A DNA stretch of 64,000 bases from Rhizoclosmatium globosum (Eukaryota; Chytridiomycota; Chytridiomycetes; Chytridiales; Chytriomycetaceae): NCBI GenBank assembly GCA_002104985.1, contig MCGO01000001.1, positions 959,499 through 1,023,498 on the forward strand, read 5' to 3'. Below, one piece after another: positions 1 to 64,000 of this stretch. Each line of letters opens with the position of its first letter. Within the stretch, counting starts at the first letter, position 1. Under the pieces are notes generated by a model. The model was not told where the DNA came from, searched no databases, and saw only the letters and a list, made by a program, of their open reading frames with translations. The position numbers were made by a program, and so were the translations under genes.

Positions 1-2528
1 AATTATTTGCGGCAGTTTTGATGTTCAGTTGCATGATGAGGAACTGGTGCTCAGTTGGGTAGACAACTTCCGCAACAGTGTCAATTTCGGTAATATCTTT
101 CGAGATTGCAAGAGTATCTTCGTCTATTGTCGCGAGTGTCTGTTCCGAGTCGGTTGCAACAAGCTGAGCCTCCACATCTGAAGTCGCTCCTCTGATTTCA
201 AGCGAAACACCATCCTTTGATCGACTGGTTCTTCTGCAGATGTTTTTAGCTCCTGATGTTCCTGATGTTCTTCTTCGTCCCCGCCTTCTTGAACCGTTTT
301 CTCATGAACTTGGAGATGTTCGAGGAAAGCTTCCTTCTCATTCACTTCATCAACCTCCAGATTCGATATGCATGAATCAATTTCATGTGCGCACCCAGCG
401 GAATAATTTTCGACTCGATGTCTTCTAATGCATCTCAGCCATATCAAGGTCATCATTAACTACTCAACTATACTGGAAAATCCTTCACACAATCCTCTTC
501 TCTACTCTGCTCAAGAGCTCACTGAAATCTCGTCCAAATCAACAGGTTCAGACTCAACATCAGACCGAACCTCCAAACTCGTTTCAACAAACCCAGATAC
601 TTGACGTACACGAAGTATCAACTTCTCAACGACTTCATGATTCCCCAATCTACAGCAAATATCCACAAACGCGTCAAACACCTCCCTTGTGTGAACAACG
701 GGTGCTAAAAGCGTCGTTACAGGTAAAATGTGTGAAGCGGACGGTGTGACGAGGGTTACGAAACGCGCAAGTTCTTTGAGTTCTTCGGTTTCGGGAGTTT
801 GTGGAGTTAAAGCGAGGCTGATTGATTCGGCTGTTGGTTGGAGGTGTGGAGTTTGGAGCGATTCGAGGAGGGTTATTGTTTCGGAGAGGTGGGTTGGTGA
901 GATTTGAGGAGAGTCGTGAGGTGTGGGGATAGGTTGGATTCACTGGATGTCGCGGTTGTTATGATTCTTGCGAGGGTAATCAAGAGGGTTGCAGTGTTCA
1001 TGGAAGTGGTCGCGGAAGGAAGGTTTCTGAGTTGGGTGATTGTGGATTGGATGAGGGGTAGTTTGGGTTGTTTTGGGAGTGAGTAGCTGTGAGAGTAAGA
1101 TATCCTTGAATAAAGCTGGATATTTCATCGGCCTCTGTTGTGGTGTATGATATGTAAATATCGTTTTGGAAGACGAGGGTTAAGGTTGAGTTGTCGCGGA
1201 CCATCGGATTAAACTTGATAGCAGGTGGACGTATTCTCGGGAATGTGTTGTTTGGTTGAGACATATTATGGACGTCTTGGAGATGCCGAGAAGGAAATGC
1301 TGCGCATTCGATTTCTTTGTATACGTGAGTTCTTGGACTTTGTAGAATGTAACACCATGATATTCCAGGGAACTATTTGACTATTCAATAGAAGAAAGTC
1401 TTGGAATGAAATGCATACCGAACAATCGAATAAACTGTCTCATAGCGGTCACAGCAGAGAGACCATGTAACTTTCCGTGAGCCATCAATATTCGTTTTGC
1501 AATGTCTCTTTGCTTGACGTTCTCCTGAGGAACGAGTTCCGAGAGACTGTAATCATTCGGTTAGACTGAAATGATAAATTACCAAGACCCATACTTTAAA
1601 ACTCGAGCAGTATGAACATCAGGCTCATGATTTCCCAAGTGACACTGCAAAATCAGGCCCGCAAATGCGATGGCTTCGTCAACCGTACAAAGAGTTCTTC
1701 CAGATAAAATCGAATGTTTGGATTCGTGATAGAGGCGAGACAAGTTTGCCGTTGTGATTGGCGCGTTCGGATAAAAGTAGAGTTTTTGAGAAAGTGTGAC
1801 GGTGAGAGGGTCTGACAGGCCTTGTGCTCGGAGTTGGAGGGTTGGGTTGAGCCAGGTTTCTATTAATGAAAAGATTAACTTGTATTTGTGCGAGAGGGTG
1901 GATACCTTGATGTAATGCTTCCTTAGAAAATGGCTTCAGTGCAAATTTTGACCGGGTTGCAGATGTGTTTGATGAAGGGGGTGTTGTGTGAAAGAGTACT
2001 CCTCGTAGTTTGAGACACCTTTCTCCAAGACGTTATTTTAGTCTCTCTACAATATCAAATTATAAACCTAGTTTATCGCACGCTTGTTGAACGAGATCTT
2101 TACGGAATGAGACTGTTCAATTGAGATACCTTGGGTTGAACCGCCAAGTAACGACACACAAAGTGAAGCAGTCGATGGAGCCAAGTGGAAAAAGTCTCCT
2201 GATTTCGATGTATGAGACGAAATTGAACCTTTGAGAAGATAACTGGAAGTTCACCTTGTTTCACAGAGTAAAACGTGAGGGAACAGATGAGTCCAAGAAT
2301 GTTGATGAGGAAGGATCAAATATCCCAAGTTCGCTTTTGTATTAGGTGCGAGTGTGCGTATGATCGACGAGATTGGCGTTGAAGTATTCAGCTAAGTTGA
2401 ATTGTTGCAAGAAGGATGGATATTCAGTAAATATCGATATCTGAGGCTGCTGAACCAACCTGCACTGTTCGAATGGTTTTCTCGGCTGGAAACTGCAACT
2501 TTAAGCTGATAGTCTCTTGGGAACTCAT
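1..2528 (-). CDS. Talin-like FERM-domain protein, partial (C-terminus off the left edge)
   Basis: Talins are cytoskeletal adaptors that join membrane receptors to actin. The gene is read right to left from an ATG at 2526-2528 (MSSQETISLKLQF) through many short introns. Seen in order: an F0/F1-like part, then WLNPTLQLRAQG, matching the talin WLDxxxTLREQG element before F2, then HSILSGRTLCTVDEAIAFAG and NVKQRDIAKRILMAHGKL, matching talin F2 (RDDILNGxHPVxxxxACEFAG and KEYxKQKGERKIFxAHK). Then comes an F3/PTB-like strand set (TLTLVFQNDIYISYTTTEAD, about 1060-1260). Left of 950 the exons read as helical, rod-like sequence (for example DVEAQLVATDSEQTLATIDE near 100-190) and continue past base 1. 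No actin-binding I/LWEQ module lies in the window. The start is chosen because it is the first Met of the F0-like exon. The exon structure between 230 and 940 is uncertain. Confidence 0.72.
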
Positions 2529-2563
2529 AAGAGATTTTCACTACACTTTTATTAAATATTAAA

Positions 2564-2990
2564 ATGCTTGGCCACCAATGTCAATGCTACTCCCTTGTCC
2601 GTCCCTCCAAGCTCGAAACAGTGAACTTGAAAATTCGTGTCGCTAATGCTTTGGCTGACATCAACAAACTGAGGGCTCTTCTCCACGGACCTCCAATCAC
2701 AGACATACAAGATGCTTTCGCTTACTCCAACAACGCTTTCGAGGCATATTAGAATACGCATGGTTATGAATCTTCCAATGTATCGTTGAGTCGCTTCCGA
2801 GGTTATCCTTGATCTAATTGCATCGTTTGTCGATGGTGGCTCCTTATCTCCCTTTGTCACGCGGTTCCATACTACAAGTACATATCAAAGGCAATGTACG
2901 ATATTGTCTTAGTAGATGAATCACCGGGTCCTTTGATTCCGCAACATTTGGCCTGAATTCTTTCCGACAGAGCTAACAGGTTTCCGAACT
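2564..2990 (+). pseudogene. Decayed copy of the F-box-like gene family
   Basis: The first frame opens MLGHQCQCYSLVRPS and carries the family N-terminal element (ANALADINKLRALLHGPPIT), but stops at 2752. Beyond that, the other frames still encode recognisable F-box-like sequence (EVILDLIASFVDG, HAVPYYKYISKAMYDI) up to about 2985, after which homology ends. Several frameshifts separate the blocks and the C-terminal two-thirds are missing. Its start is only 35 bp from the talin-like ATG on the other strand, so the copy landed in or next to that promoter. Confidence 0.75.
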
Positions 2991-3163
2991 AGTCATTTGT
3001 CTACATAACTTACATTCGCATAATTAGGAGGCATGGTTTTTCTCTTTTGCTTTTGGTGTTCGTTTTGGGTTTGGTGTTGTGAGGGTAGAACATCAACTTC
3101 ACGATAAAATGAGTTCGATTTGATGCTGAACAAACAATATACTCCGGTATTTCTTTTGCGAAA

Positions 3164-4224
3164 ATGGCCCCTGCAACTGCTGTGCTCTTCTCTCATCCCT
3201 CCAAGCTAGAAACAGCGAACTGGAGCTTCTACTTGCTAATGCTCTAGCTGATATCAACACGCTGCGAAAATTGCTTCATGCAACTCCAATCACAAAGATA
3301 CAGGATGCTGTGCTTCCCACTCCCACTACGGCCCCATTAAGACAATCTTATGGTCGAAAACTTAATTTGGCATTGGGTGTTTCTCTGGAATCTCTGCCTG
3401 AAGTTATCCTTGATCGCATAGTATCCTTTGTGGATCCGGACTCTATCTTCCGTCTTTGTCATGCTGTTCCATACTACAAATACATTTCAAAAGCCATGTA
3501 TGACATTGCATCGGAAGATGCCTTGGAGGTGAATTCACTTTGGCCGACGTTCGAGTTTCCAATGAATTTGAGATCGTTCCGGAAGAATCCACTGCATTTT
3601 TTGAATTATACTCGAATATTGAAGAGACATGGTCTTTCGATATCCCTTGGTGTGCAAGATTTGGAATATTTGAATGAAGTTGGCCCATACCTGACGCCTA
3701 CAGTTTCAGTGTCCTGCTATACGAAAAGCCTTTTACATGTTTTCACGCTTTTGAAAAGTTCTGGTGTGAAGTGTGTGGATTTTTTGCACTTAATGGGTGC
3801 CCCAAGAGATGCAACAACCACAGACTGGGGAATTCTGACAAAGCTCCAAATTAATGTAATAGATTTTGAAATGGGTGATTCTGCGCTCTTTATGAGTGGG
3901 TTAAAAAACATTTTTGGACTGAATGCTCTACATATTGACCGTGCAAGTGGCACTGATTTTGAGACACTCTTTGACTGCTCATCATTGAGGTCGATTCAAT
4001 TCAACCACCTATCTTTGGAAAGTTTGCCCAGTATCATGCAGGGAATTAAAAAATCTATCACACTGGAGTGGGTTGAGTTTATTGGCAACAATATACCCAC
4101 AAGGAATGCTATGCGTGAAGGCATCATTAGAAGCAATTGCGGTTGGGAATTATTGACATGTCTGAATGATCTAAACAAACCAAATGGGTGGGCTTTGAAG
4201 CGGAAAGTTTGCTCAAATGAATAA
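3164..4224 (+). CDS. F-box-like family protein (intact copy, start disturbed)
   Basis: One long frame ends at 4224. After a Cys-rich N-terminus (CNCC) comes the family signature SLQARNSELELLLANALADI, then ITKIQDAVLPTPTT, then an F-box-like segment SLESLPEVILDRIVSF with CHAVPYYKYISKAMYDIASE, and a roughly 200-residue leucine-rich tail. F-box proteins select targets for SCF ubiquitin ligases; that role is inferred from the LPxxVLxxIxSF pattern only. The conserved N-terminus continues upstream of Met 3271 without an in-frame ATG. Comparison with paralogues suggests the true ATG is at 3164, followed by one missing base (ATGGCCC where ATGGGCCC would restore the frame). Taking the frame as printed, translation could begin only at 3271 and would lose the signature. 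Confidence 0.7.
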
Positions 4225-4323
4225 ATGGGAAAGAACAGGGTTGAAGAAACTGTGGATTTATTACTCAAGGAAGGGAATAAAGAAGAAACACGTTTGAGAA
4301 AATAGAAAATCAGTAATGGATAT

Positions 4324-6366
4324 CTATGACTTAACAGCAGGCTTTGATGATTTCTATTGCACAGTCGTTAATATACACAATTTGAATGAGCAACTTACGC
4401 TCTCAGCATCCGCAGCAACGCCACTACCACCGCTACTAGTTCTATCAGTAGCCGCCTTTTTCGCCTGCCCACCACTACTCTCTAACACGTAATTAGCACC
4501 ACTCTGGTTCGACTGATTTCTCGACCGAGCATCACTCGACAAAGACCCTCGCTCCGAATGACTCGGCTCAACGTCTTCAGAATACGAGCTCGATCGATCA
4601 ATACCGTCTTCTCCAACAGGAGAAGGGCTTGGGGAACGGGAAGTCACGCTGTTCCCGCCGCTGCCGCCGTTGTCGAGGAACGACATTGCAGGAGTTGATG
4701 TGGCAGTGGTGGAGATTGTTGGAGGTGCATTCTGGGCGGCGAGTTTTTGTTTGCGGACTGTTTCTGGGGATGCTGGTTCGTTTCGGAGGATGAATTCTAC
4801 TTCGACTGGTTCGCCGTCTTTTGTGGCGAGGATGTCGCGGATTTTCTCGTCTGGCGATCTGCGTGTTTCTTGGTCTGCGTTGAATGGTGTGTTGGATTAG
4901 GGGGAAGAGATTTGTAGGAATAGAATTCGTTTACCTTCATACTTCAGCTTGGTGGATAGGTAATACTTGAGGTTCACGTCACTGCCAACCTTAAACTTTT
5001 CCTTCACAATCTCCGTGACTTCCTCCAACCCAGCATTCAACTTAACACCAATTGTCTTGTACGTCCTCGCCTTCCCAGTCTTATCCAATGGATCCAACTG
5101 AAACACGCGAATCAAGTGAAAATCTTTCTCGAAAATGTTCATACGCTTGTTGATGATCACCTTGATGATGTTATCGTCGTTCATCATCAGGGATGTCTTT
5201 GCCTTTCCCTCAATTTTGTTGAAGTTGGCAACTCCGGGGAGGTTCTTGTTTTTGAGGGCTTCCAAGGCGTTGAAGACGATTGCGGAGGGTTCCAGGGGCT
5301 TTTCACCAGAGTCCATGAAGAGACGGAGAGGAAGTAGGTTGATGCATCGGCGTTGTCGACGCGGAATCGCTTAAGGGCTACTTCAAGGAGTTGGGTTGTC
5401 GTCATATCCGGAAGGAGGCGACGGCTTTATATGTTGCTTTCAAATCAACGTTTCCGGTGTATATTCTCAGGACGTTGATGGATTGTTTCTTGAAGTTTAT
5501 GTTTAGTTTGCGAGAGGTTTAATCTGGAATTAGACTTACCGGAGCTTCTGATTTACTTGCCGCGGGTGCAGTTTTCGCGTCTGGAGAGGTTGGAGAGGTT
5601 GGGATTTAGCAGCCGCAGGAGCATTATTGAAAAGTTTCTAGAGTTGTGTCAGTCTAATATGATTCCACCAAAAAACCATCACAATTATAACTCGTACCTT
5701 GAATAAACCACCACCCAAAGAAACACTTGGGTTCCGCTTCTTTTCATCTCCTTGTTCCCACTAGCTTGAGGAACCCCCGCAGCACCTGCAGCAGCGACAC
5801 CTCCACCCGCCTTCACCCCGGCATCACCTTGTGAAGCCGCAGCCGCAGCCGCAGCCCCCGCACTCACAGCCCACCACCACCCACCACTACCAGCAGGAAC
5901 ATCCTCACCCCCATCCTCCTCCTCCTCATCATCATCATAATCAATATCATCATAATTCTCAAACACAATCGCAGAATCCGCAAACACAAGGCGCGGTTTC
6001 GTAGGATCCACGGTGGCGGGGTTCCGCCTGGTCGATTGCGTTTGCAAGGGTTTCTTGCACGTTTTTGAACTTGTTTAGACGCGCAAGGCGTTCAGAGGGG
6101 GTTTCGATGTTTTCGGCGGGGATGTAGCCGATCTTTTTTGGGGGGGTGGAGGGGGAGTGTGGGGGGTTAGATTGGAAGGGGGTAGAGGGGAGGGAGGGGT
6201 ACTTCTTCGGTTTTGACACATTTGACAAGCCACCAGTAATAGTTTGTGTCGTCGAGGAGTTTTAGGGAGTCGCCTTTTAGGACACAGACTTGGCCTTCGA
6301 CGTTTGCGACAAAGGTGTGGAGGCGTAGACTAGGGAGGGGTCGATTGCGTCTGTGGGGTCTTCCAT
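4324..6366 (-). CDS. SH3 and Ras-association (RA) domain protein
   Basis: A signalling adaptor inferred to bind Ras-type GTPases and proline-rich partners. From the ATG at 6364-6366 (MEDPTDAIDPSLVYA) the order is: an SH3 domain (FVANVEGQVCVLKGD, LLDDTNYYWWLVKC, IGYIPAENIETPSERLARLN; the last stretch is typical of fungal polarity SH3 proteins such as Bud14/Tea4), an acidic low-complexity region, an RA-like module around 5190-5405 (TTQLLEVALKRFRVD, DDNIIKVIINKRMN), a second RA module (FHLIRVFQLDPLDKTGKART to IRDILATKDGEPVEVEFILR), and a Ser-rich tail ending near 4324 after a short last intron. The frame breaks inside the SH3 near 6325 (YALHTFVAN is restored by one extra C), near 6010 and near 5735. 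These look like missing bases, not introns. Confidence 0.7.
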
Positions 6367-6877
6367 TCTTGGTCTTTACTTTCTGAGGTTTTGAGGAAGG
6401 TCAAGGTATTTCAGGGGGGTTTTTGTTTCTGTATGGACGTGGTTTTTAGTGATTGGTATTTGAGTGGTTGTGTAGTTGTTGGGAGATTTCCATCCTGTCA
6501 AAACGCGTTGCATACTCTATATCGGGTCTACTTACAGATTATGAGGCGCGATTTGATTCGTCAACTAACCAGGAACGGAGTATGGAGTTTGGAACCGAGA
6601 GAAACGCGAAAGCTGATTGTCCTTTTCTGGTTCAAAGAAAAATTGAAAGACTCACTCTGAGACGTCCCCACTTCGCCTTCCAATAGTTACTAATCAGTGG
6701 AGTTCCCTGCGCGTGAATCAAAAAATCGGACAGGAGTAGAATGTGAGATGTCATCTTGTTTGCCCATTACAAAATCCTCATAAACTAATAAAATGCCTTT
6801 GATTTCATTTTGTACCTATATTAAATACACTGTTCCAACTCCGTCCCCTCAAAGCAACCTGTTAAACACTTGACACA
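6367..6877. other. Intergenic, no gene seen
   Basis: About 510 bp between the SH3/RA gene start and the RFC gene stop, both on the minus strand. Open frames on the plus strand here have no domain and no family resemblance. The region must contain the SH3/RA promoter and the RFC 3' end. Confidence 0.5.
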
Positions 6878-8529
6878 TCACACAACCAAATCACAAGCAT
6901 TCTTAAACCCACCCACCAAACTCGCCAACTGCAGCTTCTCACTACACCCAACACTCAAGTTATACTCCACCTCCGCCAACTTCACCAACAACTTTACACG
7001 CACATGCGGCGGCAGTTCCATACCCTGAAGCACGGCATGTAATTCGAGAAGCATGTCTGAGAGTGCGAGACCTTTTTCTTGTTTCAAAGATTTGATGTCT
7101 ATGAGAAAAAAGTGGTCGGTCGAGTGAGAAAATAATGAGACAGAGAGGAAGGGAAGGTACGAAACTGGAATGCGCAACGTCAAACGACTCTCCAAACAAC
7201 CAATCCGCCATCTTGACGATATCCCCAGGAACAGGTGCGCCTACACACGTGTATATCGAGACTTCATCCGCGACAGGGTACGCTGCGTGAACAGCTTGTA
7301 AAATGTTGAGCATGCGTCTCATATCGCCTTTCGACAGTTTGAGGAGCGCGGATCGGCCTGTTTCTGTGATGTTGATGGACTCGGCGGCGACAACGTGGTC
7401 TAGGCGGGTGCGGATGAAGGATTCGGGGATGGGAGCGAAACGGAAGCGCGTGCATCTGGATTGGAGGGCGGGGATGATTTTGGAGACGTAGTTGCAGATT
7501 ATGCAGAAGCGGACGTTTTGGGTGTATTTTTCGACGACTGTGTTTTTTTTAGGGGTGGGAGGGTAAGTTATTTGGAGAGGAGGGAGTGGAGGAAGGGGAC
7601 GTACTTCGGCGAAGCGCGTTTTGGGCGACTTGGGTCATTGCGTCACATTCGTCTAGGATGATAAGTTTGAAACCAGAGCTATAATGATTGTTAGTATGGG
7701 GATTGGATGAAATCTTTTCGTAGGGAACGGGTTCTAGGTGATGTGTCGCCTTCAAACCTGAACCTCTCCCCGAATAACCACCTCCACTCTTTGTAGCTCT
7801 TCACACAACATGCCACACACTCTCTCTTCGCTTCACTTCTTAGTAATCAAAGTACCTGAATATCTTTTTCGTGCTAGCAAAGTTTTTGATCTGTTCTCGG
7901 ACAACATCAATACCACGATCATCTGACGCATTGAGCTAAAAACAACACAAACATGGGTTACTTCCCACCGAACACAGGCTACAGAAATAAAGCAGAAGGT
8001 ACCTCTAGAATCATTGACTTGTACTTTGGCCCGTACAGCTTTCGCGCAACAGCAAGGATCATTGACGTCTTTCCGGTGCCCTGTTGATGGATGAGGGTGA
8101 GTCCCTCGCAGTGCAAACGAGGGTTAACGCACAGGCGGCCCGTAAAAGAGAAGGTGAGGCAGTTTGTTCTGGTCGATAAACTTTGAGACAGACTGGATAA
8201 TGTCTCCGTGCGAAATGAGTTCATCGAGCTGAGAGGGTCTGTACTTCTCGACCCTTTTGTTGTTTGTTTGTTTGTTTGTGGTAGAGTAGGTGCGAGTAGA
8301 TTGCGAGGACAGGTTAGTACTAGTGTGCATGAAGCAGGTAGGTGGGACTAGAAGTAGTTGGTAGTTACCAAGGAAGCGAGTCTTCTTTGACGCCGCCTTC
8401 AAACGAGGGAAGAAGCGAAATCACTTGCTTTCCTTTCGCCTTGTCGCTTGGTTGTTGGTGCACTGGCATTGGCGCCAACGGTGCGTGGAAGTCGTCCATT
8501 TCAATGTCCTCGGATTCGGACCCCATCAT
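6878..8529 (-). CDS. RFC5: Replication factor C small subunit (yeast Rfc3 / human RFC5 type)
   Basis: A clamp-loader AAA+ ATPase subunit that helps load PCNA at primer ends in the nucleus. Read right to left: an acidic start (MMGSESEDIEMDDFH), LPWVEKYRPSQLDELISHGD, Walker A [20 protein letters not shown] split by an intron, a LNASDDRGIDVVREQI exon near 7880-7930, Walker B KLIILDECDAMT, the RFC arginine-finger SRC motif in PALQSRCTRFRFAPI, sensor-2 region SKGDMRRMLNILQ, and the C-terminal collar ending NACDLVV. The Walker B Cys in DECD replaces the DEAD of human RFC5 (ATP-binding Asp-Glu kept). The motif set matches the Rfc3/RFC5 branch better than Rfc2 or Rfc4. Introns are about 50-100 bp. 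It faces the next gene head to head with about 155 bp between start codons. Confidence 0.93.
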
Positions 8530-8683
8530 TTGTTGGTCTTGTTTTTTAAATGGTTTTATAAATAGTATGAAGGAATTAAATGAAAAGAGGGGGAGGTTGC
8601 TCTGCCAATCCCAGTGGAAATCTTGTGCTCTTTCACATTCCTTCGAGAACATCCCTACCAGTACTCCTTAAGATAACTATATC

Positions 8684-11140
8684 ATGAGCACCTTTTCCTT
8701 CTCTCTGCCTCCTATCCCTCTTCCCCACACTCCTCCTCTTTGGACATCGCGTCGTCTTCTAGGACACAGGTATGCTCGCACTATCAGCTTGTTTCTACCC
8801 AGGCACTCCACCCTTGTGAATACTCACCCTATTTTATTCTGCAGTATCCACTACTCCCAACTACGAACAGTCCAAGACCCAACTCTCTCACTCGGTGACT
8901 CGTTTCTCTACAAACTGGATCCTCATCCTTCTGCTGGCTCTGGAGGGACGAACCAAAATAATGTTCAAGTTATTGTCACGCGTGATAATTGCAGGGATCT
9001 TGTTTTCCCTCGTGTCAGGAGGGCGAGGGGGCGTGTTAGGGAGATTGAGGAGAGGGTTGAAGGGGAGTTGGTGAGTGTGTGGTTATTTTAAACGAGCGAG
9101 TAGTAGTCATGGAGTCGAGAAATTATTATCAAGGGTAACGAAAGTCAATTCGATGGGCGACTGTACGGCGGAGTCGTTCAAGAGAAACAGTGTCAACTAC
9201 CGATATACACTGAAACAATACAATCAAAATAATAACGGTTTTTCGTCTAGGCTACTCAATTCGAAGGCTTGACAGAAGACCAACGTGAAAGTGTGCTTCA
9301 TTTGGTGAAACGAAACGCAAAACTCAGAGAAATGAATAGGAAATTAATTAACAAGGATGATAGTAGTGTGGAGGGAAGTCAAGATAAAATATCGATGGAT
9401 AACTCAAATTCAGAGGATGTGTTGAAGACTGCAGGCATTGACTTCGTTGTGTATGATTACATTTTGAAAGGTGGCGGGGATTTGAAGGAAGGAGAGCGCA
9501 AGTTTCGCAGTGATGTGGAGGAAGAGGAGAAGAATCAAAAGAAGGAGGCGAAGGAGGTTGGGTCTCGTGAATTAGGAAGTGACGGGGAACTTGTGACTGA
9601 GAAGGTATTTCCACTTCTTCTACACGTTTCAAACACTTACTCTTTTATGGTTATCGATAGAATGGATCAAATTCAACACTACCATCCCTTTCAACACTCA
9701 TCCAAAAACCAGCTGTCCCTGCAATTCCACAAATTGAACTGACACCGCGCCAGAAATACGCCAAACTCGTGGCAAAACGCGACCTCTTCCCCAACACATC
9801 CACAACTCTCACATCCACATCTTCAACAACAACCGAAGAACAACTCCCAGCCGCAGCAGCCGGCCTCGAAGAAATGAAACGCGTCACAAAAGGTCTCCAC
9901 GACTGGTCCCAAAACATGATCAACGCCCCCATAAACCTCTTTGACAACAAAAACCTCCCCAAAATAACACCAAGCCCCTGGACAACCACCACCACCACCT
10001 CCACAAACCAACGAACCGGAAGCCCACCCAAACAAGGCCTCTTCGACCTCACAGGCACCTCCCCCGCCGGAATCATCACCGGAAGCGGCGAACCCATCCT
10101 CTTACAACCCTCCACCCAACCAGGACCCACCGGCCCCTCCCCAGACACAAACACCCTCACAGTCCCCGGCCTCCCCGGCGACGCCCACAAATCAACACCC
10201 GGCCTCAAAGACGACCCCCTCTTCGTCGACTCCGCGTACGGCGAATTCGACGTCTTGCTAAACGCGTGTAAACCTACGGCAACGGAAAGTAAACTCAGTA
10301 TTCGGTTGAACGTTGTGCAGGAGACCAATCCGCCTTGTGCATTGGTTGCGGCGTTGAAGGAGAACCTTGGGTATGAGATTCGGACGCGGGTTGAAGGGTT
10401 GAAGGTTGCGGAGGAGAGGGTTGCGAGACGGGTTGTTCGAAGTGAGTTTACCTTTTTTTTGAGAGAGAGGGGGGGGGGGGTGGGGGTGGGTAATGGGGTA
10501 GGAGAGGGGGCTAACCTATTTTGTTGTAGAGGACTTTGTTGTTTCTACGCATCCTGTGAAAGAGGGGGGTGGACATAAACGGGTGAACTATGGGAACTGG
10601 TATATCAAGCCTGATATGTGGAATGAGTACATGTTGAAAAGCGGGGCTGAGAAGAACCCGAAACCGAGGCCTAAAATGGGTGGACTTGTACAACAGAAGC
10701 TTGACCAGATTATGGTTGTACGTGCGAAGGAGGAGGCTGCGTTTCAAGCGGCTTTGATGCAGAGTCTTGGCGGTGGAGGAGGGGGCCCGCCTGGTGTTCC
10801 TGTGCCGAGTGCGGGTGGTGGGCAGGGGGAGAGGCATGAGAGGGGGAGGAATAGTAAAGCTGGGGTTGCGGGGCATGATAAGAGTGCGCATACTTCGAAA
10901 ACGCATTCTCGCGCTGTTTCGACGAATAACCTTGCGGCGAGTCGGGGTGGTGGTGTTGGAGCGAGTATTAACAATATTGCGGCTGTGGTGGCGATGAGGA
11001 GTATTAGTCGACAGGTTAGTATGAATAATATTGAAAACACTACGGGTGCTGCTGGAAGGGCTATTAGTGTACTGCGGAATGAAATGAGGGGAAGCGTGCC
11101 TAATATTAACAGTGCTGGCGTTCCAGAGGAAGTAGCTTAA
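8684..11140 (+). CDS. Unrecognised protein with a FAM47-like YGNWYIKPDMW segment
   Basis: A five-exon model joins well: exon 1 from ATG 8684 to 8769, exon 2 8845-9069, exon 3 about 9251-9605, exon 4 about 9661-10440, exon 5 about 10530-11140. The introns have GTATGC/GTGAGT-type donors and TAG/CAG acceptors. The product is about 560 residues. Mid-protein is Thr/Pro-rich (PSPWTTTTTTSTNQRT); the helical part LNVVQETNPPCALVAALKEN leads to RVNYGNWYIKPDMWNEYM and a Gly/Ser-rich tail. The YGxWYxxPxxW element recalls the C-terminal region of animal FAM47 proteins, which might hint at a flagellum- or microtubule-linked role in zoospores, but this is weak. No catalytic motif, signal peptide or TM helix is seen. 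Confidence 0.6.
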
Positions 11141-11269
11141 TGTTTAAGTTCATTGAGAAGTAAAATAATAATAAAAGAGGATGAAGTGGTCTTGACGTTA
11201 TGCCGGAACGGATCGGGACGCCACTTTTTGACTTTCCCCAAACTCTGCCCTGAACAAAAAAGCAGCGAA

Positions 11270-13007
11270 ATGATGTTTAGCGCTCTTGCTTCTGCACCAA
11301 AACGGGTTCTTGGATTCCACTCGCGCTTTCTTGCGACCGCTGCTGCCCAGGCTGCGGCAAAGGTGGGTCCTAGTTGGTTATTGTTAGGTTATTGAGACAG
11401 GTAAACTAACCCAAACTGGCTGGATGCAGCCAATGAACGCTTCGCTTGAAGCCACTGATCCAGAGATCTTTGATATTATTGAGAAGGAGAAGCAGCGCCA
11501 GAGAGAGAGTATTGTCCTGATCCCTTCAGAGGTTGGTCTCACAATGTCATTGAACGTAAGCTAAACCAACCCACAACTCAGAACTTTACCTCTGCAGCTG
11601 TAATGGGTGCCCTTGGATCGGTGATGCAGAACAAGTACTCCGAGGGTTACCCAAATGCCAGGTACTGTCCCTACAATAACCCTTCCGGCCATCCCAAAAA
11701 AACCTAAAAAACTGCGATCCAACCAGATACTACGGTGGAAACGAATTCATTGACCAAGCCGAACTTCTCTGCCAAAAACGTGCGCTCGAACTCTTCAACT
11801 TGGACCCTGCAAAATGGGGTGTCAACGTCCAACCCCTTTCGGGTGCTCCGGCAAACTTGTACGTCTACAACGCTCTCATGAAACCGCATGACCGTTTGAT
11901 GGGGCTCGACTTGCCACATGGTGGTCATCTTTCTCATGGGTTCCAGACGGACACGAAGAAGATTTCGGCAGTTTCGATTTACTTTGAGTCTATGCCGTAC
12001 AGAGTTCGTGAGGATACTGGAGTTATTGACTTTGATATGTTGCAAAAGACTGCGGCTATCTATCGTCCTAAAGTGTGAGTATTTCCTGGTTCTGATCAGG
12101 GCGTTCGCTCTCAACAAAATTAAACATAAACAATAGCCTCGTCGCTGGAGCGTCCGCGTACCCAAGAAACTGGGACTTTGGTAAAATGAAGCAAATTGCC
12201 TCCAGCGTCGGCGCCTACCTCCTCGCCGACATTGCCCACACCTCCGGCCTCGTCGGCGCCGGTGTCCTCCCCCACCCCTTCGACCACGCCGACGTTGTCA
12301 CAACAACAACCCACAAATCCCTCCGCGGCCCCCGCGGTGCCATGATCTTCTACAGAAAGGGCGTCCGCTCCGTCGACAAGAAAGGCAAGGAAATCATGTA
12401 CGACCTCGAAACCCCAATCAACGCGTCTGTCTTCCCGGGACACCAAGGCGGCCCGCACAACCACACCATCACGGCCCTCGCCGTTGCCCTGAAGCAGGCA
12501 AAGACTCCTGAATTCAAGGCGTACCAGACACAGGTTCTCAAAAACGCAAAGGCGATGGAGAAGACGTTCGCGGGGGCTGGGTATGATATGGTTTCTGGGG
12601 GTACTGATACACACCTTTTGCTTGTGGACTTGAGAAACAAGGGTGTGGATGGGGCTCGTGTTGAACGTATTCTTGAGCTTGTGAACATTGCGGCGAACAA
12701 GAATACTGTTCCGGGAGATAAGAGTGCGCTTGTTCCACATGGTTTGCGTATTGGTGCGCCAGCCATGACGACTCGTGGGCTTGTTGAGGCGGACTTTGAG
12801 AAGGTGTCCAAGTTTGTGATTCGGGCGGTTGAGATTGCTGTGGGGTTGAAGAGTAAGGTTGGGGGTACAAAGTTCAAGGACTTTAAAGAGTACGTTGCGG
12901 ATGGAAGTGCTATTCCAGAGATTGTTGCGCTCAAGAAGGAGGTTGTTGAGTTCAGCAAGGGGTTCCCAACTATTGGAGTTGAGGAGTCTAGCTTGAGATA
13001 CAAATAA
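11270..13007 (+). CDS. SHM1: Serine hydroxymethyltransferase, probably mitochondrial
   Basis: A PLP enzyme that interconverts serine and glycine while charging tetrahydrofolate with a one-carbon unit. The start at 11270 ([16 protein letters not shown]) gives an Arg/Ala-rich, acid-poor leader typical of a mitochondrial presequence. Exons then encode [47 protein letters not shown], the histidine-rich [11 protein letters not shown], and [13 protein letters not shown]. The PLP lysine lies in [18 protein letters not shown]. The C-terminal domain ([13 protein letters not shown]) is complete to the stop at 13007. Five exons with short introns, length normal, no broken frame. The cytosolic isoform is not in the window. 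Convergent with the first kinase gene. Confidence 0.95.
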
Positions 13008-13178
13008 GCGCGCTGTTTTAAGTTGTGGGGGTCTTCGTTTAGATTCGGAGAATTAATTTTTTTTCATTTTGACCCATTGGCAGTGACAAGGGTTTTTAAT
13101 ATAAAAGACATATTCAAAAATATATGTAAACCGAGAATGTAGAATGGGGGACTCCTATAACGTGATAAATAAAGGCCT

Positions 13179-15209
13179 TCAAGCCTTTGGTTCCTCTGTT
13201 GGCTGTGAGGGATTTGTGGGAGGTGGAACAACAGATTCCTCAGTACTTTTTGCAACAGCTGAAGTAGCAGCTGTCGTCCCTCCAGTTGACGACGCCGGTG
13301 GAGGAATCGCGTCTAATGGAGCTGGCTGTTCTGAAGCATCAACCCCTTTTGACAATGGCGACGGCTTATCACCGGCCCCTTCCGGAAGCCCCGGAACTTT
13401 AGACGTCGAATCCCCCGTACTTACTTCCTTCCCCTCCAACCTCGTCGGCATATCTGGACTCAACTGATCCAAACTCTTCTGACTCCCCCCACGACTCACA
13501 ACACTCCCCGCTTTACTCCTCAGCGTTCCCAACTCCTCCTCCATATCAACATGCTCACTACGGTTATCCATAATATCCACAGCGCTAGACCGGTTCGACG
13601 CGAGGGACGCGCGCGACATGGACACGGATCGTTGGATTTCGCCCATTTTGGCTTCCCAGACTTTCGACTTTTTGCGGTCTTTCGCGGGGGTCGGGAGCTT
13701 GGTGATGTCAAAGTTTGTGTATTGGGCTTCGATTTTGTCGTATTCTTTGGCGAGTTCGAGGGACTGGCGGGAGAGTTTTGAGGCGACGGAAGCTGTAGAA
13801 GTGTTTGTTGTTTTGTTTTTTTGTTGGTATCTGAGAGAGGAGGGGAATTGTAAAGAGGGTGGGGTGCTTACATCGTCCGTCCTTTTCCTTCTTTCGTGGC
13901 TTTGCTTTTAGTGGCGTGTCTTCATAGAAGATTTCATCCATGTCGTGTTTATCGTCAAAGTTGAATTTCGATGCCTATAAGTAAAAATACTCAGTCAGGC
14001 AACGGGAAATATAAAAAAGATACTCACATCAGGCACGTAGGGTGGGGTAACCTCCAACGCATCCAATTTCTCCCAATCATAGTCAATGAACCATTCGTGT
14101 GTATTGATCCTTGTATCTCCTCCGCTCTCTTTCGAGCCGAGTCTGTTGACGGCAGGTCGCGTTAAGAATCCTTTGATGACATCTTTACAGGGTTCAGAAA
14201 TTTTGATTTCGTCGTCGGGTGGGAATTCGAGGGGTCCTGATATGATGAGCTTCTTAAGGTCGTCGTTTTTCTTTGCACGGAAAGGTCGCTAGAATAAGTA
14301 TGTGATTCAGTCAATGTTTCAAAGTGATTGTGGGGTTTACCTTTCCACAAAGCATTTCATAGTGGATTACTCCGAGTGACCACCAATCGATTGTATAGGT
14401 GTATCCAGCTTTTTGCTCGAGAATTTCAGGCGCTACAGAGATTTAAGATAAACGATTTACATCCTTCAACGGGGTGAATGAACGTACCCATATACACCAA
14501 GCTTCCTGCAACTGCATGTAGCGGCTTTCCTTCCTTCCAATACGTTGAAATGTTAAAATCTGTGAGACACGCGTTTCCTCGTATATCCAACAAGACTATC
14601 GTCATATAAGAAAACCAATTGAAACACAAGCGAGAACACTCAACTGTTATCCGGTTTCAAATCTCGATGCACGACATGTTTCGAATGTAAATACATCAAA
14701 CCGAGCGCAATTTGTGCAACATAGAACTTGACCCATTCCTCGGGGAAGATGTTATTGTTGTTTGTAAGTAGAAACCGCAAGTCTCCTCCCAACTTCAGAT
14801 CCATCACCATGAACATATGCTCATCGTCTTGAAACGCGTAAATCAAGTTACTGTGAATATTCGAAATCAGCAAAATAACGCGATCGCCTCTTCGTTTGAG
14901 TGAAACTTACCATACAAAAGGACAGTTTACAATCTCCAGCAACTTTCGTTCTTGTATAATATTATCGACAGCCTTCATTTTAATACATTGCTCCTTGTTG
15001 ATGTATTTCAACGCGTATTTCTCCTTTGAGAGCTTATGTTGGACGATTTTGACTTTTCCAAAGGCACCCTTTCCGATCGCTCGAAGGAGATCAAAGTGAC
15101 CCAAGTTCACTGCGGTGAAGTATTATGTTTGATGAGTTATCATGTTTCTTTTGTTACCTTCTTGCTCAAAGTCTATCTGTTCCTCGACTTTGGAACAACA
15201 GATACCCAT
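13179..15209 (-). CDS. YANK/STK32-like AGC kinase 1 (acylated N-terminus)
   Basis: A protein kinase predicted to phosphorylate Ser/Thr at a membrane. The start at 15209 gives [17 protein letters not shown]: Gly2 for N-myristoylation and Cys for palmitoylation, as in STK32. Kinase domain: P-loop [12 protein letters not shown], Lys in [28 protein letters not shown] (the DFN in place of DFG is also found in human STK32), [31 protein letters not shown], then the AGC-like tail VTPPYVPD. A Ser-rich C-terminal extension follows ([20 protein letters not shown]) and ends PTEEPKA. Introns interrupt the gene at conserved places shared with the other kinases in the cluster. First of five paralogues between 13 and 28.4 kb. 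Confidence 0.9.
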
Positions 15210-15391
15210 ATTGATTCCTTAAGAAAAAGTTGTCTTGGTGCTTAGAAAGATGGTAATATCAGGACTGGGACGATTGTTTCCAGTTGGAACGTGAGAGAGT
15301 TGAAAATTTCCGATTCCATATCCCCTCCATTGTTCTCTTGGAACACATGGAAAAGTAAAACAAATGTATTTTATTTATTACACAGGACGAA

Positions 15392-18300
15392 TTATTTTCG
15401 CCTTTCGTCGAAACCCTTCTTCCCTTGTACTTTGTCAAGTCTTTCGTGATAAATCAAATCGATTCGTTTACGAACATCGTCGAATTCGTCTAGAATGCTT
15501 TCGAACGCGCTTCTTGAAAGTTGATAGAGCATACAGGGAGTTGAGGCTTGAATGGTCGCTGTGCGTGGGATATTCGCAAGAAGTGCAATCTCTGTAAGAA
15601 GTTATACTTTGATGTACAAACAGTTCATCCATACCTCCGAAAAATGCCCCTTCTTTTAACGTAGCTACAATATTGTCCCCAATACGTACGTCAACTCGCC
15701 CATTTTTGATAAAGTACTGTTTGGGCTGTATAAGAATACGAAAGATAAATTCGAGGACCACACCAATTCATATCCGATTTCGCCCTGCCTAAATACAATA
15801 TCTCCTCCAATAAAGAAACAAGCAACAAGAGAATTTGCGATTCGTAGAAGGAACTTATCGTCTCGTCCGTCACACTCGGTTCTTTGCAGGAATGTTACTT
15901 TCGAGACAAGTTCTCTGGCTGCAGCAAGTTTCCTTTCCTCTTCTTCACTTTTTATCTTGTTCATTCTTTCTTTGTAAATTAATTGCACGTTTTCCATTAC
16001 ATCAGGGAACTCGTCGGTGATTCTCTCGAAACATGGTCGAGTAAGTCTGTATAACATACAAGGAACCATGGCCTTGACAGTAGCTGTTCTCGGTAGATTG
16101 GCGATAAGCGCAACTTCTCCAAAGAATGCACCATCATGTAAGAATGCAACTTGTTTGCCATTTACAATAATTTCAACACGTCCGGATTTCATAAAATACT
16201 AAATTCTGTCAGTGGAGAAGTTGATATTCGTGAGAAACAACTCACCATATCATTACTAATCTGAAAAAGAAATTGCTGGTTAATATTGCACGAGATGAGG
16301 CAAACCACATACCTCTCCTTGATTAAATATAACATCATCGGCGCAATAAAATGCAGCGGTAAGTGAAGAAGCAATGCGAAGTAAGAAGACTTCGTTTCGC
16401 CCATCTTGAGCCTTCCTCTTTAAGAACTCCACTTTAGCAATCAACTCTTTGGCGGCACTCAGCTTCCTCGCTTCTTCCTCCACTCTTATTTTCTCCATGC
16501 GCTCTTTATACACAATATCGACCTTGGCTCGCACATCATCGAACTCATTTAGGATAGTCTTGAAAGCAACACGAGTCAAACGATACAAGATGCAAGAAGT
16601 TTCGCATTGTACTGTAGCTGTTCGGGGAATATTTCCCAAGATTGCTACTTCTCCAAAGAAACCGCCTTCTTTCAGTGATGCTACTTTGGTTCCTCCCACA
16701 AGAACGCTGACAGATCCTTTTGCAATAAAAAACATGTCGTGGCCGGTCTCGCCTTGAATGAAGATTATGTCTCCAGGAACAAAGTAACAAGCGACCAGTG
16801 CTGTTGCAATTTTACCGACAAAGAGCTCATCCTTTCCATCATTCTGTGAAAAAAAGTTATTTTGTTGTTTACAGATCAATTTTAAGTTACCTGTTCGCGA
16901 TTCAAGAACGACACCTTTGCGATTAATTCTCTACAGTTGTGTGCGGCTATCTCCATTCGCAGAGACTCGTTCATCTCTCCGAGCAATGTCGTCTTAAAAG
17001 AGTACATATAAGCATTCCGTATCAATGACCTCAACTCACCTCTTCGAAGAACTTTCCACGATACTTCAGCTCATAATATTTAAGAATTTTTCGTCTTGTA
17101 GTGTTACTGAGATCTTTCCACTGCATGGTTGATACGAGTGCTTTAGAGTGTGTTGCTTCACTATTCGACACTCACTTTCATATACTCTTTCAACTCATCG
17201 ATTTTTTGTTTGTACAATCTATCGGAAGCGTTGGATCCCATAGCGACAGCTGAAATAACACCGACCACACTTGCATACTGAAAACTTTATCAGATACGCA
17301 ATAGACAGGGCGAAGTCTTACTAAAACAGCCCCAAGGACCACGAAGCATAAAACAATCCATTGTTCAGCGGGATGAACAGGTTTATAAGCGAGTGGAAAC
17401 GTATTTCCTATAGCCTGTTAAGCTCACGTGAGATAACGAATAGAATTGAAAAGAAGCTTACAAACAGTAAAGCCCAGCTGTATTGGTCAAATGGATCCGC
17501 ATCTTTTACGCCAACGATGTCGATATTGCTGTATCCAAAACAATGACCTGCCAAAAACATGGCACACGCTTGCAAGTGAAAGAAGACACACACAATACAA
17601 ATCAGAGGAAATGCTCCAGATAAGCTTGCACCAAACCCAAATAAGTTGTTAAAATATCGCTGAAACTGTAAGAATTGAGGCGATACTGAAACAAGACCAG
17701 GAAGCTTATACAGACGCAACACTCTTATTATCCATAAATAATGTCCTTCAGATATTGGCAGTGCTTCGAGCGGAAATGTCGTTACCAAGTCACAAATAAA
17801 TCCATTCTTGAAGTAATGATTTTGCCACTCCTTGAGTGAAGGTTCCGATCCCGTGGTGCCGTATATTCGACGAGTAAATGCTTCTCTTAATGTATCAAAT
17901 GCGTATAATATCGTCAAAATGTAGGAATACGACATGTCAATCGGGAGTTGGAAGGAAATGCATATCGGAATTATCCAGAGTGAGGTTAAATAAATAACTG
18001 TGTTATGTCAGTAAAATTGTATCATGGACTCAAGACCTCACATATCATGACAAAATCAAGCGTTGTTGTCAGAGTTGCAGTTGCTTTGATACCAATGGTG
18101 AAAATTTCGTGCATAATACTCAGTCTATAAACTATTTGAGACGATGCTCTGGTATTTGGTGTCTGCTCAGGTGGCTCTGAAATAGTACCAGAGGATTCAT
18201 TCAAGCCACTGGATTTGACTGCAGTCTTCATTAATCGTCGAAGAACAGAGTCTCTGCGAGTGGTACCCTCATCTTTCACCAAAGATGCAACTCGTGAATC

Positions 18301-19741
18301 AACACAACTTAATTGGGTGGGCTGAGCAGCGACGGCTTCTTCTTCAGGAATATCATTCTCCTCAGCATCGTGATCAATAACATTCACGATATAATTGGAA
18401 TGCCCAGTTTCAGATTTCGTACCTCCGATTTCATGGACATCATCAGATGGCGCGTCTTGCATACCAGCTTCAAAGCTTTCATTTGCCGTACTTAAGTGAG
18501 GTTTCTTTGTAGCAAAGGACATTTGATTCGCTGTCAATGGGCTTGGGTTTGAATTCTTCCTTGATGAATCAGAGCGATTTGGGCTATGAGGCAATTGCTG
18601 ATGCTTTTGATGTCGAATAGAAGCAGGCGATTTTGTAATCGGTGATGTGCCGTCTTGTAATTTGGATTCCGTCCTCCCAAATTGAGTAAGCATGTTGAGG
18701 CTGCTCCCAGCGACGAGATTTGATGACGATTTTCCATTACTGACAAGCTTGCTGCTTTTGTTGAACACAGATTGAAACATACTCTTTGATTTGTTTTCTT
18801 CAGCTTCGTTGAAAATTACGTCTCGGCTAACCGATAACACATTCTTTCGAAGCAAGAGTCTTGGAGACGCTGGGGCATCGCTATCAAGCTCGAAAGGTTG
18901 ATTATTGACACGAAGAGACACTTTTCGGCTATTTTTACGTGACTGAGCTTTATGATCGCCGTTATTGGAACGAGGTGCCTCCATAGAAAGAGAAGTGCGA
19001 GACTGTTTGACAGATTGAAGAGGCGGAGCGGTAAAGCGTTCACCTGCTGGTGTCCAAGCGGTGGAAGAAGTTAAATCGCTTATTATCTGCTCAGTGCTTG
19101 AAGCCACAGAAGGCTTCTCATGCGATGAAATACTTGTCTGAACGAAAGAGAAGCTGCGAGTTGGTCCAAAATAGGATTCAACTGGAAGAGTTTCGGTACG
19201 TGTTGGTACAGCAGGTGATAGGCCTATATTTGTGGGTAGCTGGGAGAATAGACAAAACGCCAAAGGCCGCAGTGTCGAAATCTGCTGCTCCAATAGCTCA
19301 AACTTCGCCCTAAATTCAATCAGAAGATCCATATCAAGTACGACTGTCATGCTGTAAGAAGATTTTCAATAAAGATTTGCATAATTAAGACAGAAATAAA
19401 TCCATCCATCACATGTTTATTTACTGGAATCTGAATCAGAGCCAGAAGAACTTCTTGGGAATTTCGTGTCGGAATTGTCGCTGAGTATACTTCGAGGATA
19501 CTTGCAATCTGAGCTTGAACTGTTTGAACTTTTGGGGCTCGGATATCATATTCAGGAATAGCAGGTATCTCTACAGCTTTGTCGTCAACCGCATTCAGCC
19601 ATGCGTTCCAGGGTTTCTTTCCCGTATGCGGACCACAAGGAATGATCAAAATTGACGTATTGCGGCTCTTGTAACGAGAATTCGCTCGATTTCATGCTGA
19701 GCTTCCGGAATCTGGAGACCCATATTAGTGTTTAAAGACAT
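15392..19741 (-). CDS. Voltage/cyclic-nucleotide-gated cation channel with three tandem CNBDs
   Basis: A plasma-membrane channel predicted to be gated by cAMP or cGMP. Order from the N-terminus: a long Ser-rich cytosolic region (about 18100-19350), transmembrane helices including an S4 with spaced basic residues (WIIRVLRLYKLPGLV), a pore loop ALLFAIGNTFPLAYKP, S6, a C-linker (YMKWKDLSNTTRRKILKYYE), then three CNBDs. Each CNBD keeps the phosphate-binding cassette: FFGEVAILGNIPRTATV, FFGEVALIANLPRTATV and FFGEIALLANIPRTATI, with linkers rich in Glu/Lys between them. The filter lacks the GYG of potassium channels, so selectivity is unclear. Ends KGFDERRK at 15392. Frame breaks near 19653 (one T missing in a T run) and 19350 make the N-terminus provisional; the start is the Met of MSLNTNMGLQIPEAQ. 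It lies between kinases 1 and 2. Confidence 0.85.
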
Positions 19742-19867
19742 TCTGTTGGAAAATACCCAATGCTGTTTTTTGACTTCCAGACAATTCTTTCGATTTAGGA
19801 TCTAGCCTGTTTTCGGTAGTTTGGATGATCTGAACAAGACTCTTAATATAAAATAATAATGTGGACT

Positions 19868-21076
<1,209 letters not shown>

Positions 21077-21195
21077 GGCAACAGTAGAGTCTTTTTAGCA
21101 CTTCACCTTGACTAGATACAAATGAAACACAGAATGATTTACATATGATATCCAAACCAGAAAAATTCTTCTCATGTATCCTCATTAATAAAAAT

Positions 21196-23058
21196 TAAAT
21201 AGCCGCTTCTCGTGACTTGAGTTGGTCGAACGACTTATTCATTTCTGACGTTGGCATACTTGCAACATCATTAAACTCTTGCTTGCTATTTGCCAAATCC
21301 ACAACACTCTGCTTGAACTTTTCCGGAATCGCAGGACTTCGCCTCCGAAAGCCATACTATCGCCACCGACACTGTTGAGGTCCGATCTTGAACTCATGGC
21401 GCTCTGGTGAGGATGTCAGTTGAATAAAACAGAAAAATAAGGGTCACCTTGATGGTCATAGTGTCTGGCTCGAAGAATATGAACTGAGATCTTGTTTCTC
21501 TGATATCGAGAAATTGCTTTCGAGCGAGGAAGCACTTCGTTGGATCTCGCTCATCTTCTTGTCCCATTCTTGCGACCGTTTTCGCTCTGTCACTGGTACA
21601 GCCATCTTCGTGTGGTCAAACAATTTGAATTGGGTGTCAATCTTTTCGGCTTGTTTGGGGTGTTGGATTGATAGTTGAGAGCCTCCTAGAGCAAGAATTT
21701 AGTCGAAAAATAGACACGCAAAAGCTTGGACTCTTACTATGGCCATCTTTTTGAATCTTTCGCGGTTTTGCTTTCAGTTGGGTTTCTGAATAAAGGAGTT
21801 CCTCAAGCTCAATTGTTTCATCCACGTTGAGCGATTTCGCCTATAATTGTATAGTCAGTAATATCATTCTTCTTCCCATTGATGCGGCTTACATCAGGCA
21901 CGAAGAGCGGCTTCCCTTCCAACTTCTCCATCTTGATCCAATCGTAGCCTTTAAACCATGCATGCGCCGTTACGCGAGTATCTCCGCCTGTTTCTTTTGA
22001 TCCAAGTCTGTCGATATAAGGTCGTGTTAGGAAGCTTTTGATGATATCAGTCGCCTCGGCAGAAATATTGGGGTTGTCAGGAATGACTACGTCCTTCGTT
22101 TTGATAGCTTCTTCGACTTCTTCGTCGGTTTTACCACGGAATGGCCGCTTATTCTATCGTTTAGTCCAGAAGTTTCTTGGAGAGAAGATGGGGTTCACCT
22201 TGGAAAACAGCATTTCATAGATTATGATTCCCATTGACCAGAAGTCTATTACTTGGTTGTATCCTTTCTTTTCCTTGTCGAGTATTTCTGGAGCTGTGAG
22301 GGCGATGATTAAGGTTTCGATCGAAATGACTCAAAATTGACGAACCCATGTATGAGAGACTTCCAGCAATCGCATGCAAAAGTTTCGTTTCCTTAAAGTA
22401 TGTGGCGATGTTGAAGTCGGTGAGACAGCAATGTCCGTATTCGTCCAACAATACTGTTTAAGATGAGAATGAGCAACATTGCAACGAGTACATACTGTTC
22501 TCAGGTTTCAGATCTCTATGAACGACTTTTTTCGAGTGTAAATAAAGTATTCCGAGAAGAATCTCAGCCGTCATAAACTTCACTGTCGCTTCAGGAAGCT
22601 TTCCTTGCTTTGACATGACATATCGCAAGTCCCCACCCGTTTTCAAGTCAATCACCATGAACATATTGTCGTCGTCTTGGAACGAGTATCGAAGGTTGCT
22701 TTGTTGGATGTTGTGAGATAAAAGAATAAGGAAGGTGAGGGGACAAACCACACGAATGGGCAGTGGATATCTTCCAGGAGATTCCGTTCTTGGATTATAT
22801 AGTCGACAGCTTTCTGTGCTATACACTGCTTCTTGTCGATGTATTTCAAGGCGTATTGGATCTTTGTGTCCTTGTGACGAACGAGTTTGACTTTTCCGTA
22901 GGCCCCCTTTCCGATTGCGCGGAGAAGCTCGAAATGAGTGAGGTTTACTAAGGATAGTTTTTGTGATTAGACTTAGAAGATAAGCCAAGTTTGGAAGGGT
23001 TCCGATTACCCTCTTCGGTAAAATCGATTGGGTCTTCCTTTGTGTTACAACAGCCCAT
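21196..23058 (-). CDS. YANK/STK32-like AGC kinase 3
   Basis: The start at 23058 gives MGCCNTKEDPIDFTEEG, an acylation motif. Kinase domain: [80 protein letters not shown], then KPLFVPD. All catalytic residues are present with the DFN typical of STK32. The C-terminal extension carries MSEIQRSASSLES and IFFEPDTMTIK, matching EIQRSASS and TIKSAK of kinase 4, and ends DQLKSREAAI at 21196. Two one-base deletions are likely, near 21505 and 21335, because the two halves of the tail sit in different frames while matching the paralogue. Same strand and same intron layout as kinases 1 and 4. Confidence 0.88.
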
Positions 23059-23375
23059 GTTCAAAGAGAGGTCTTTGGTAACGGTCGGGGATAAGCACTA
23101 ATGGTACGTTTCGTTCAATGGTCCGTGACAGGAACGTGACAAAGTTCTTTGTCGATATCCCCATTGTTGGGCCGCTCAACGAGCTCTCCATTATTGAGAC
23201 GAAACACCGCTTGGAACAAAGAGGAAAGATATTGTAAAAAGGCCGTAATTAAGATTGAATAGCTATTGGAAAGAGGAGAGGAGATTCAGTTCAAGTCCGA
23301 TAAATTCTACACACTAAGACGACCATCTTACCATTTATTCTCATTTCCAACTCATTTTTTCTCATTCGCGGCCAA
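23059..23375. other. Intergenic, kinase 3 promoter side
   Basis: About 320 bp between the kinase 3 start and the stop of the signal peptidase gene. No open frame of interest and no repeat seen. Confidence 0.4.
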
Positions 23376-23945
23376 CTAAAATAGTTTCTGCCACCAGCTC
23401 TTCTTTGCCATTAATCCATCCAACATCTTCTCCTTCTTTTCTTGCCATTTCACAGGATTCGCTCGAAACATTGGCCATGGAGGAACGACAAGCTGTAGTA
23501 TAATAAAATGAATGGATTCTAAAGCAGCGAAGCAGAGGTTTACCACTAAAGTGATCAAGAGGCCAACAACATTGATTGCAACAAGAAGCTGAAGAGACTT
23601 TGTGGCGTATCCGACAATGAATGAAATGACCTTGTGTAAATTTAAGCGTTTGCAGTGAATAGAGTAGGTTATGGGCAGGGTTAATGTCGTCAGTGTAAGT
23701 TCCATGACAGAGACAGAGCTTTACCCCAAACACAATCAAAGTAACTTGGAAGATTCGTTCAACGAGGATTTGTCCTTTGAAGTCCTGGTTGAATTGAAGG
23801 AGAGTTAGTTAGTGCACGTTAAGGATGCTCCTTCAGCTTCAAACATTTCTATCCCTCATTAACCCGTCTATTAAAGCCTGTTCTAACTAGCATAGTAAAG
23901 ATATCGATGCAGGGAACTCACCACTAAAGCCTCTTTCTTGCCCAT
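23376..23945 (-). CDS. SPC1: Signal peptidase complex subunit 1 (SPC12/SPCS1-like)
   Basis: A small ER membrane subunit of the signal peptidase complex, accessory to the catalytic subunit. From the Met at 23945 the spliced product reads MGKKEALV, DFKGQILVERIFQVTLIVFG, a first hydrophobic helix, a short turn, a second helix (LLVAINVVGLLITLV), then the family signature VPPWPMFRANPVKWQEKK and a basic tail ending WWQKLF. About 94 residues in four exons, the usual size for this family (SPCS1 is about 100). DFKGQ and PPWPxxRxxPxxW are the key matches. A longer open frame extends upstream to 24062 but does not look like family sequence, so the internal Met is preferred. Confidence 0.88.
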
Positions 23946-24189
23946 CCTGTTTGTGACTGTCTTGTGGAACAAACAATAATTAACTTTTACTCGAATAATA
24001 AACTCTCCCCAGTCTCCCAAATCCTCATTTTCCGTATTCGTATTCGTGTAGGAAATGGGTGTCAAAGCTTTTCGACAAATTAAATTCATTTAACTCCAAA
24101 CAGAACAGATAAGAAAGAGAAGAAAAGTATAAAAATGACTATATGACCAATTGTAATCGAATAACGACGCAGAATAAGAACGCCCAGAT

Positions 24190-25981
24190 TTAAGAAGTAA
24201 TAGATGGATTATGACTTTCTGATGGTTTATGTGTCGGAGATTCTGATTCTCTTGCTTGAGGTCCACCTTGCTCAGATTCTCTCGCTTGGGGACCGTCATG
24301 TGTGATTTGTGATGTAAGTGCAGCACTTGGTCTGGGTAAATCGGGAACGTCGTCGCCCGTTCCCAAAGGTAACTCCGAAGTGGATGTCTTGGCACTCTTG
24401 ATCGTTTGCTGATCTGGGTCAATCAATACGCATTCAGAACGGTTCTCCATGATGTCAATCTTGGACTCGCGGTTCAAAGATGATGCGGACCGTTGAATTT
24501 CTCCTACTTTGTTTTCCCACGCTGCCGACTTTTTGCGCATCTCAAACGGTGGTAGTTTTGTGTAGTCGAAGAGAAGATATTTGGTTTCCATCTTTTCAGC
24601 CTCTTTTGGATCAAGCTTTGATGCAGCTCCACCTGATGGGGAACAGAGTTGAGATTGGTGACAAAAACCTAGATATCTTACCAGTGCCATCCTTCTTTCG
24701 TGGCTTTGCTTGCAGTGGATTATCCTCCAACAACATTTCTTCTAATTCGTGCGTTGCATCAAAGTTGGCCTTCTTGGACTAGAAAGAGAAAAGACATTAA
24801 TGAACCTTCATCGCCAGTCAAATTACATACGTCAGGTACAAACGGCGGAGTAATTAATTGTTTCTCCATCTCACTCCAATCATACTCCTTAAAGAACGGA
24901 TGATTTGTAATTTTCGTGTCCCCGCCTGTTTCTTTACTCCCCAGCCTTTCCGATGCTGGTCGCGTACACCACCCTCGAATCATTTCCATCCCGTCGTTCG
25001 AAATCTTTTTGTCGGAGTTTGAGGGGAACTCTAGTTTCCCTTTCGTGATGGACGCTGTGAGGTCTTCGTTTGTGGATCCTCGGAACGGGCGTTTTCCGAG
25101 GAGGAGTTCGAACATAATCACGCCAAGAGACCACCAGTCGATCGTGTATGTGTATCCGTTGCGCTCTAAGATCTCTGGTGCTGTGTTTCGAATGTATGGT
25201 GAGCTAGCTTGCAGGAGAGGCGCAAGGATTCTTACCCATATACGCCATACTTCCAGCTACGGCGTGTAACTGCTTATCGTCTTTCCAGTACGTTGCGATA
25301 TTAAAGTCCGTCAAACACGCGTGTCCGTTCTCATCCAACAAAACTATTCCAACGTTTAGTCTTCACCCATTCAAAATACTTACTCAACTATTATCAGGCT
25401 TCAAGTCTCGATGCACCACATGCTTCGAATGCAAATACATGAGCCCCAGTGCGCATTCCGCCATATAAAACCGTACAACGTCTTCAGGTATTGTTCCCAT
25501 CTTGTTCAAATGGAATCGTAGGTCTCCCCCGAGTTTTAGATCAATCACCATGAACATGTTTTCATCGTCTTGGAACGCATATCGTAAGTTACTGTACATT
25601 TCCTTATCAGTCACATTGACGCATGCGAGGGAAAGGATGAGGGGCGAAGAATACAGTACCAAACAAACGGACAGTGAATCTCTTCAAGCAGTTTCCGCTC
25701 TTGTATGATATTATCAACCGCCTTCATCTTTATACACGCCTCCTTGTTGATGTACTTCAGGGCATATGTATTTTTTGTATTTTTATGTTTAACGACTTTG
25801 ACTTTCCCGAACGCGCCTTTTCCGATTGACCGAAGGAGTTCGAAGTGATTGAGTTCGACTATTTTTGGTTGATGGGTGGTGGAGGGTTTAGAGGGTTAGT
25901 CTGTTTGATTCTTTGTCGAGAAGCAAGAGAACCTTCTTGGGTGAAATCAATTTCTTCGGGTTTGCAACAGTTTGCTCCCAT
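24190..25981 (-). CDS. YANK/STK32-like AGC kinase 4
   Basis: The start at 25981 gives MGANCCKPEEIDFTQEG, with Gly2 and a Cys pair. Kinase domain: [80 protein letters not shown] and TPPFVPD. The tail contains VGEIQRSASSLNRESK and DIMENRSECVLIDPDQQT, then the near-tandem GPQARESEQGGPQARESE, ending NPSITS at 24190. Frames join across introns without an obvious break. It faces kinase 5 head to head across about 675 bp. Confidence 0.92.
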
Positions 25982-26656
25982 TTTATATGTGTTGGCTGAT
26001 GGTGTGGGTCTATCGAGGTTGAGTTGAAGTTGGTTTGACAGGATTGGTCGAGTTGAGTACGACAGATGTAATCAGTGACTGTCGAAGAGTGATTGAAGAC
26101 TGTTGATTTGTTTACACTGGCAAGGTTCGTAGAAGCAGATCAAAGGAAGGGAGAGAGGTTGGTTTCGGAATTTTTCAGTGTTGGACGCGACCAGCTTTTC
26201 ATTGTTCACAAAATGAAGTGGGAAACTCGAGAGAGGTAGTCAGCACCAAATAAACGGCCTTGCCGTTGATTTTTCTTTCAACATATATCGGGCTTTCATT
26301 CTTGCGTGCTTTTTTGAAATAGAGTTTAAAGTTATGTGATCTAGTAAAGCATCGCCTTATATACGTATAATTAAATGCAAAAAACGCGTTAAATTTGATT
26401 TATATATGAAGTGATGGCGGTGATGAGTGTCGATGTTGAAATTCCCTTTGTTATTTTGCCAATTGTTTCCACCACTTTTCTGGCGTTGTAAGAGCTCTCT
26501 ATCAACTCCAACACGATATCGGTGTGTTATATATCTTCTTCAGACTCGGAATAACCTGGTTTGCACATCAACTAGACGTTTTGTAAATCAGGGAACATCT
26601 TTCAGCTGCACAAGACCTAGTTCTTCAACACTTGATTCCTGCAACTTCTACCACAC
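25982..26656. promoter_or_regulatory. Shared divergent intergenic region between kinases 4 and 5
   Basis: About 675 bp separate the two start codons. The middle is AT-rich (for example tatatacg and ttatatatg runs near 26340-26410). No gene is seen; the two promoters must lie here. No specific factor site is claimed. Confidence 0.5.
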
Positions 26657-28348
26657 ATGGGCGGAGTCTGTTGTAAATCAGAGCCGATCGATTTCACTCA
26701 AGATGGTGCGGCTTCTTCGTTTCATCCAACTGATGTCATCTAGTATCACCTAACTCTTTTCCCAATCTCTCACTTCAGTTGAACTCAAGCATTTTGACCT
26801 GCAAACAGCGATTGGAAAAGGAGCTTTCGGGAAAGTAAAACTCGTCCAACATAAACTGACGAAGCAAAAGTACGCGTTGAAGTATATTGACAAGAAAATG
26901 TGTGTGGAGATGAAAGCTGTGGATTGTATCATACAGGAGCGATTTTTGTTGGAAGAGATTCAAAGTCCATTTACTTGGTTTGTTGTTTTGTTTGTTGTTT
27001 TGTTTGATGTTTTGTTTGATGTCGCGTTACTAATGATGGCTCTACCTTGCAGTAACTTGAGATACGCATTTCAAGACGATGAAAACATGTTCATGGTTAT
27101 TGATTTGATGTTGGGTGGAGACTTAAGGTATTTGTTAAATACCAAGGGGAACTTATCGGAGGACTTGATCAAGTTTTATATGGCTGAATGTGTTCTTGGA
27201 ATCGCATATCTACATTCCAAGAATATCGTACACAGAGATCTCAAGCCTGATAATAGTTGAGTTCTAGTTTGTTGTCTTGCTTTAAAGTTTGGCTAACGCC
27301 TTTTACCCTCAGTTTTGATTAGTGAAACTGGCCACGCGACATTGACTGACTTCAACATTGCTACTAAATACAATCCCGATAAATTGATGAAAAGCGAAGC
27401 TGGAAGCCCTGCTTATATGGGTAAGTCTCAAAATCTATGACACATGATTTCTGAAACGCCAACCATAGCTCCCGAAATGTTCATTCGGAAAGGATACAAC
27501 AATATGATTGATTATTGGAGTCTTGGTGTCATTATGTACGAGCTTCTCTACGGGAAGGTGGGATTGAACATTAACTCTCCCTTGACTCTAACCTTCCCCC
27601 AAAAGCGACCATTTGAGGCGAATACCAGTGAGGGCCTCAAAAAAGCAATCATAAGCGACGAGGTCGCATGGAAATCCACACGCGAACTCTCCGCAGATTG
27701 CAAGTCAGCCATTACAGAGTTCTTACAAAAGGAATGGAATGTTAGGATGGGTGGAGACGAAAAAGTTTCGAAACACGCTTTCTTCAAAGACTTGGATTGG
27801 GACAAGTTGAAGAGACACGAGGGTGTTCCGCCATTTATCCCTGACGTGAGTGGATTCATTGAACTGTCCGACGTCTTACCAACATTATCGTAGACCAAAA
27901 ACATCAACTGCGATTTTACTCACGAGCTTGAAGAAATCTTGGTGAATGACAACCCTCTTGTAGCAAAGGCAAGGAAGCCTGGAGAGAAAAGTGAGTCACC
28001 AACTCGCCTTAACAAAACCAACTAATTAATGCTTTGACAGAGTATGCACACCTCGGAGAAGAAATCGCCAAGGAGTACGAAAAAATGGAAGCCCAGTTCC
28101 TCAACTTTGACTTTACAAAACCGGAAATGAAGAAACATGAGAAGGAGCAAATCATGCGGTCAGTTGCGAAACTCGTTCCTGCCGATGAGCACGACATTTC
28201 TGCTGATGGGGGTGAATCACCCACGAGTGGAGAAACTGAGAAAACTGCAGGGCAAGATGGTGAGGGTGAAAAACCAATTGCTCATGATCTACCTCCTATC
28301 ATGGTCACAGAAGCTTCTGTGATTGACACACCCAACCCAGATCAATAA
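26657..28348 (+). CDS. YANK/STK32-like AGC kinase 5
   Basis: The only plus-strand kinase of the cluster. The start at 26657 gives MGGVCCKSEPIDFTQD, an acylation motif. Kinase domain: [68 protein letters not shown] and VPPFIPD. The spacer before the tail reads RMGGDEKVSKHAFFKDLDW, where the other members have RLGSKE(S/T)GGDT, so this copy is more diverged. The tail (HELEEILVNDNPLVAKARK, then EEIAKEYEKMEAQFLNFDFT) ends PNPDQ at 28348. The inverted orientation suggests a local inversion after duplication. Confidence 0.9.
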
Positions 28349-28634
28349 CTTGTATTTTGTTTGATTTCACAGTTCTCTTTATTTCATTGTGTTTAAATGA
28401 CGGCGTAGTACTATTTTTTATCACATCTTCTTATTGATATCTTGTTCTGTCCTTTATTGTTGCTTTGGTTTTTGTTTGTGAGTGGCTTTTGATAAACTCC
28501 CTACATCGAATTTATACAATATCCGCATTTAATAATAAGTCTGAAGAGTTTACTGTCTATATATCGAAAAACATTAAAGAAAATATGCGAGACTAGAGAA
28601 GCGGAACCCAAAGTAAGAGAAAAGCAAACAATAA

Positions 28635-30042
28635 TTAGGAAGAACTTGGGTTCAATGGTGCAGCACTCGGCGTCCGACTCCGATCAACATTCTCCATCTC
28701 CAAAACAACTTCTACTCCGGCGGATTTTTTAATAAGAGGCGGTGCAACCACAGCTTTATCAGCCTTCTTTGTCATCGAGAACCGGGAATCCATGGAGTCC
28801 AAGTCCAACTCACTCTGCCCAATAGAACCCATTACCAACCCAGCACCTTCACTGTCTCCCTCCGCTCGCGCCTGGAGACGCAACAATCTTCTCGCCATTT
28901 TATCGTTGTAATCAAACAACAACGCGACACCAGCCACAATCGCCAGGAACCCCATAATCAACGTGATCCCTTCAACAGTATCATTCACCGTGAACCCGCG
29001 GAACAAAACCGCTGATGAGATGAGCGTACATGTCGTGAACGTCACGTAGTACACTGGAGTTACGATTGCGGTTGAGAATGTGTTTAACGCTTTGTTCAGG
29101 AAATGGATTTGCGCTGTCACGGTCAATGCGATGAATGCGATTAGAGGGTAGATTGGCCATTGTAGGAATTGGTTGTCTTCGTTCCAGTGGGAAAAGGTGT
29201 AGGCGAGGGAGGAGCCGAGCCCTTGGCAGGAGAGGACGAGGAATGACCCGATTAACGAGCAGGTGGTGATGTAAACCATTGGATTTGTCTCGCCGTGTAG
29301 TGGGGCGATTATATCTTTTGTGAATGGCAGAGGTAAGTTGGCGATTGGGGAGGGAGGGGATACACACAGACAAGGTACGCGATTCCAGCTCCACACAGGA
29401 CGGCATACATAATGAATGCTACAGAAACAATGATTTAGAATTCAGAATATAGGTCAATGACTCTGGTAATTACATGGCGCCATCACGTATCCGAAAAACT
29501 CTGGAATCGTGTCACTCCCATTCGACTCTGGTGCGTGCAATACTATGATAATAGCGCCAATAATACATTGTGCACATCCAACCTTCCCCGTAAAGTTTAA
29601 CCGCTCTTTCAGAAAGATTTCTGACAGGATTGCGCTGATTTGAGTATGGCATTAAAAATGAGCAATGGTACTTTATAAGCGATGTATACCTAATTACGAC
29701 ACTTATAGCTCCTAACGGCGTCACCAGAATAGCAGGAGAGAAAGCATACGCCACGAAATTCAAGACTTCGCCCAACGCCACTATTTAACCAAGTTGTTCA
29801 ATATATATAATATAATATCTTCCAATAAGACGGCGGGACTCACTTAATATCATCCCAGTCCACCACATAGGACTCTTCAAATACGCGTGTCCATCCCCTA
29901 GCTCCCCGTGTTTCGCTTTAGTGTCGAGCAGTCCGCGTTTTTTGAATATAAACGAGGATCCGATAAAGAGGCCGGACGTCAGGGCTAGAGTTATTCCCAC
30001 GTACTTGTACCACGTTGGTTCTGCGTCGTGTGGAGTTGACAT
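28635..30042 (-). CDS. NIPA-family magnesium transporter-like membrane protein
   Basis: A multi-span protein of the NIPA (DUF803) family, whose animal members move Mg2+. The start at 30042 reads MSTPHDAEPTWYKYVGI, followed by the family hallmark LTSGLFIGSSFIFKKRGLL, then GEVLNFVAYAFSPAILVTPLGA, a block with IGAIIIVLHAPES, then TAQIHFLNKALNTFSTAIVT and VYYVTFTTCTLISSAVLF, all NIPA signatures. About nine hydrophobic segments. A Ser/acidic cytosolic tail ends APLNPSSS at 28635. Five short introns. The substrate is inferred from the family only. Confidence 0.9.
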
Positions 30043-30298
30043 TCTGGAAGGGCTGGATGATTGGTCACTCTCTTAGTTATTTTTCGAGAGCTGGATCAGA
30101 GGTTTACAGAATGAAAACAGTTGATGTAATTAGGGAAGTGCGGTAGTAGTGAGGGTGATGACTGTCGGGTTTTGTAGAATGGGATTTACACTTCAGTGCA
30201 AAACACAAGAGATCGTTTTTTTATTATTTGAAAACGCTGTATTTCTGCATTCAAAGAGGAATTTAATTTATTGAGATTTTGAGAACGAGGATCTATCT

Positions 30299-31426
30299 TC
30301 AACCTAAGTTTGTTTTTCGTCTCTTCAACCCAAACATTTCACGTGTGCCTCCATTGTTTTTCATATCATTTTTTGTGAAATATTCCCATCCATCTTCACA
30401 TTTAGAAATTATATCTTGGATAGCAATCCGGTTCTGTATACGGTACACATCAAACTCGATTTCCGACAGGTTTGAATTTGAAGACCTCATAATGCAATCC
30501 AATAAGAGGATTGCAGAGTCCTTATCTAGATCTGTGAAACGAATAGTCTCCAATGCTGGACAATCAAAGAGAAAGTCAAAGGATTTCCCTTTCGCAAAGA
30601 AAATATTAATCTCTTTTAATCCTATTACATGTTTGAGGTTACGCATGAAGGGAGTTACAGAATCATACATGACAAATTCGATCTTTTTGATTTTAATATC
30701 TGATAGAATATTATAGTTGTAGATTGCAGATGAATCTGAGTCAACAGCATTTTCATCAAAGTCAAGAAAGTCAACGCAACCAACACCATACTTTTTAAGC
30801 GTTTGAAGTATTTCGAGCATTTTAAACGAGCTAAGGGATAGTTTGCACGAGACAGAAACTGTAGGGGTAAGGAATGGCCCTACTTCGTTCAAGTACTCCA
30901 GCTCATGTACTTCGAGAGATATCGTAAGCCCGTGTTTCTTCAATAATCGCACATAATTGAAGAAATACAGTTGTGAATTTCGAAGTGCAGCTAGATCACC
31001 GGGGAACTCAAAAGTAGGCCAAAGCGACTCGACATACAACTCTTCATCGTCGATTGTCGCTAACCCGAGATCGCATATTGATTTTGATATGTATTTGTAG
31101 TATGGGACTGCGTGGCAAAGTGGTATGATTGATTCAGCATCCACGAAAGATGCTATGCGATCGAGGATGACCTCAGGCAGTGATTCAAGCGATAAACCAG
31201 ATGATGTATGTAACGGTCTATGAGTACTATATCTGGATGGTGTTGGTGTAGTTGGAGTTGGAAGTAAGGCATCTTGGATCTTTGTGATTGGAGGCCCGTG
31301 AAGCAAGTATCGCAGTGTATTGATGTCAGACAGGGCATTGGCGAGAAGAAGCTCAAGTTCGTTATTTCGAGCTTGGAGGGATGGAACAAGGGAACAGCAG
31401 TCACACTGGCAGTTGCAAAAAGACAT
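30299..31426 (-). CDS. F-box-like family protein
   Basis: A single-exon frame of 375 residues. It opens MSFCNCQCDCCSLVPSLQAR, then NNELELLLANALSDINTLRY, PPITKIQDALLPTPTTPTPS, the F-box-like LESLPEVILDRIASFVDAES and LCHAVPYYKYISKS, and a roughly 220-residue tail with leucine-rich repeats of low regularity, ending GLKRRKTNLG. Complete with no frame break. The Cys-rich start followed by a short coiled coil is unusual for F-box proteins and is shared by all copies in this window. Target and partners unknown. Confidence 0.75.
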   Translation of the reverse strand: MSFCNCQCDCCSLVPSLQARNNELELLLANALSDINTLRYLLHGPPITKIQDALLPTPTTPTPSRYSTHRPLHTSSGLSLESLPEVILDRIASFVDAESIIPLCHAVPYYKYISKSICDLGLATIDDEELYVESLWPTFEFPGDLAALRNSQLYFFNYVRLLKKHGLTISLEVHELEYLNEVGPFLTPTVSVSCKLSLSSFKMLEILQTLKKYGVGCVDFLDFDENAVDSDSSAIYNYNILSDIKIKKIEFVMYDSVTPFMRNLKHVIGLKEINIFFAKGKSFDFLFDCPALETIRFTDLDKDSAILLLDCIMRSSNSNLSEIEFDVYRIQNRIAIQDIISKCEDGWEYFTKNDMKNNGGTREMFGLKRRKTNLG

Positions 31427-31465
31427 ACTTTCTCTGTTTATTTATTATTCAAAGAGTCGTTCCAC

Positions 31466-32551
31466 TTATGTGCAATCAATTGTAATTTGATACTCCCATC
31501 CGTTTATCTCGGGTAACTTGATCCCAGCTTCCCCATGATATTGAACAAATTGGATTAAATTCAGAGACGATTGCGCTTTTCGGAGAATACTTGAGAGAGC
31601 GTGTTCTATCTCAGATGGCGGTCTGATTTCCACAAATTTGATGGATTGAAGCCACTGATTGTCAGTTACAAAATCAAACCAAAGATTACTTGGGTGCAGG
31701 ATTTCCATATGGTGGAGACCGCGAAACCGTTTGAAATTGGTTATTAATGGGGTCACAACTTCCCCCATCGTCAGTCTTATCGTCCCAACTGGTATTTCAT
31801 GCAGAATCGACCAATCGTGGTCATCCGTGCAATCGGAGAACCTCATGTCAAACTCAAGCCTCTGTATGCACGAGACACCGTAAAACTTCAGTAGCCTCAA
31901 CGCATCAAGAAATTCCAATGTACTTGTGTTCCAGTGGAAAATTAATACGACTTTTGATGTCAGGCATGGGCCAACTTGATGAATGGAGTCCAAATTATGA
32001 ATTTCGACGTATACCGGAAGTCCATGTCGTTGAAGTACACGAGTATATCCCAATAAAGATAGCCTTAGTTTTGTGAATGCTACTGATTTTGGGGGGTATA
32101 TTTCAGGGATGTGGAGCATTGGCCACATGGTTTCAGTCTTTTCTTCATATGTGTCAAAGTCGTCGAGGTCTACCCTTGATCCGAGGTTGTACATTGCAGT
32201 TGATATGTATTTGAAGTATGGGACTGCATGGCACAAGTTCAATATTGATTCGGAGTTTACGAAGGATGCAATGTGATCAAGGACGACCCCGGGCAGTGAC
32301 TCCAAACAGGTTCCGTTCAATCTAATGACTGGGTTGTGGTCTCTCTGTGCTGCCGGAGTTGAAGTTGGACCAGTGGGACTCAATGCATCTTGTATTGATT
32401 TGATGGAGGGGGCATACAGAAGGGATCTCAGTGTGTTGATATCAGCCAAAGCATTTGCAAGAAGAAGCTGAAGTTGGCTGTTTCGAGCTTGGAGGGACGA
32501 AACGAGGGAACAGCAAGTAACCCGAGAACCGCAAACACAGACCATTTTCAT
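31466..32551 (-). CDS. F-box-like family protein, diverged copy
   Basis: An intact 361-residue frame. It starts MKMVCVCGSRVTCCSLVSSL, then QARNSQLQLLLANALADINT, then CLESLPGVVLDHIASFVNSE and CHAVPYFKYISTAMYNLG. The C-terminal region (GWEYQITIDCT) lacks the GLKRR-type end of its neighbours. Only about 40 bp separate it from the stop-side neighbour at 31426, so the pair is a tight tandem duplication in the same orientation. Function inferred only from the F-box-like motif. Confidence 0.72.
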   Translation of the reverse strand: MKMVCVCGSRVTCCSLVSSLQARNSQLQLLLANALADINTLRSLLYAPSIKSIQDALSPTGPTSTPAAQRDHNPVIRLNGTCLESLPGVVLDHIASFVNSESILNLCHAVPYFKYISTAMYNLGSRVDLDDFDTYEEKTETMWPMLHIPEIYPPKSVAFTKLRLSLLGYTRVLQRHGLPVYVEIHNLDSIHQVGPCLTSKVVLIFHWNTSTLEFLDALRLLKFYGVSCIQRLEFDMRFSDCTDDHDWSILHEIPVGTIRLTMGEVVTPLITNFKRFRGLHHMEILHPSNLWFDFVTDNQWLQSIKFVEIRPPSEIEHALSSILRKAQSSLNLIQFVQYHGEAGIKLPEINGWEYQITIDCT

Positions 32552-32588
32552 CTTATTCTTTTATTATAATAAATAATTAAAGGAAGTT

Positions 32589-33245
32589 CCAAGGCGGCTC
32601 CCCGGGAGCCCGTGGCTCCCCCCCACTCATTGTGACTCATGGGGAGCCAAAGAAGTTTGGGCTCCCCGGGAGCCGCCTTGGTATCTGAGAGACATTTTCC
32701 AAGTCGGCTCCCCCCGCCGACTCCCCACTATATACCATCAACATTTCCATAGCTCCATCCCATAACTTGAATAAATACCCTCAGTAGCGAACTTTATTTG
32801 TCCAATAACTTGAATGTACGAAACTAAACTGTACAGGTTGCCTGATTGTGACCTGTTTTCGCATTTTCCGCATTAAATCGCTCGCTTCTTTGTTTCTTTC
32901 AGCAGAGAGGGAGTCGCTCTCATTTTGCCTTATTTTCTTCGACTTTCGACTAGTTTAACCACAGTGTTTAACAGCAGTTGGAAACTCAAGACTCACACAA
33001 ACCTCCTTGACAATATGAACACTGTTTCTTCCGAAAGTCTCTTTGGAGGTGCTGAAGACTCGCTGAAAGGGAAAAGCGTCTGATTGTTGGCTATTGCGCT
33101 ATTTGCTACCAGTGTCCGAAAATATGTATGTTCATCTCCATGATCTCTCACTTCCACAAAAAGATACAAAACTTATGACTCACACATTTTATTATGACTC
33201 AAAATGAGTGGGGGGGAGCCACGGGCTCCCGGGGAGCCGCCTTGG
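32589..33245. mobile_element. MITE-like element with 43 bp perfect terminal inverted repeats
   Basis: Bases 32589-32631 and 33203-33245 are exact reverse complements, beginning CCAAGGCGGCTCCCCGGGAG. A weaker match extends to about 52 bp (CACTCATTGTGACTCAT against CACTCATTTTGAGTCAT). The element is 657 bp and has no coding capacity. A second inverted half-copy at 32659-32681 makes the first 93 bp a nested palindrome, and a partial related unit is at about 32698-32727 (CCAAGTCGGCTCCCCC). The GC-rich ends contrast with an AT-rich interior. Flanks share only a possible TT, so a target-site duplication is not established. It sits between two F-box-like copies. Confidence 0.75.
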
Positions 33246-33273
33246 TTTTTTCATAATTAAATCATAAAAAATA

Positions 33274-33802
33274 TTACATGGAGAACTTAATTCGTGTTCC
33301 CGGTCGCTTCAACCCAAACAACTTCCGTGAAGTTTTTGTTCTCTGTTCACGCATATGTCTTTCTAAGAATTCCCATCCCTAGATCAAATTCAGCTTCTCT
33401 CTTCTGTGTGGAACTGTAGAAGCCAAATTCGATTATTGACACGTTTGAAATTCAAACTCGGCGTGATGCTCAAGAAGACGCTCCGCTCTACAGATTCCAA
33501 TAACCTGAGGCAGAGACTCATGTGATATATGATATATAAAACTTTAGAGGAGTAGGATACCTTGATAGTGTTGGTGTAGTTGGAGCAGGAAAACTGGTTA
33601 GATGGGGGGAAATGTGGAAAGTGAGTGAGTGAGTTGACTACTCGGAAGCACAGCATCTTGGTCCGTTGAGCAAGTGGCGAAGCGAATTAACATCGGCCAA
33701 GGCATTCGCAAGGACCATTTCAAATTCAGTGTTCCGAGTTTGCAGGGACGAGACGAGGGTGTAAGTGACGTGCAAACGCAACACCAACATCAGCAGTTCC
33801 AT
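33274..33802 (-). pseudogene. Internally deleted F-box-like family copy
   Basis: From an ATG at 33802 the N-terminal family element is clear (LVSSLQTRNTEFEMVLANAL, ADVNSLRHLLNGP), and the far end carries the family C-terminus (REQRTKTSRKLFGLKRPG). The F-box-like segment and most of the body are missing, and the pieces lie in different frames. A decayed duplicate between the MITE-like element and an intact relative. Confidence 0.7.
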
Positions 33803-33815
33803 TAATTAAATGACT

Positions 33816-34766
33816 TTATTGAAATTTAACCTTCTTTTGTCGCCTCAACCCAAAGTATTCGCGTTTCTTTGAGTTTAAAAACACACGATATGCTGTATAA
33901 GATTCCCATCCTTCAGCATCATAGGTACAAACTAAATTTCGCATTGCATCAAGTTCATTGGGCGGAATATCACCATCAACCTCGATCTTCGACAAGTTTG
34001 GATTCAAATTCTTTTTGGTTAAATCAAGGAGTTGCTGGACACTCTCGATCGCTGGTTGGAAGAAGTCCCGCACCACAGAATCATCATAGTTGTTTTCGTC
34101 GACGTCCAAGTAATCCACACATTCCACTCCATACTTTCTTAATAACTGTAATAGGTGGGCTACTTCTTCCGATCGTAACGATACTCTGACAAACACTGAA
34201 ACTGTCGGTGTCAGGTACGGCCCGATCTCATTCACAAACTCAAAGTCATGCATGTCGAAAGATATCATGAGACCGTGTTTTTTAAGCACTCGCGAATAAT
34301 TGAATAGGTTCAGCTGTGTTTTGTAGAGCGTGCTGAAATCAGGGTCTAGCTCGAACGTTGGCCATAGTAAATCGACGCATAACGAATTGTTTTCGGATGC
34401 CATGTCGTACATGGCTTTTGAGATGTATTTGTAGTATGGGACTGCGTGGCAAAGGGGGATGATTGATTTGCTGTCTGTGAAGGATGCGATGCGATCGAGG
34501 ATGACATCTGGCAGTGATTCAAGTGAGATGATAGATGGAATACTATGTTGGGTGTGGATAGTACGTCTTGATTGAGTTGATGTGGTTGGCGGGGAGGGCA
34601 AGAGAGCATTTTGAATGTCTGTGATTGGCGGTGCGTAAAGAAGAGACCGAAGTGTGTTGATGTCTGCCAAAGCATTTGAAAGAAGAAGTTCAAGTTCGCT
34701 GTTTCGAGTTTGGAGGGTTGGGACAAGGGAACAGCAGGCCACTTGTGTGTTGCAATTGCTTCCCAT
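33816..34766 (-). CDS. F-box-like family protein, shortened body
   Basis: The frame is open from 34943, but paralogues place the start at the Met of MGSNCNTQVACCSLVPTLQT (34766). It continues with SELELLLSNALADINTLRSL, PPITDIQNALLPSPPTTST, then ISLESLPDVILDRIASFTDS and CHAVPYYKYISKAMYDMASE. Relative to the 30299-31426 copy the middle of the tail is about 70 residues shorter. The end, REYFGLRRQKKVKFQ, matches the family. About 317 residues. Intact but possibly altered in target recognition. Confidence 0.72.
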   Translation of the reverse strand: MGSNCNTQVACCSLVPTLQTRNSELELLLSNALADINTLRSLLYAPPITDIQNALLPSPPTTSTQSRRTIHTQHSIPSIISLESLPDVILDRIASFTDSKSIIPLCHAVPYYKYISKAMYDMASENNSLCVDLLWPTFELDPDFSTLYKTQLNLFNYSRVLKKHGLMISFDMHDFEFVNEIGPYLTPTVSVFVRVSLRSEEVAHLLQLLRKYGVECVDYLDVDENNYDDSVVRDFFQPAIESVQQLLDLTKKNLNPNLSKIEVDGDIPPNELDAMRNLVCTYDAEGWESYTAYRVFLNSKKREYFGLRRQKKVKFQ

Positions 34767-35057
34767 TTTTAACTTGTTTTTCTTGGCAACCAAACCTTTA
34801 TTCGCCATTACCTCGTTAACAATCATATAATTACAGATGCTACTATAAATGAATGGAACTGTGGAACGAAGCTTCAAGGATTCGGGTTGGAAGAGGTATC
34901 TGTTAACATCATCAACAAAACACAGTCTCTGTATGTATAGCATGTATTTTATAGTAATCAGTACAACGGATTATAGAAATGAAGAACAAACAAAAAACCA
35001 AATCATCCTTTTTAAAATGAACTTCCCCCTTCGAACCATGAATATAGATTCGCAACT
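34767..35057. other. Intergenic, no gene seen
   Basis: About 290 bp between two minus-strand genes. The upstream in-frame extension of the F-box-like frame is not conserved with paralogues and is treated as 5' sequence. Confidence 0.4.
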
Positions 35058-36968
35058 TCACACAAGCTTCACCCACTTCCAACAGTCTTCCGCAACCCAC
35101 TTGAACCTCTCTGTGTCGTTGATCGTGGCGGGGTTGTTGTAGACGGTGGGGGCGAGTTCCTTCCAACTGTACTAAACACGCGTCGTTCAGCAGCTACAGC
35201 ACCTGGACTCGCACTCAACAACGGCCGTGTCGATGTCGTTGTCGTGCGTTTCGGTGGCGGTGAAGGGTCTGGTTTCACTGTCCATTGCGCAAGGACTTCT
35301 TGTTGAGGCTCGGCAAGTGGTTTCGCGGGGGTGGGTTTCGTGGTGGAAGTAGGTGGGGGTGGGTCTTTCACGGGTGATGAGCGGCCGCTGGTTCCTCCTA
35401 CGAGAACAGGTTTTCGAGTTGGGTTTGTTGGTATACCGATTGTGAAGCCGCCCGGTTCTATTGTGTGTGATGGTGGTGGTGGTGGGGAGGGTGGGGATAT
35501 GTCGGCGCCGATTAGGTCTTCGTGTACCCCTTCTACGAGTTCTTTGAGGGCTTCGTAGAGAGGGGTTGGGATTTCTATTGTTTCGGAGGTGAAGGGGGAT
35601 AAGGGGAGGGTTGTTGAAGTGGAGGTTGTGTTTGTGTATTTTCGGCGGGAGGAGAGGAGGAGTTGGGCTTTTTTGTACAGGGTTACTGTTTGGGCTGGGA
35701 GAGGTGTTGTTGGGGATGTGGATGGCGATGTTTGTACGGGTATGAGGGGAAAGTCGGATGGAGGAAGGGGTGTGAGGGTTGATTTTGCAGTGATTTGTTT
35801 TGTTGGGGATGAGGAGAGGGTTATAGTTGGGGCTGTTGAAGTGGACGAAAGTAGAGATGGTGGATCCAGAATCGTTCGGGTATCAGGGGTATTATTTTCT
35901 TTTGATTCGGATAGCAGTCGTGTCGTAGGTGTCGGTTTGGTGAGAGCGCGAGTTCCGTCGTGAATCAGTTGAGCGATTGTTGCACAGACTCGGTTGAACT
36001 GTATTTCGACTTCTTTTTGGTCTTCTGCTGAGTCTCTTTCGCCGATTTCTTCGATCAGGGTATTGTTGAATGGCTAAGCACGGTGATTTTAGATTGATGC
36101 TATCTTTCTCATGACACTTTCTTCAAATCTCGAGCTTTCTGCCTCATTTCCCCCAACCCTTTATACTTTTCTACCCATTTAGTCGCTTAATTTCAATAAA
36201 ATCGCTCGCCTCACTCGCTCATTTCCTTCAAAACCTGCTTCACTCGCTCTGCAGTCGCTTTTTCCAGAGTACTCACATCGACAAACGTCTTTGACCGTTT
36301 CCCACCAGCCGGACTGCCAAAAGCAGAAGTATTCGCAGTATCTGTCGCACCACTGACAGAAAGATCATCATCCATAGAATCCACAGAATCCAAATCTTGG
36401 TCTATAACAGAGTCAGGAAGCTTCCTTTTGAGCACACCGACGAGTTTCCGCATTTGTTCCAGATTAAGCGCCTGCTCTCTGATTGTATTTTCGAGGGTTG
36501 TGTTTACGGCTAAGAGGGAATCATTTGCAATTTCGAGGTCCATGATCTGCGAAATAGATATTAGGGGGGAATGTGAGAGGGTTAAAAGAGAGTAGTAACC
36601 TTTCGCACGGCCCGATCGTTCACTTGAGCTTTTGCCGTCTGAGCATCAAACGGGATTTGTGTCTGAGATTGAGATTGTTGTTGTTGAAGTTGAGGTTTTG
36701 ACGGCGTTTGAGGGACGAGGGTCGGCCGTCGGAGGTGGATTTGCGACGTCGACGAAAGCGAAGAAGATGATGACGAATTCGAAGTTTGGCGATTGACTGT
36801 CACTTTTGCGAGGGACGGCGGCAGTTTGACCTGGTTGGACAGCGTCTTATTAATAGAGGCGGCGTATTAATAATGACGTACTTTGATTGGTCGGTTGGGC
36901 GCACTTGCACTCGGACTAGTGGTGCTCGTCAGTGTGGAAGGGGGTGGTGGTGGGCGGAGTGAGGACAT
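35058..36968 (-). CDS. Coiled-coil, Pro/Ser/Thr-rich protein (one or two genes)
   Basis: Not recognised. The start at 36968 reads MSSLRPPPPPSTLTSTTSPS; the next exons encode VKLPPSLAKVTVNRQTSNSS, a Gln-rich patch, and a coiled coil DLEIANDSLLAVNTTLENTI followed by LEQMRKLVGVLKRKLPDSV. Around 36050-36240 the helical sequence appears to continue (SDFIEIKRLN, WVEKYKGLGEMRQKARDLKK, FNNTLIEEIGERDSAEDQKE) although stops interrupt it, which may again be missing bases. A long low-complexity region (SPPSPPPPPSHTIEPGGF) leads to a distinct end WKELAPTVYNNPATINDTER with FKWVAEDCWKWVKLV and a stop at 35058. If the stop near 36211 is real, there are two genes. No enzyme motif; a structural or cytoskeletal role would be a guess. 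Confidence 0.45.
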
Positions 36969-37340
36969 TGTCGAGAGCATCAAGGCGGGTGCTGTTCAAA
37001 GGACCCTGTCTGTGCGTGCGTGCTTTGATCAAACAATGAAGTGAAGTAGCCACAGGTCGCCAGAGGGACTAGATAAGGTGAGTGACAAGTAGTGGTGTCA
37101 AAGGTGTTGGTGCTCTTTGAAGGCTCAAAAATTGTGGACGCCGCCCCCAAAAGACTCAAATTCAAATGTACAGTATCTGCTGAATTCAAAGAGTCGTGGC
37201 TCTAAAAGAAAGCACAAAAGAGGGAGGGAACGGCTAAGCATTGGCGATATTAGATATTCGCAAATCGCGATGGCTTTAAAGACTTGGTACTTAAATATGG
37301 GTATATTCTTACTTTTCAATATACATCATCTGACAGCATA
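36969..37340. other. Intergenic, no gene seen
   Basis: About 370 bp between the coiled-coil gene start and the first GPCR-like stop. No supported frame. Confidence 0.4.
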
Positions 37341-38621
37341 TCATTGCAGTTCCTCCTTGGCTGGTCCCCGTACACTACTACATAACCTCGATATCCGCTG
37401 ACACCCACGCTCCAAATCCGACCAAAACCATGTGAGATAAAACACTCCAGAATTCCATAGTCCACTACTTGCGAAACAAACTGCGACCCAAAGTGTGAGC
37501 CAACCTGGCACACCATCAGGATGCATCATGTCCCACACCCTTGCGACTGATGGCGGAATCCAAGTAATCAAGAATCCAACAGTTATCATTGATGCTCTTA
37601 GAATAAGCTTGAAGTGGACCAATCCTTTCTTTTGAATTGCGACAATAGTTCCTCGTCGTTCTGGTCTTGATTTGATTGATGTTGGAAAGAGCACACTGAA
37701 AGTACTGAGTCTTCGGGATTTCGTTCTGGGTAACGGTAATGCTGGCACTGCCGGAATAATATCGCTCGGATCAACAATATCTGGTTTCCCGTCCTGACTC
37801 TGGAATTCTGTGCAACTTCCAGTTCGACTCATGCGACTATTCCGAGACATACTCCCGGCGCGGCTGTGGGTAAAACTCTCAATTCGACTACTTGTTCGCG
37901 TTGCAGTCTGGCTTTCAGTTCCACCCACCTTTGCAACTCTTCTCCTGCCACCGTCTTCCGTATCCCCAAGATTCCCACCATCTGTCCTGACATCCGCCTC
38001 GACTTGCACGCCTTCCTCTACCTTCGGCACAACTCCCGTCATAACCCCTCCCATCTCCTTCCGTATCCGTCTCACTTTCAAAAACATTCCCCAAAACATA
38101 ACAACAAACCCAACAAAATACGCCCACAACTCCACATAAAACAACCACACCCTCAAATCCCTCCTCTCCTTACTAATCCAACACTCAAACACCGCATCCC
38201 CAACAACCCCAGCCCCACCCCCAACCCAAAACATAATCCCAACCATAAACCCAGACAACCCCCACGCATACACATGGTAAAACCACCACCACCGATTCGC
38301 CACCCCAGGGTGATACATCACCGTCAAATAACAGTAAAAACTAATACAAAAACTCCAAAACGTGATCGCGTTGAACACAAACTGTTTCAAGCCCCCGATT
38401 ATCGTGCATACCAGTGGGTGGGTCGTGTCCGGCCCGATTAGGTATATAAGGCATTGCAGGATCTCGCAGAGGGCCAGGTTTGTTTGCAGGTATGAGATTG
38501 GTTTATGGAAACGGGGGAGGAAGGCGACGCAGAGGAGGAGGAGGAGGTTTGAGGTTAGGGAGAGGGGGATGAGGGTTGTGAAGATTTGACGGAGGAGGGT
38601 TGGAGAGGGTTGGTAGGTCAT
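37341..38621 (-). CDS. cAMP-receptor-like / Git3-like 7TM receptor 1
   Basis: A 426-residue, single-exon seven-helix protein resembling class E cAMP receptors and fungal carbon-sensing GPCRs. After a short N-terminus: LPRFHKPISYLQTNLALCEI (TM2), CTIIGGLKQFVFNAITFWSF (TM3 start with its conserved Cys), FYCYLTVMYHPGVANRWWWF, ECWISKERRDLRVWLFYVEL (loop-2 Cys paired with TM3), a long Ser/Arg-rich third loop, then HFKLILRASMITVGFLITWI (TM6) and CFASSGLWNSGVFYLTWFWS (TM7). First of three tandem paralogues on this strand. The ligand is unknown; coupling to a heterotrimeric G protein is inferred. Confidence 0.8.
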   Translation of the reverse strand: MTYQPSPTLLRQIFTTLIPLSLTSNLLLLLCVAFLPRFHKPISYLQTNLALCEILQCLIYLIGPDTTHPLVCTIIGGLKQFVFNAITFWSFCISFYCYLTVMYHPGVANRWWWFYHVYAWGLSGFMVGIMFWVGGGAGVVGDAVFECWISKERRDLRVWLFYVELWAYFVGFVVMFWGMFLKVRRIRKEMGGVMTGVVPKVEEGVQVEADVRTDGGNLGDTEDGGRRRVAKVGGTESQTATRTSSRIESFTHSRAGSMSRNSRMSRTGSCTEFQSQDGKPDIVDPSDIIPAVPALPLPRTKSRRLSTFSVLFPTSIKSRPERRGTIVAIQKKGLVHFKLILRASMITVGFLITWIPPSVARVWDMMHPDGVPGWLTLWVAVCFASSGLWNSGVFYLTWFWSDLERGCQRISRLCSSVRGPAKEELQ

Positions 38622-38947
38622 CGTTTTTTTTATGGGGGATGGGGGGAGTTGGGTCAGAGAGGTTTTACTTGGAAATTCTTGGAGTGGATGGCTTGGGTGT
38701 GTGGTTCTGGAGTGGGGTTTGGCTGTATCGGCTTATAGTGCTCTTGTGGCAAGAATGGCGAGCTTGGTTATATTAAGGCCGGGTGCACGATGAGCAGGGA
38801 GAGATTTTCTTGGAGTGGTCTGGCCCCTTTTTTTTTTCAAACAGACCCTCCGCTTTGCCGGCCATCAAAAATTCAATTGATGATAGTGATTATTCAAAAA
38901 AAGAAGAGATTGGATAACTTTGAATGATGGGTATTTTAGTCAACATT
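38622..38947. other. Intergenic between receptors 1 and 2
   Basis: About 325 bp. Contains a short T-run near 38830 and no supported frame; it must hold the promoter of receptor 1. Confidence 0.4.
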
Positions 38948-40093
38948 TTATTCCTTTTCCGACACTTTCTGGGTGAGGATTGAAAAGAAGGATGTTATGT
39001 CTTCCCAATACCAAGTTAAGAAAAATACGCCCGCGTTCCAGAGACCACTACTTGCGAAACAAACTGTAACCCATATAATAAGCCAATCTGGGACGGGAGA
39101 TGTTCCAATCATGTCCCATATCCTTGCAACGGTTGGAGGTGTCCAACTTACTAGGAAGCCAATTGCTATCAATGAAGAACGGAGAATTAGTTTGAAGTGA
39201 AGTACGCGTTTTTTTCCAATTGTTGTTATTGTTGCGCGATGGGAAGGTGGAAAGAGGATGCTTTGACCACTGATGCGTCGGCTTCGAGGGGTTCCTGATG
39301 TTTCTGCTGTTGCAGTTGGAGTATTTATATCGAGGACTTTAAAATCGACCACACTTCCAACTCTGCTGTTGATTCTGCTTTCTGGTAGGAGAAGCACCAG
39401 AGACTTTCCATTACTGACTGTATCGCGCCGACCCTCATTGCCGATTTCCAAGGTTATTGGACTGGGACTTTCTTCAAGAAACTCATCGGCTTTAGGAAGA
39501 ATTTGCGACTCAAGACCAGCGGCCTGAACAGCCCTGATTTTACGATAGATTCCCCAGAAACTCAAGAGTATCAAAAAGAAGTGGAACCATAATTCAACGT
39601 AGAACAACCATATCCGAAATTCCTTCTTCTCAGAGGAGATCCAACATTCATACGTCGCATCGCCAAACACTGTGGGGCCATCACCAACCCATAACAAGAT
39701 TGCAACCGAGAGAGCGGACAATCCCCACGAGTACGCGTGATAAAACCACCAATACCGGTTCGCGACTGTTGGACGGTATTCCACCGTTATATAGCAGTAT
39801 AAACTGACGCAAAAGCTCCAGAACGTCACAGCATTGAAAGCAAACTGTGCGACTGCGCCTATTATTGTACACAGCATCGGGTTATTCGGGAGCGGACCGA
39901 TGAGACAGACGAGGGACTGGATGATGTCGCACCAGGCTAGACATGTTTGGAGGTATGATATGGGTTTGTGGAACCGTTTGTTGAAGCTTACGCAGAGGAC
40001 TAAAGAGAAGTTTAGGGCTAGAGAGAGGGATCCGAGGGTTTGGAAGATTGTTTGGATTGGGAGTAAGTTTTCTGAAGGGGCTGTTGGAGGCAT
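38948..40093 (-). CDS. cAMP-receptor-like / Git3-like 7TM receptor 2
   Basis: A 381-residue single-exon receptor, paralogue of its two neighbours. Landmarks: FHKPISYLQTCLAWCDIIQS, LCTIIGAVAQFAFNAVTFWS, VEYRPTVANRYWWFYHAYSW, YECWISSEKKEFRIWLFYVE, HFKLILRSSLIAIGFLVSWT and CFASSGLWNAGVFFLTWYWE. The third loop is shorter than in receptor 1. About 105 bp separates its start from the stop of receptor 3, so the trio is a compact tandem array. Confidence 0.82.
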   Translation of the reverse strand: MPPTAPSENLLPIQTIFQTLGSLSLALNFSLVLCVSFNKRFHKPISYLQTCLAWCDIIQSLVCLIGPLPNNPMLCTIIGAVAQFAFNAVTFWSFCVSLYCYITVEYRPTVANRYWWFYHAYSWGLSALSVAILLWVGDGPTVFGDATYECWISSEKKEFRIWLFYVELWFHFFLILLSFWGIYRKIRAVQAAGLESQILPKADEFLEESPSPITLEIGNEGRRDTVSNGKSLVLLLPESRINSRVGSVVDFKVLDINTPTATAETSGTPRSRRISGQSILFPPSHRATITTIGKKRVLHFKLILRSSLIAIGFLVSWTPPTVARIWDMIGTSPVPDWLIIWVTVCFASSGLWNAGVFFLTWYWEDITSFFSILTQKVSEKE

Positions 40094-40199
40094 TTTAGGC
40101 TGGGATTTACGTATGGGATTTCGGGCGTTGAAAATTGTTTGGACTTTTATCTGGAGATTTAACGATATTTGAGGAATAGTTTTTTTTTGGTGAAAAGGT

Positions 40200-41405
40200 T
40201 TATTTTGAGGTTGGATAGAGTTTTTGGATGAGGGATTGGAAAAAAGATATGATATCTTCCCAATACCAAGTCAAATAAAAGACTCCAGAGTTCCAAAGGC
40301 CACTGGTTGCGAAACAGACTGCTGTCCAGATGAGAAGCCAGTGTGGTACTTTACTGTGTCCAGTCAAATCCCAGACACGTAGTATTGTTGGGGGAATCCA
40401 GGTCACGAGAAAACCAAATCCAATCATGGTTGCACGAAGAATCAGTTTGAAATGAACAACGCGCTTTTTGCCGATTGTTGTGATGGTCGTGCGTCGAGAG
40501 AGTGGAAAAAGGACGCTGAGACCGCTTCCACGTCGAGATGAACTGCTTCCCTGAGCAGGTTTCTGGGTTTCTCCAGTAAGTTGTAGGTCTTGCGATATGT
40601 CGAGAACTTTGAAATCGACAACGCTTCCCATTCTGCTGTTGTTTCTTGTTGCAGCGGTACTATCATTGAGAAGAACGACCAGGTTTTTTCCATGGCTTAA
40701 CGTGTTTCGCCTGCTGTCACAAGCTTTTAATTCTTCAATGTCTGGAACTTCAGCTCTTGCCTCCAACTCATTGACTTTGGGGGCGATTCGCGTCTCGATT
40801 CCGGCTTCTCGGACTCTTTGGATTTTACGAAAGATTCCAATAAAGAGGAGCATCAGTAGAAAGAAATGGACCCAAAGTTGGACATAGAACAGCCAGACGC
40901 GGAGGTCTTTTCTTTCTGATGATATCCAGCATTCGAAAGTTGCGTCTCCAACAATATTCCAACCACCAACCCAAAACATGATTATGACGGAAAGTGCAGC
41001 TAAACCCCACGAATACAGATGAAAAAACACCCAATATCGATTTGCGACCATTGGACGATAGTGGACGGTAATGTAGCAGTATAAACTGATGCAAAAGCTC
41101 CAAAACGTGACTGCGTTGAAAGTGAACTGGGCTACCCCTCCGACAATTGTGCACAGAAGCGGGTCGTTTGGTGATGGGCCGATCAAATAGATTATCGATT
41201 GAACAATCTCGCACCAGGCCAAGCAAGTTTGGAGGTATGATATCGGCTTGTGGAATCTCTTGTTGAATGTGACGCAGAACACGAGACCGAGGTTGGAGGC
41301 TAAGGATATGGAGCCAAGTGTTCGGAATATTGTTTGGATCGTTTGCCTCTGGTTTGGAGTCAGGGACATTGGTTCGGCGGTTTGGGCTCTGTGTGGGATT
41401 TGCAA
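40200..41405 (-). CDS. cAMP-receptor-like / Git3-like 7TM receptor 3
   Basis: 401 residues, single exon. Landmarks: FHKPISYLQTCLAWCEIVQS, LCTIVGGVAQFTFNAVTFWS, CYITVHYRPMVANRYWVFFH, FECWISSERKDLRVWLFYVQ, a Ser-rich third loop, HFKLILRATMIGFGFLVTWI and CFATSGLWNSGVFYLTWYWE. The open frame begins at 41405; a second Met (MSLTPNQRQT, 12 codons in) could be the true start. No frame break, in contrast to several neighbours. Confidence 0.82.
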   Translation of the reverse strand: MQIPHRAQTAEPMSLTPNQRQTIQTIFRTLGSISLASNLGLVFCVTFNKRFHKPISYLQTCLAWCEIVQSIIYLIGPSPNDPLLCTIVGGVAQFTFNAVTFWSFCISLYCYITVHYRPMVANRYWVFFHLYSWGLAALSVIIMFWVGGWNIVGDATFECWISSERKDLRVWLFYVQLWVHFFLLMLLFIGIFRKIQRVREAGIETRIAPKVNELEARAEVPDIEELKACDSRRNTLSHGKNLVVLLNDSTAATRNNSRMGSVVDFKVLDISQDLQLTGETQKPAQGSSSSRRGSGLSVLFPLSRRTTITTIGKKRVVHFKLILRATMIGFGFLVTWIPPTILRVWDLTGHSKVPHWLLIWTAVCFATSGLWNSGVFYLTWYWEDIISFFQSLIQKLYPTSK

Positions 41406-41514
41406 AAGCGGATTGTCACACGGATACGATGGAACAAAGAGAGAAAACGGGAGGTATCATGATTTATTTTGGTTTACTTGATGGTATATTAAATGGCACA
41501 GTGCAAATGTTCTA

Positions 41515-41757
41515 CTAAATGTGGTATGGGTTCTTCAGGAGGGATGCTTGGGTTTCTACGAACTTCTCCACATCTTTGTGGTGCTGCAGCTTCACTTCCA
41601 GGCGCTTTCGGCGGTCTCTTAGTGAAGTGTAGGCAAATGCAATGGATAGGAGACACATGAGTATGGCGCAGCAGATCAGTCCGAGTGTCACTGCCACAGT
41701 TGATTCAGAGTCCGCTGATGCATTTGAGAGAGATCGGACTTGGGCGGAGAGTGTCAT
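41515..41757 (-). CDS. Small single-TM protein (unrecognised)
   Basis: An 80-residue frame: a Ser-rich N-terminus with two N-glycosylation-like sites, one strong hydrophobic helix VTLGLICCAILMCLLSIAFA, then a basic/coil tail RDRRKRLEVKLQHHKDVEKF. Type I or III topology is plausible. It lies just upstream of the receptor trio in the same orientation. No family recognised; a real ATG and the clean TM segment are the only support. Confidence 0.4.
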   Translation of the reverse strand: MTLSAQVRSLSNASADSESTVAVTLGLICCAILMCLLSIAFAYTSLRDRRKRLEVKLQHHKDVEKFVETQASLLKNPYHI

Positions 41758-42105
41758 TGGAAGTACTTGGATCAGGTTAGATGGTTTTCTGGTCGTGAGT
41801 GCTTGCTATGGCTAAGAGGCGGGTTCCGGCTAGGGGGCTCCTTGTGGCGGATTTGGATCTTCTTTTCTTTTTGAATTGTGACAAACGATTTGTGATGTTT
41901 GATTTATGACAAATAGACACAAGACAAAGTTATCATTGTTAAGAAAGCGAGGCTCTCACTGTTTTCATTTGTACTTAGACCTTTTTGAACCTGAGGGAAA
42001 CAAGTATTTGAACCATCAGTGTGGAAACAAAATTCTGAAACATTACAAATCCATAGAAAATTACAAAAAAAAAGAACTTTGTTTATTCTTTCGCTTCCAG
42101 AAAGT
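41758..42105. other. Intergenic, no gene seen
   Basis: About 350 bp between the small TM gene and the 7TM gene. A-rich run near 42064-42072; no supported frame on either strand. Confidence 0.4.
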
Positions 42106-43056
42106 CTAATTAGATTGCTCGGGTTTTATTGACATATTTGTCACGAGAATTAAATTTGTAGCTTCAGGCCTTGGGTCTTTGTTATCGGGAAATTCATTCA
42201 ACGATTGTATACTTGCTTTTATAGCCTTTTCCAAACGTTTTGAATTCTCATTGGCTTTCTTCAAATTCAGCAATACCACCTTCATTCTCACCTGTGAACC
42301 AACGACTAACGTCACAAACAGGTAAACCCCAGTGACGAGCAAGTTACTGTTTGCTGGTTTAATTCTAGGTACAGTGCTATTTGCCACATACAAAGCGGTG
42401 GCGCAAAAGCAAAGCAGTGAGCTCACACACCCATACCAAGCGATTACTTTAAATTTTGAGTTTGGCTCAGATTCCCGTTTCAAATAGGCCACAAAACAAG
42501 AAATCATCAAGGCTTCCCAAAGCGTCACCAATAAACCTGAGAATATACTCGTTGTTGAGTATAGCCAACCTGTAATCCATTTCGTGTCTGGGGCTAGAAT
42601 TTGAACCATCCATGGAATCAGTTGCAAAAAGAGGACAAGTGGGGAGTAGTTTGAAAACTTGGCAAGATAGTTAAATCGACACGGGAAATGCATCTTGATC
42701 AAGTGAAACGACCGGTTCCATGCAAAAACGATATAGAATTGTTCTGAGAGGCATAGGAAGAATATTTCAGAAATCTTTGTTGGGTTGAAGAATTTGTATT
42801 CCATTGTGTAATAGCAGTTGACGGCTTTGGACACACATAGGAAGATGGGGGATGTGCAGGCAAGGATGAGGAATAGGTTCAAGCGGCTTAACTTTGGGGG
42901 TTGCTTGGTTGTATCATTGCGATTTCGGGAATCGAGAATGAATATTGCGTGTAGACAGTACAAGAGTTGGAATGTTGCTAGAAGTGAAGTTGCGCAGGAT
43001 ATGTAGACTGAGGCCATGTAGTGGTAAAATGGTATATCATCGACGGAGTTGGACAT
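42106..43056 (-). CDS. Seven-TM protein of unrecognised family (copy 1)
   Basis: 316 residues, single exon, about seven hydrophobic helices. Conserved with the divergent gene next door: a first helix ending LLYCLHAIFILDSRNR, SRLNLFLILACTSPIFLCVS, ISEIFFLCLSEQFYIVFAWN, RSFHLIKM, a fifth helix FLQLIPWMVQI and a final RMKVVLLNLKKANENSKRLE amphipathic tail. The EIFFLCxSEQxYxxFAWxRS element is the strongest family mark. It may be a GPCR-like receptor; no ligand motif is seen. Start codons of the pair are 197 bp apart. Confidence 0.65.
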   Translation of the reverse strand: MSNSVDDIPFYHYMASVYISCATSLLATFQLLYCLHAIFILDSRNRNDTTKQPPKLSRLNLFLILACTSPIFLCVSKAVNCYYTMEYKFFNPTKISEIFFLCLSEQFYIVFAWNRSFHLIKMHFPCRFNYLAKFSNYSPLVLFLQLIPWMVQILAPDTKWITGWLYSTTSIFSGLLVTLWEALMISCFVAYLKRESEPNSKFKVIAWYGCVSSLLCFCATALYVANSTVPRIKPANSNLLVTGVYLFVTLVVGSQVRMKVVLLNLKKANENSKRLEKAIKASIQSLNEFPDNKDPRPEATNLILVTNMSIKPEQSN

Positions 43057-43253
43057 CTTAGTAGATTCAAAACGCGCTGAATTGATTCACATTGTCTGCG
43101 GGGCCGGAGGTTAGATTGTTCGAAGAGCGATTAAGTGCCGAGACCCTTGATGCTACACCCTATTGTACCTTTTTTTCTCAACGTTTCAGTTCGATTGTTT
43201 TGGCTTCAGCTTTCGAATGTTCCATTGTTTTGGAGAGTCGATGCATTGGAACA

Positions 43254-44270
43254 ATGCCTCTTCTCACGAACCTGAAACCCTTGAGCCCCGCACCTCTCGA
43301 GGTCGCAGAAGCAGAACATACAGTTTATTTAGCAGCAGCGGGGATTTCTGGAGCTGCTACCGTGTTAGGGGTTGTTCAACTCGTTTGTTGTGTGTACGCG
43401 ATATTCGCGCTTGAGAGGCGTAGTGAGCTTAAAACGACTGCACAGAGATCCCAATTATCGAGTATTAATGTGGCGCTTTTGTTGGCTTGTTTATCTGCCA
43501 TAGGCCTGTCACTGTGCAAAATGTTGAATTGTTTATTCGCGGATGGAGGAAGGACGGAAAGTGTTGCTCGTATTGCAGAAATCTTCTTTCTATGTATGTC
43601 GGAGCAATGTTATTTGTTCTTTGCTTGGAAGAGGTCGTATCCTTTGATCAAAATGACATCGGCGTTCGTCTTTAAATACCTTCGAATGACTATCAAGGTT
43701 ACTCCGATTATCACTTTTTCGCAGCTGATACCTTATATTGTGTATTATATGATGTCTGAAAAGTCTCCTGCTGTATCGATTGTGTATGATAGTTTGATGG
43801 CTCTTACTGGCGCGTTTGTTACATCCATGGACATTATTATGGTCACTTGCTTCATCAAATATTTGAGAAAAGTCGAGGATAGGTTGCCGGATCCTTCGTT
43901 TGTAATTATTGCAAAGTATGGATGTATAAGCGTGCTTATAAGCTTTGGCGCCACTGTTCCTATTCGTCGTTCATGCATCTTCAAACTATAGTTACGACAT
44001 TGAAATGGTGTTGACGGCGTTGGTGTATCTCCTGATTACTATAATCACTGGACTACAAGTGGCAATGAAATTGCGTTGTTGAGAGTAAAGGTCGACAATT
44101 TGAGAGGATTGGACTATGCAGTTAAATCTAGTTTGGATGCTTTGGATGAAGCTCAGGGGATGAGCACAGGTTTGAGCACAACGGCACAGAAGCAAACTTT
44201 GAAAGTTGAAGGCCAAATTTTAGTTTCGACCATAAGAGCAGGACTGAATAAAGAAGACTCTATGGTTTAA
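43254..44270 (+). CDS. Seven-TM protein of unrecognised family (copy 2, frame-broken)
   Basis: The first ATG in the long frame is at 43254 (MPLLTNLKPLSPAPLE). It shares RSQLSSINVALLLACLSAIG, AEIFFLCMSEQCYLFFAWKR and the helix order of copy 1. The frame breaks near 43955, where FLFVVHASSNYSYDIEMVLT must follow SVLISFGAT, and again near 44065, where LLRVKVDNLRGLDYAVKSSL must follow GLQVAMKL. In both cases adding one base restores alignment with copy 1, so the gene is probably whole in the organism. Ends KEDSMV at 44270. Confidence 0.65.
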
Positions 44271-44287
44271 TAACAACATTCTTTATT

Positions 44288-45132
44288 CTACATGTATCTG
44301 ACCTGACTACTTCTTTGTAACCTGAACTGCTTCCTTACGTTGTGCAGCCACTTTGGCACTTCCTCTCTTGAATTCCATAAAAATAAACGCAAGGCCACTA
44401 AAACCACCCATACAATGTAAATAGTTTGCAAAGCCGGATTAACACTCATGTCATCTGGGAGACCGGCAATGTACAGATTGATACCAAGTGGAATGTTAAC
44501 GATAGAGACAACAAACAAAATACGACCCAACCAATGATGGAAATGGTCCCACCACGGAGTAGACTCTCTGTCTGGCTTGTACAAGTGGTTGATGAGAACA
44601 CCCAGCGCCATCTGAACAAAGACGGCAATCCAAACAAAGAGTCCAATGCCCTGTTATTAAATTGGTTGGTGGCGCACGACGGTGGCAATGAAAAATCAAG
44701 ACTTACCACGTGAGCACCGTTTGCTGCAACATCAAAGTGGTCAGATCCTGTGACCATGTAAATGAGAACCAACGCGACAACGTTAAGGAGAAAGGCGAGC
44801 GTGAAAAGATGTAATGGAGACGGAACCAAGTCCATGTTGCGAAAGATTGCTTGGACGTTTCGGCGCTTGTGTGAGTGGAATCTTTCAAGTAGCGAGCGAC
44901 TGCGATTCCGGCTGGAGCGAGAAAGCCCCATGCAACTGCCATAAGGGCTCCATGGATTACAGTCTATTAATAGTAAGGGCGTGTTATTATCGAGGCGGAG
45001 AGCAGTAAACAATGGTTACCAAGTGATCGGCGTTGAGATCGTAATCTGAGGACCCATCATCTGTGCCATTGTTGCTGCCTGCATATCATCGAGATTTCCA
45101 ACTTGTGCAATCCAAGCGTCCCAAGAAGACAT
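44288..45132 (-). CDS. Cytochrome b561-domain protein A
   Basis: A membrane electron carrier with haems held by histidines across helices. The start at 45132 reads MSSWDAWIAQVGNLDDMQAA. Spliced landmarks: TVIHGALMAVAWGFLAPAGI, ARYLKDSTHTS, TWTWFRLHY, LAFLLNVVALVLIYMVTGSD, VQMALGVLINHLYKP and WWDHFHHWLGRILFVVSIVN, with candidate haem ligands in IHGAL, RLHY, the helix after GAH and HHW. No DOMON or reductase domain precedes it. Two one-base deletions are likely (near 45070 and 44800), as copy B runs smoothly through both places. Converges with the 7TM copy 2 gene, stops only 17 bp apart. Confidence 0.8.
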
Positions 45133-45275
45133 TTTTTGTTTGTTTTTAGTCTGTTCTTGGCGTTGAGAAACAGTGGCGTTTTTAATAGCCCTAGATGGAT
45201 CACCACAGCTTGGTCATAATTATCCCACGTGAGATAAACTGATTTTATTTCCATTTCGTTTATCGATAACCAAAA

Positions 45276-46071
45276 TTAACTGTCCTTGTTTAGGAGGCCA
45301 CGGGCCTTCAAGTTGTGTCGTCTAATTTCCATAAACCCAAAGCCAAATGCGACAGCCACAACCCACACAATGTAAATGGCCTTCAAGGAAGGGTGGACGG
45401 TCATGCCTTCTGGTAAGCCCTGGGAGTAAAGATTGATTCCGAGAGGAATGTTCACGATACAAAGAATGAAAAGGATACGTCCAAACCAGTGGTGAATGTG
45501 ATCCCACCATGGAGTTGATGCACGATTCGGCTTGTACAAGTAACTGATAAGAGCACCAAGAGCCATTTGGACAAAGATTGCGATCCAAATAAAAAGACCG
45601 ATACCTAGAAGGTAGTTGGTACGAGTATAAGATGCTATTTATGTTCATTGATCTAATAAGTCTCACCACATGAGCTCCGTTTTGATTGACATCAAAATGG
45701 TCTGAATCAGTAACTTTGTAGATGAGTCCAAATGCGATCATGTTCAAGATGAAGACAAGACCAAAGAGAATGTAGTGCAGGCGGAACCAAGTCCAAGTCG
45801 CCAAAGACATCTTGGAAACATCGTCATTGGAGTGAGCCACACCTTTCAAGTAGCGAGCAACTGCAATTGCGGCCGGAGCAAGAAAGACCCATGCAATACC
45901 CATAAGGGCTCCATGGATCACGGTCTAGTGTGTTCAAAATCAATTTAAGATTGAATCAGATAAGTGCCTTACCAAGCGGTCATTGTTCATATCGTAATCG
46001 CCTTCATCGGTACCATCTTCGTAAGGCATTGTTTCGTTCATTGCATCGCGCACACTGTTCCAAACAGACAT
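45276..46071 (-). CDS. Cytochrome b561-domain protein B
   Basis: Tandem paralogue of protein A. The start at 46071 reads MSVWNSVRDAMNETMPYEDG, then TVIHGALMGIAWVFLAPAAI, TWTWFRLHYILFGLVFILNM, IYKVTDSDHFDV, MALGALISYLYKPN, WWDHIHHWFGRILFILCIVN and IPLGINLYSQGLPEGMTVHP, ending LLNKDS at 45276. Three exons. Compact b561 core only, about 240 residues. The likely role is transmembrane electron transfer (ascorbate or ferric reduction in relatives), but the substrate cannot be read from the sequence. Confidence 0.85.
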
Positions 46072-46242
46072 GTCTCTCAGTCTTTCAGTGTTTGGATTTG
46101 GCCAAGCTGATTTTCACAAACTCAAATTGAACGCTGCCGCATTTAAAAGTAATTGACAATATTTAATTGAAAGGAACGCTCAATCATTCGCGGCTCTATT
46201 TGACAGTTACTGTTTTCTTCTTCGCCAAGCCATTGTTGACGA

Positions 46243-49200
46243 ATGCCGCCCAAAAAGAAGGCTGAACCAGCGCCCGCACCAGTGAAGGGATCTGGTGGAA
46301 AAGGAGGAAAAGGAAAAGAAGTTGCCCCGCCTGGTAGATATGAATAGTGTAGTGAAATGATGGTGGTGTGCTAAGGACCACACCAGAACCCGCTCTCTTT
46401 GTCCCTACTCCTGGAGTTAAGCTTACCAAGGAACAGCATGCCATCTTGAGAGCCCAACGAGCAAAGGCGATGGAGGAAGAAAAGAAGGCGCTCTTTGGCT
46501 CTTGGACTGGTCAGTCAAACAATTACCCTGTCAAGTTACTTACTTACTCTTCCTCACCAGGAAAGACCCCTCTCAGTGTCCTGTACGAACACTGCCAACG
46601 AATGGAATGGGACAAACCTGGCGTGACACCAAACAAGAAAGGAACAAAAGGCTTTGTGACAACAATCACTCTCTCAAAATGGATCCAAAGACCCGCTCGA
46701 AAGTCGAATTTACGTATACGGACCCTGATTATTCCCATGTGTATCCTACGGAACAGGAAGCAAAACATTGGGCGGCTACGTATTGTTTGCATCGTGTTGC
46801 TAGTCACCTTTCACTGCATCGTCTCTTACCTCCAACGCATCAGACGTTTTGGAATGAATTGGAAGCGATTCGGAAAGCTGAAAGCGCCGATGTGCAGAAA
46901 TATGATTATGCACCGGATCCGTTTTCTGTTGAGGAGCAGAGAGCAAAGGATTTGAAGGAACGGGAACGGGAAGTGAAAGTTGAGTTGGAACGGGTTGCAA
47001 AGAGTCGGAGAAAATGGCGAAGCCGTGGGAAGCGTATCAGAAAGTTCAATTGTCTGCGGATATGCGGGCTATGGTGGAGGAACTAATTCGAAAGGAAGAT
47101 GCGGGTGAAGATGTTGCGCGAGTTGTGCCCTGGATGAAGCTAGACGTGGAGAGATTGTGGATTCGTTGGTTGCAAAAGGGTTCCGAAAAGTTCATGTTGA
47201 AGAGGCCTTGGAATATTCGTCGGATGTTTCGAGCGCGATTCATTGGCTTTGTATCTACGTTCCTGAAGACGACTTACCGGCTGCGTTCCATGCGAAACCC
47301 ACGAATGCTGTCACAGTGGGACAGTCTACTACAGATGCTTTGTTGCGAGAACGCGCGGCGCAGTACCTGATTCATTCTGGATTCAATAAGGAGACTTGTG
47401 AGCGGGAATATGACGCATGGGAGGCTCGGAGTTGAAAGCACTTGCTTCTCTGTGTTCAAAACTGGCAGACAATGGTGAATCAAAGCCAGTGCCCGCTGGA
47501 GTTGAGGTTTCGGAGCTGAACGCACTTTGGACTGAAGAGCTTGAAGCTGTCGAGTCTATTCTTGGGACAGATTCTGTTTCAATCAATTCGCGAAATGGTA
47601 TGGTTGAAATCCGGATTGACTTTTCAACGTCTGTGAGTGTCGTCGAGGATGTTGTTGAATTGCATGTTGGTCGTTTTGATGGGTGCTTGTATCCATATGA
47701 GTTGCCACCTGTTATGGTTGTTTGTTCCACCGTACCAGCGTATATTCGATTGGCGCTGTTACGAGGACTGGTACGCGAAGCAAAGGAGAAATGGTTGGGA
47801 TCAGGAATGATTTTTGAGATGGTTCAGTGGATTCAGGAACAATTCGTGCAAGTATTGGAGAATCCGGGAGTGTCGCTTGTGGAGTTGAAAAGGGTTTCGG
47901 ATGGAGAGAAGTTGAAAAGTGTTAAAGCTGCTGGGACTGTAGCATCGCCATTGTGAAAAAGAAGGGACGAGCTGCTGTTGCTGAGACTGAAGAAGATATT
48001 CGAGCCAAGGGGCAGGAGTTGAAGGAAAAGTACGACGCCAAGGTCTTGACCGAGGAGTATAAGAGAATGTTGCGTGGAAGACAGAACTTGCCGTCGTACA
48101 AATTCAGAGACCAAATTATTGATGCAGTAGAGAAAAATCAAGTTGTGATTATTTGCGGAGAAACTGGATGTGGAAAGGTTCGTGCTTACTTTTCTTGTTC
48201 CGGATGTTGACAGAACCTTGACAGTCAACGCAAACGGGACAATTCTTGCTTGAGCATTTAGTTTCTACTGGGCGTGGAGGTCGCTGCAACATGATTTGTA
48301 CTCAACCGCGCCGAATCAGTGCCATATCCCTCGCCGAACGAGTTGCGGCTGAGCGTGCCGAGGCTGTCGGCGAGTCTATTGGATACAGCATTCGCGGAGA
48401 AAATGTCCGGAGTCCTTCAACGCGTCTTATTTTCGCAACGACGGGTATTCTTTTGCGGATGCTGCAGGGAGACCCGTCGTTGGCGAAAGTTACGCATGTG
48501 ATTGTTGATGAAGTTCATGAACGAAGTGGTTTGTATTTATTTGGAGGTGCGAATCAACAAATGCTGATTTGAACGTGATAGTTGATAGCGACTTCTTATT
48601 GGTCATTCTGAGGGATCTTGTTGCGAAACGACCAGACTTCCGATTGGTACTTATGAGTGCAACAATTGATTCAGAAACTTTCTCGGGATACTTTGGAGGT
48701 GCACCGGTGTTGCAGATTCCCGGTTTCACTCACCCTGTCACTGATTTGTGAGTTTGTTGAGGTATTATACAGAATTGAAGTATTGACTTTCTGTATAGGT
48801 ACTTGGAAGATGTATTGCGTCTCACAAAATATGTTCCTGAAACCCGTCGAGCGAGGATTGTGCAGAAATCGGACTCTTCCAATACAAAAGAAGAAATTGA
48901 AGCATTACGAACAAGTTATGAGTCAATGTCGTTGGAGCCAAAAGCTGTCACCTGGCTTCTGAAAGAATCCGCTTTCGATGCTGTTGATTATAACCTCGTC
49001 GCTGCAACTGTCAAGTACATTCATGAAACGAATCAGGGCGACGATGGAGCTGTGCTTGTGTTTTTACAGGGTGCAATGGAGATAAGCGATGCATTGATGC
49101 AATTCGAGAGGCCGTTGATGGTGTTGAGTGTCTGCCATTGCATGCTCAGTTGAGTTCGAAGGAACAAGGATTGGTGTTCCGTCGTGTGAAGAAGGGCCTG

Positions 49201-50700
49201 AGAAAGGTTGTTGTGGCAACAAATGTTGCTGAGACTAGTATCACGATTGATGATTGTGTGTTTGTTATTGACGCTGGGCGTGTGAAAGGTGTGTCTAGTA
49301 TTTGAGGGTTTTAAGACTGATTTGGGGTTTAGAAATGCGATACGAAAACTCGACCTGTGTCTTGTTGATACGTTGGCGTCTCGGGCGAGTTGTAAACAGC
49401 GACGTGGACGTGCGGGTCGTGTTCGACCGGGAACTTGTTATAAGTTGTTTACGAGGAACTTGGAGCAAACTCAAATGGCATCGCATGCTGTTCCTGAGAT
49501 TCTTCGGGTTCCGTTGGAGCAGCTTTGCTTGAGTTTGAAGGCTATGGGTGTGGATGATGTCAGATGTTCCTTGGGAAAGCAATTTCAGCCCCAAGCGAGC
49601 AAAACGTCGATGGTGCCGTTCGAGTTTTGAGGGACTTGAGGGCTGTTGATAAAGTCACAGATAAATTGACACCGCTCGGAAAGCATATGGCGAGTTTGCC
49701 TGTTGATTTACGAATTGGAAAGATGTTGGTATATGGAGCGATTTTCGGTTGTCTGGGAAGTGTTTTGACTGTTGCTGCGATTCTGAGCAATAAGAGTCCA
49801 TTCATGGCTCCGTCTGATCGAAGAGATGAAGCAAAGGAACGGCGAAAGACGTTTATGTGGGATAAAAGTGATTTATTGACAGACTGTCGGGCTTATGACG
49901 GTTGGGTAGAAGCGAGTGGGAAAGGAAAGCGGGCTGAGGCTGAATTCTGCGAAACGGTAAGACGTGCGAAGTATCATTTGCGAAACTAACTGACCTACAG
50001 AACTTTTTGTCAATGGCCACATTTACTGCGATATCTGATTCCAGAAAACAATATCTGGATACACTCGTTGATATTGGTTTCGTTAATGGAGAGGAAGCGA
50101 AACTGACTCTGTCTGGAGGCGGAAAGTACAACCTGTACTCCAAGGACTCAAGAATCGTAAAGGCTGCCATCGCAGCAGGATTATACCCCCAAATTGTTTC
50201 CATCAAGCATCCTGACATTACGTAAGTCATAATTACATTTCCTCCTGCACGCTGAAATACATTTACGTCAGTTACGTCGAAACAGCACATGGTGCAGTTG
50301 AAAGGGAGCCGCTTCCACACGAACTGGAATTTATGACTGAAAACGATGGCCGCGTTTCCTTGCATCCCAGCTCCGTCCTTGCAGAAATCGGAAAGTTTGA
50401 AGACCTCTCTTGGTGTATCATCAAAAAATGCAGACAGCAAAGTATTTGTCCGGGACGGAACTATGATATCGCCATGGCCTGTGTTAATGTTTGGTGGGGA
50501 CTTGGAAGTGGATCATGAAGCGAGGACTGTGGGTGTTGAAGGAGGTGCACGGTTCCAGGCTTTCCTAGAGTTGCGGTTCTTGTCGGAGGGTTGAGAAGGT
50601 TGTTGGATCGCGTTTTGGAGAAGAAGATTCGCGAGCCTGGATTGGATGTTTTGCGACAGATGTGGGGGCAGTGTTGGTGCGTCTGTTTTGTGAAAAGTAG
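46243..50700 (+). CDS. DEAH/RHA-type RNA helicase, DHX57-like
   Basis: The start at 46243 reads [20 protein letters not shown]. Then [39 protein letters not shown], a UBA-like part ([20 protein letters not shown] with SAIHWLC) and an RWD domain ([15 protein letters not shown] to [11 protein letters not shown]), the pair seen in DHX57. Helicase motifs: I GETGCGKSTQTGQF across an intron, Ia [76 protein letters not shown], then the helicase-associated and OB-fold regions ([14 protein letters not shown]). At least six frame breaks, such as 46677 and 47013 (both in AAAA), 47425, 47955 and 49570, each fixed by one base. The end near 50700 is provisional. RNA unwinding is inferred from the motifs. 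Confidence 0.85.
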
Positions 50701-50795
50701 ATAAACGAGAAGAGGAAAGTAAAGAAACAAATTCGGATTCTAAATTGCGATCGATCGAAGATATTTAAAGTGCGTTTGAAAAAAAAGAGCAAAGA

Positions 50796-51948
50796 ATGGA
50801 TGACACTATGGGACTCTCATTTTCCACTCCAACTGCCACTGAAGAAGGGACTGTCACTGTTCTTAAACCGGGGAATTAATCCAGGCTGATTCCGCGCTGG
50901 AACTGAGCCACCACTGCGAAGAAGACCGTCTTTCCAACCAACCAACTGAACTTGTACGCGAATTCTGAGTTTTCTCGATGCCAAGAGCCTTGCGCTTGTT
51001 GGAGCTACTAACACGCGCATGCATTGTTTGGCGGTCAGGAACTTCTTTGGAAAGACTTGTGGTGAGTGAAAATGACAGGGGGTGTGTGCCACCGAATCAC
51101 ATAACTAATACTTTGGCAGTAAGAACAGATGGGCGGATAAGAAACACCACGGATACATGTTGCATCCATTCGTGGAGTACAAAGAAATCTTGGGCCGTTT
51201 GAGTACTGAGGAAAAGCGGGATGTTTTGAGAAGGAGATTTCAAAGCTCGGAGGTTGATGACGATGTATTGGATCAAGAGCTCTTGGATACTGTACCGTAT
51301 AGATGGGATGGAGTTAGAATCTTTGAACCGCGAATGTGTGGAAAGTGGCAGGTTTGTTCGATTTCGAGTTGGTTGACAAAATGGTGTGAGTTAACAGCTG
51401 TGAAATAGGCTAGTTATGCTGCAGCTGAAATAGACTCCACGCGACAGAGATTGTCCATCGCGGAATTGAACACGTATGAGTGGTGGTACTACGGTGAGAG
51501 GAGTTTGATATGTGTCCGTTGAGTGTGCCAACTGAAACTGTACCTGACAGACAACTGGAACAGAGAATTCTATGGAAATGGAAACGGTTTGTTTCATGAA
51601 TATCGCATCAAATGAGCCCTAACTTTCGCATCGAGTGCCTTTAGACAACGGAGCCGTTTTAGTGAAGTTCTTTACGAATGGAGTCCGTGGGAACGTTGAA
51701 GGTCCTCAATGTCGTCCAAGAATGTCTTCTTATCAGTTCAATCGTGATGGAAGTATTCAAGTGGGTCAGTATCCAAGACATTCTGTCCCAAGACGTTTAG
51801 CTGATTGGGGGTGAGTTATTTACACGCAGTTTGAGATATATTGACGGAATATTGGTTTAGATGGGAGTTTCATAATCCGTATGTGACGTATACTTCCGCT
51901 GAACCTGTCCCTGTGGTTATCGGGAATTCGCGCGAGAAGTCTGCTTGA
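50796..51948 (+). CDS. F-box protein (unrelated to the Cys-rich F-box-like family)
   Basis: From the ATG at 50796 (MDDTMGLSFSTPTATEEG) the pieces are LIQADSALELSHHCEEDRLS, NQPTELVR, RILSFLDAKSLALVGATNTR, MHCLAVR, LLWKDLCKNRWADKKHHGYM, then WDGVRIFEPRMCGKWQ and the C-terminal NVEGPQCRPRMSSYQFNRDG. PTELVRxILSFLDAKSLxxV and LLWKDLC are a textbook F-box, suggesting an SCF substrate adaptor. The pieces sit in different frames at about 50870, 50950 and 51045; each is joined by one extra base, so missing bases are more likely than introns. The region after the F-box may bind the substrate; no WD or LRR repeats are seen. Confidence 0.7.
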
Positions 51949-52457
51949 AACGATTTGATTATTTGACAGATTGGAATGTCCCTTGCCTTTTCTTCTCTTT
52001 ATTATTTATTTTTTGGTGACGAACGATACGTTAATTGAATCCGGACCTCCAAAGTCCTGACTTGCCCAATAGATCAATATGTGTCTCTTTTGTTTGAGAC
52101 CACTGATCGTCTCAGCTTTGTTCGAATTCAACCAACTGTATTATCGCCAATTCAGTTCACGCTGTTTAATAAGGCACTCCATTCCGTGTTCGAGTAGTTG
52201 GATCGGCTGCAGATACGTCGGTTTTCGAGTCAAACATCTAAAAAGAGCCGGTAGCCGCTGTGCAAGGTCGTAGTTCTTATCGTTGGTCTTCGGGGGAAAC
52301 ATGACTTAGTTGTTGCTAGGGAGATTTACAGGACAGATCAGGCAACCGTTGAACCTGATTTAGTAACTGCGAATTCAATAGAAGGGCAACGATTGCATCA
52401 GTTTAGAACTGGCTCGTTTCTTTGGTTGCTTTAATGGGGGCTCTCGTATTGTAAATG
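51949..52457. other. Boundary between the gene-dense part and the subtelomeric part
   Basis: About 500 bp with no convincing frame. To the right of it the base composition, gene content and repeat density change. Confidence 0.45.
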
Positions 52458-52994
52458 CTATTCTGTAGTATAGTTGTGAAGGGAGTGTGGTCCCTCCAAA
52501 AAATCAATTTCGAGAACAGTCAAGTGTACCCAACCTCTTGACCGCCACTCTCTCTGTCCCGCTGCGCCGAAATCGATCACATCTTGCAATAACGCGTGAT
52601 CCAATCCTGCCGCTCTCTCTCGCCGCGACAAAGACTCTGTACTTGTGAGTTGAACCAATTTAAGGGTGGCCGTATTGATCTGAATGTGATGCTTACGGCC
52701 ATCAGGCAACCGCAGACTCGCTTTCATATTGGAATACTCTGCTGTTGTTGCTCCATATAATTCAAGGTTGGAACGTTGACTCAAAGGTAAGAACCATGTG
52801 TAATACACACTGATTGACAAACGTCGACTCAAATTGACCTGCTCTCCATCTTTACATATCATTGGAGGAAACCAATCCAAGCCTGGTTTGTTGTTGACTC
52901 TGTGTGTTGGAATTGTGCTTATCAAAAACCAGTTGCTGGATCTGTATCCGTGAATGTGAATGCTCTGGCTGTGAACACAAAGAAATTGGTTCAA
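52458..52994 (-). CDS. Uncertain 178-residue open frame
   Basis: An ATG-initiated frame with a plausible composition in its middle (RLPDGRKHHIQINTATLKLV) but no recognised domain. Its first part overlaps the 5' end of the TIR-NACHT gene on the other strand, so at least that overlap is doubtful. It may be a relic or noise. Confidence 0.2.
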   Translation of the reverse strand: MNQFLCVHSQSIHIHGYRSSNWFLISTIPTHRVNNKPGLDWFPPMICKDGEQVNLSRRLSISVYYTWFLPLSQRSNLELYGATTAEYSNMKASLRLPDGRKHHIQINTATLKLVQLTSTESLSRRERAAGLDHALLQDVIDFGAAGQREWRSRGWVHLTVLEIDFLEGPHSLHNYTTE

Positions 52995-55293
52995 GATGCG
53001 TTCACTGCCGAGGCTCCTGTAGTCATTGACTCGAATGAATCAAAATTAGACACAAAACCTTCTCCGAAATCTGTTATTAATCCCAGTCAAGCAGAATCAG
53101 GTTTGATTGTTGTTGCTAATATTGCCAGGTAATAACACAATCATCAGATCATGTGGACCATCAAAAGCCCACTGCTGTGCCTGAACATAAAGTGCTCGAA
53201 ACTCAAACAAGTAATGATTGTACTGACGTAATATTGAAACCTACAGCTCAATCTCACTTAGGTGTGTTCTAATTGATTATAAATGACTGATTGATTAACA
53301 CCACCTGTATCAGCTGTTACTGCGACCATAGTTGCCCCTCCTTTGGCTCTGCCAGGTACATCTACTGCAGTATCCAATTTAAATGGCACCCTTGTTTCTA
53401 TCCAGCCTTACAAACAAGATGATGCACGTGATACTGTCGAGCTTAATGAGCAAACTGTCAAGTGTTTGAAAATGAAGGTGACAAATCAGTTCCAAGAATG
53501 CACTGTGGCTAACATTAAATATTGAGATTGCTGATTGCTATCCTGATTTGGTCACAACTTCAATAATACAAATCTACTACTTACTGTACAAAGATCAAAC
53601 TCGACGAATGTTGTCAAATCAGGCTCGACTGGGAATTATTCTGAGTCCTCTCAAGAATACATTGACTGACATTTGGTTTGAGTTCCACACCCTTTATGTG
53701 GTCACAATCAGTGCCAAAAATGGCAGTAACCTTCCACCAGTTGTTGTGGAGCTCAAAGAAGCTGATATGAATGAACTTCTTGACAATGTAAGTCTTTTCA
53801 ACTCAAATCTATCATTGATCTTACCTAAATACAGATCACACTTCACTTTGGTTGTGAACGGACTGTCAAAGTTTATCATCAGAATAAGAAATCTTCTGAA
53901 CTTGAAAGTGTTACCAATCAAGAGTCTCTCAAAAGAGCATTTTTAGATTCATGTGAAGTTCTTTTTGAACCTATCAAACATATCCAAAACTTACCCCAAG
54001 CTGTTACCCAAATCACTGAACATAATCATGCAACCCCAAATACTTTCAAGTATAACAAACTTAGGGACTTGTTTATTTCATACAGCTGGTCCACCTCAGC
54101 AGAGGTGGATGCTATTGTGAACAAACTTGAAACAGATACTAAACTGCAAATATGGAGGGATAAAAGAGATATGAATGACAACATATATGAGTCAATGGGA
54201 GGTGGCCTGGCTGGTTGCAAGGCAGTTGTTGTTTTTCTCTCTGAAAAGTATTTGGTGAGTCATTTTCTTATCCCAAACAAGGTCTGACCTTTTGGCATAG
54301 GCTTCAGATAATTGTAAGAGTGAACTTTTTTTTGCACGAGATTTGAAGAAACCAATCATTCCTGTATATATGTTTAAAGAAGGCACTGATATTGAGTCTT
54401 TGATGAGATCAGGCAGTGGTTCTTTCTTTATACTTAGTGGAAAGTTGTACTTTGATTTCAAAAGGATGGATGCAAATGAGCCCAAGTGGTTTAGTAAGTT
54501 TAATGAGCTCTTGGCTGGTATATACAGTATTCTTGACCAAAATATACCTGCGGCATTGTCGTCTGATTTGTTGGAAACTTGGCTTGATCCAGTAGTGTTT
54601 GAGAATGATCTTGAAGCTTATAAATCAGAGTATGTTCCTGGAACAAGGCTTTGGATGATTCCAGCCTTGGAAGCATGGTCACAGACTGGTGAAAGGGTGT
54701 TGTACTTAAATGGTGGTGCTGGAACTGGAAAGTCAATTATTGTGTACAGTTTGACAGTGAATTTGCCATCCAATTTTCAGATTGGAGCCCTATTCATTTG
54801 CCGATACAATAATACACGCAAGAGTGATCCTAAAATTCTTGTCTGTACCATTGTGAGTGGCCTATGCAAATCATTAGGTGGCATTTTTAAGCAGCATGTT
54901 GAAATGTCAATGGAAACTGATAAAATCCATGTGAGTGAAGGAAAGCAGACTCTTCTACATCATCCCATAGAAGCATTTCAAGTCTTGGTCTTGGATGGAC
55001 TGAACAAATTACCCCTAGATGACTGGAAAGAAAAAACACTTCTGATTGTGATTGATGGTTTGGATGAGCTGAATATCAGTGATCGCCACTATGTGTTGAC
55101 TATATTGACAAAGTTGTGTCCGCAACTTCCTGCATTTGTTAAGATTTTTACTACTGGTCGACCTGAGCGGGATATTTACTATACCTTACAAAACCTCAGT
55201 CCATTTGTGCTAATGCCCACTGAAGGAAACAACCGAGAAGATTTGGAAAAATTTGTGGAGTATCGCTTAGGTTCTTTTTGGAAAATCATTTAG
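52902..55293 (+). CDS. TIR-NACHT (NLR/STAND-like) protein, C-terminally truncated
   Basis: Likely an innate-immunity-type or allorecognition-type protein. Upstream exons (from about 52818, start codon not found) encode Ser/Val-rich sequence, then DMNELLDN, ITLHFGCERTVKVYHQNKK and LRDLFISYSWSTSAEVDAIV, the TIR box 1. The TIR continues KLQIWRDKRDMNDNIYESMG, CKAVVVFLSEKYL, and, across a 50 bp intron, ASDNCKSELFFARDLKKPII, where the Glu of CKSEL fits the NADase glutamate position. Next a NACHT: Walker A YLNGGAGTGKSIIVYSL, Walker B TLLIVIDGLDELNIS, and sensor FTTGRPERDIYYTLQNL. Sequence ends at SFWKII with a stop inside the first telomere-like repeat, so the winged helix and repeat sensor expected after NACHT are absent. 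A frame break near 53510 remains unexplained. Confidence 0.78.
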
Positions 55294-55398
55294 GGTGAGG
55301 GTTAGGGCTAGGGTCAGGATTAGGGTTAAGGTTAGAATTAAAATTAGGGTTAGGGTTAAGATTAGAGTTTATACGCTTAGGGGTTAAGATTAGGGTTC
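55290..55398 (+). repeat. Degenerate interstitial telomere-like (TTAGGG) tract
   Basis: About 110 bp of TTAGGG variants (GTTAGGGCTAGGGTCAGG, GATTAGGGTTAAGG and so on), beginning with the T of the TIR-NACHT stop codon. TTAGGG is the telomere repeat of many fungi. The tract runs into GGGTTCTATACTGTTGGATTA, which recurs at 59022 and 59448. Confidence 0.85.
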
Positions 55399-55833
55399 TA
55401 TACTGTTGGATTAAGTAGAGACAGTCAGAGATCAGGACATCACAGTTATAATGGATCAAGTAATGAGGTATAGTTTGATCAAGAGCAGTTGCATCCCGCG
55501 CATTTTTGAGCAGAGATAGAGAGTGTCACAATCTTTGATCCAAGTGTACTGTAGAGATGTTTGGGGTTGCAAATGGATCATCAGGACTCTGTAATCGTGA
55601 TCCAGTGTTTCTGTGCTCTCCCAATTTCTCTCCCAGTGTAGCCTGTGTGTGTTTGTTTTGGCTCTTGAAATATGCAATCAATAGCTGCTCCACAGTTCTA
55701 TCCACTCTTTCTATCCAAATCTACTCTTCTCTCTTCTATATATCAGGATTTATTACAAAGGTTTTTGTGGTTGGAAAGGGTTTAGACAACATCTTGTTTC
55801 TGCTTGTTCACACTCTCTTCACTGTAAAAATAG
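55399..55833. other. Subtelomeric spacer, no supported gene
   Basis: About 430 bp. Short frames on both strands have no family resemblance. It lies where the first coding exon of the following zinc-finger gene would be expected, but no equivalent of the copy-2 first exon is visible. Confidence 0.4.
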
Positions 55834-57561
55834 ATCTCCGCTTCAATGCCCAGAAGCAGAATGCAAGGATCTCCCCTTGTTTGGAAGCAAGTATTCATTG
55901 ATAAAACATGCAAGGTTACACCATCAACCTATTGTTGGAGTTTATTACTGGAAAAATGACTACACAAGTATACAATTGTTTCTCTTTTTTAGTCGATAAC
56001 TAAAACAAAGATTTTTATAGGAGAGGATGTACCTACTATGATTCAACGAAATCCAGAAAACAAAATGTTCAAGTGCAATAAGTGTAGCTATGCTGACCCC
56101 TTTCCTGAGAAGCTTCAGAAACACGTGAAAATTACAAAGTGTGGTGTTGGCCATCCTGCTAGACATGGTTTCATGTGCTTGGATTGTCCCTATGTTTGTG
56201 TGACTGAACGATCCATGAAATTGCACTGTCGGACTAAACATTCTGATAACCCATACTGGGCTTTCAAGCCAACTCTTGTGACAAAAGTTCACAGTAGCAT
56301 CTATAAAATGTTTAAGCCTGAGGAAGGATTCGATGCTCGTCAGAGAGCCAAGCAACTTCAAAGCCTTGCTCGGAAACAGAAAAAGGTGAAAAACACAGCT
56401 GGATCACGTTCAAAAGCATACCTCTCAACTGGATTGGAAACTGCTGGTTTGATTGCCTCATCAAGCAAAACAAACACACCATTTTTAAACAATGTGAGTT
56501 CAATATATTCATAGCAGGTGGTTGTTTACTTAATTTTATGGTAGATGGGATGGGACAAGTTGGTGTTTGGGGTTGATGCTATCAAGAATCCTGCAAACTA
56601 CATTGCCTTATTGAAGGAGTCAAAAGACACCAAAGCTGTCTTTGTATGTTGTCGTCTGTTCTTGGAAAAAGTGAATGAGTTGGCATCATTGCCTGGAACG
56701 CAACCAACCCGCACTGCTATCAAAAATGCTGGTCGTAAGTCTACAAATGACTCTGGCTATGCAGGAAAGGTTTTCAAAGCTATTGACGTCAAAACCAGTA
56801 TTCCAATCTACACTAGAACACTGGGCCTTTTTGTTGTGATGTTGATTGCTCGAATGGAAGGGAAACCCACTGGCACAAAGCTGCCGAAACTCCGTGAAGA
56901 AGTGAATGAGGCTGTCGATGAATTTGTTCAATCTCTTGATGTCCCCCTTCTTTGCAGAACAGATGCTGTCTTTCAAAATCAGCAACAGGCTTTGGTCAAA
57001 TTATTGAGGATTGTACTGTTCGAGGACATTGGGTTTGATGGCCTTGACACTAGCCGAATCCATTTAGTGGAGGAGTTCTTGATGCTCAAGTTTTTGCAGT
57101 CTGATGGCACATTTTGCAAGGAACAACTGATGACTGGGCCATGTACTCATATTCTTTTTGCCTCTTGTTGTCTTGTCTTGGATTGGTGCCAAGAAATAGC
57201 TTCCTTTGGTTCTTGGATGCAAAAAGCTGAAAAAGAAAAGTAAGTTATGTTCTATTTATGTTGGTTATTAATGTTTGGAAAAGAGAGATCAATCAAGTCA
57301 TTGAGCTCGTAAGCTATGGGAAACACAGTCTTCCATATGCAAAAATGAAACAGTTCAAGTCAGTCTGTGGATTGATTGTGATGGGCAGTAACACAGCCAA
57401 TTTAATCAGCAAGCATTGGGACTATTCTCTGCCAAATGAACCAAAATTGGTCATTGACAATCGGGTTGGGATTTCAAAGACAATGTTCCGTGAAGGGTGT
57501 GCAAATTACTTTCAAGTTATATCTGAGGACTTGGACTCTTTGTTGTTCTATACTCTTGGGT
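55834..57561 (+). CDS. C2H2 zinc-finger protein, OrsD/DUF3505-like, copy 1 (truncated at both ends)
   Basis: Exons: a Cys/His finger CPEAECKDLPLFGSKYSLIK with HARLHHQPIVGVYYWKNDYT; then FKCNKCSYADPFPEKLQKHV and GFMCLDCPYVCVTERSMKLH with CRTKH, KPEEGFDARQRAKQLQSLAR, GSRSKAYLSTGLETAGLIAS; then MGWDKLVFGVDAIKNPANYI and a long helical region; then VIELVSYGKHSLPYAKMKQF to DNRVGISKTMFREG. The GFxCxxCxYxC...HxxxxH pattern recalls fungal OrsD-type (DUF3505) proteins, a subtelomere-loving group, but the match is moderate. The coding sequence stops making sense at LLFYTLGLVG, where it runs into a TGGGTTAG-rich junction and the minisatellite. No 5' exon found, so likely a pseudogene or partial gene. Confidence 0.55.
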
Positions 57562-57580
57562 TAGTTGGGTTAGACCCATG
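57552..57580 (+). repeat. 29 bp telomere-like junction sequence (copy 1)
   Basis: ACTCTTGGGTTAGTTGGGTT and the following AGACCCATG are identical to 63937-63965. In both places a coding region is cut off exactly at this sequence. Confidence 0.8.
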
Positions 57581-57721
57581 CTACCATGCTACCATACTAC
57601 CATGCTACCATGCTACCATGCTACCAATTCATGCTACCATGCTACCATGCTACCAATTCATGCTACCATGCTACCATGCTACCATGCTACCATGCTACCA
57701 TGCTACCAATTCATGCTACCA
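57580..57721 (+). repeat. 8 bp minisatellite array (ATGCTACC), array 1
   Basis: Repeats of ATGCTACC interrupted by AATTC spacers. Because 8 is not a multiple of 3, every forward frame reads the same peptide period MLPCYHAT every 24 bases, which creates long but meaningless open frames. Confidence 0.92.
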
Positions 57722-57730
57722 AAAGCCCCC

Positions 57731-57800
57731 CTTTGGGGTTTGAACCAGGAGCATTCACATCTGCTAGCACAATGATTAACCAATGTACTAAATCAAACTT
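57731..57800 (-). repeat. tRNA-derived SINE-like unit after array 1
   Basis: On the minus strand TAGTACATTGG (57780-57790) fits a polymerase III box A and GGTTCAAACC (57737-57746) fits box B, about 34 bp apart. It is not a functional tRNA, since no acceptor stem is seen. Confidence 0.5.
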
Positions 57801-58063
57801 GCATAATGAAAAAAAAGACGTAGCTACATTGAGTCCATGCCTCACCAAATAGATAAACTATTTCTAAGGTTACTGAAAAAACAATCTGAAAAGCTTTTAG
57901 ATGTTGCAATAAGATGAGAATGATGCTACCAAAAATTGTTCAGTATAAATAGTCAGGCTGATATTTTTTAGACCTGCAAAAGTCAGTCTTTTAACACTAA
58001 TCTTGAATTCTCTCCTATGCTACTTTGCTGGTATCCTGCCATCATACCTAAAATTCATGGTGC
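57801..58063. other. Spacer between minisatellite arrays, no gene
   Basis: About 260 bp, AT-rich, no supported frame. Confidence 0.4.
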
Positions 58064-58379
58064 CATGCTACCATGCTACCATGCTACCAAAATTCATGCT
58101 ACCATGCTACCATGCTACCATGCTACCATGCTACCATGCTACCAAAATTCATGCTACCATGCTACCATGCTACCATGCTACCATGCTACCAAAATTCATG
58201 CTACCATGCTACCATGCTACCATGCTACCATGCTACCAAAATTCATGCTACCATGCTACCATGCTACCATGCTACCATGCTACCATGCTACCATGCTACC
58301 ATGCTACCAAAATTCATGCTACCATGCTACCATGCTACCAAAATTCATGCTACCATGCTACCATGCTCCCATGCTACCA
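58064..58379 (+). repeat. 8 bp minisatellite array (ATGCTACC), array 2
   Basis: A longer array of the same unit with a higher-order pattern: runs of about 3-9 units separated by AAAATTC. One unit near the end is ATGCTCCC. Confidence 0.92.
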
Positions 58380-58390
58380 TCAAAAGTTCA

Positions 58391-58460
58391 CCCTTTTGGG
58401 TGTTGAACCCAGGGTGTTAATATCTACCAACTCAAGGAATAACCACTGTACCAATGTAAC
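58391..58460 (-). repeat. tRNA-derived SINE-like unit after array 2
   Basis: On the minus strand TGGTACAGTGG (58443-58453) resembles box A and GGTTCAACACC (58399-58409) box B. Its placement after the array mirrors the unit at 57731-57800, so array and SINE-like tail behave as one composite repeat. Confidence 0.5.
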
Positions 58461-58568
58461 TCTGCAGAGTTTTGAAAATAAACACATAGTTACAAGTATC
58501 ATTTGGAGGTCTTTGTTTAAAGGAAACCAGAAAGTCTTTATTATTCCTTGGATAAGAGAGAAATAATG

Positions 58569-58751
58569 TTATACAGAAGGAAGATAAACCAACCCAGTTG
58601 ACTTTGAGCTGTAGGTTGCACCCATAAGACCATCCCTGTGAAACACTCGTAAGAATTGCATCTTTCCTTGGTCAGTATCAATGGTCAGGCTCGCCCACAT
58701 TACGTTATTTGTTGTAAGACCTGCTGACGGCAATACGTAAGGTTTATACCC
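58569..58751 (-). pseudogene. Coding-like fragment without a start
   Basis: A 60-residue open stretch, GYKPYVLPSAGLTTNNVMWA then SLTIDTDQGKMQFLRVFHRD and GLMGATYSSKSTGLVYLPSV, has balanced, protein-like composition and a stop at 58569 but no Met at the front. It is probably a remnant of a subtelomeric gene or transposon. Family not recognised. Confidence 0.35.
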
Positions 58752-58895
58752 TTAGTGTTGGGATGGGTTAAGATGGTCAACTGGACCATACCTTCATAAA
58801 TAGTCAAAACAACCAATATAACTCTTATTTCAACCTCAAAGAATACTGTTAAGTGTTTGTTGGGGCCAGGTTTTAATTTGGGTTATGTCTTGCAG

Positions 58896-59050
58896 ACGCA
58901 GATGCTCAAGAGTTCAAGTTAAAAGACAAGAACGAGAAGATGGATCAAGAAGAAAGGTATGAATCAAGCGAGAACAGGAGTAGTGAGGTGAAATTTCGGA
59001 GTGAGAGCGAGAGTAGGTTAAGGTTCTATACTGCTGGATTAGGGTGATTA
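58896..59050 (+). pseudogene. Exon-like acidic fragment cut by a repeat
   Basis: After a ttgcag acceptor-like site comes DADAQEFKLKDKNEKMDQEE with RYESSENRSSEVKFRSESES, and then the frame runs straight into the duplicated repeat (RFYTAGLG, stop). It looks like the last part of an exon interrupted by the 59022 repeat. Not recognised. Confidence 0.3.
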
Positions 59051-59084
59051 GGATGAGTCACCTTCATCCTGCAGGACGCTGACC

Positions 59085-59215
59085 TTGCAGGACCATAACC
59101 CACAGGACGCTGACCTTGCAGGACCGTAACCCACAGGACGCTGACCTTGCAGGACCGTAACCCACAGGACGCTGACCTTGCAGGACCGTAACCCACAGGA
59201 CGCTGACCTTGTGTG
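59085..59215. repeat. 31 bp minisatellite (AGGACGCTGACCTTGCAGGA...)
   Basis: About four tandem units, each containing GACGCTGACCTTGCAGG and ACCGTAACCCAC. The same elements appear in shuffled, shorter form in copy 2 (about 59495-59605). Confidence 0.85.
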
Positions 59216-59236
59216 CAGGGGACGCTACCCTCTAGT

Positions 59237-59290
59237 GGGTTTGATCCCACCACCTCGCGAGCGGAAGCAGTGTTACATACCAACTAAGCC
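59237..59290 (-). repeat. tRNA-like segment in duplicated unit, copy 1
   Basis: On the minus strand GGCTTAGTTGGTA (59278-59290) is a near-perfect box A / D-arm, and GGGATCAAACCC (59237-59248) resembles box B / T-arm, with GCTTCCGCTCGCGAGG between, as in true tRNAs. The acceptor stem was not confirmed, so a tRNA-derived repeat is the safer call. Confidence 0.55.
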
Positions 59291-59447
59291 AAAAATGTTT
59301 ATTCTGAGAATTGGAAATCTACATCTGATGGCACATAGGCACAGGAGGTGACACTTTAACAGCATAATATTTCAGTCACACTCTATGTATGGTGGTTAAT
59401 TCAGAGAGTAAATTCAGAGAATATCAGTATGTTTATTTAATATTTAG

Positions 59448-59839
59448 GGTTCTATACTGTTGGATTAGGGTGATTAGGATGAGTCACCTTCATGCTGCAG
59501 GGCGCTGACCTTGCAGGACCGTAACCCACAGGACCATAACCCACAGGACGCTGACCTAGCAGGACCGTAGCCCACAGGACAGTAACCCACAGGACGCTAA
59601 CCTTGTGTGCAGGGGACGCTACCCTCTAGTGGGTTTGATCCCACCACCTCGCGAGCGAAAGCAGTGTTACATACCAACTAAGCCAAAAATGTTTATTCTG
59701 AGATTTGGAAATCTACACATGATGGCACATATGCACAGGAGGTCACACTTTAACAGGATGATAATTCAGCCACACTCTATGTATGTTGGTTAATTCAGAG
59801 AGTAAATTCAGAGAATATCATTATGTTTTTTTAATATGC
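59448..59839. repeat. Duplicated subtelomeric unit, copy 2
   Basis: Same start (GGGTTCTATACTGTTGGATT), same tRNA-like segment and same end as copy 1, but with fewer minisatellite units and scattered substitutions. Direct orientation. Confidence 0.85.
59631..59684 (-). repeat. tRNA-like segment in duplicated unit, copy 2
   Basis: Box A-like GGCTTAGTTGGTA at 59672-59684 and box B-like GGGATCAAACCC at 59631-59642, identical in these motifs to copy 1 with a G-to-A change nearby. Confidence 0.55.
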
Positions 59840-59940
59840 CATTGAATATGCTACTTCCCAGAAATATTGGCAGCAACATTACGTCACTGTGGACCTGTAT
59901 ACTCAATTTTGGCTTTTGTACTTGTGTGCCTTCTCTTTGA

Positions 59941-60225
59941 TGTCCTCCAGGTTACTGTCCTCTTACTGTCCTCTAACAGCGTCCTCCTTTGTTACTGTCC
60001 TCTTACTGTCCTCTAACAGCGTCCTCCTTTGTTACTGTCCTCTAACAGTGTCCTGTTAGGGTTAGCAGTGTCCTGAGTTACCGTCCTCCAACAGCGTCCT
60101 CTAACAGCGTCCTGTGTTACCGTCCTCCAACAGCGTCCTCTAAGAGCGTCCTCTAACAGCGTCCTGTGTTACCGTCCTCCAGGTTACCGTCTTCCAACAG
60201 CGTCCTGGGTTACGGTCCTCTGAAA
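59941..60225. repeat. Minisatellite of GTCCTC/GTCCTG units
   Basis: Tandem short phrases such as GTTACTGTCCTCTTACTGTCC and CTCTAACAGCGTCCTCC. In reverse complement they read GGAGGACGCTGTTAGAGGAC, the same phrases used by the 60802-61205 array, so the two arrays are inverted relative to each other. Confidence 0.88.
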
Positions 60226-60500
60226 TCACCCTCCAAAAACTTCAAAAAGAAACCGTGAAGTAAAATAGTGACTAAGTTGTCTTTAAGCATGATGTCTACC
60301 TCTCATAAAACCAATCTCACACCAATGTTTAGCAAAACCAAGCTTCCAAACATAGGCTTGGTGATTTTTTTTAGTTTACCTAGAGGTAATTATCTGTTAA
60401 TACATTATGTTAATACATTCTTTTCTTTTGGATCCTGATTTATTTTTTTTGAAAAGCTCTCTCCAATTCATTGTCATTGGCTGTGTCAGCAGAGCTGCCC
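60226..60500. other. Spacer inside the inverted minisatellite pair
   Basis: About 275 bp without a supported gene. Confidence 0.4.
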
Positions 60501-60815
60501 TCATTCAAAGAACTCTGGAAGAGGATCTATAGTAAGTTCCTTCTGTTTCTCTGCACATTCCCTTGAGCAGTTGGCATCATCTTTGCCTTCCTGCTTGTTG
60601 TCCAACTGAGGATGGCTCTCTTCCTGTACTGTACATAGGGAGCCTTCTCTGAACTCATCCAAGGCTGCACTGTGCATGCTTTGGAAGGGTTTGCTGACAG
60701 CATGTAGAGAAGGTAAAGAGTCAGTGTTTCCTCTCAGCTTGTCCAACTGAGAATGGCATCTTCCTGTACTGTACACAGGGTTGGAAGGGTAGGACGCTCT
60801 TTTGGACTCTGTCAC
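60501..60815 (-). CDS. Uncertain 104-residue frame between inverted arrays
   Basis: It contains an internal duplication (VQEESHPQLDNKQ and STGRCHSQLDKLRG), a reflection of repeated TTCCTGTACTGTACA blocks in the DNA. No family resemblance; probably chance or a relic. Confidence 0.2.
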   Translation of the reverse strand: MTESKRASYPSNPVYSTGRCHSQLDKLRGNTDSLPSLHAVSKPFQSMHSAALDEFREGSLCTVQEESHPQLDNKQEGKDDANCSRECAEKQKELTIDPLPEFFE

Positions 60816-61205
60816 AGGACTGTGTAGGACTCTGTCACAGGACGCTCTTAGAGGACGCTGTTGCAGGATTGTGTAACAGGACGCTCTTAGAGGACTCTGT
60901 CACAGGACTCTGTCACAGGACGCTCTTAGAGGACTCTGTCACAGGACTGTGTAACAGGACTCTGTTGCAGGACGCTCTTAGAGGACTCTGTCACAGGACT
61001 GTGTAACAGGACTTTGTTGCAGGACTGTGTAACAGGACTCTGTCACAGGACGCTCTTAGAGGACTCTGTCACAGGACTGTGTAACAGGACTCTGTTGCAG
61101 GACGCTCTTAGAGGACTCTGTTGCAGGATTGTGTAACAGGACTCTGTTGCAGGACGCTCTTAGAGGACGCTGTTTCAGGACTGTGTAACAGGACTCTGTC
61201 ACACT
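60802..61205. repeat. Minisatellite of GAGGAC/CAGGAC units
   Basis: About 400 bp of tandem phrases: AGGACGCTCTTAGAGGACTC, TGTCACAGGACTGTGTAAC and AGGACTCTGTTGC. Variable order suggests turnover by unequal exchange. Confidence 0.9.
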
Positions 61206-61586
61206 GAAGTTTGATACCATTAAATCCATCCACCACCGCGCTACACCCCATCTTCGAGCGTCCAACTTTCGTACTTAACTAAAGCGTCTCTCGTTTATGA
61301 AATGCTATTTGCCTACAACAGTGTTTTGACAAAGTAGGGTACGGCAACAGTACAGGCTTCAGTAAAAGCCATTTCAATCTAACTACAGAAGTCTCACCAA
61401 TAAATGCTTGAATAGAATCTGAACTTTGAACTTTATTTGGCTCTTGGCTAAGTCTCTGAATACATTACGCAACGTGTCTCGCACATACCACTCATAAAAA
61501 ACCACGCGTGAGATAGCAATGACCTGTTAAATACTAGTATATACGATACTTGACGCATTGGTAGTAGAATTATACGAGGAAGGGCG
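61206..61586. other. Spacer before zinc-finger copy 2
   Basis: About 380 bp. No gene is supported; it may hold the promoter or first exon of the following gene, since no ATG was found in frame with its first recognised exon. Confidence 0.4.
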
Positions 61587-63148
61587 GTGGTGGAAGGATT
61601 TAGTGGTATCAAACTTCAGCGGCCGATTACTCGAAATCCAGACGGTCGATTTAAAATCCCCGCGGTGAAAGTCAATAAAACATACCATTCTTGCTCTGGT
61701 CCAAGTTTGGTGGGTGTGCGATCGGTGGTGCGGGAGAGCGAGGGGAAAGAGTTGCTGCCACTGGAGGTTTGCTCTCAGACTGCTATTCGCAAAAAAATGT
61801 CAGGACTTAGAAAAAAAGCGAAGAAGCAGTCTGGATTCATTCAGACAAGGTTTGTGGCAAGAGTGAGTTGTTGATCAAGTTTGGAAATGTTGGAGTTGGT
61901 GTTGTGTGAGCTGTGGCTGGGTGTGTTGGGTGGTTGGATCATCAAATGATAGCTCTTGAAGTACTCTCTTTACATATCCATCTTAAAACTATCTGTCTAT
62001 TCTCTATTTTGAGGCAATTATTGCTGAAGTGTTGATTCTTGTTTGAAATTCAGACAAGAACTTTAAAATCATTTTCTGACTCTATGAAACAACAGATCCA
62101 AAGTTGAATGCCCCAACCCAGAGTGCAAAGACATTGCACCCTTCAACAACAAATTTGCTTTGGGAAAACATTATAGATTAGTCCACCAGAAGGTTGTTTC
62201 TGTTCGTTATTGGATAAATGACTACACAAGTGAGTGCTTTGATCTCTTTTCTTATTAAATACTAAACTTTGATTGGTTTGTTAGAAGAGGATGAGCTCAC
62301 TTTTATTCCGAGGGATTCTGAGGACAATCTGTTTCACTGCAACAAGTGCAACCTTGCAGTAGACTTTCCCGAGAAGCTCCAAAGCCATGTCAAGAAAATG
62401 AAATGTGGTCTGACCCATCCTGCCAGATTTGGATTCATGTGCCTGGACTGCAACTATGTTTGTGTGTCTCAAAGTGCCATTAGGGTACACTGCAGGGCTG
62501 AACACCAAAAGAATCAGTATTGGGGGTACAGACCAACTCAAGTTGTTAAACTGTATGCACGAGTCTTTGGAATGTATAAGCCAGAAGAAGGATTTGATGC
62601 TCGCCAAAGAGCCAAGGAACTGAAAAGCCTTGCACGTAAACAGAAACAGATCAAAAACACAGCCGGATCACGTTCGAGAGCTTACTTGTCTACTGGATTG
62701 GAAACTGCTGGTCTGATTGCCTCATTAAGCAAAACCAACACACCGTTCCTGAATAATGTAAGTGTTTTGGGGGGCCAAAAATTACCAGTTAACTTTTTCG
62801 GATTAGATGGGATGGGACAAGTTGGTTTTTGGTATTGATGCCATCAAGAACCCAGCAAAGTACATTTCTATCTTGACAGAGACAAAGGATACCAAGACAG
62901 TGATTATGTTGTGTCATTTGTTCTTGGAAAAAGTCAATGAGTTGGCAACTTTACCTGGGACCCAACCAACCCGTACTGCCATCAAGAATGAATCCACCAA
63001 TGACACTGGGTATGCAGGAAAGGCTTTCAAGCCTATTGACATGAAGGGGACCATCATCAGGAAACTCAACCCAACATTTTGCAGCATGATGATGCATATG
63101 CAACATTACGAATACATTTCTTGGGATTTTTCATATTTGAAATGTTAA
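61587..63148 (+). CDS. C2H2 zinc-finger protein, OrsD/DUF3505-like, copy 2
   Basis: First recognised exon from about 61587 (LQRPITRNPDGRFKIPAVKV to SGLRKKAKKQSGFIQTR, no certain ATG), then KVECPNPECKDIAPFNNKFA with LGKHYRLVHQKVVSVRYWIN, LFHCNKCNLAVDFPEKLQSH, GFMCLDCNYVCVSQSAIRVH with CRAEH, KPEEGFDARQRAKELKSLAR, STGLETAGLIASLSKTNTPF, then MGWDKLVFGIDAIKNPAKYI. The arrangement and introns match copy 1, which shows they are duplicates. Near 63065-63090 the frame shifts (AYATLRIHFLGFFIFEML should follow) and the sequence degrades, so the C-terminal half is missing. A DNA-binding role is inferred from the fingers only. Confidence 0.55.
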
Positions 63149-63336
63149 GAATGCCTTACAAATGCATGAAATGCAAAATTATGGATCTCACATGGAAACG
63201 TAATAGATTGGACATTCAAAGTAATTGTTTGGCATATTATGCATGCATTATTGTGTATAATAAATAGCTAACTTATGTATTTTTATTCATTCTTAAAAGA
63301 CAGATACAAGCAGCTTTTATAACTTTCACGAGAGAC

Positions 63337-63940
63337 TCAGTCAGACAAAATTGATTCAGTGTCAGATCCAGCAGAAAAATTGTAACTCTTGCGGATGATA
63401 GACCAAAGGTTACGTTCTGCATACGTATTCAAATAAACCTTTCCAGACTTTCCGTTTTGTCCATCCTGAAAATAAGGAATAATGTGAGCTCTTCCTTTGA
63501 TTGAATTGAGAGGAGCCACAACAATCGAATTCTTGTCTCCAACATGGGCAGGCTCAAGAATGAACAGGCCACTCTTGTTTTGTTGGTGTTGCGGTAGGGC
63601 CTGGTAACGTTGCAATACCACAAAATGTGATATATTATTGCTATCTTGATGTTTAACAGCCATGAAGTGTTTTGCTCTTCCAACAAGGAACTGACTTCCA
63701 CCCAGGCCAGACTCCATGACAGGAGGCTTTAGCTTATTCAACGTGTAGACACAAAAGTCTGGCAATCCCTTGTTGCCAATTCGAAGAAACTCAACATGCT
63801 GACTGCTGTTCTTGTCAAAATTGACAATTTTGGCGGAGCGAAATAAAGTATGCTCCTAGATTTAAAAGATAAGCTTTGGTTTTTTAACACTGTGCTTACC
63901 TTGACAAACAGATGAATTTTGATTCCATACTTTCTAACTC
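63337..63940 (-). pseudogene. C-terminal fragment of a Plavaka/KDZ-like transposase
   Basis: Read right to left: KYGIKIHLFVK, an intron, EHTLFRSAKIVNFDKNSSQH, VEFLRIGNKGLPDFCVYTLN, HFVVLQRYQALPQHQQNKSG, then the diagnostic-looking VVAPLNSIKGRAHIIPYFQD and KVYLNTYAERNLWSIIRKSY, ending near TESILSD at 63337. The AHxIPxF...vYlNxYaE arrangement resembles the C-terminus of Plavaka/KDZ-type fungal transposases. The N-terminal catalytic part is absent because the sequence is cut by the 29 bp telomere-like junction at 63937. Confidence 0.5.
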
Positions 63941-64000
63941 TTGGGTTAGTTGGGTTAGACCCATGGGGGGGGTTAGGGGTTAGGTTAGGATTAGGATTAG
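63937..64000 (+). repeat. 29 bp junction (copy 2) followed by telomere-like G-rich repeats
   Basis: After the same 29 bp as at 57552, the window ends in a G run, then GGTTAGGGGTTAGGTTAGGA and TTAGGATTAG. It may be the approach to a chromosome end or another interstitial tract; the window ends here. Confidence 0.8.

Follow-up and report, generated by a model that had tools for sequence, protein, structure and literature searches.

The window analysed here, a 64,000-nucleotide stretch forming the right-hand end of contig C1 (959499-1023498 of 1023498) in the 56.9-Mb assembly of Rhizoclosmatium globosum, a species placed in Chytridiomycota, contains what is very probably a recently truncated copy of a chytrid TIR-NLR, and probably the allele of one haplotype; on the same reading, its full form would comprise an MGxxxS N-terminus, two ubiquitin-like folds, a TIR domain, a NACHT NTPase, and WD40 repeats. 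The broken gene is joined at 55289/55290 to telomere-type repeats, its start codon and WD40 sensor are lost, and an open, full-length counterpart is present on contig C188. A protein search showed that the gene is already annotated as R. globosum BCR33DRAFT_11774 (here P0001, 559 aa, 100% identical). The window copy appears to exemplify how a receptor is lost when telomere-type DNA truncates its gene, while the same isolate keeps an intact counterpart.

The exons and domains of the gene and the array that follows it lie on the forward (+) strand. A four-copy DNA alignment to the exons of the C188 copy places the start of the gene about 1.2 kb before that given in the initial annotation, with the equivalents of exons 1, 2, and 3 at 52861..52885 (where the start codon is lost), 52933..53100, and 53148..53261. 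Exon 4 (53314..53477) was likewise located from the C188 exons, and the fold of the orthologue P0002 puts the beginning of the first ubiquitin-like domain within it, at about 53388. This domain extends to about 53688 in exon 5 (53527..53787), where the second starts at about 53695 (P0002 fold; P0001); exon 6 (53835..54254) encodes the remainder of the second domain, to about 53972, followed by a linker and the first half of the TIR domain (exon boundaries; P0002 fold). As it stands, exon 7 (54301..55293, by copy comparison) encodes the second TIR half and the NACHT domain before it is cut, and its frame closes at a stop codon (55291-55293) lying inside the first repeat of a TTAGGG array. The annotated P0001 model begins at an ATG in exon 4, which cuts the first ubiquitin-like domain in that model. 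The introns previously suggested at 53780-53840 and 54250-54303 correspond to GT-AG introns at 53788-53834 and 54255-54300, as read from the sequence, and exons 5-7 form one open frame, with no stop before its end, carrying TIR and NACHT with both Walker motifs. The same joined product is found in P0002 and P0003, predicted proteins of two other Rhizoclosmatium species that are 86% identical.

The reading of this gene as a TIR-NACHT NLR in a fungus is supported by profile matches, by fold, and by homologues. In the spliced product, Pfam detected TIR_2 (4.4e-16, 59.9 bits against a cut-off of 28) at residues 169-287 of P0001, that is, at 54072..54474, split by the intron at 54255-54300, and the fold of the 86%-identical orthologue agrees with this assignment. 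The product also matched NPHP3_N (3.1e-17, 63.7 bits against 24.8) and NACHT (5.2e-7, 30.1 bits against 26.7), the latter an NTPase at 54694..55170 (residues 361-519 of P0001) with the reported Walker A GGAGTGKS and Walker B LLIVIDGLDEL. A search of NCBIfam yielded nothing close to a cut-off. With E values up to 10, TIR_2 was among the Pfam families of both P0001 and P0002, HET was not among the 8 families of P0001 or the 10 of P0002, and NB-ARC was not among the 8 of P0001, where NPHP3_N and NACHT were present instead. The glutamate proposed for the NADase position, Glu237 of P0001 (54322-54324), was located by a family alignment of 36 rows, two of them gapped at this column; of the remaining 34, 32 carry Glu, the exceptions being Asp in P0065 and Ala in P0068. 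Glu237 also pairs with a Glu of PdTIR (3h16) in a phmmer alignment that is weak (E 0.65).

The two domains preceding the TIR appear to be ubiquitin-like (beta-grasp) folds, an assignment based on structure models: both domains have a bbabb-a-b topology in two models, and linear di-ubiquitin (3b08_A) matched one of them with E 2.2e-4 and a probability of 1.00, reported without the aligned range, and was absent from the 50 listed structure matches of the second model. The second structure searches listed TIR and NTPase chains throughout and carry nothing on the ubiquitin-like part. Seven domain segments had no Pfam match over a cut-off; their three weak matches, to GRHL1_C (0.011), RNase_3_N (0.031), and GIPC1_GH1 (0.14), name neither ubiquitin nor PB1. 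A PB1 identity, first considered from sequence for the second domain, was set aside on these grounds and because the genome has 13 PB1 matches (E up to 1), all of them away from TIR-NACHT loci; the ubiquitin-like assignment replaced it. These domains, or partner proteins, might carry the signal while the TIR acts solely as a scaffold with no NAD+ chemistry; this alternative is doubtful, although we give it some weight, and the glutamate kept in 32 of 34 rows speaks against it.

The end of the gene is defined by comparison with its copies. The window gene is 95.6% identical to the C188 copy over 50269-55289, and 85.1% and 82.9% identical to the copies on C224 and C42, respectively, and the matches to all three end at 55289 or 55290. 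A degenerate TTAGGG array (55290..55369; 80 bp, 13.3 copies, 71% matches), recognized from its repeats and from the copy comparison, follows the broken gene without a gap. When one mismatch was allowed, (TTAGGG)2 matched five times in the window, with 0.16 expected. The telomere-like ending described earlier is therefore real as an array but interstitial: contig C1 runs 8.6 kb further and ends at window position 64000 in more TTAGG-like DNA, so that a terminal telomere at 55290 was rejected. Among 44 matches listed for the array and its flank, at least three lie at very contig ends (C63, C112, and C412). The subtelomeric location claimed for the gene agrees with its position 8.7 kb from the end of C1, amid repeats common to many contigs. 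In the four-copy alignment, the start codon of the MGGxQSKP sequence encoded by the C188, C42, and C224 copies is changed in the window copy, and the C-terminal sensor repeats present in the C188 copy and in P0016 are absent from it. We infer that a chromosome break occurred within the gene and that telomere repeats either capped the broken end or served as filler DNA in its repair, in which case the end would later have been extended by subtelomeric repeats.

The junction between NACHT and TTAGGG could also be an assembly artefact, a mis-join of the gene with subtelomeric repeats. The last 8.7 kb consist of repeats that recur on many contigs, the kind of sequence in which assemblies go wrong; as many as three contigs are collinear here, and the public protein with the same end gives no independent support for the junction because it derives from the same contig. 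Nevertheless, the break coincides precisely with a telomere-type repeat whose G-rich strand points outward, as repair of a real end would give, and we consider a mis-join quite unlikely.

With its start codon and sensor lost, the window copy is not expected to function as a receptor, and most likely makes no working one. Against this, the annotated 559-aa model starting at the ATG in exon 4 means that a shortened product could be made, and exons 5-7 are open, with a dN/dS of 0.19-0.26 against three relatives, and so do not show decay by substitution. A functional short form, namely a sensorless TIR-NACHT protein that is constitutively active or acts as a helper or dominant-negative partner of the intact allele, would fit this model, the intact Walker A and B motifs and Glu, and the frame without a stop. 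However, the start codon of the close copies is lost, the annotated model cuts into the first ubiquitin-like domain, and the product stops short of the helical and WD40 regions, which makes such a role improbable.

Spliced at the same intron positions, the C188 copy has 8 exons and seven GT-AG introns and encodes 1647 residues with no inner stop. Its frame continues past the break of the window copy into the rest of NACHT, a region without a Pfam name, and a WD40 domain, giving an architecture of two ubiquitin-like folds, TIR, NACHT, and WD40 (Pfam TIR_2 1.4e-16 and WD40 9.9e-65, among the best 25 of 44 families). Four places spread over about 25 kb were tested, and at each of them C188 and C1 are collinear, with 95.6-100% identity; besides the gene itself, these are 48870-50368 (96.7%), 30000-30800 (97%), and 45000-46000 (100%). 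A third collinear contig, C372, matches the last two intervals at 97 and 98%, but the gene itself found no match in it. The possibility that C188 is only a duplicate whose similarity stops near 50.2 kb was also considered and was rejected when direct DNA comparison and short queries matched C188; a 10.2-kb DNA query had given no C188 match, long queries of that search not being exhaustive.

On this sequence evidence, the C188 counterpart is probably the other haplotype, and the collinearity of C1 and C188 is most simply read as two haplotypes assembled separately, from an isolate that carries the truncation in heterozygous state. The allelic status is thus inferred from collinearity, with the third contig lacking a gene match as a point against it. 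That C1 and C188 are instead ectopic duplicates of a subtelomeric block would fit the sharing of subtelomeric repeats among contigs and the greater distance of the other copies (C42, C224, and C382; 82.9-88%). We regard such a duplication as unlikely, given the matches at four places along about 25 kb, two of them shared by C372, and the several other TIR or NACHT loci that are paired on two contigs with equal scores (e.g., C26/C57 and C13/C251). Non-haploidy is common among early fungi according to the available text of one study (PMC6784888), and our literature search found no paper on the ploidy of R. globosum.

The differences between the two putative alleles are unevenly distributed: C1 and C188 differ by 47 substitutions from 53250 to 55289, and 41 of these are concentrated in 54203-54437, a 235-bp stretch over the region of the TIR Glu, and at 33 of these 41 sites C188 has the letter of C42. 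This mosaic probably reflects gene conversion among family copies. Neutral decay of the window copy had been considered from the polarized changes, 21 in the window copy (codon positions 6/6/9) against 7 in C188, all at third positions; since the clustered changes are probably due to gene conversion, this test is invalid and was dropped.

The gene belongs to a large family. In the R. globosum assembly, 94 TIR_2 matches resolved to 92 places, and 77 NACHT-type matches (34 plus 43 picked from 88) to 52 loci; TIR followed by NACHT on one strand was found at 38 loci, and 54 TIR places had no NACHT beside them. With haplotypes uncollapsed and only the best candidates scored, the figure of 38 loci does not equal the number of genes and sets no ceiling on it. 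For the 31 of them with a measurable distance to a contig end, the median relative distance was 0.29 against an expected 0.5 (KS p 0.007), which supports a subtelomeric placement of the family weakly, because repeat families are themselves frequent points of contig breakage. The C-terminal parts vary, with WD40 repeats in P0016, P0019, P0057, and P0062, ankyrin in P0055, and Sel1 and SAM in P0054. Beyond Rhizoclosmatium, an iterated profile run over 35 chosen proteins placed TIR next to NACHT-type domains in ten other genera, all Chytridiomycota (Entophlyctis, Physocladia, Podochytrium, Chytriomyces, Zopfochytrium, Polychytrium, Quaeritorhiza, Nowakowskiella, Obelidium, and Rhizophlyctis). In some of these relatives (P0060, P0068, and P0069), the TIR lies too near the N-terminus to leave room for the ubiquitin-like pair.

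Several family members have unusual arrangements. P0055 (R. globosum, contig of 166348 bases) combines in one model a ubiquitin-like pair (recognized by eye), TIR, NACHT, and ankyrin, and its tail holds an apparent second ubiquitin-like pair with a partial TIR. P0020 (Rhizoclosmatium hyalinum) has an additional N-terminal stretch before the ubiquitin-like pair, possibly a swapped effector, and, by eye, no TIR between that part and NACHT. The predicted protein P0009 (Rhizoclosmatium sp. JEL0117) shows LRR families together with TIR_2 and NACHT, the LRR-like part being in front; it may be a fusion or a gene-model error, since LRRs in fungal NLRs were not found in PMC4986451. Four tandem TIR_2 matches about 2 kb apart, with no NACHT beside them, occur at both C55:49939-55892 and C112:918849-924838, which may be haplotypes of each other.

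The WD40 repeats of the family range from nearly identical to divergent units. Within the best four-unit stretch, identity between adjacent units is 0.92 in P0057 and P0062, 0.73 in P0016, and 0.58 in P0019, and, unlike in young arrays, it is low in P0053 (0.28) and in the C188 copy (0.26). Among 33 distinct 42-codon units (kept if at least 55% like the P0016 consensus), nonsynonymous differences lie above the overall synonymous level at columns 1, 2, 4, 20, and 39. Simple counts of pN over the overall pS give 1.51, 1.47, 1.38, and 0.85 at columns 2, 4, 20, and 22, which rank 2, 3, 4, and 8 of 42; column 22 is thus below the synonymous level, and the middle column of each pair (3 and 21) is conserved. 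A mean as high is reached by 0.03% of all 111930 column quartets, and of the 42 offsets this spacing scores best at the present one. Because sites of this kind lie at the loop surface of any WD40 propeller, some of this variability may not be specific to the family. The spacing with conserved middles is the same as that of codons 7/9 and 25/27 of the Podospora HNWD repeats, reported in the available text to be under diversifying selection (PMC1805685, PMC2873952).

TIR-NLRs of chytrids are already in print. As far as the accessible parts of these papers go, fungal NLRs with an N-terminal TIR form a small group (PMC10197012), TIR domains occur in fungi (PMC7075850, which PMC9815663 cites for the presence of TIR in plant, bacterial, and Chytridiomycota NLRs), and TIR is reported in NLRs of Chytridiomycota, other fungal NLRs carrying a ubiquitin-clan Crinkler N-terminus (PMC9815663). 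In similarly partial text, TIR_2 is listed among the domains of some fungal proteomes (PMC4102429), HET is linked to TIR and conserved WD40 repeats are described (85% over 100 aa; PMC4986451), and a 2026 TIR atlas gives almost no fungal TIRs, the fungal ones being only in R. globosum and receiving no description there (PMC13142454). The view that TIR domains are uncommon in fungi therefore holds kingdom-wide, according to two papers, but not for R. globosum, where the family is expanded, nor across Chytridiomycota, where it recurs. In the portions of the literature consulted, we found no description of tandem ubiquitin-like domains before a TIR, nor of the 2/4/20/22 WD40 pattern in chytrids.

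Among known systems, the described fungal N-terminal-TIR NLRs share with the window gene the fungal occurrence of a TIR ahead of a NOD domain, whereas the tandem ubiquitin-like folds and the R. globosum copy number were not found in the available descriptions, and the window copy is truncated. The Podospora anserina HNWD proteins (HET-E, HET-D, and HET-R) resemble the family in having NACHT-WD40, and some of its members in having internally conserved 42-aa repeats and raised variation at four positions of the same spacing, but their effector is HET and that of the chytrid family TIR; moreover, the window copy lacks WD40 and the repeats of its C188 counterpart are divergent. Plant TIR-NLRs (RPP1, RPS4, and RUN1) also combine TIR with a STAND NTPase and give the best solved-structure match; over the full length, RPP1 superposes poorly (TM 0.14-0.26, rmsd 19-25). 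They differ from the chytrid gene, which by Pfam has NACHT/NPHP3_N, not NB-ARC, carries an extra ubiquitin-like front end, and has WD40, not LRR, in the C188 copy and no tail in the window copy. In contrast to SARM1 and the bacterial TIR NADases, the chytrid gene has a receptor-type NTPase and no visible ARM/SAM region.

By analogy with these systems, the WD40 propeller of an intact family member may bind a variable self or foreign protein, whereupon NACHT would assemble the protein and the clustered TIRs would cleave NAD+ or make an NAD+-derived signal, with the cell killed or arrested, as in plant TIR-NLRs and SARM1. Both the NADase activity and the immune function of the family are putative, and the divergent C188 repeats, the value of 0.85 at column 22, and the loose RPP1 match count against the reading. 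The self/non-self or antiviral role first suggested for the locus does not suit the window copy, which has neither a WD40 sensor nor the start codon, but is plausible for the C188 copy and the family, judged from their architecture and the WD40 variability. Going further, we tentatively propose, as a possibility and no firmer, that chytrids run a true TIR-NLR immune or allorecognition system, in which an NAD+-cleaving TIR-NACHT-WD40 multigene family would be tethered by a myristoylated N-terminus and assembled through its ubiquitin-like domains, its propellers would diversify at the four positions of HET-E, subtelomeric breakage would produce null alleles, and isolates would be heterozygous for specificities, as at this locus. 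With 38 of the 92 TIR places preceding NACHT, the family represents NLRs with a plant-like effector, many members having a Podospora-like WD40 sensor, and makes it possible to test whether early fungi had enzymatic TIR signalling and what its relation to the HET domain of Dikarya is; the intact counterpart and the many relatives in the same genome allow plant-like TIR immune receptors to be tested in fungi.

Downstream of the junction, the array is adjoined by a 2.15-kb repeat element (55393..57546, +) with a C2H2 zinc-finger frame, of which at least eight other copies at 99-100% were found among the best 40 of 188 candidates scored. On C122, C206, C223, C246, and C401, its end repeat is present twice in inverted orientation, with a spacing of about 5 to 8 kb, and a 73% relative of the element lies downstream of the C188 gene; it looks like a young DNA transposon situated beside telomere-type repeats. 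Further towards the contig end, the 8-mer CCATGCTA is repeated in tandem at 57576-57708 and 58063-58380, and these arrays are open in several frames. The repeat at 61867-63054 is found in at least 16 other places at 94-98%, two of them on C400 and two on C412, and that at 63055-63939 on at least five other contigs at 99-100%.
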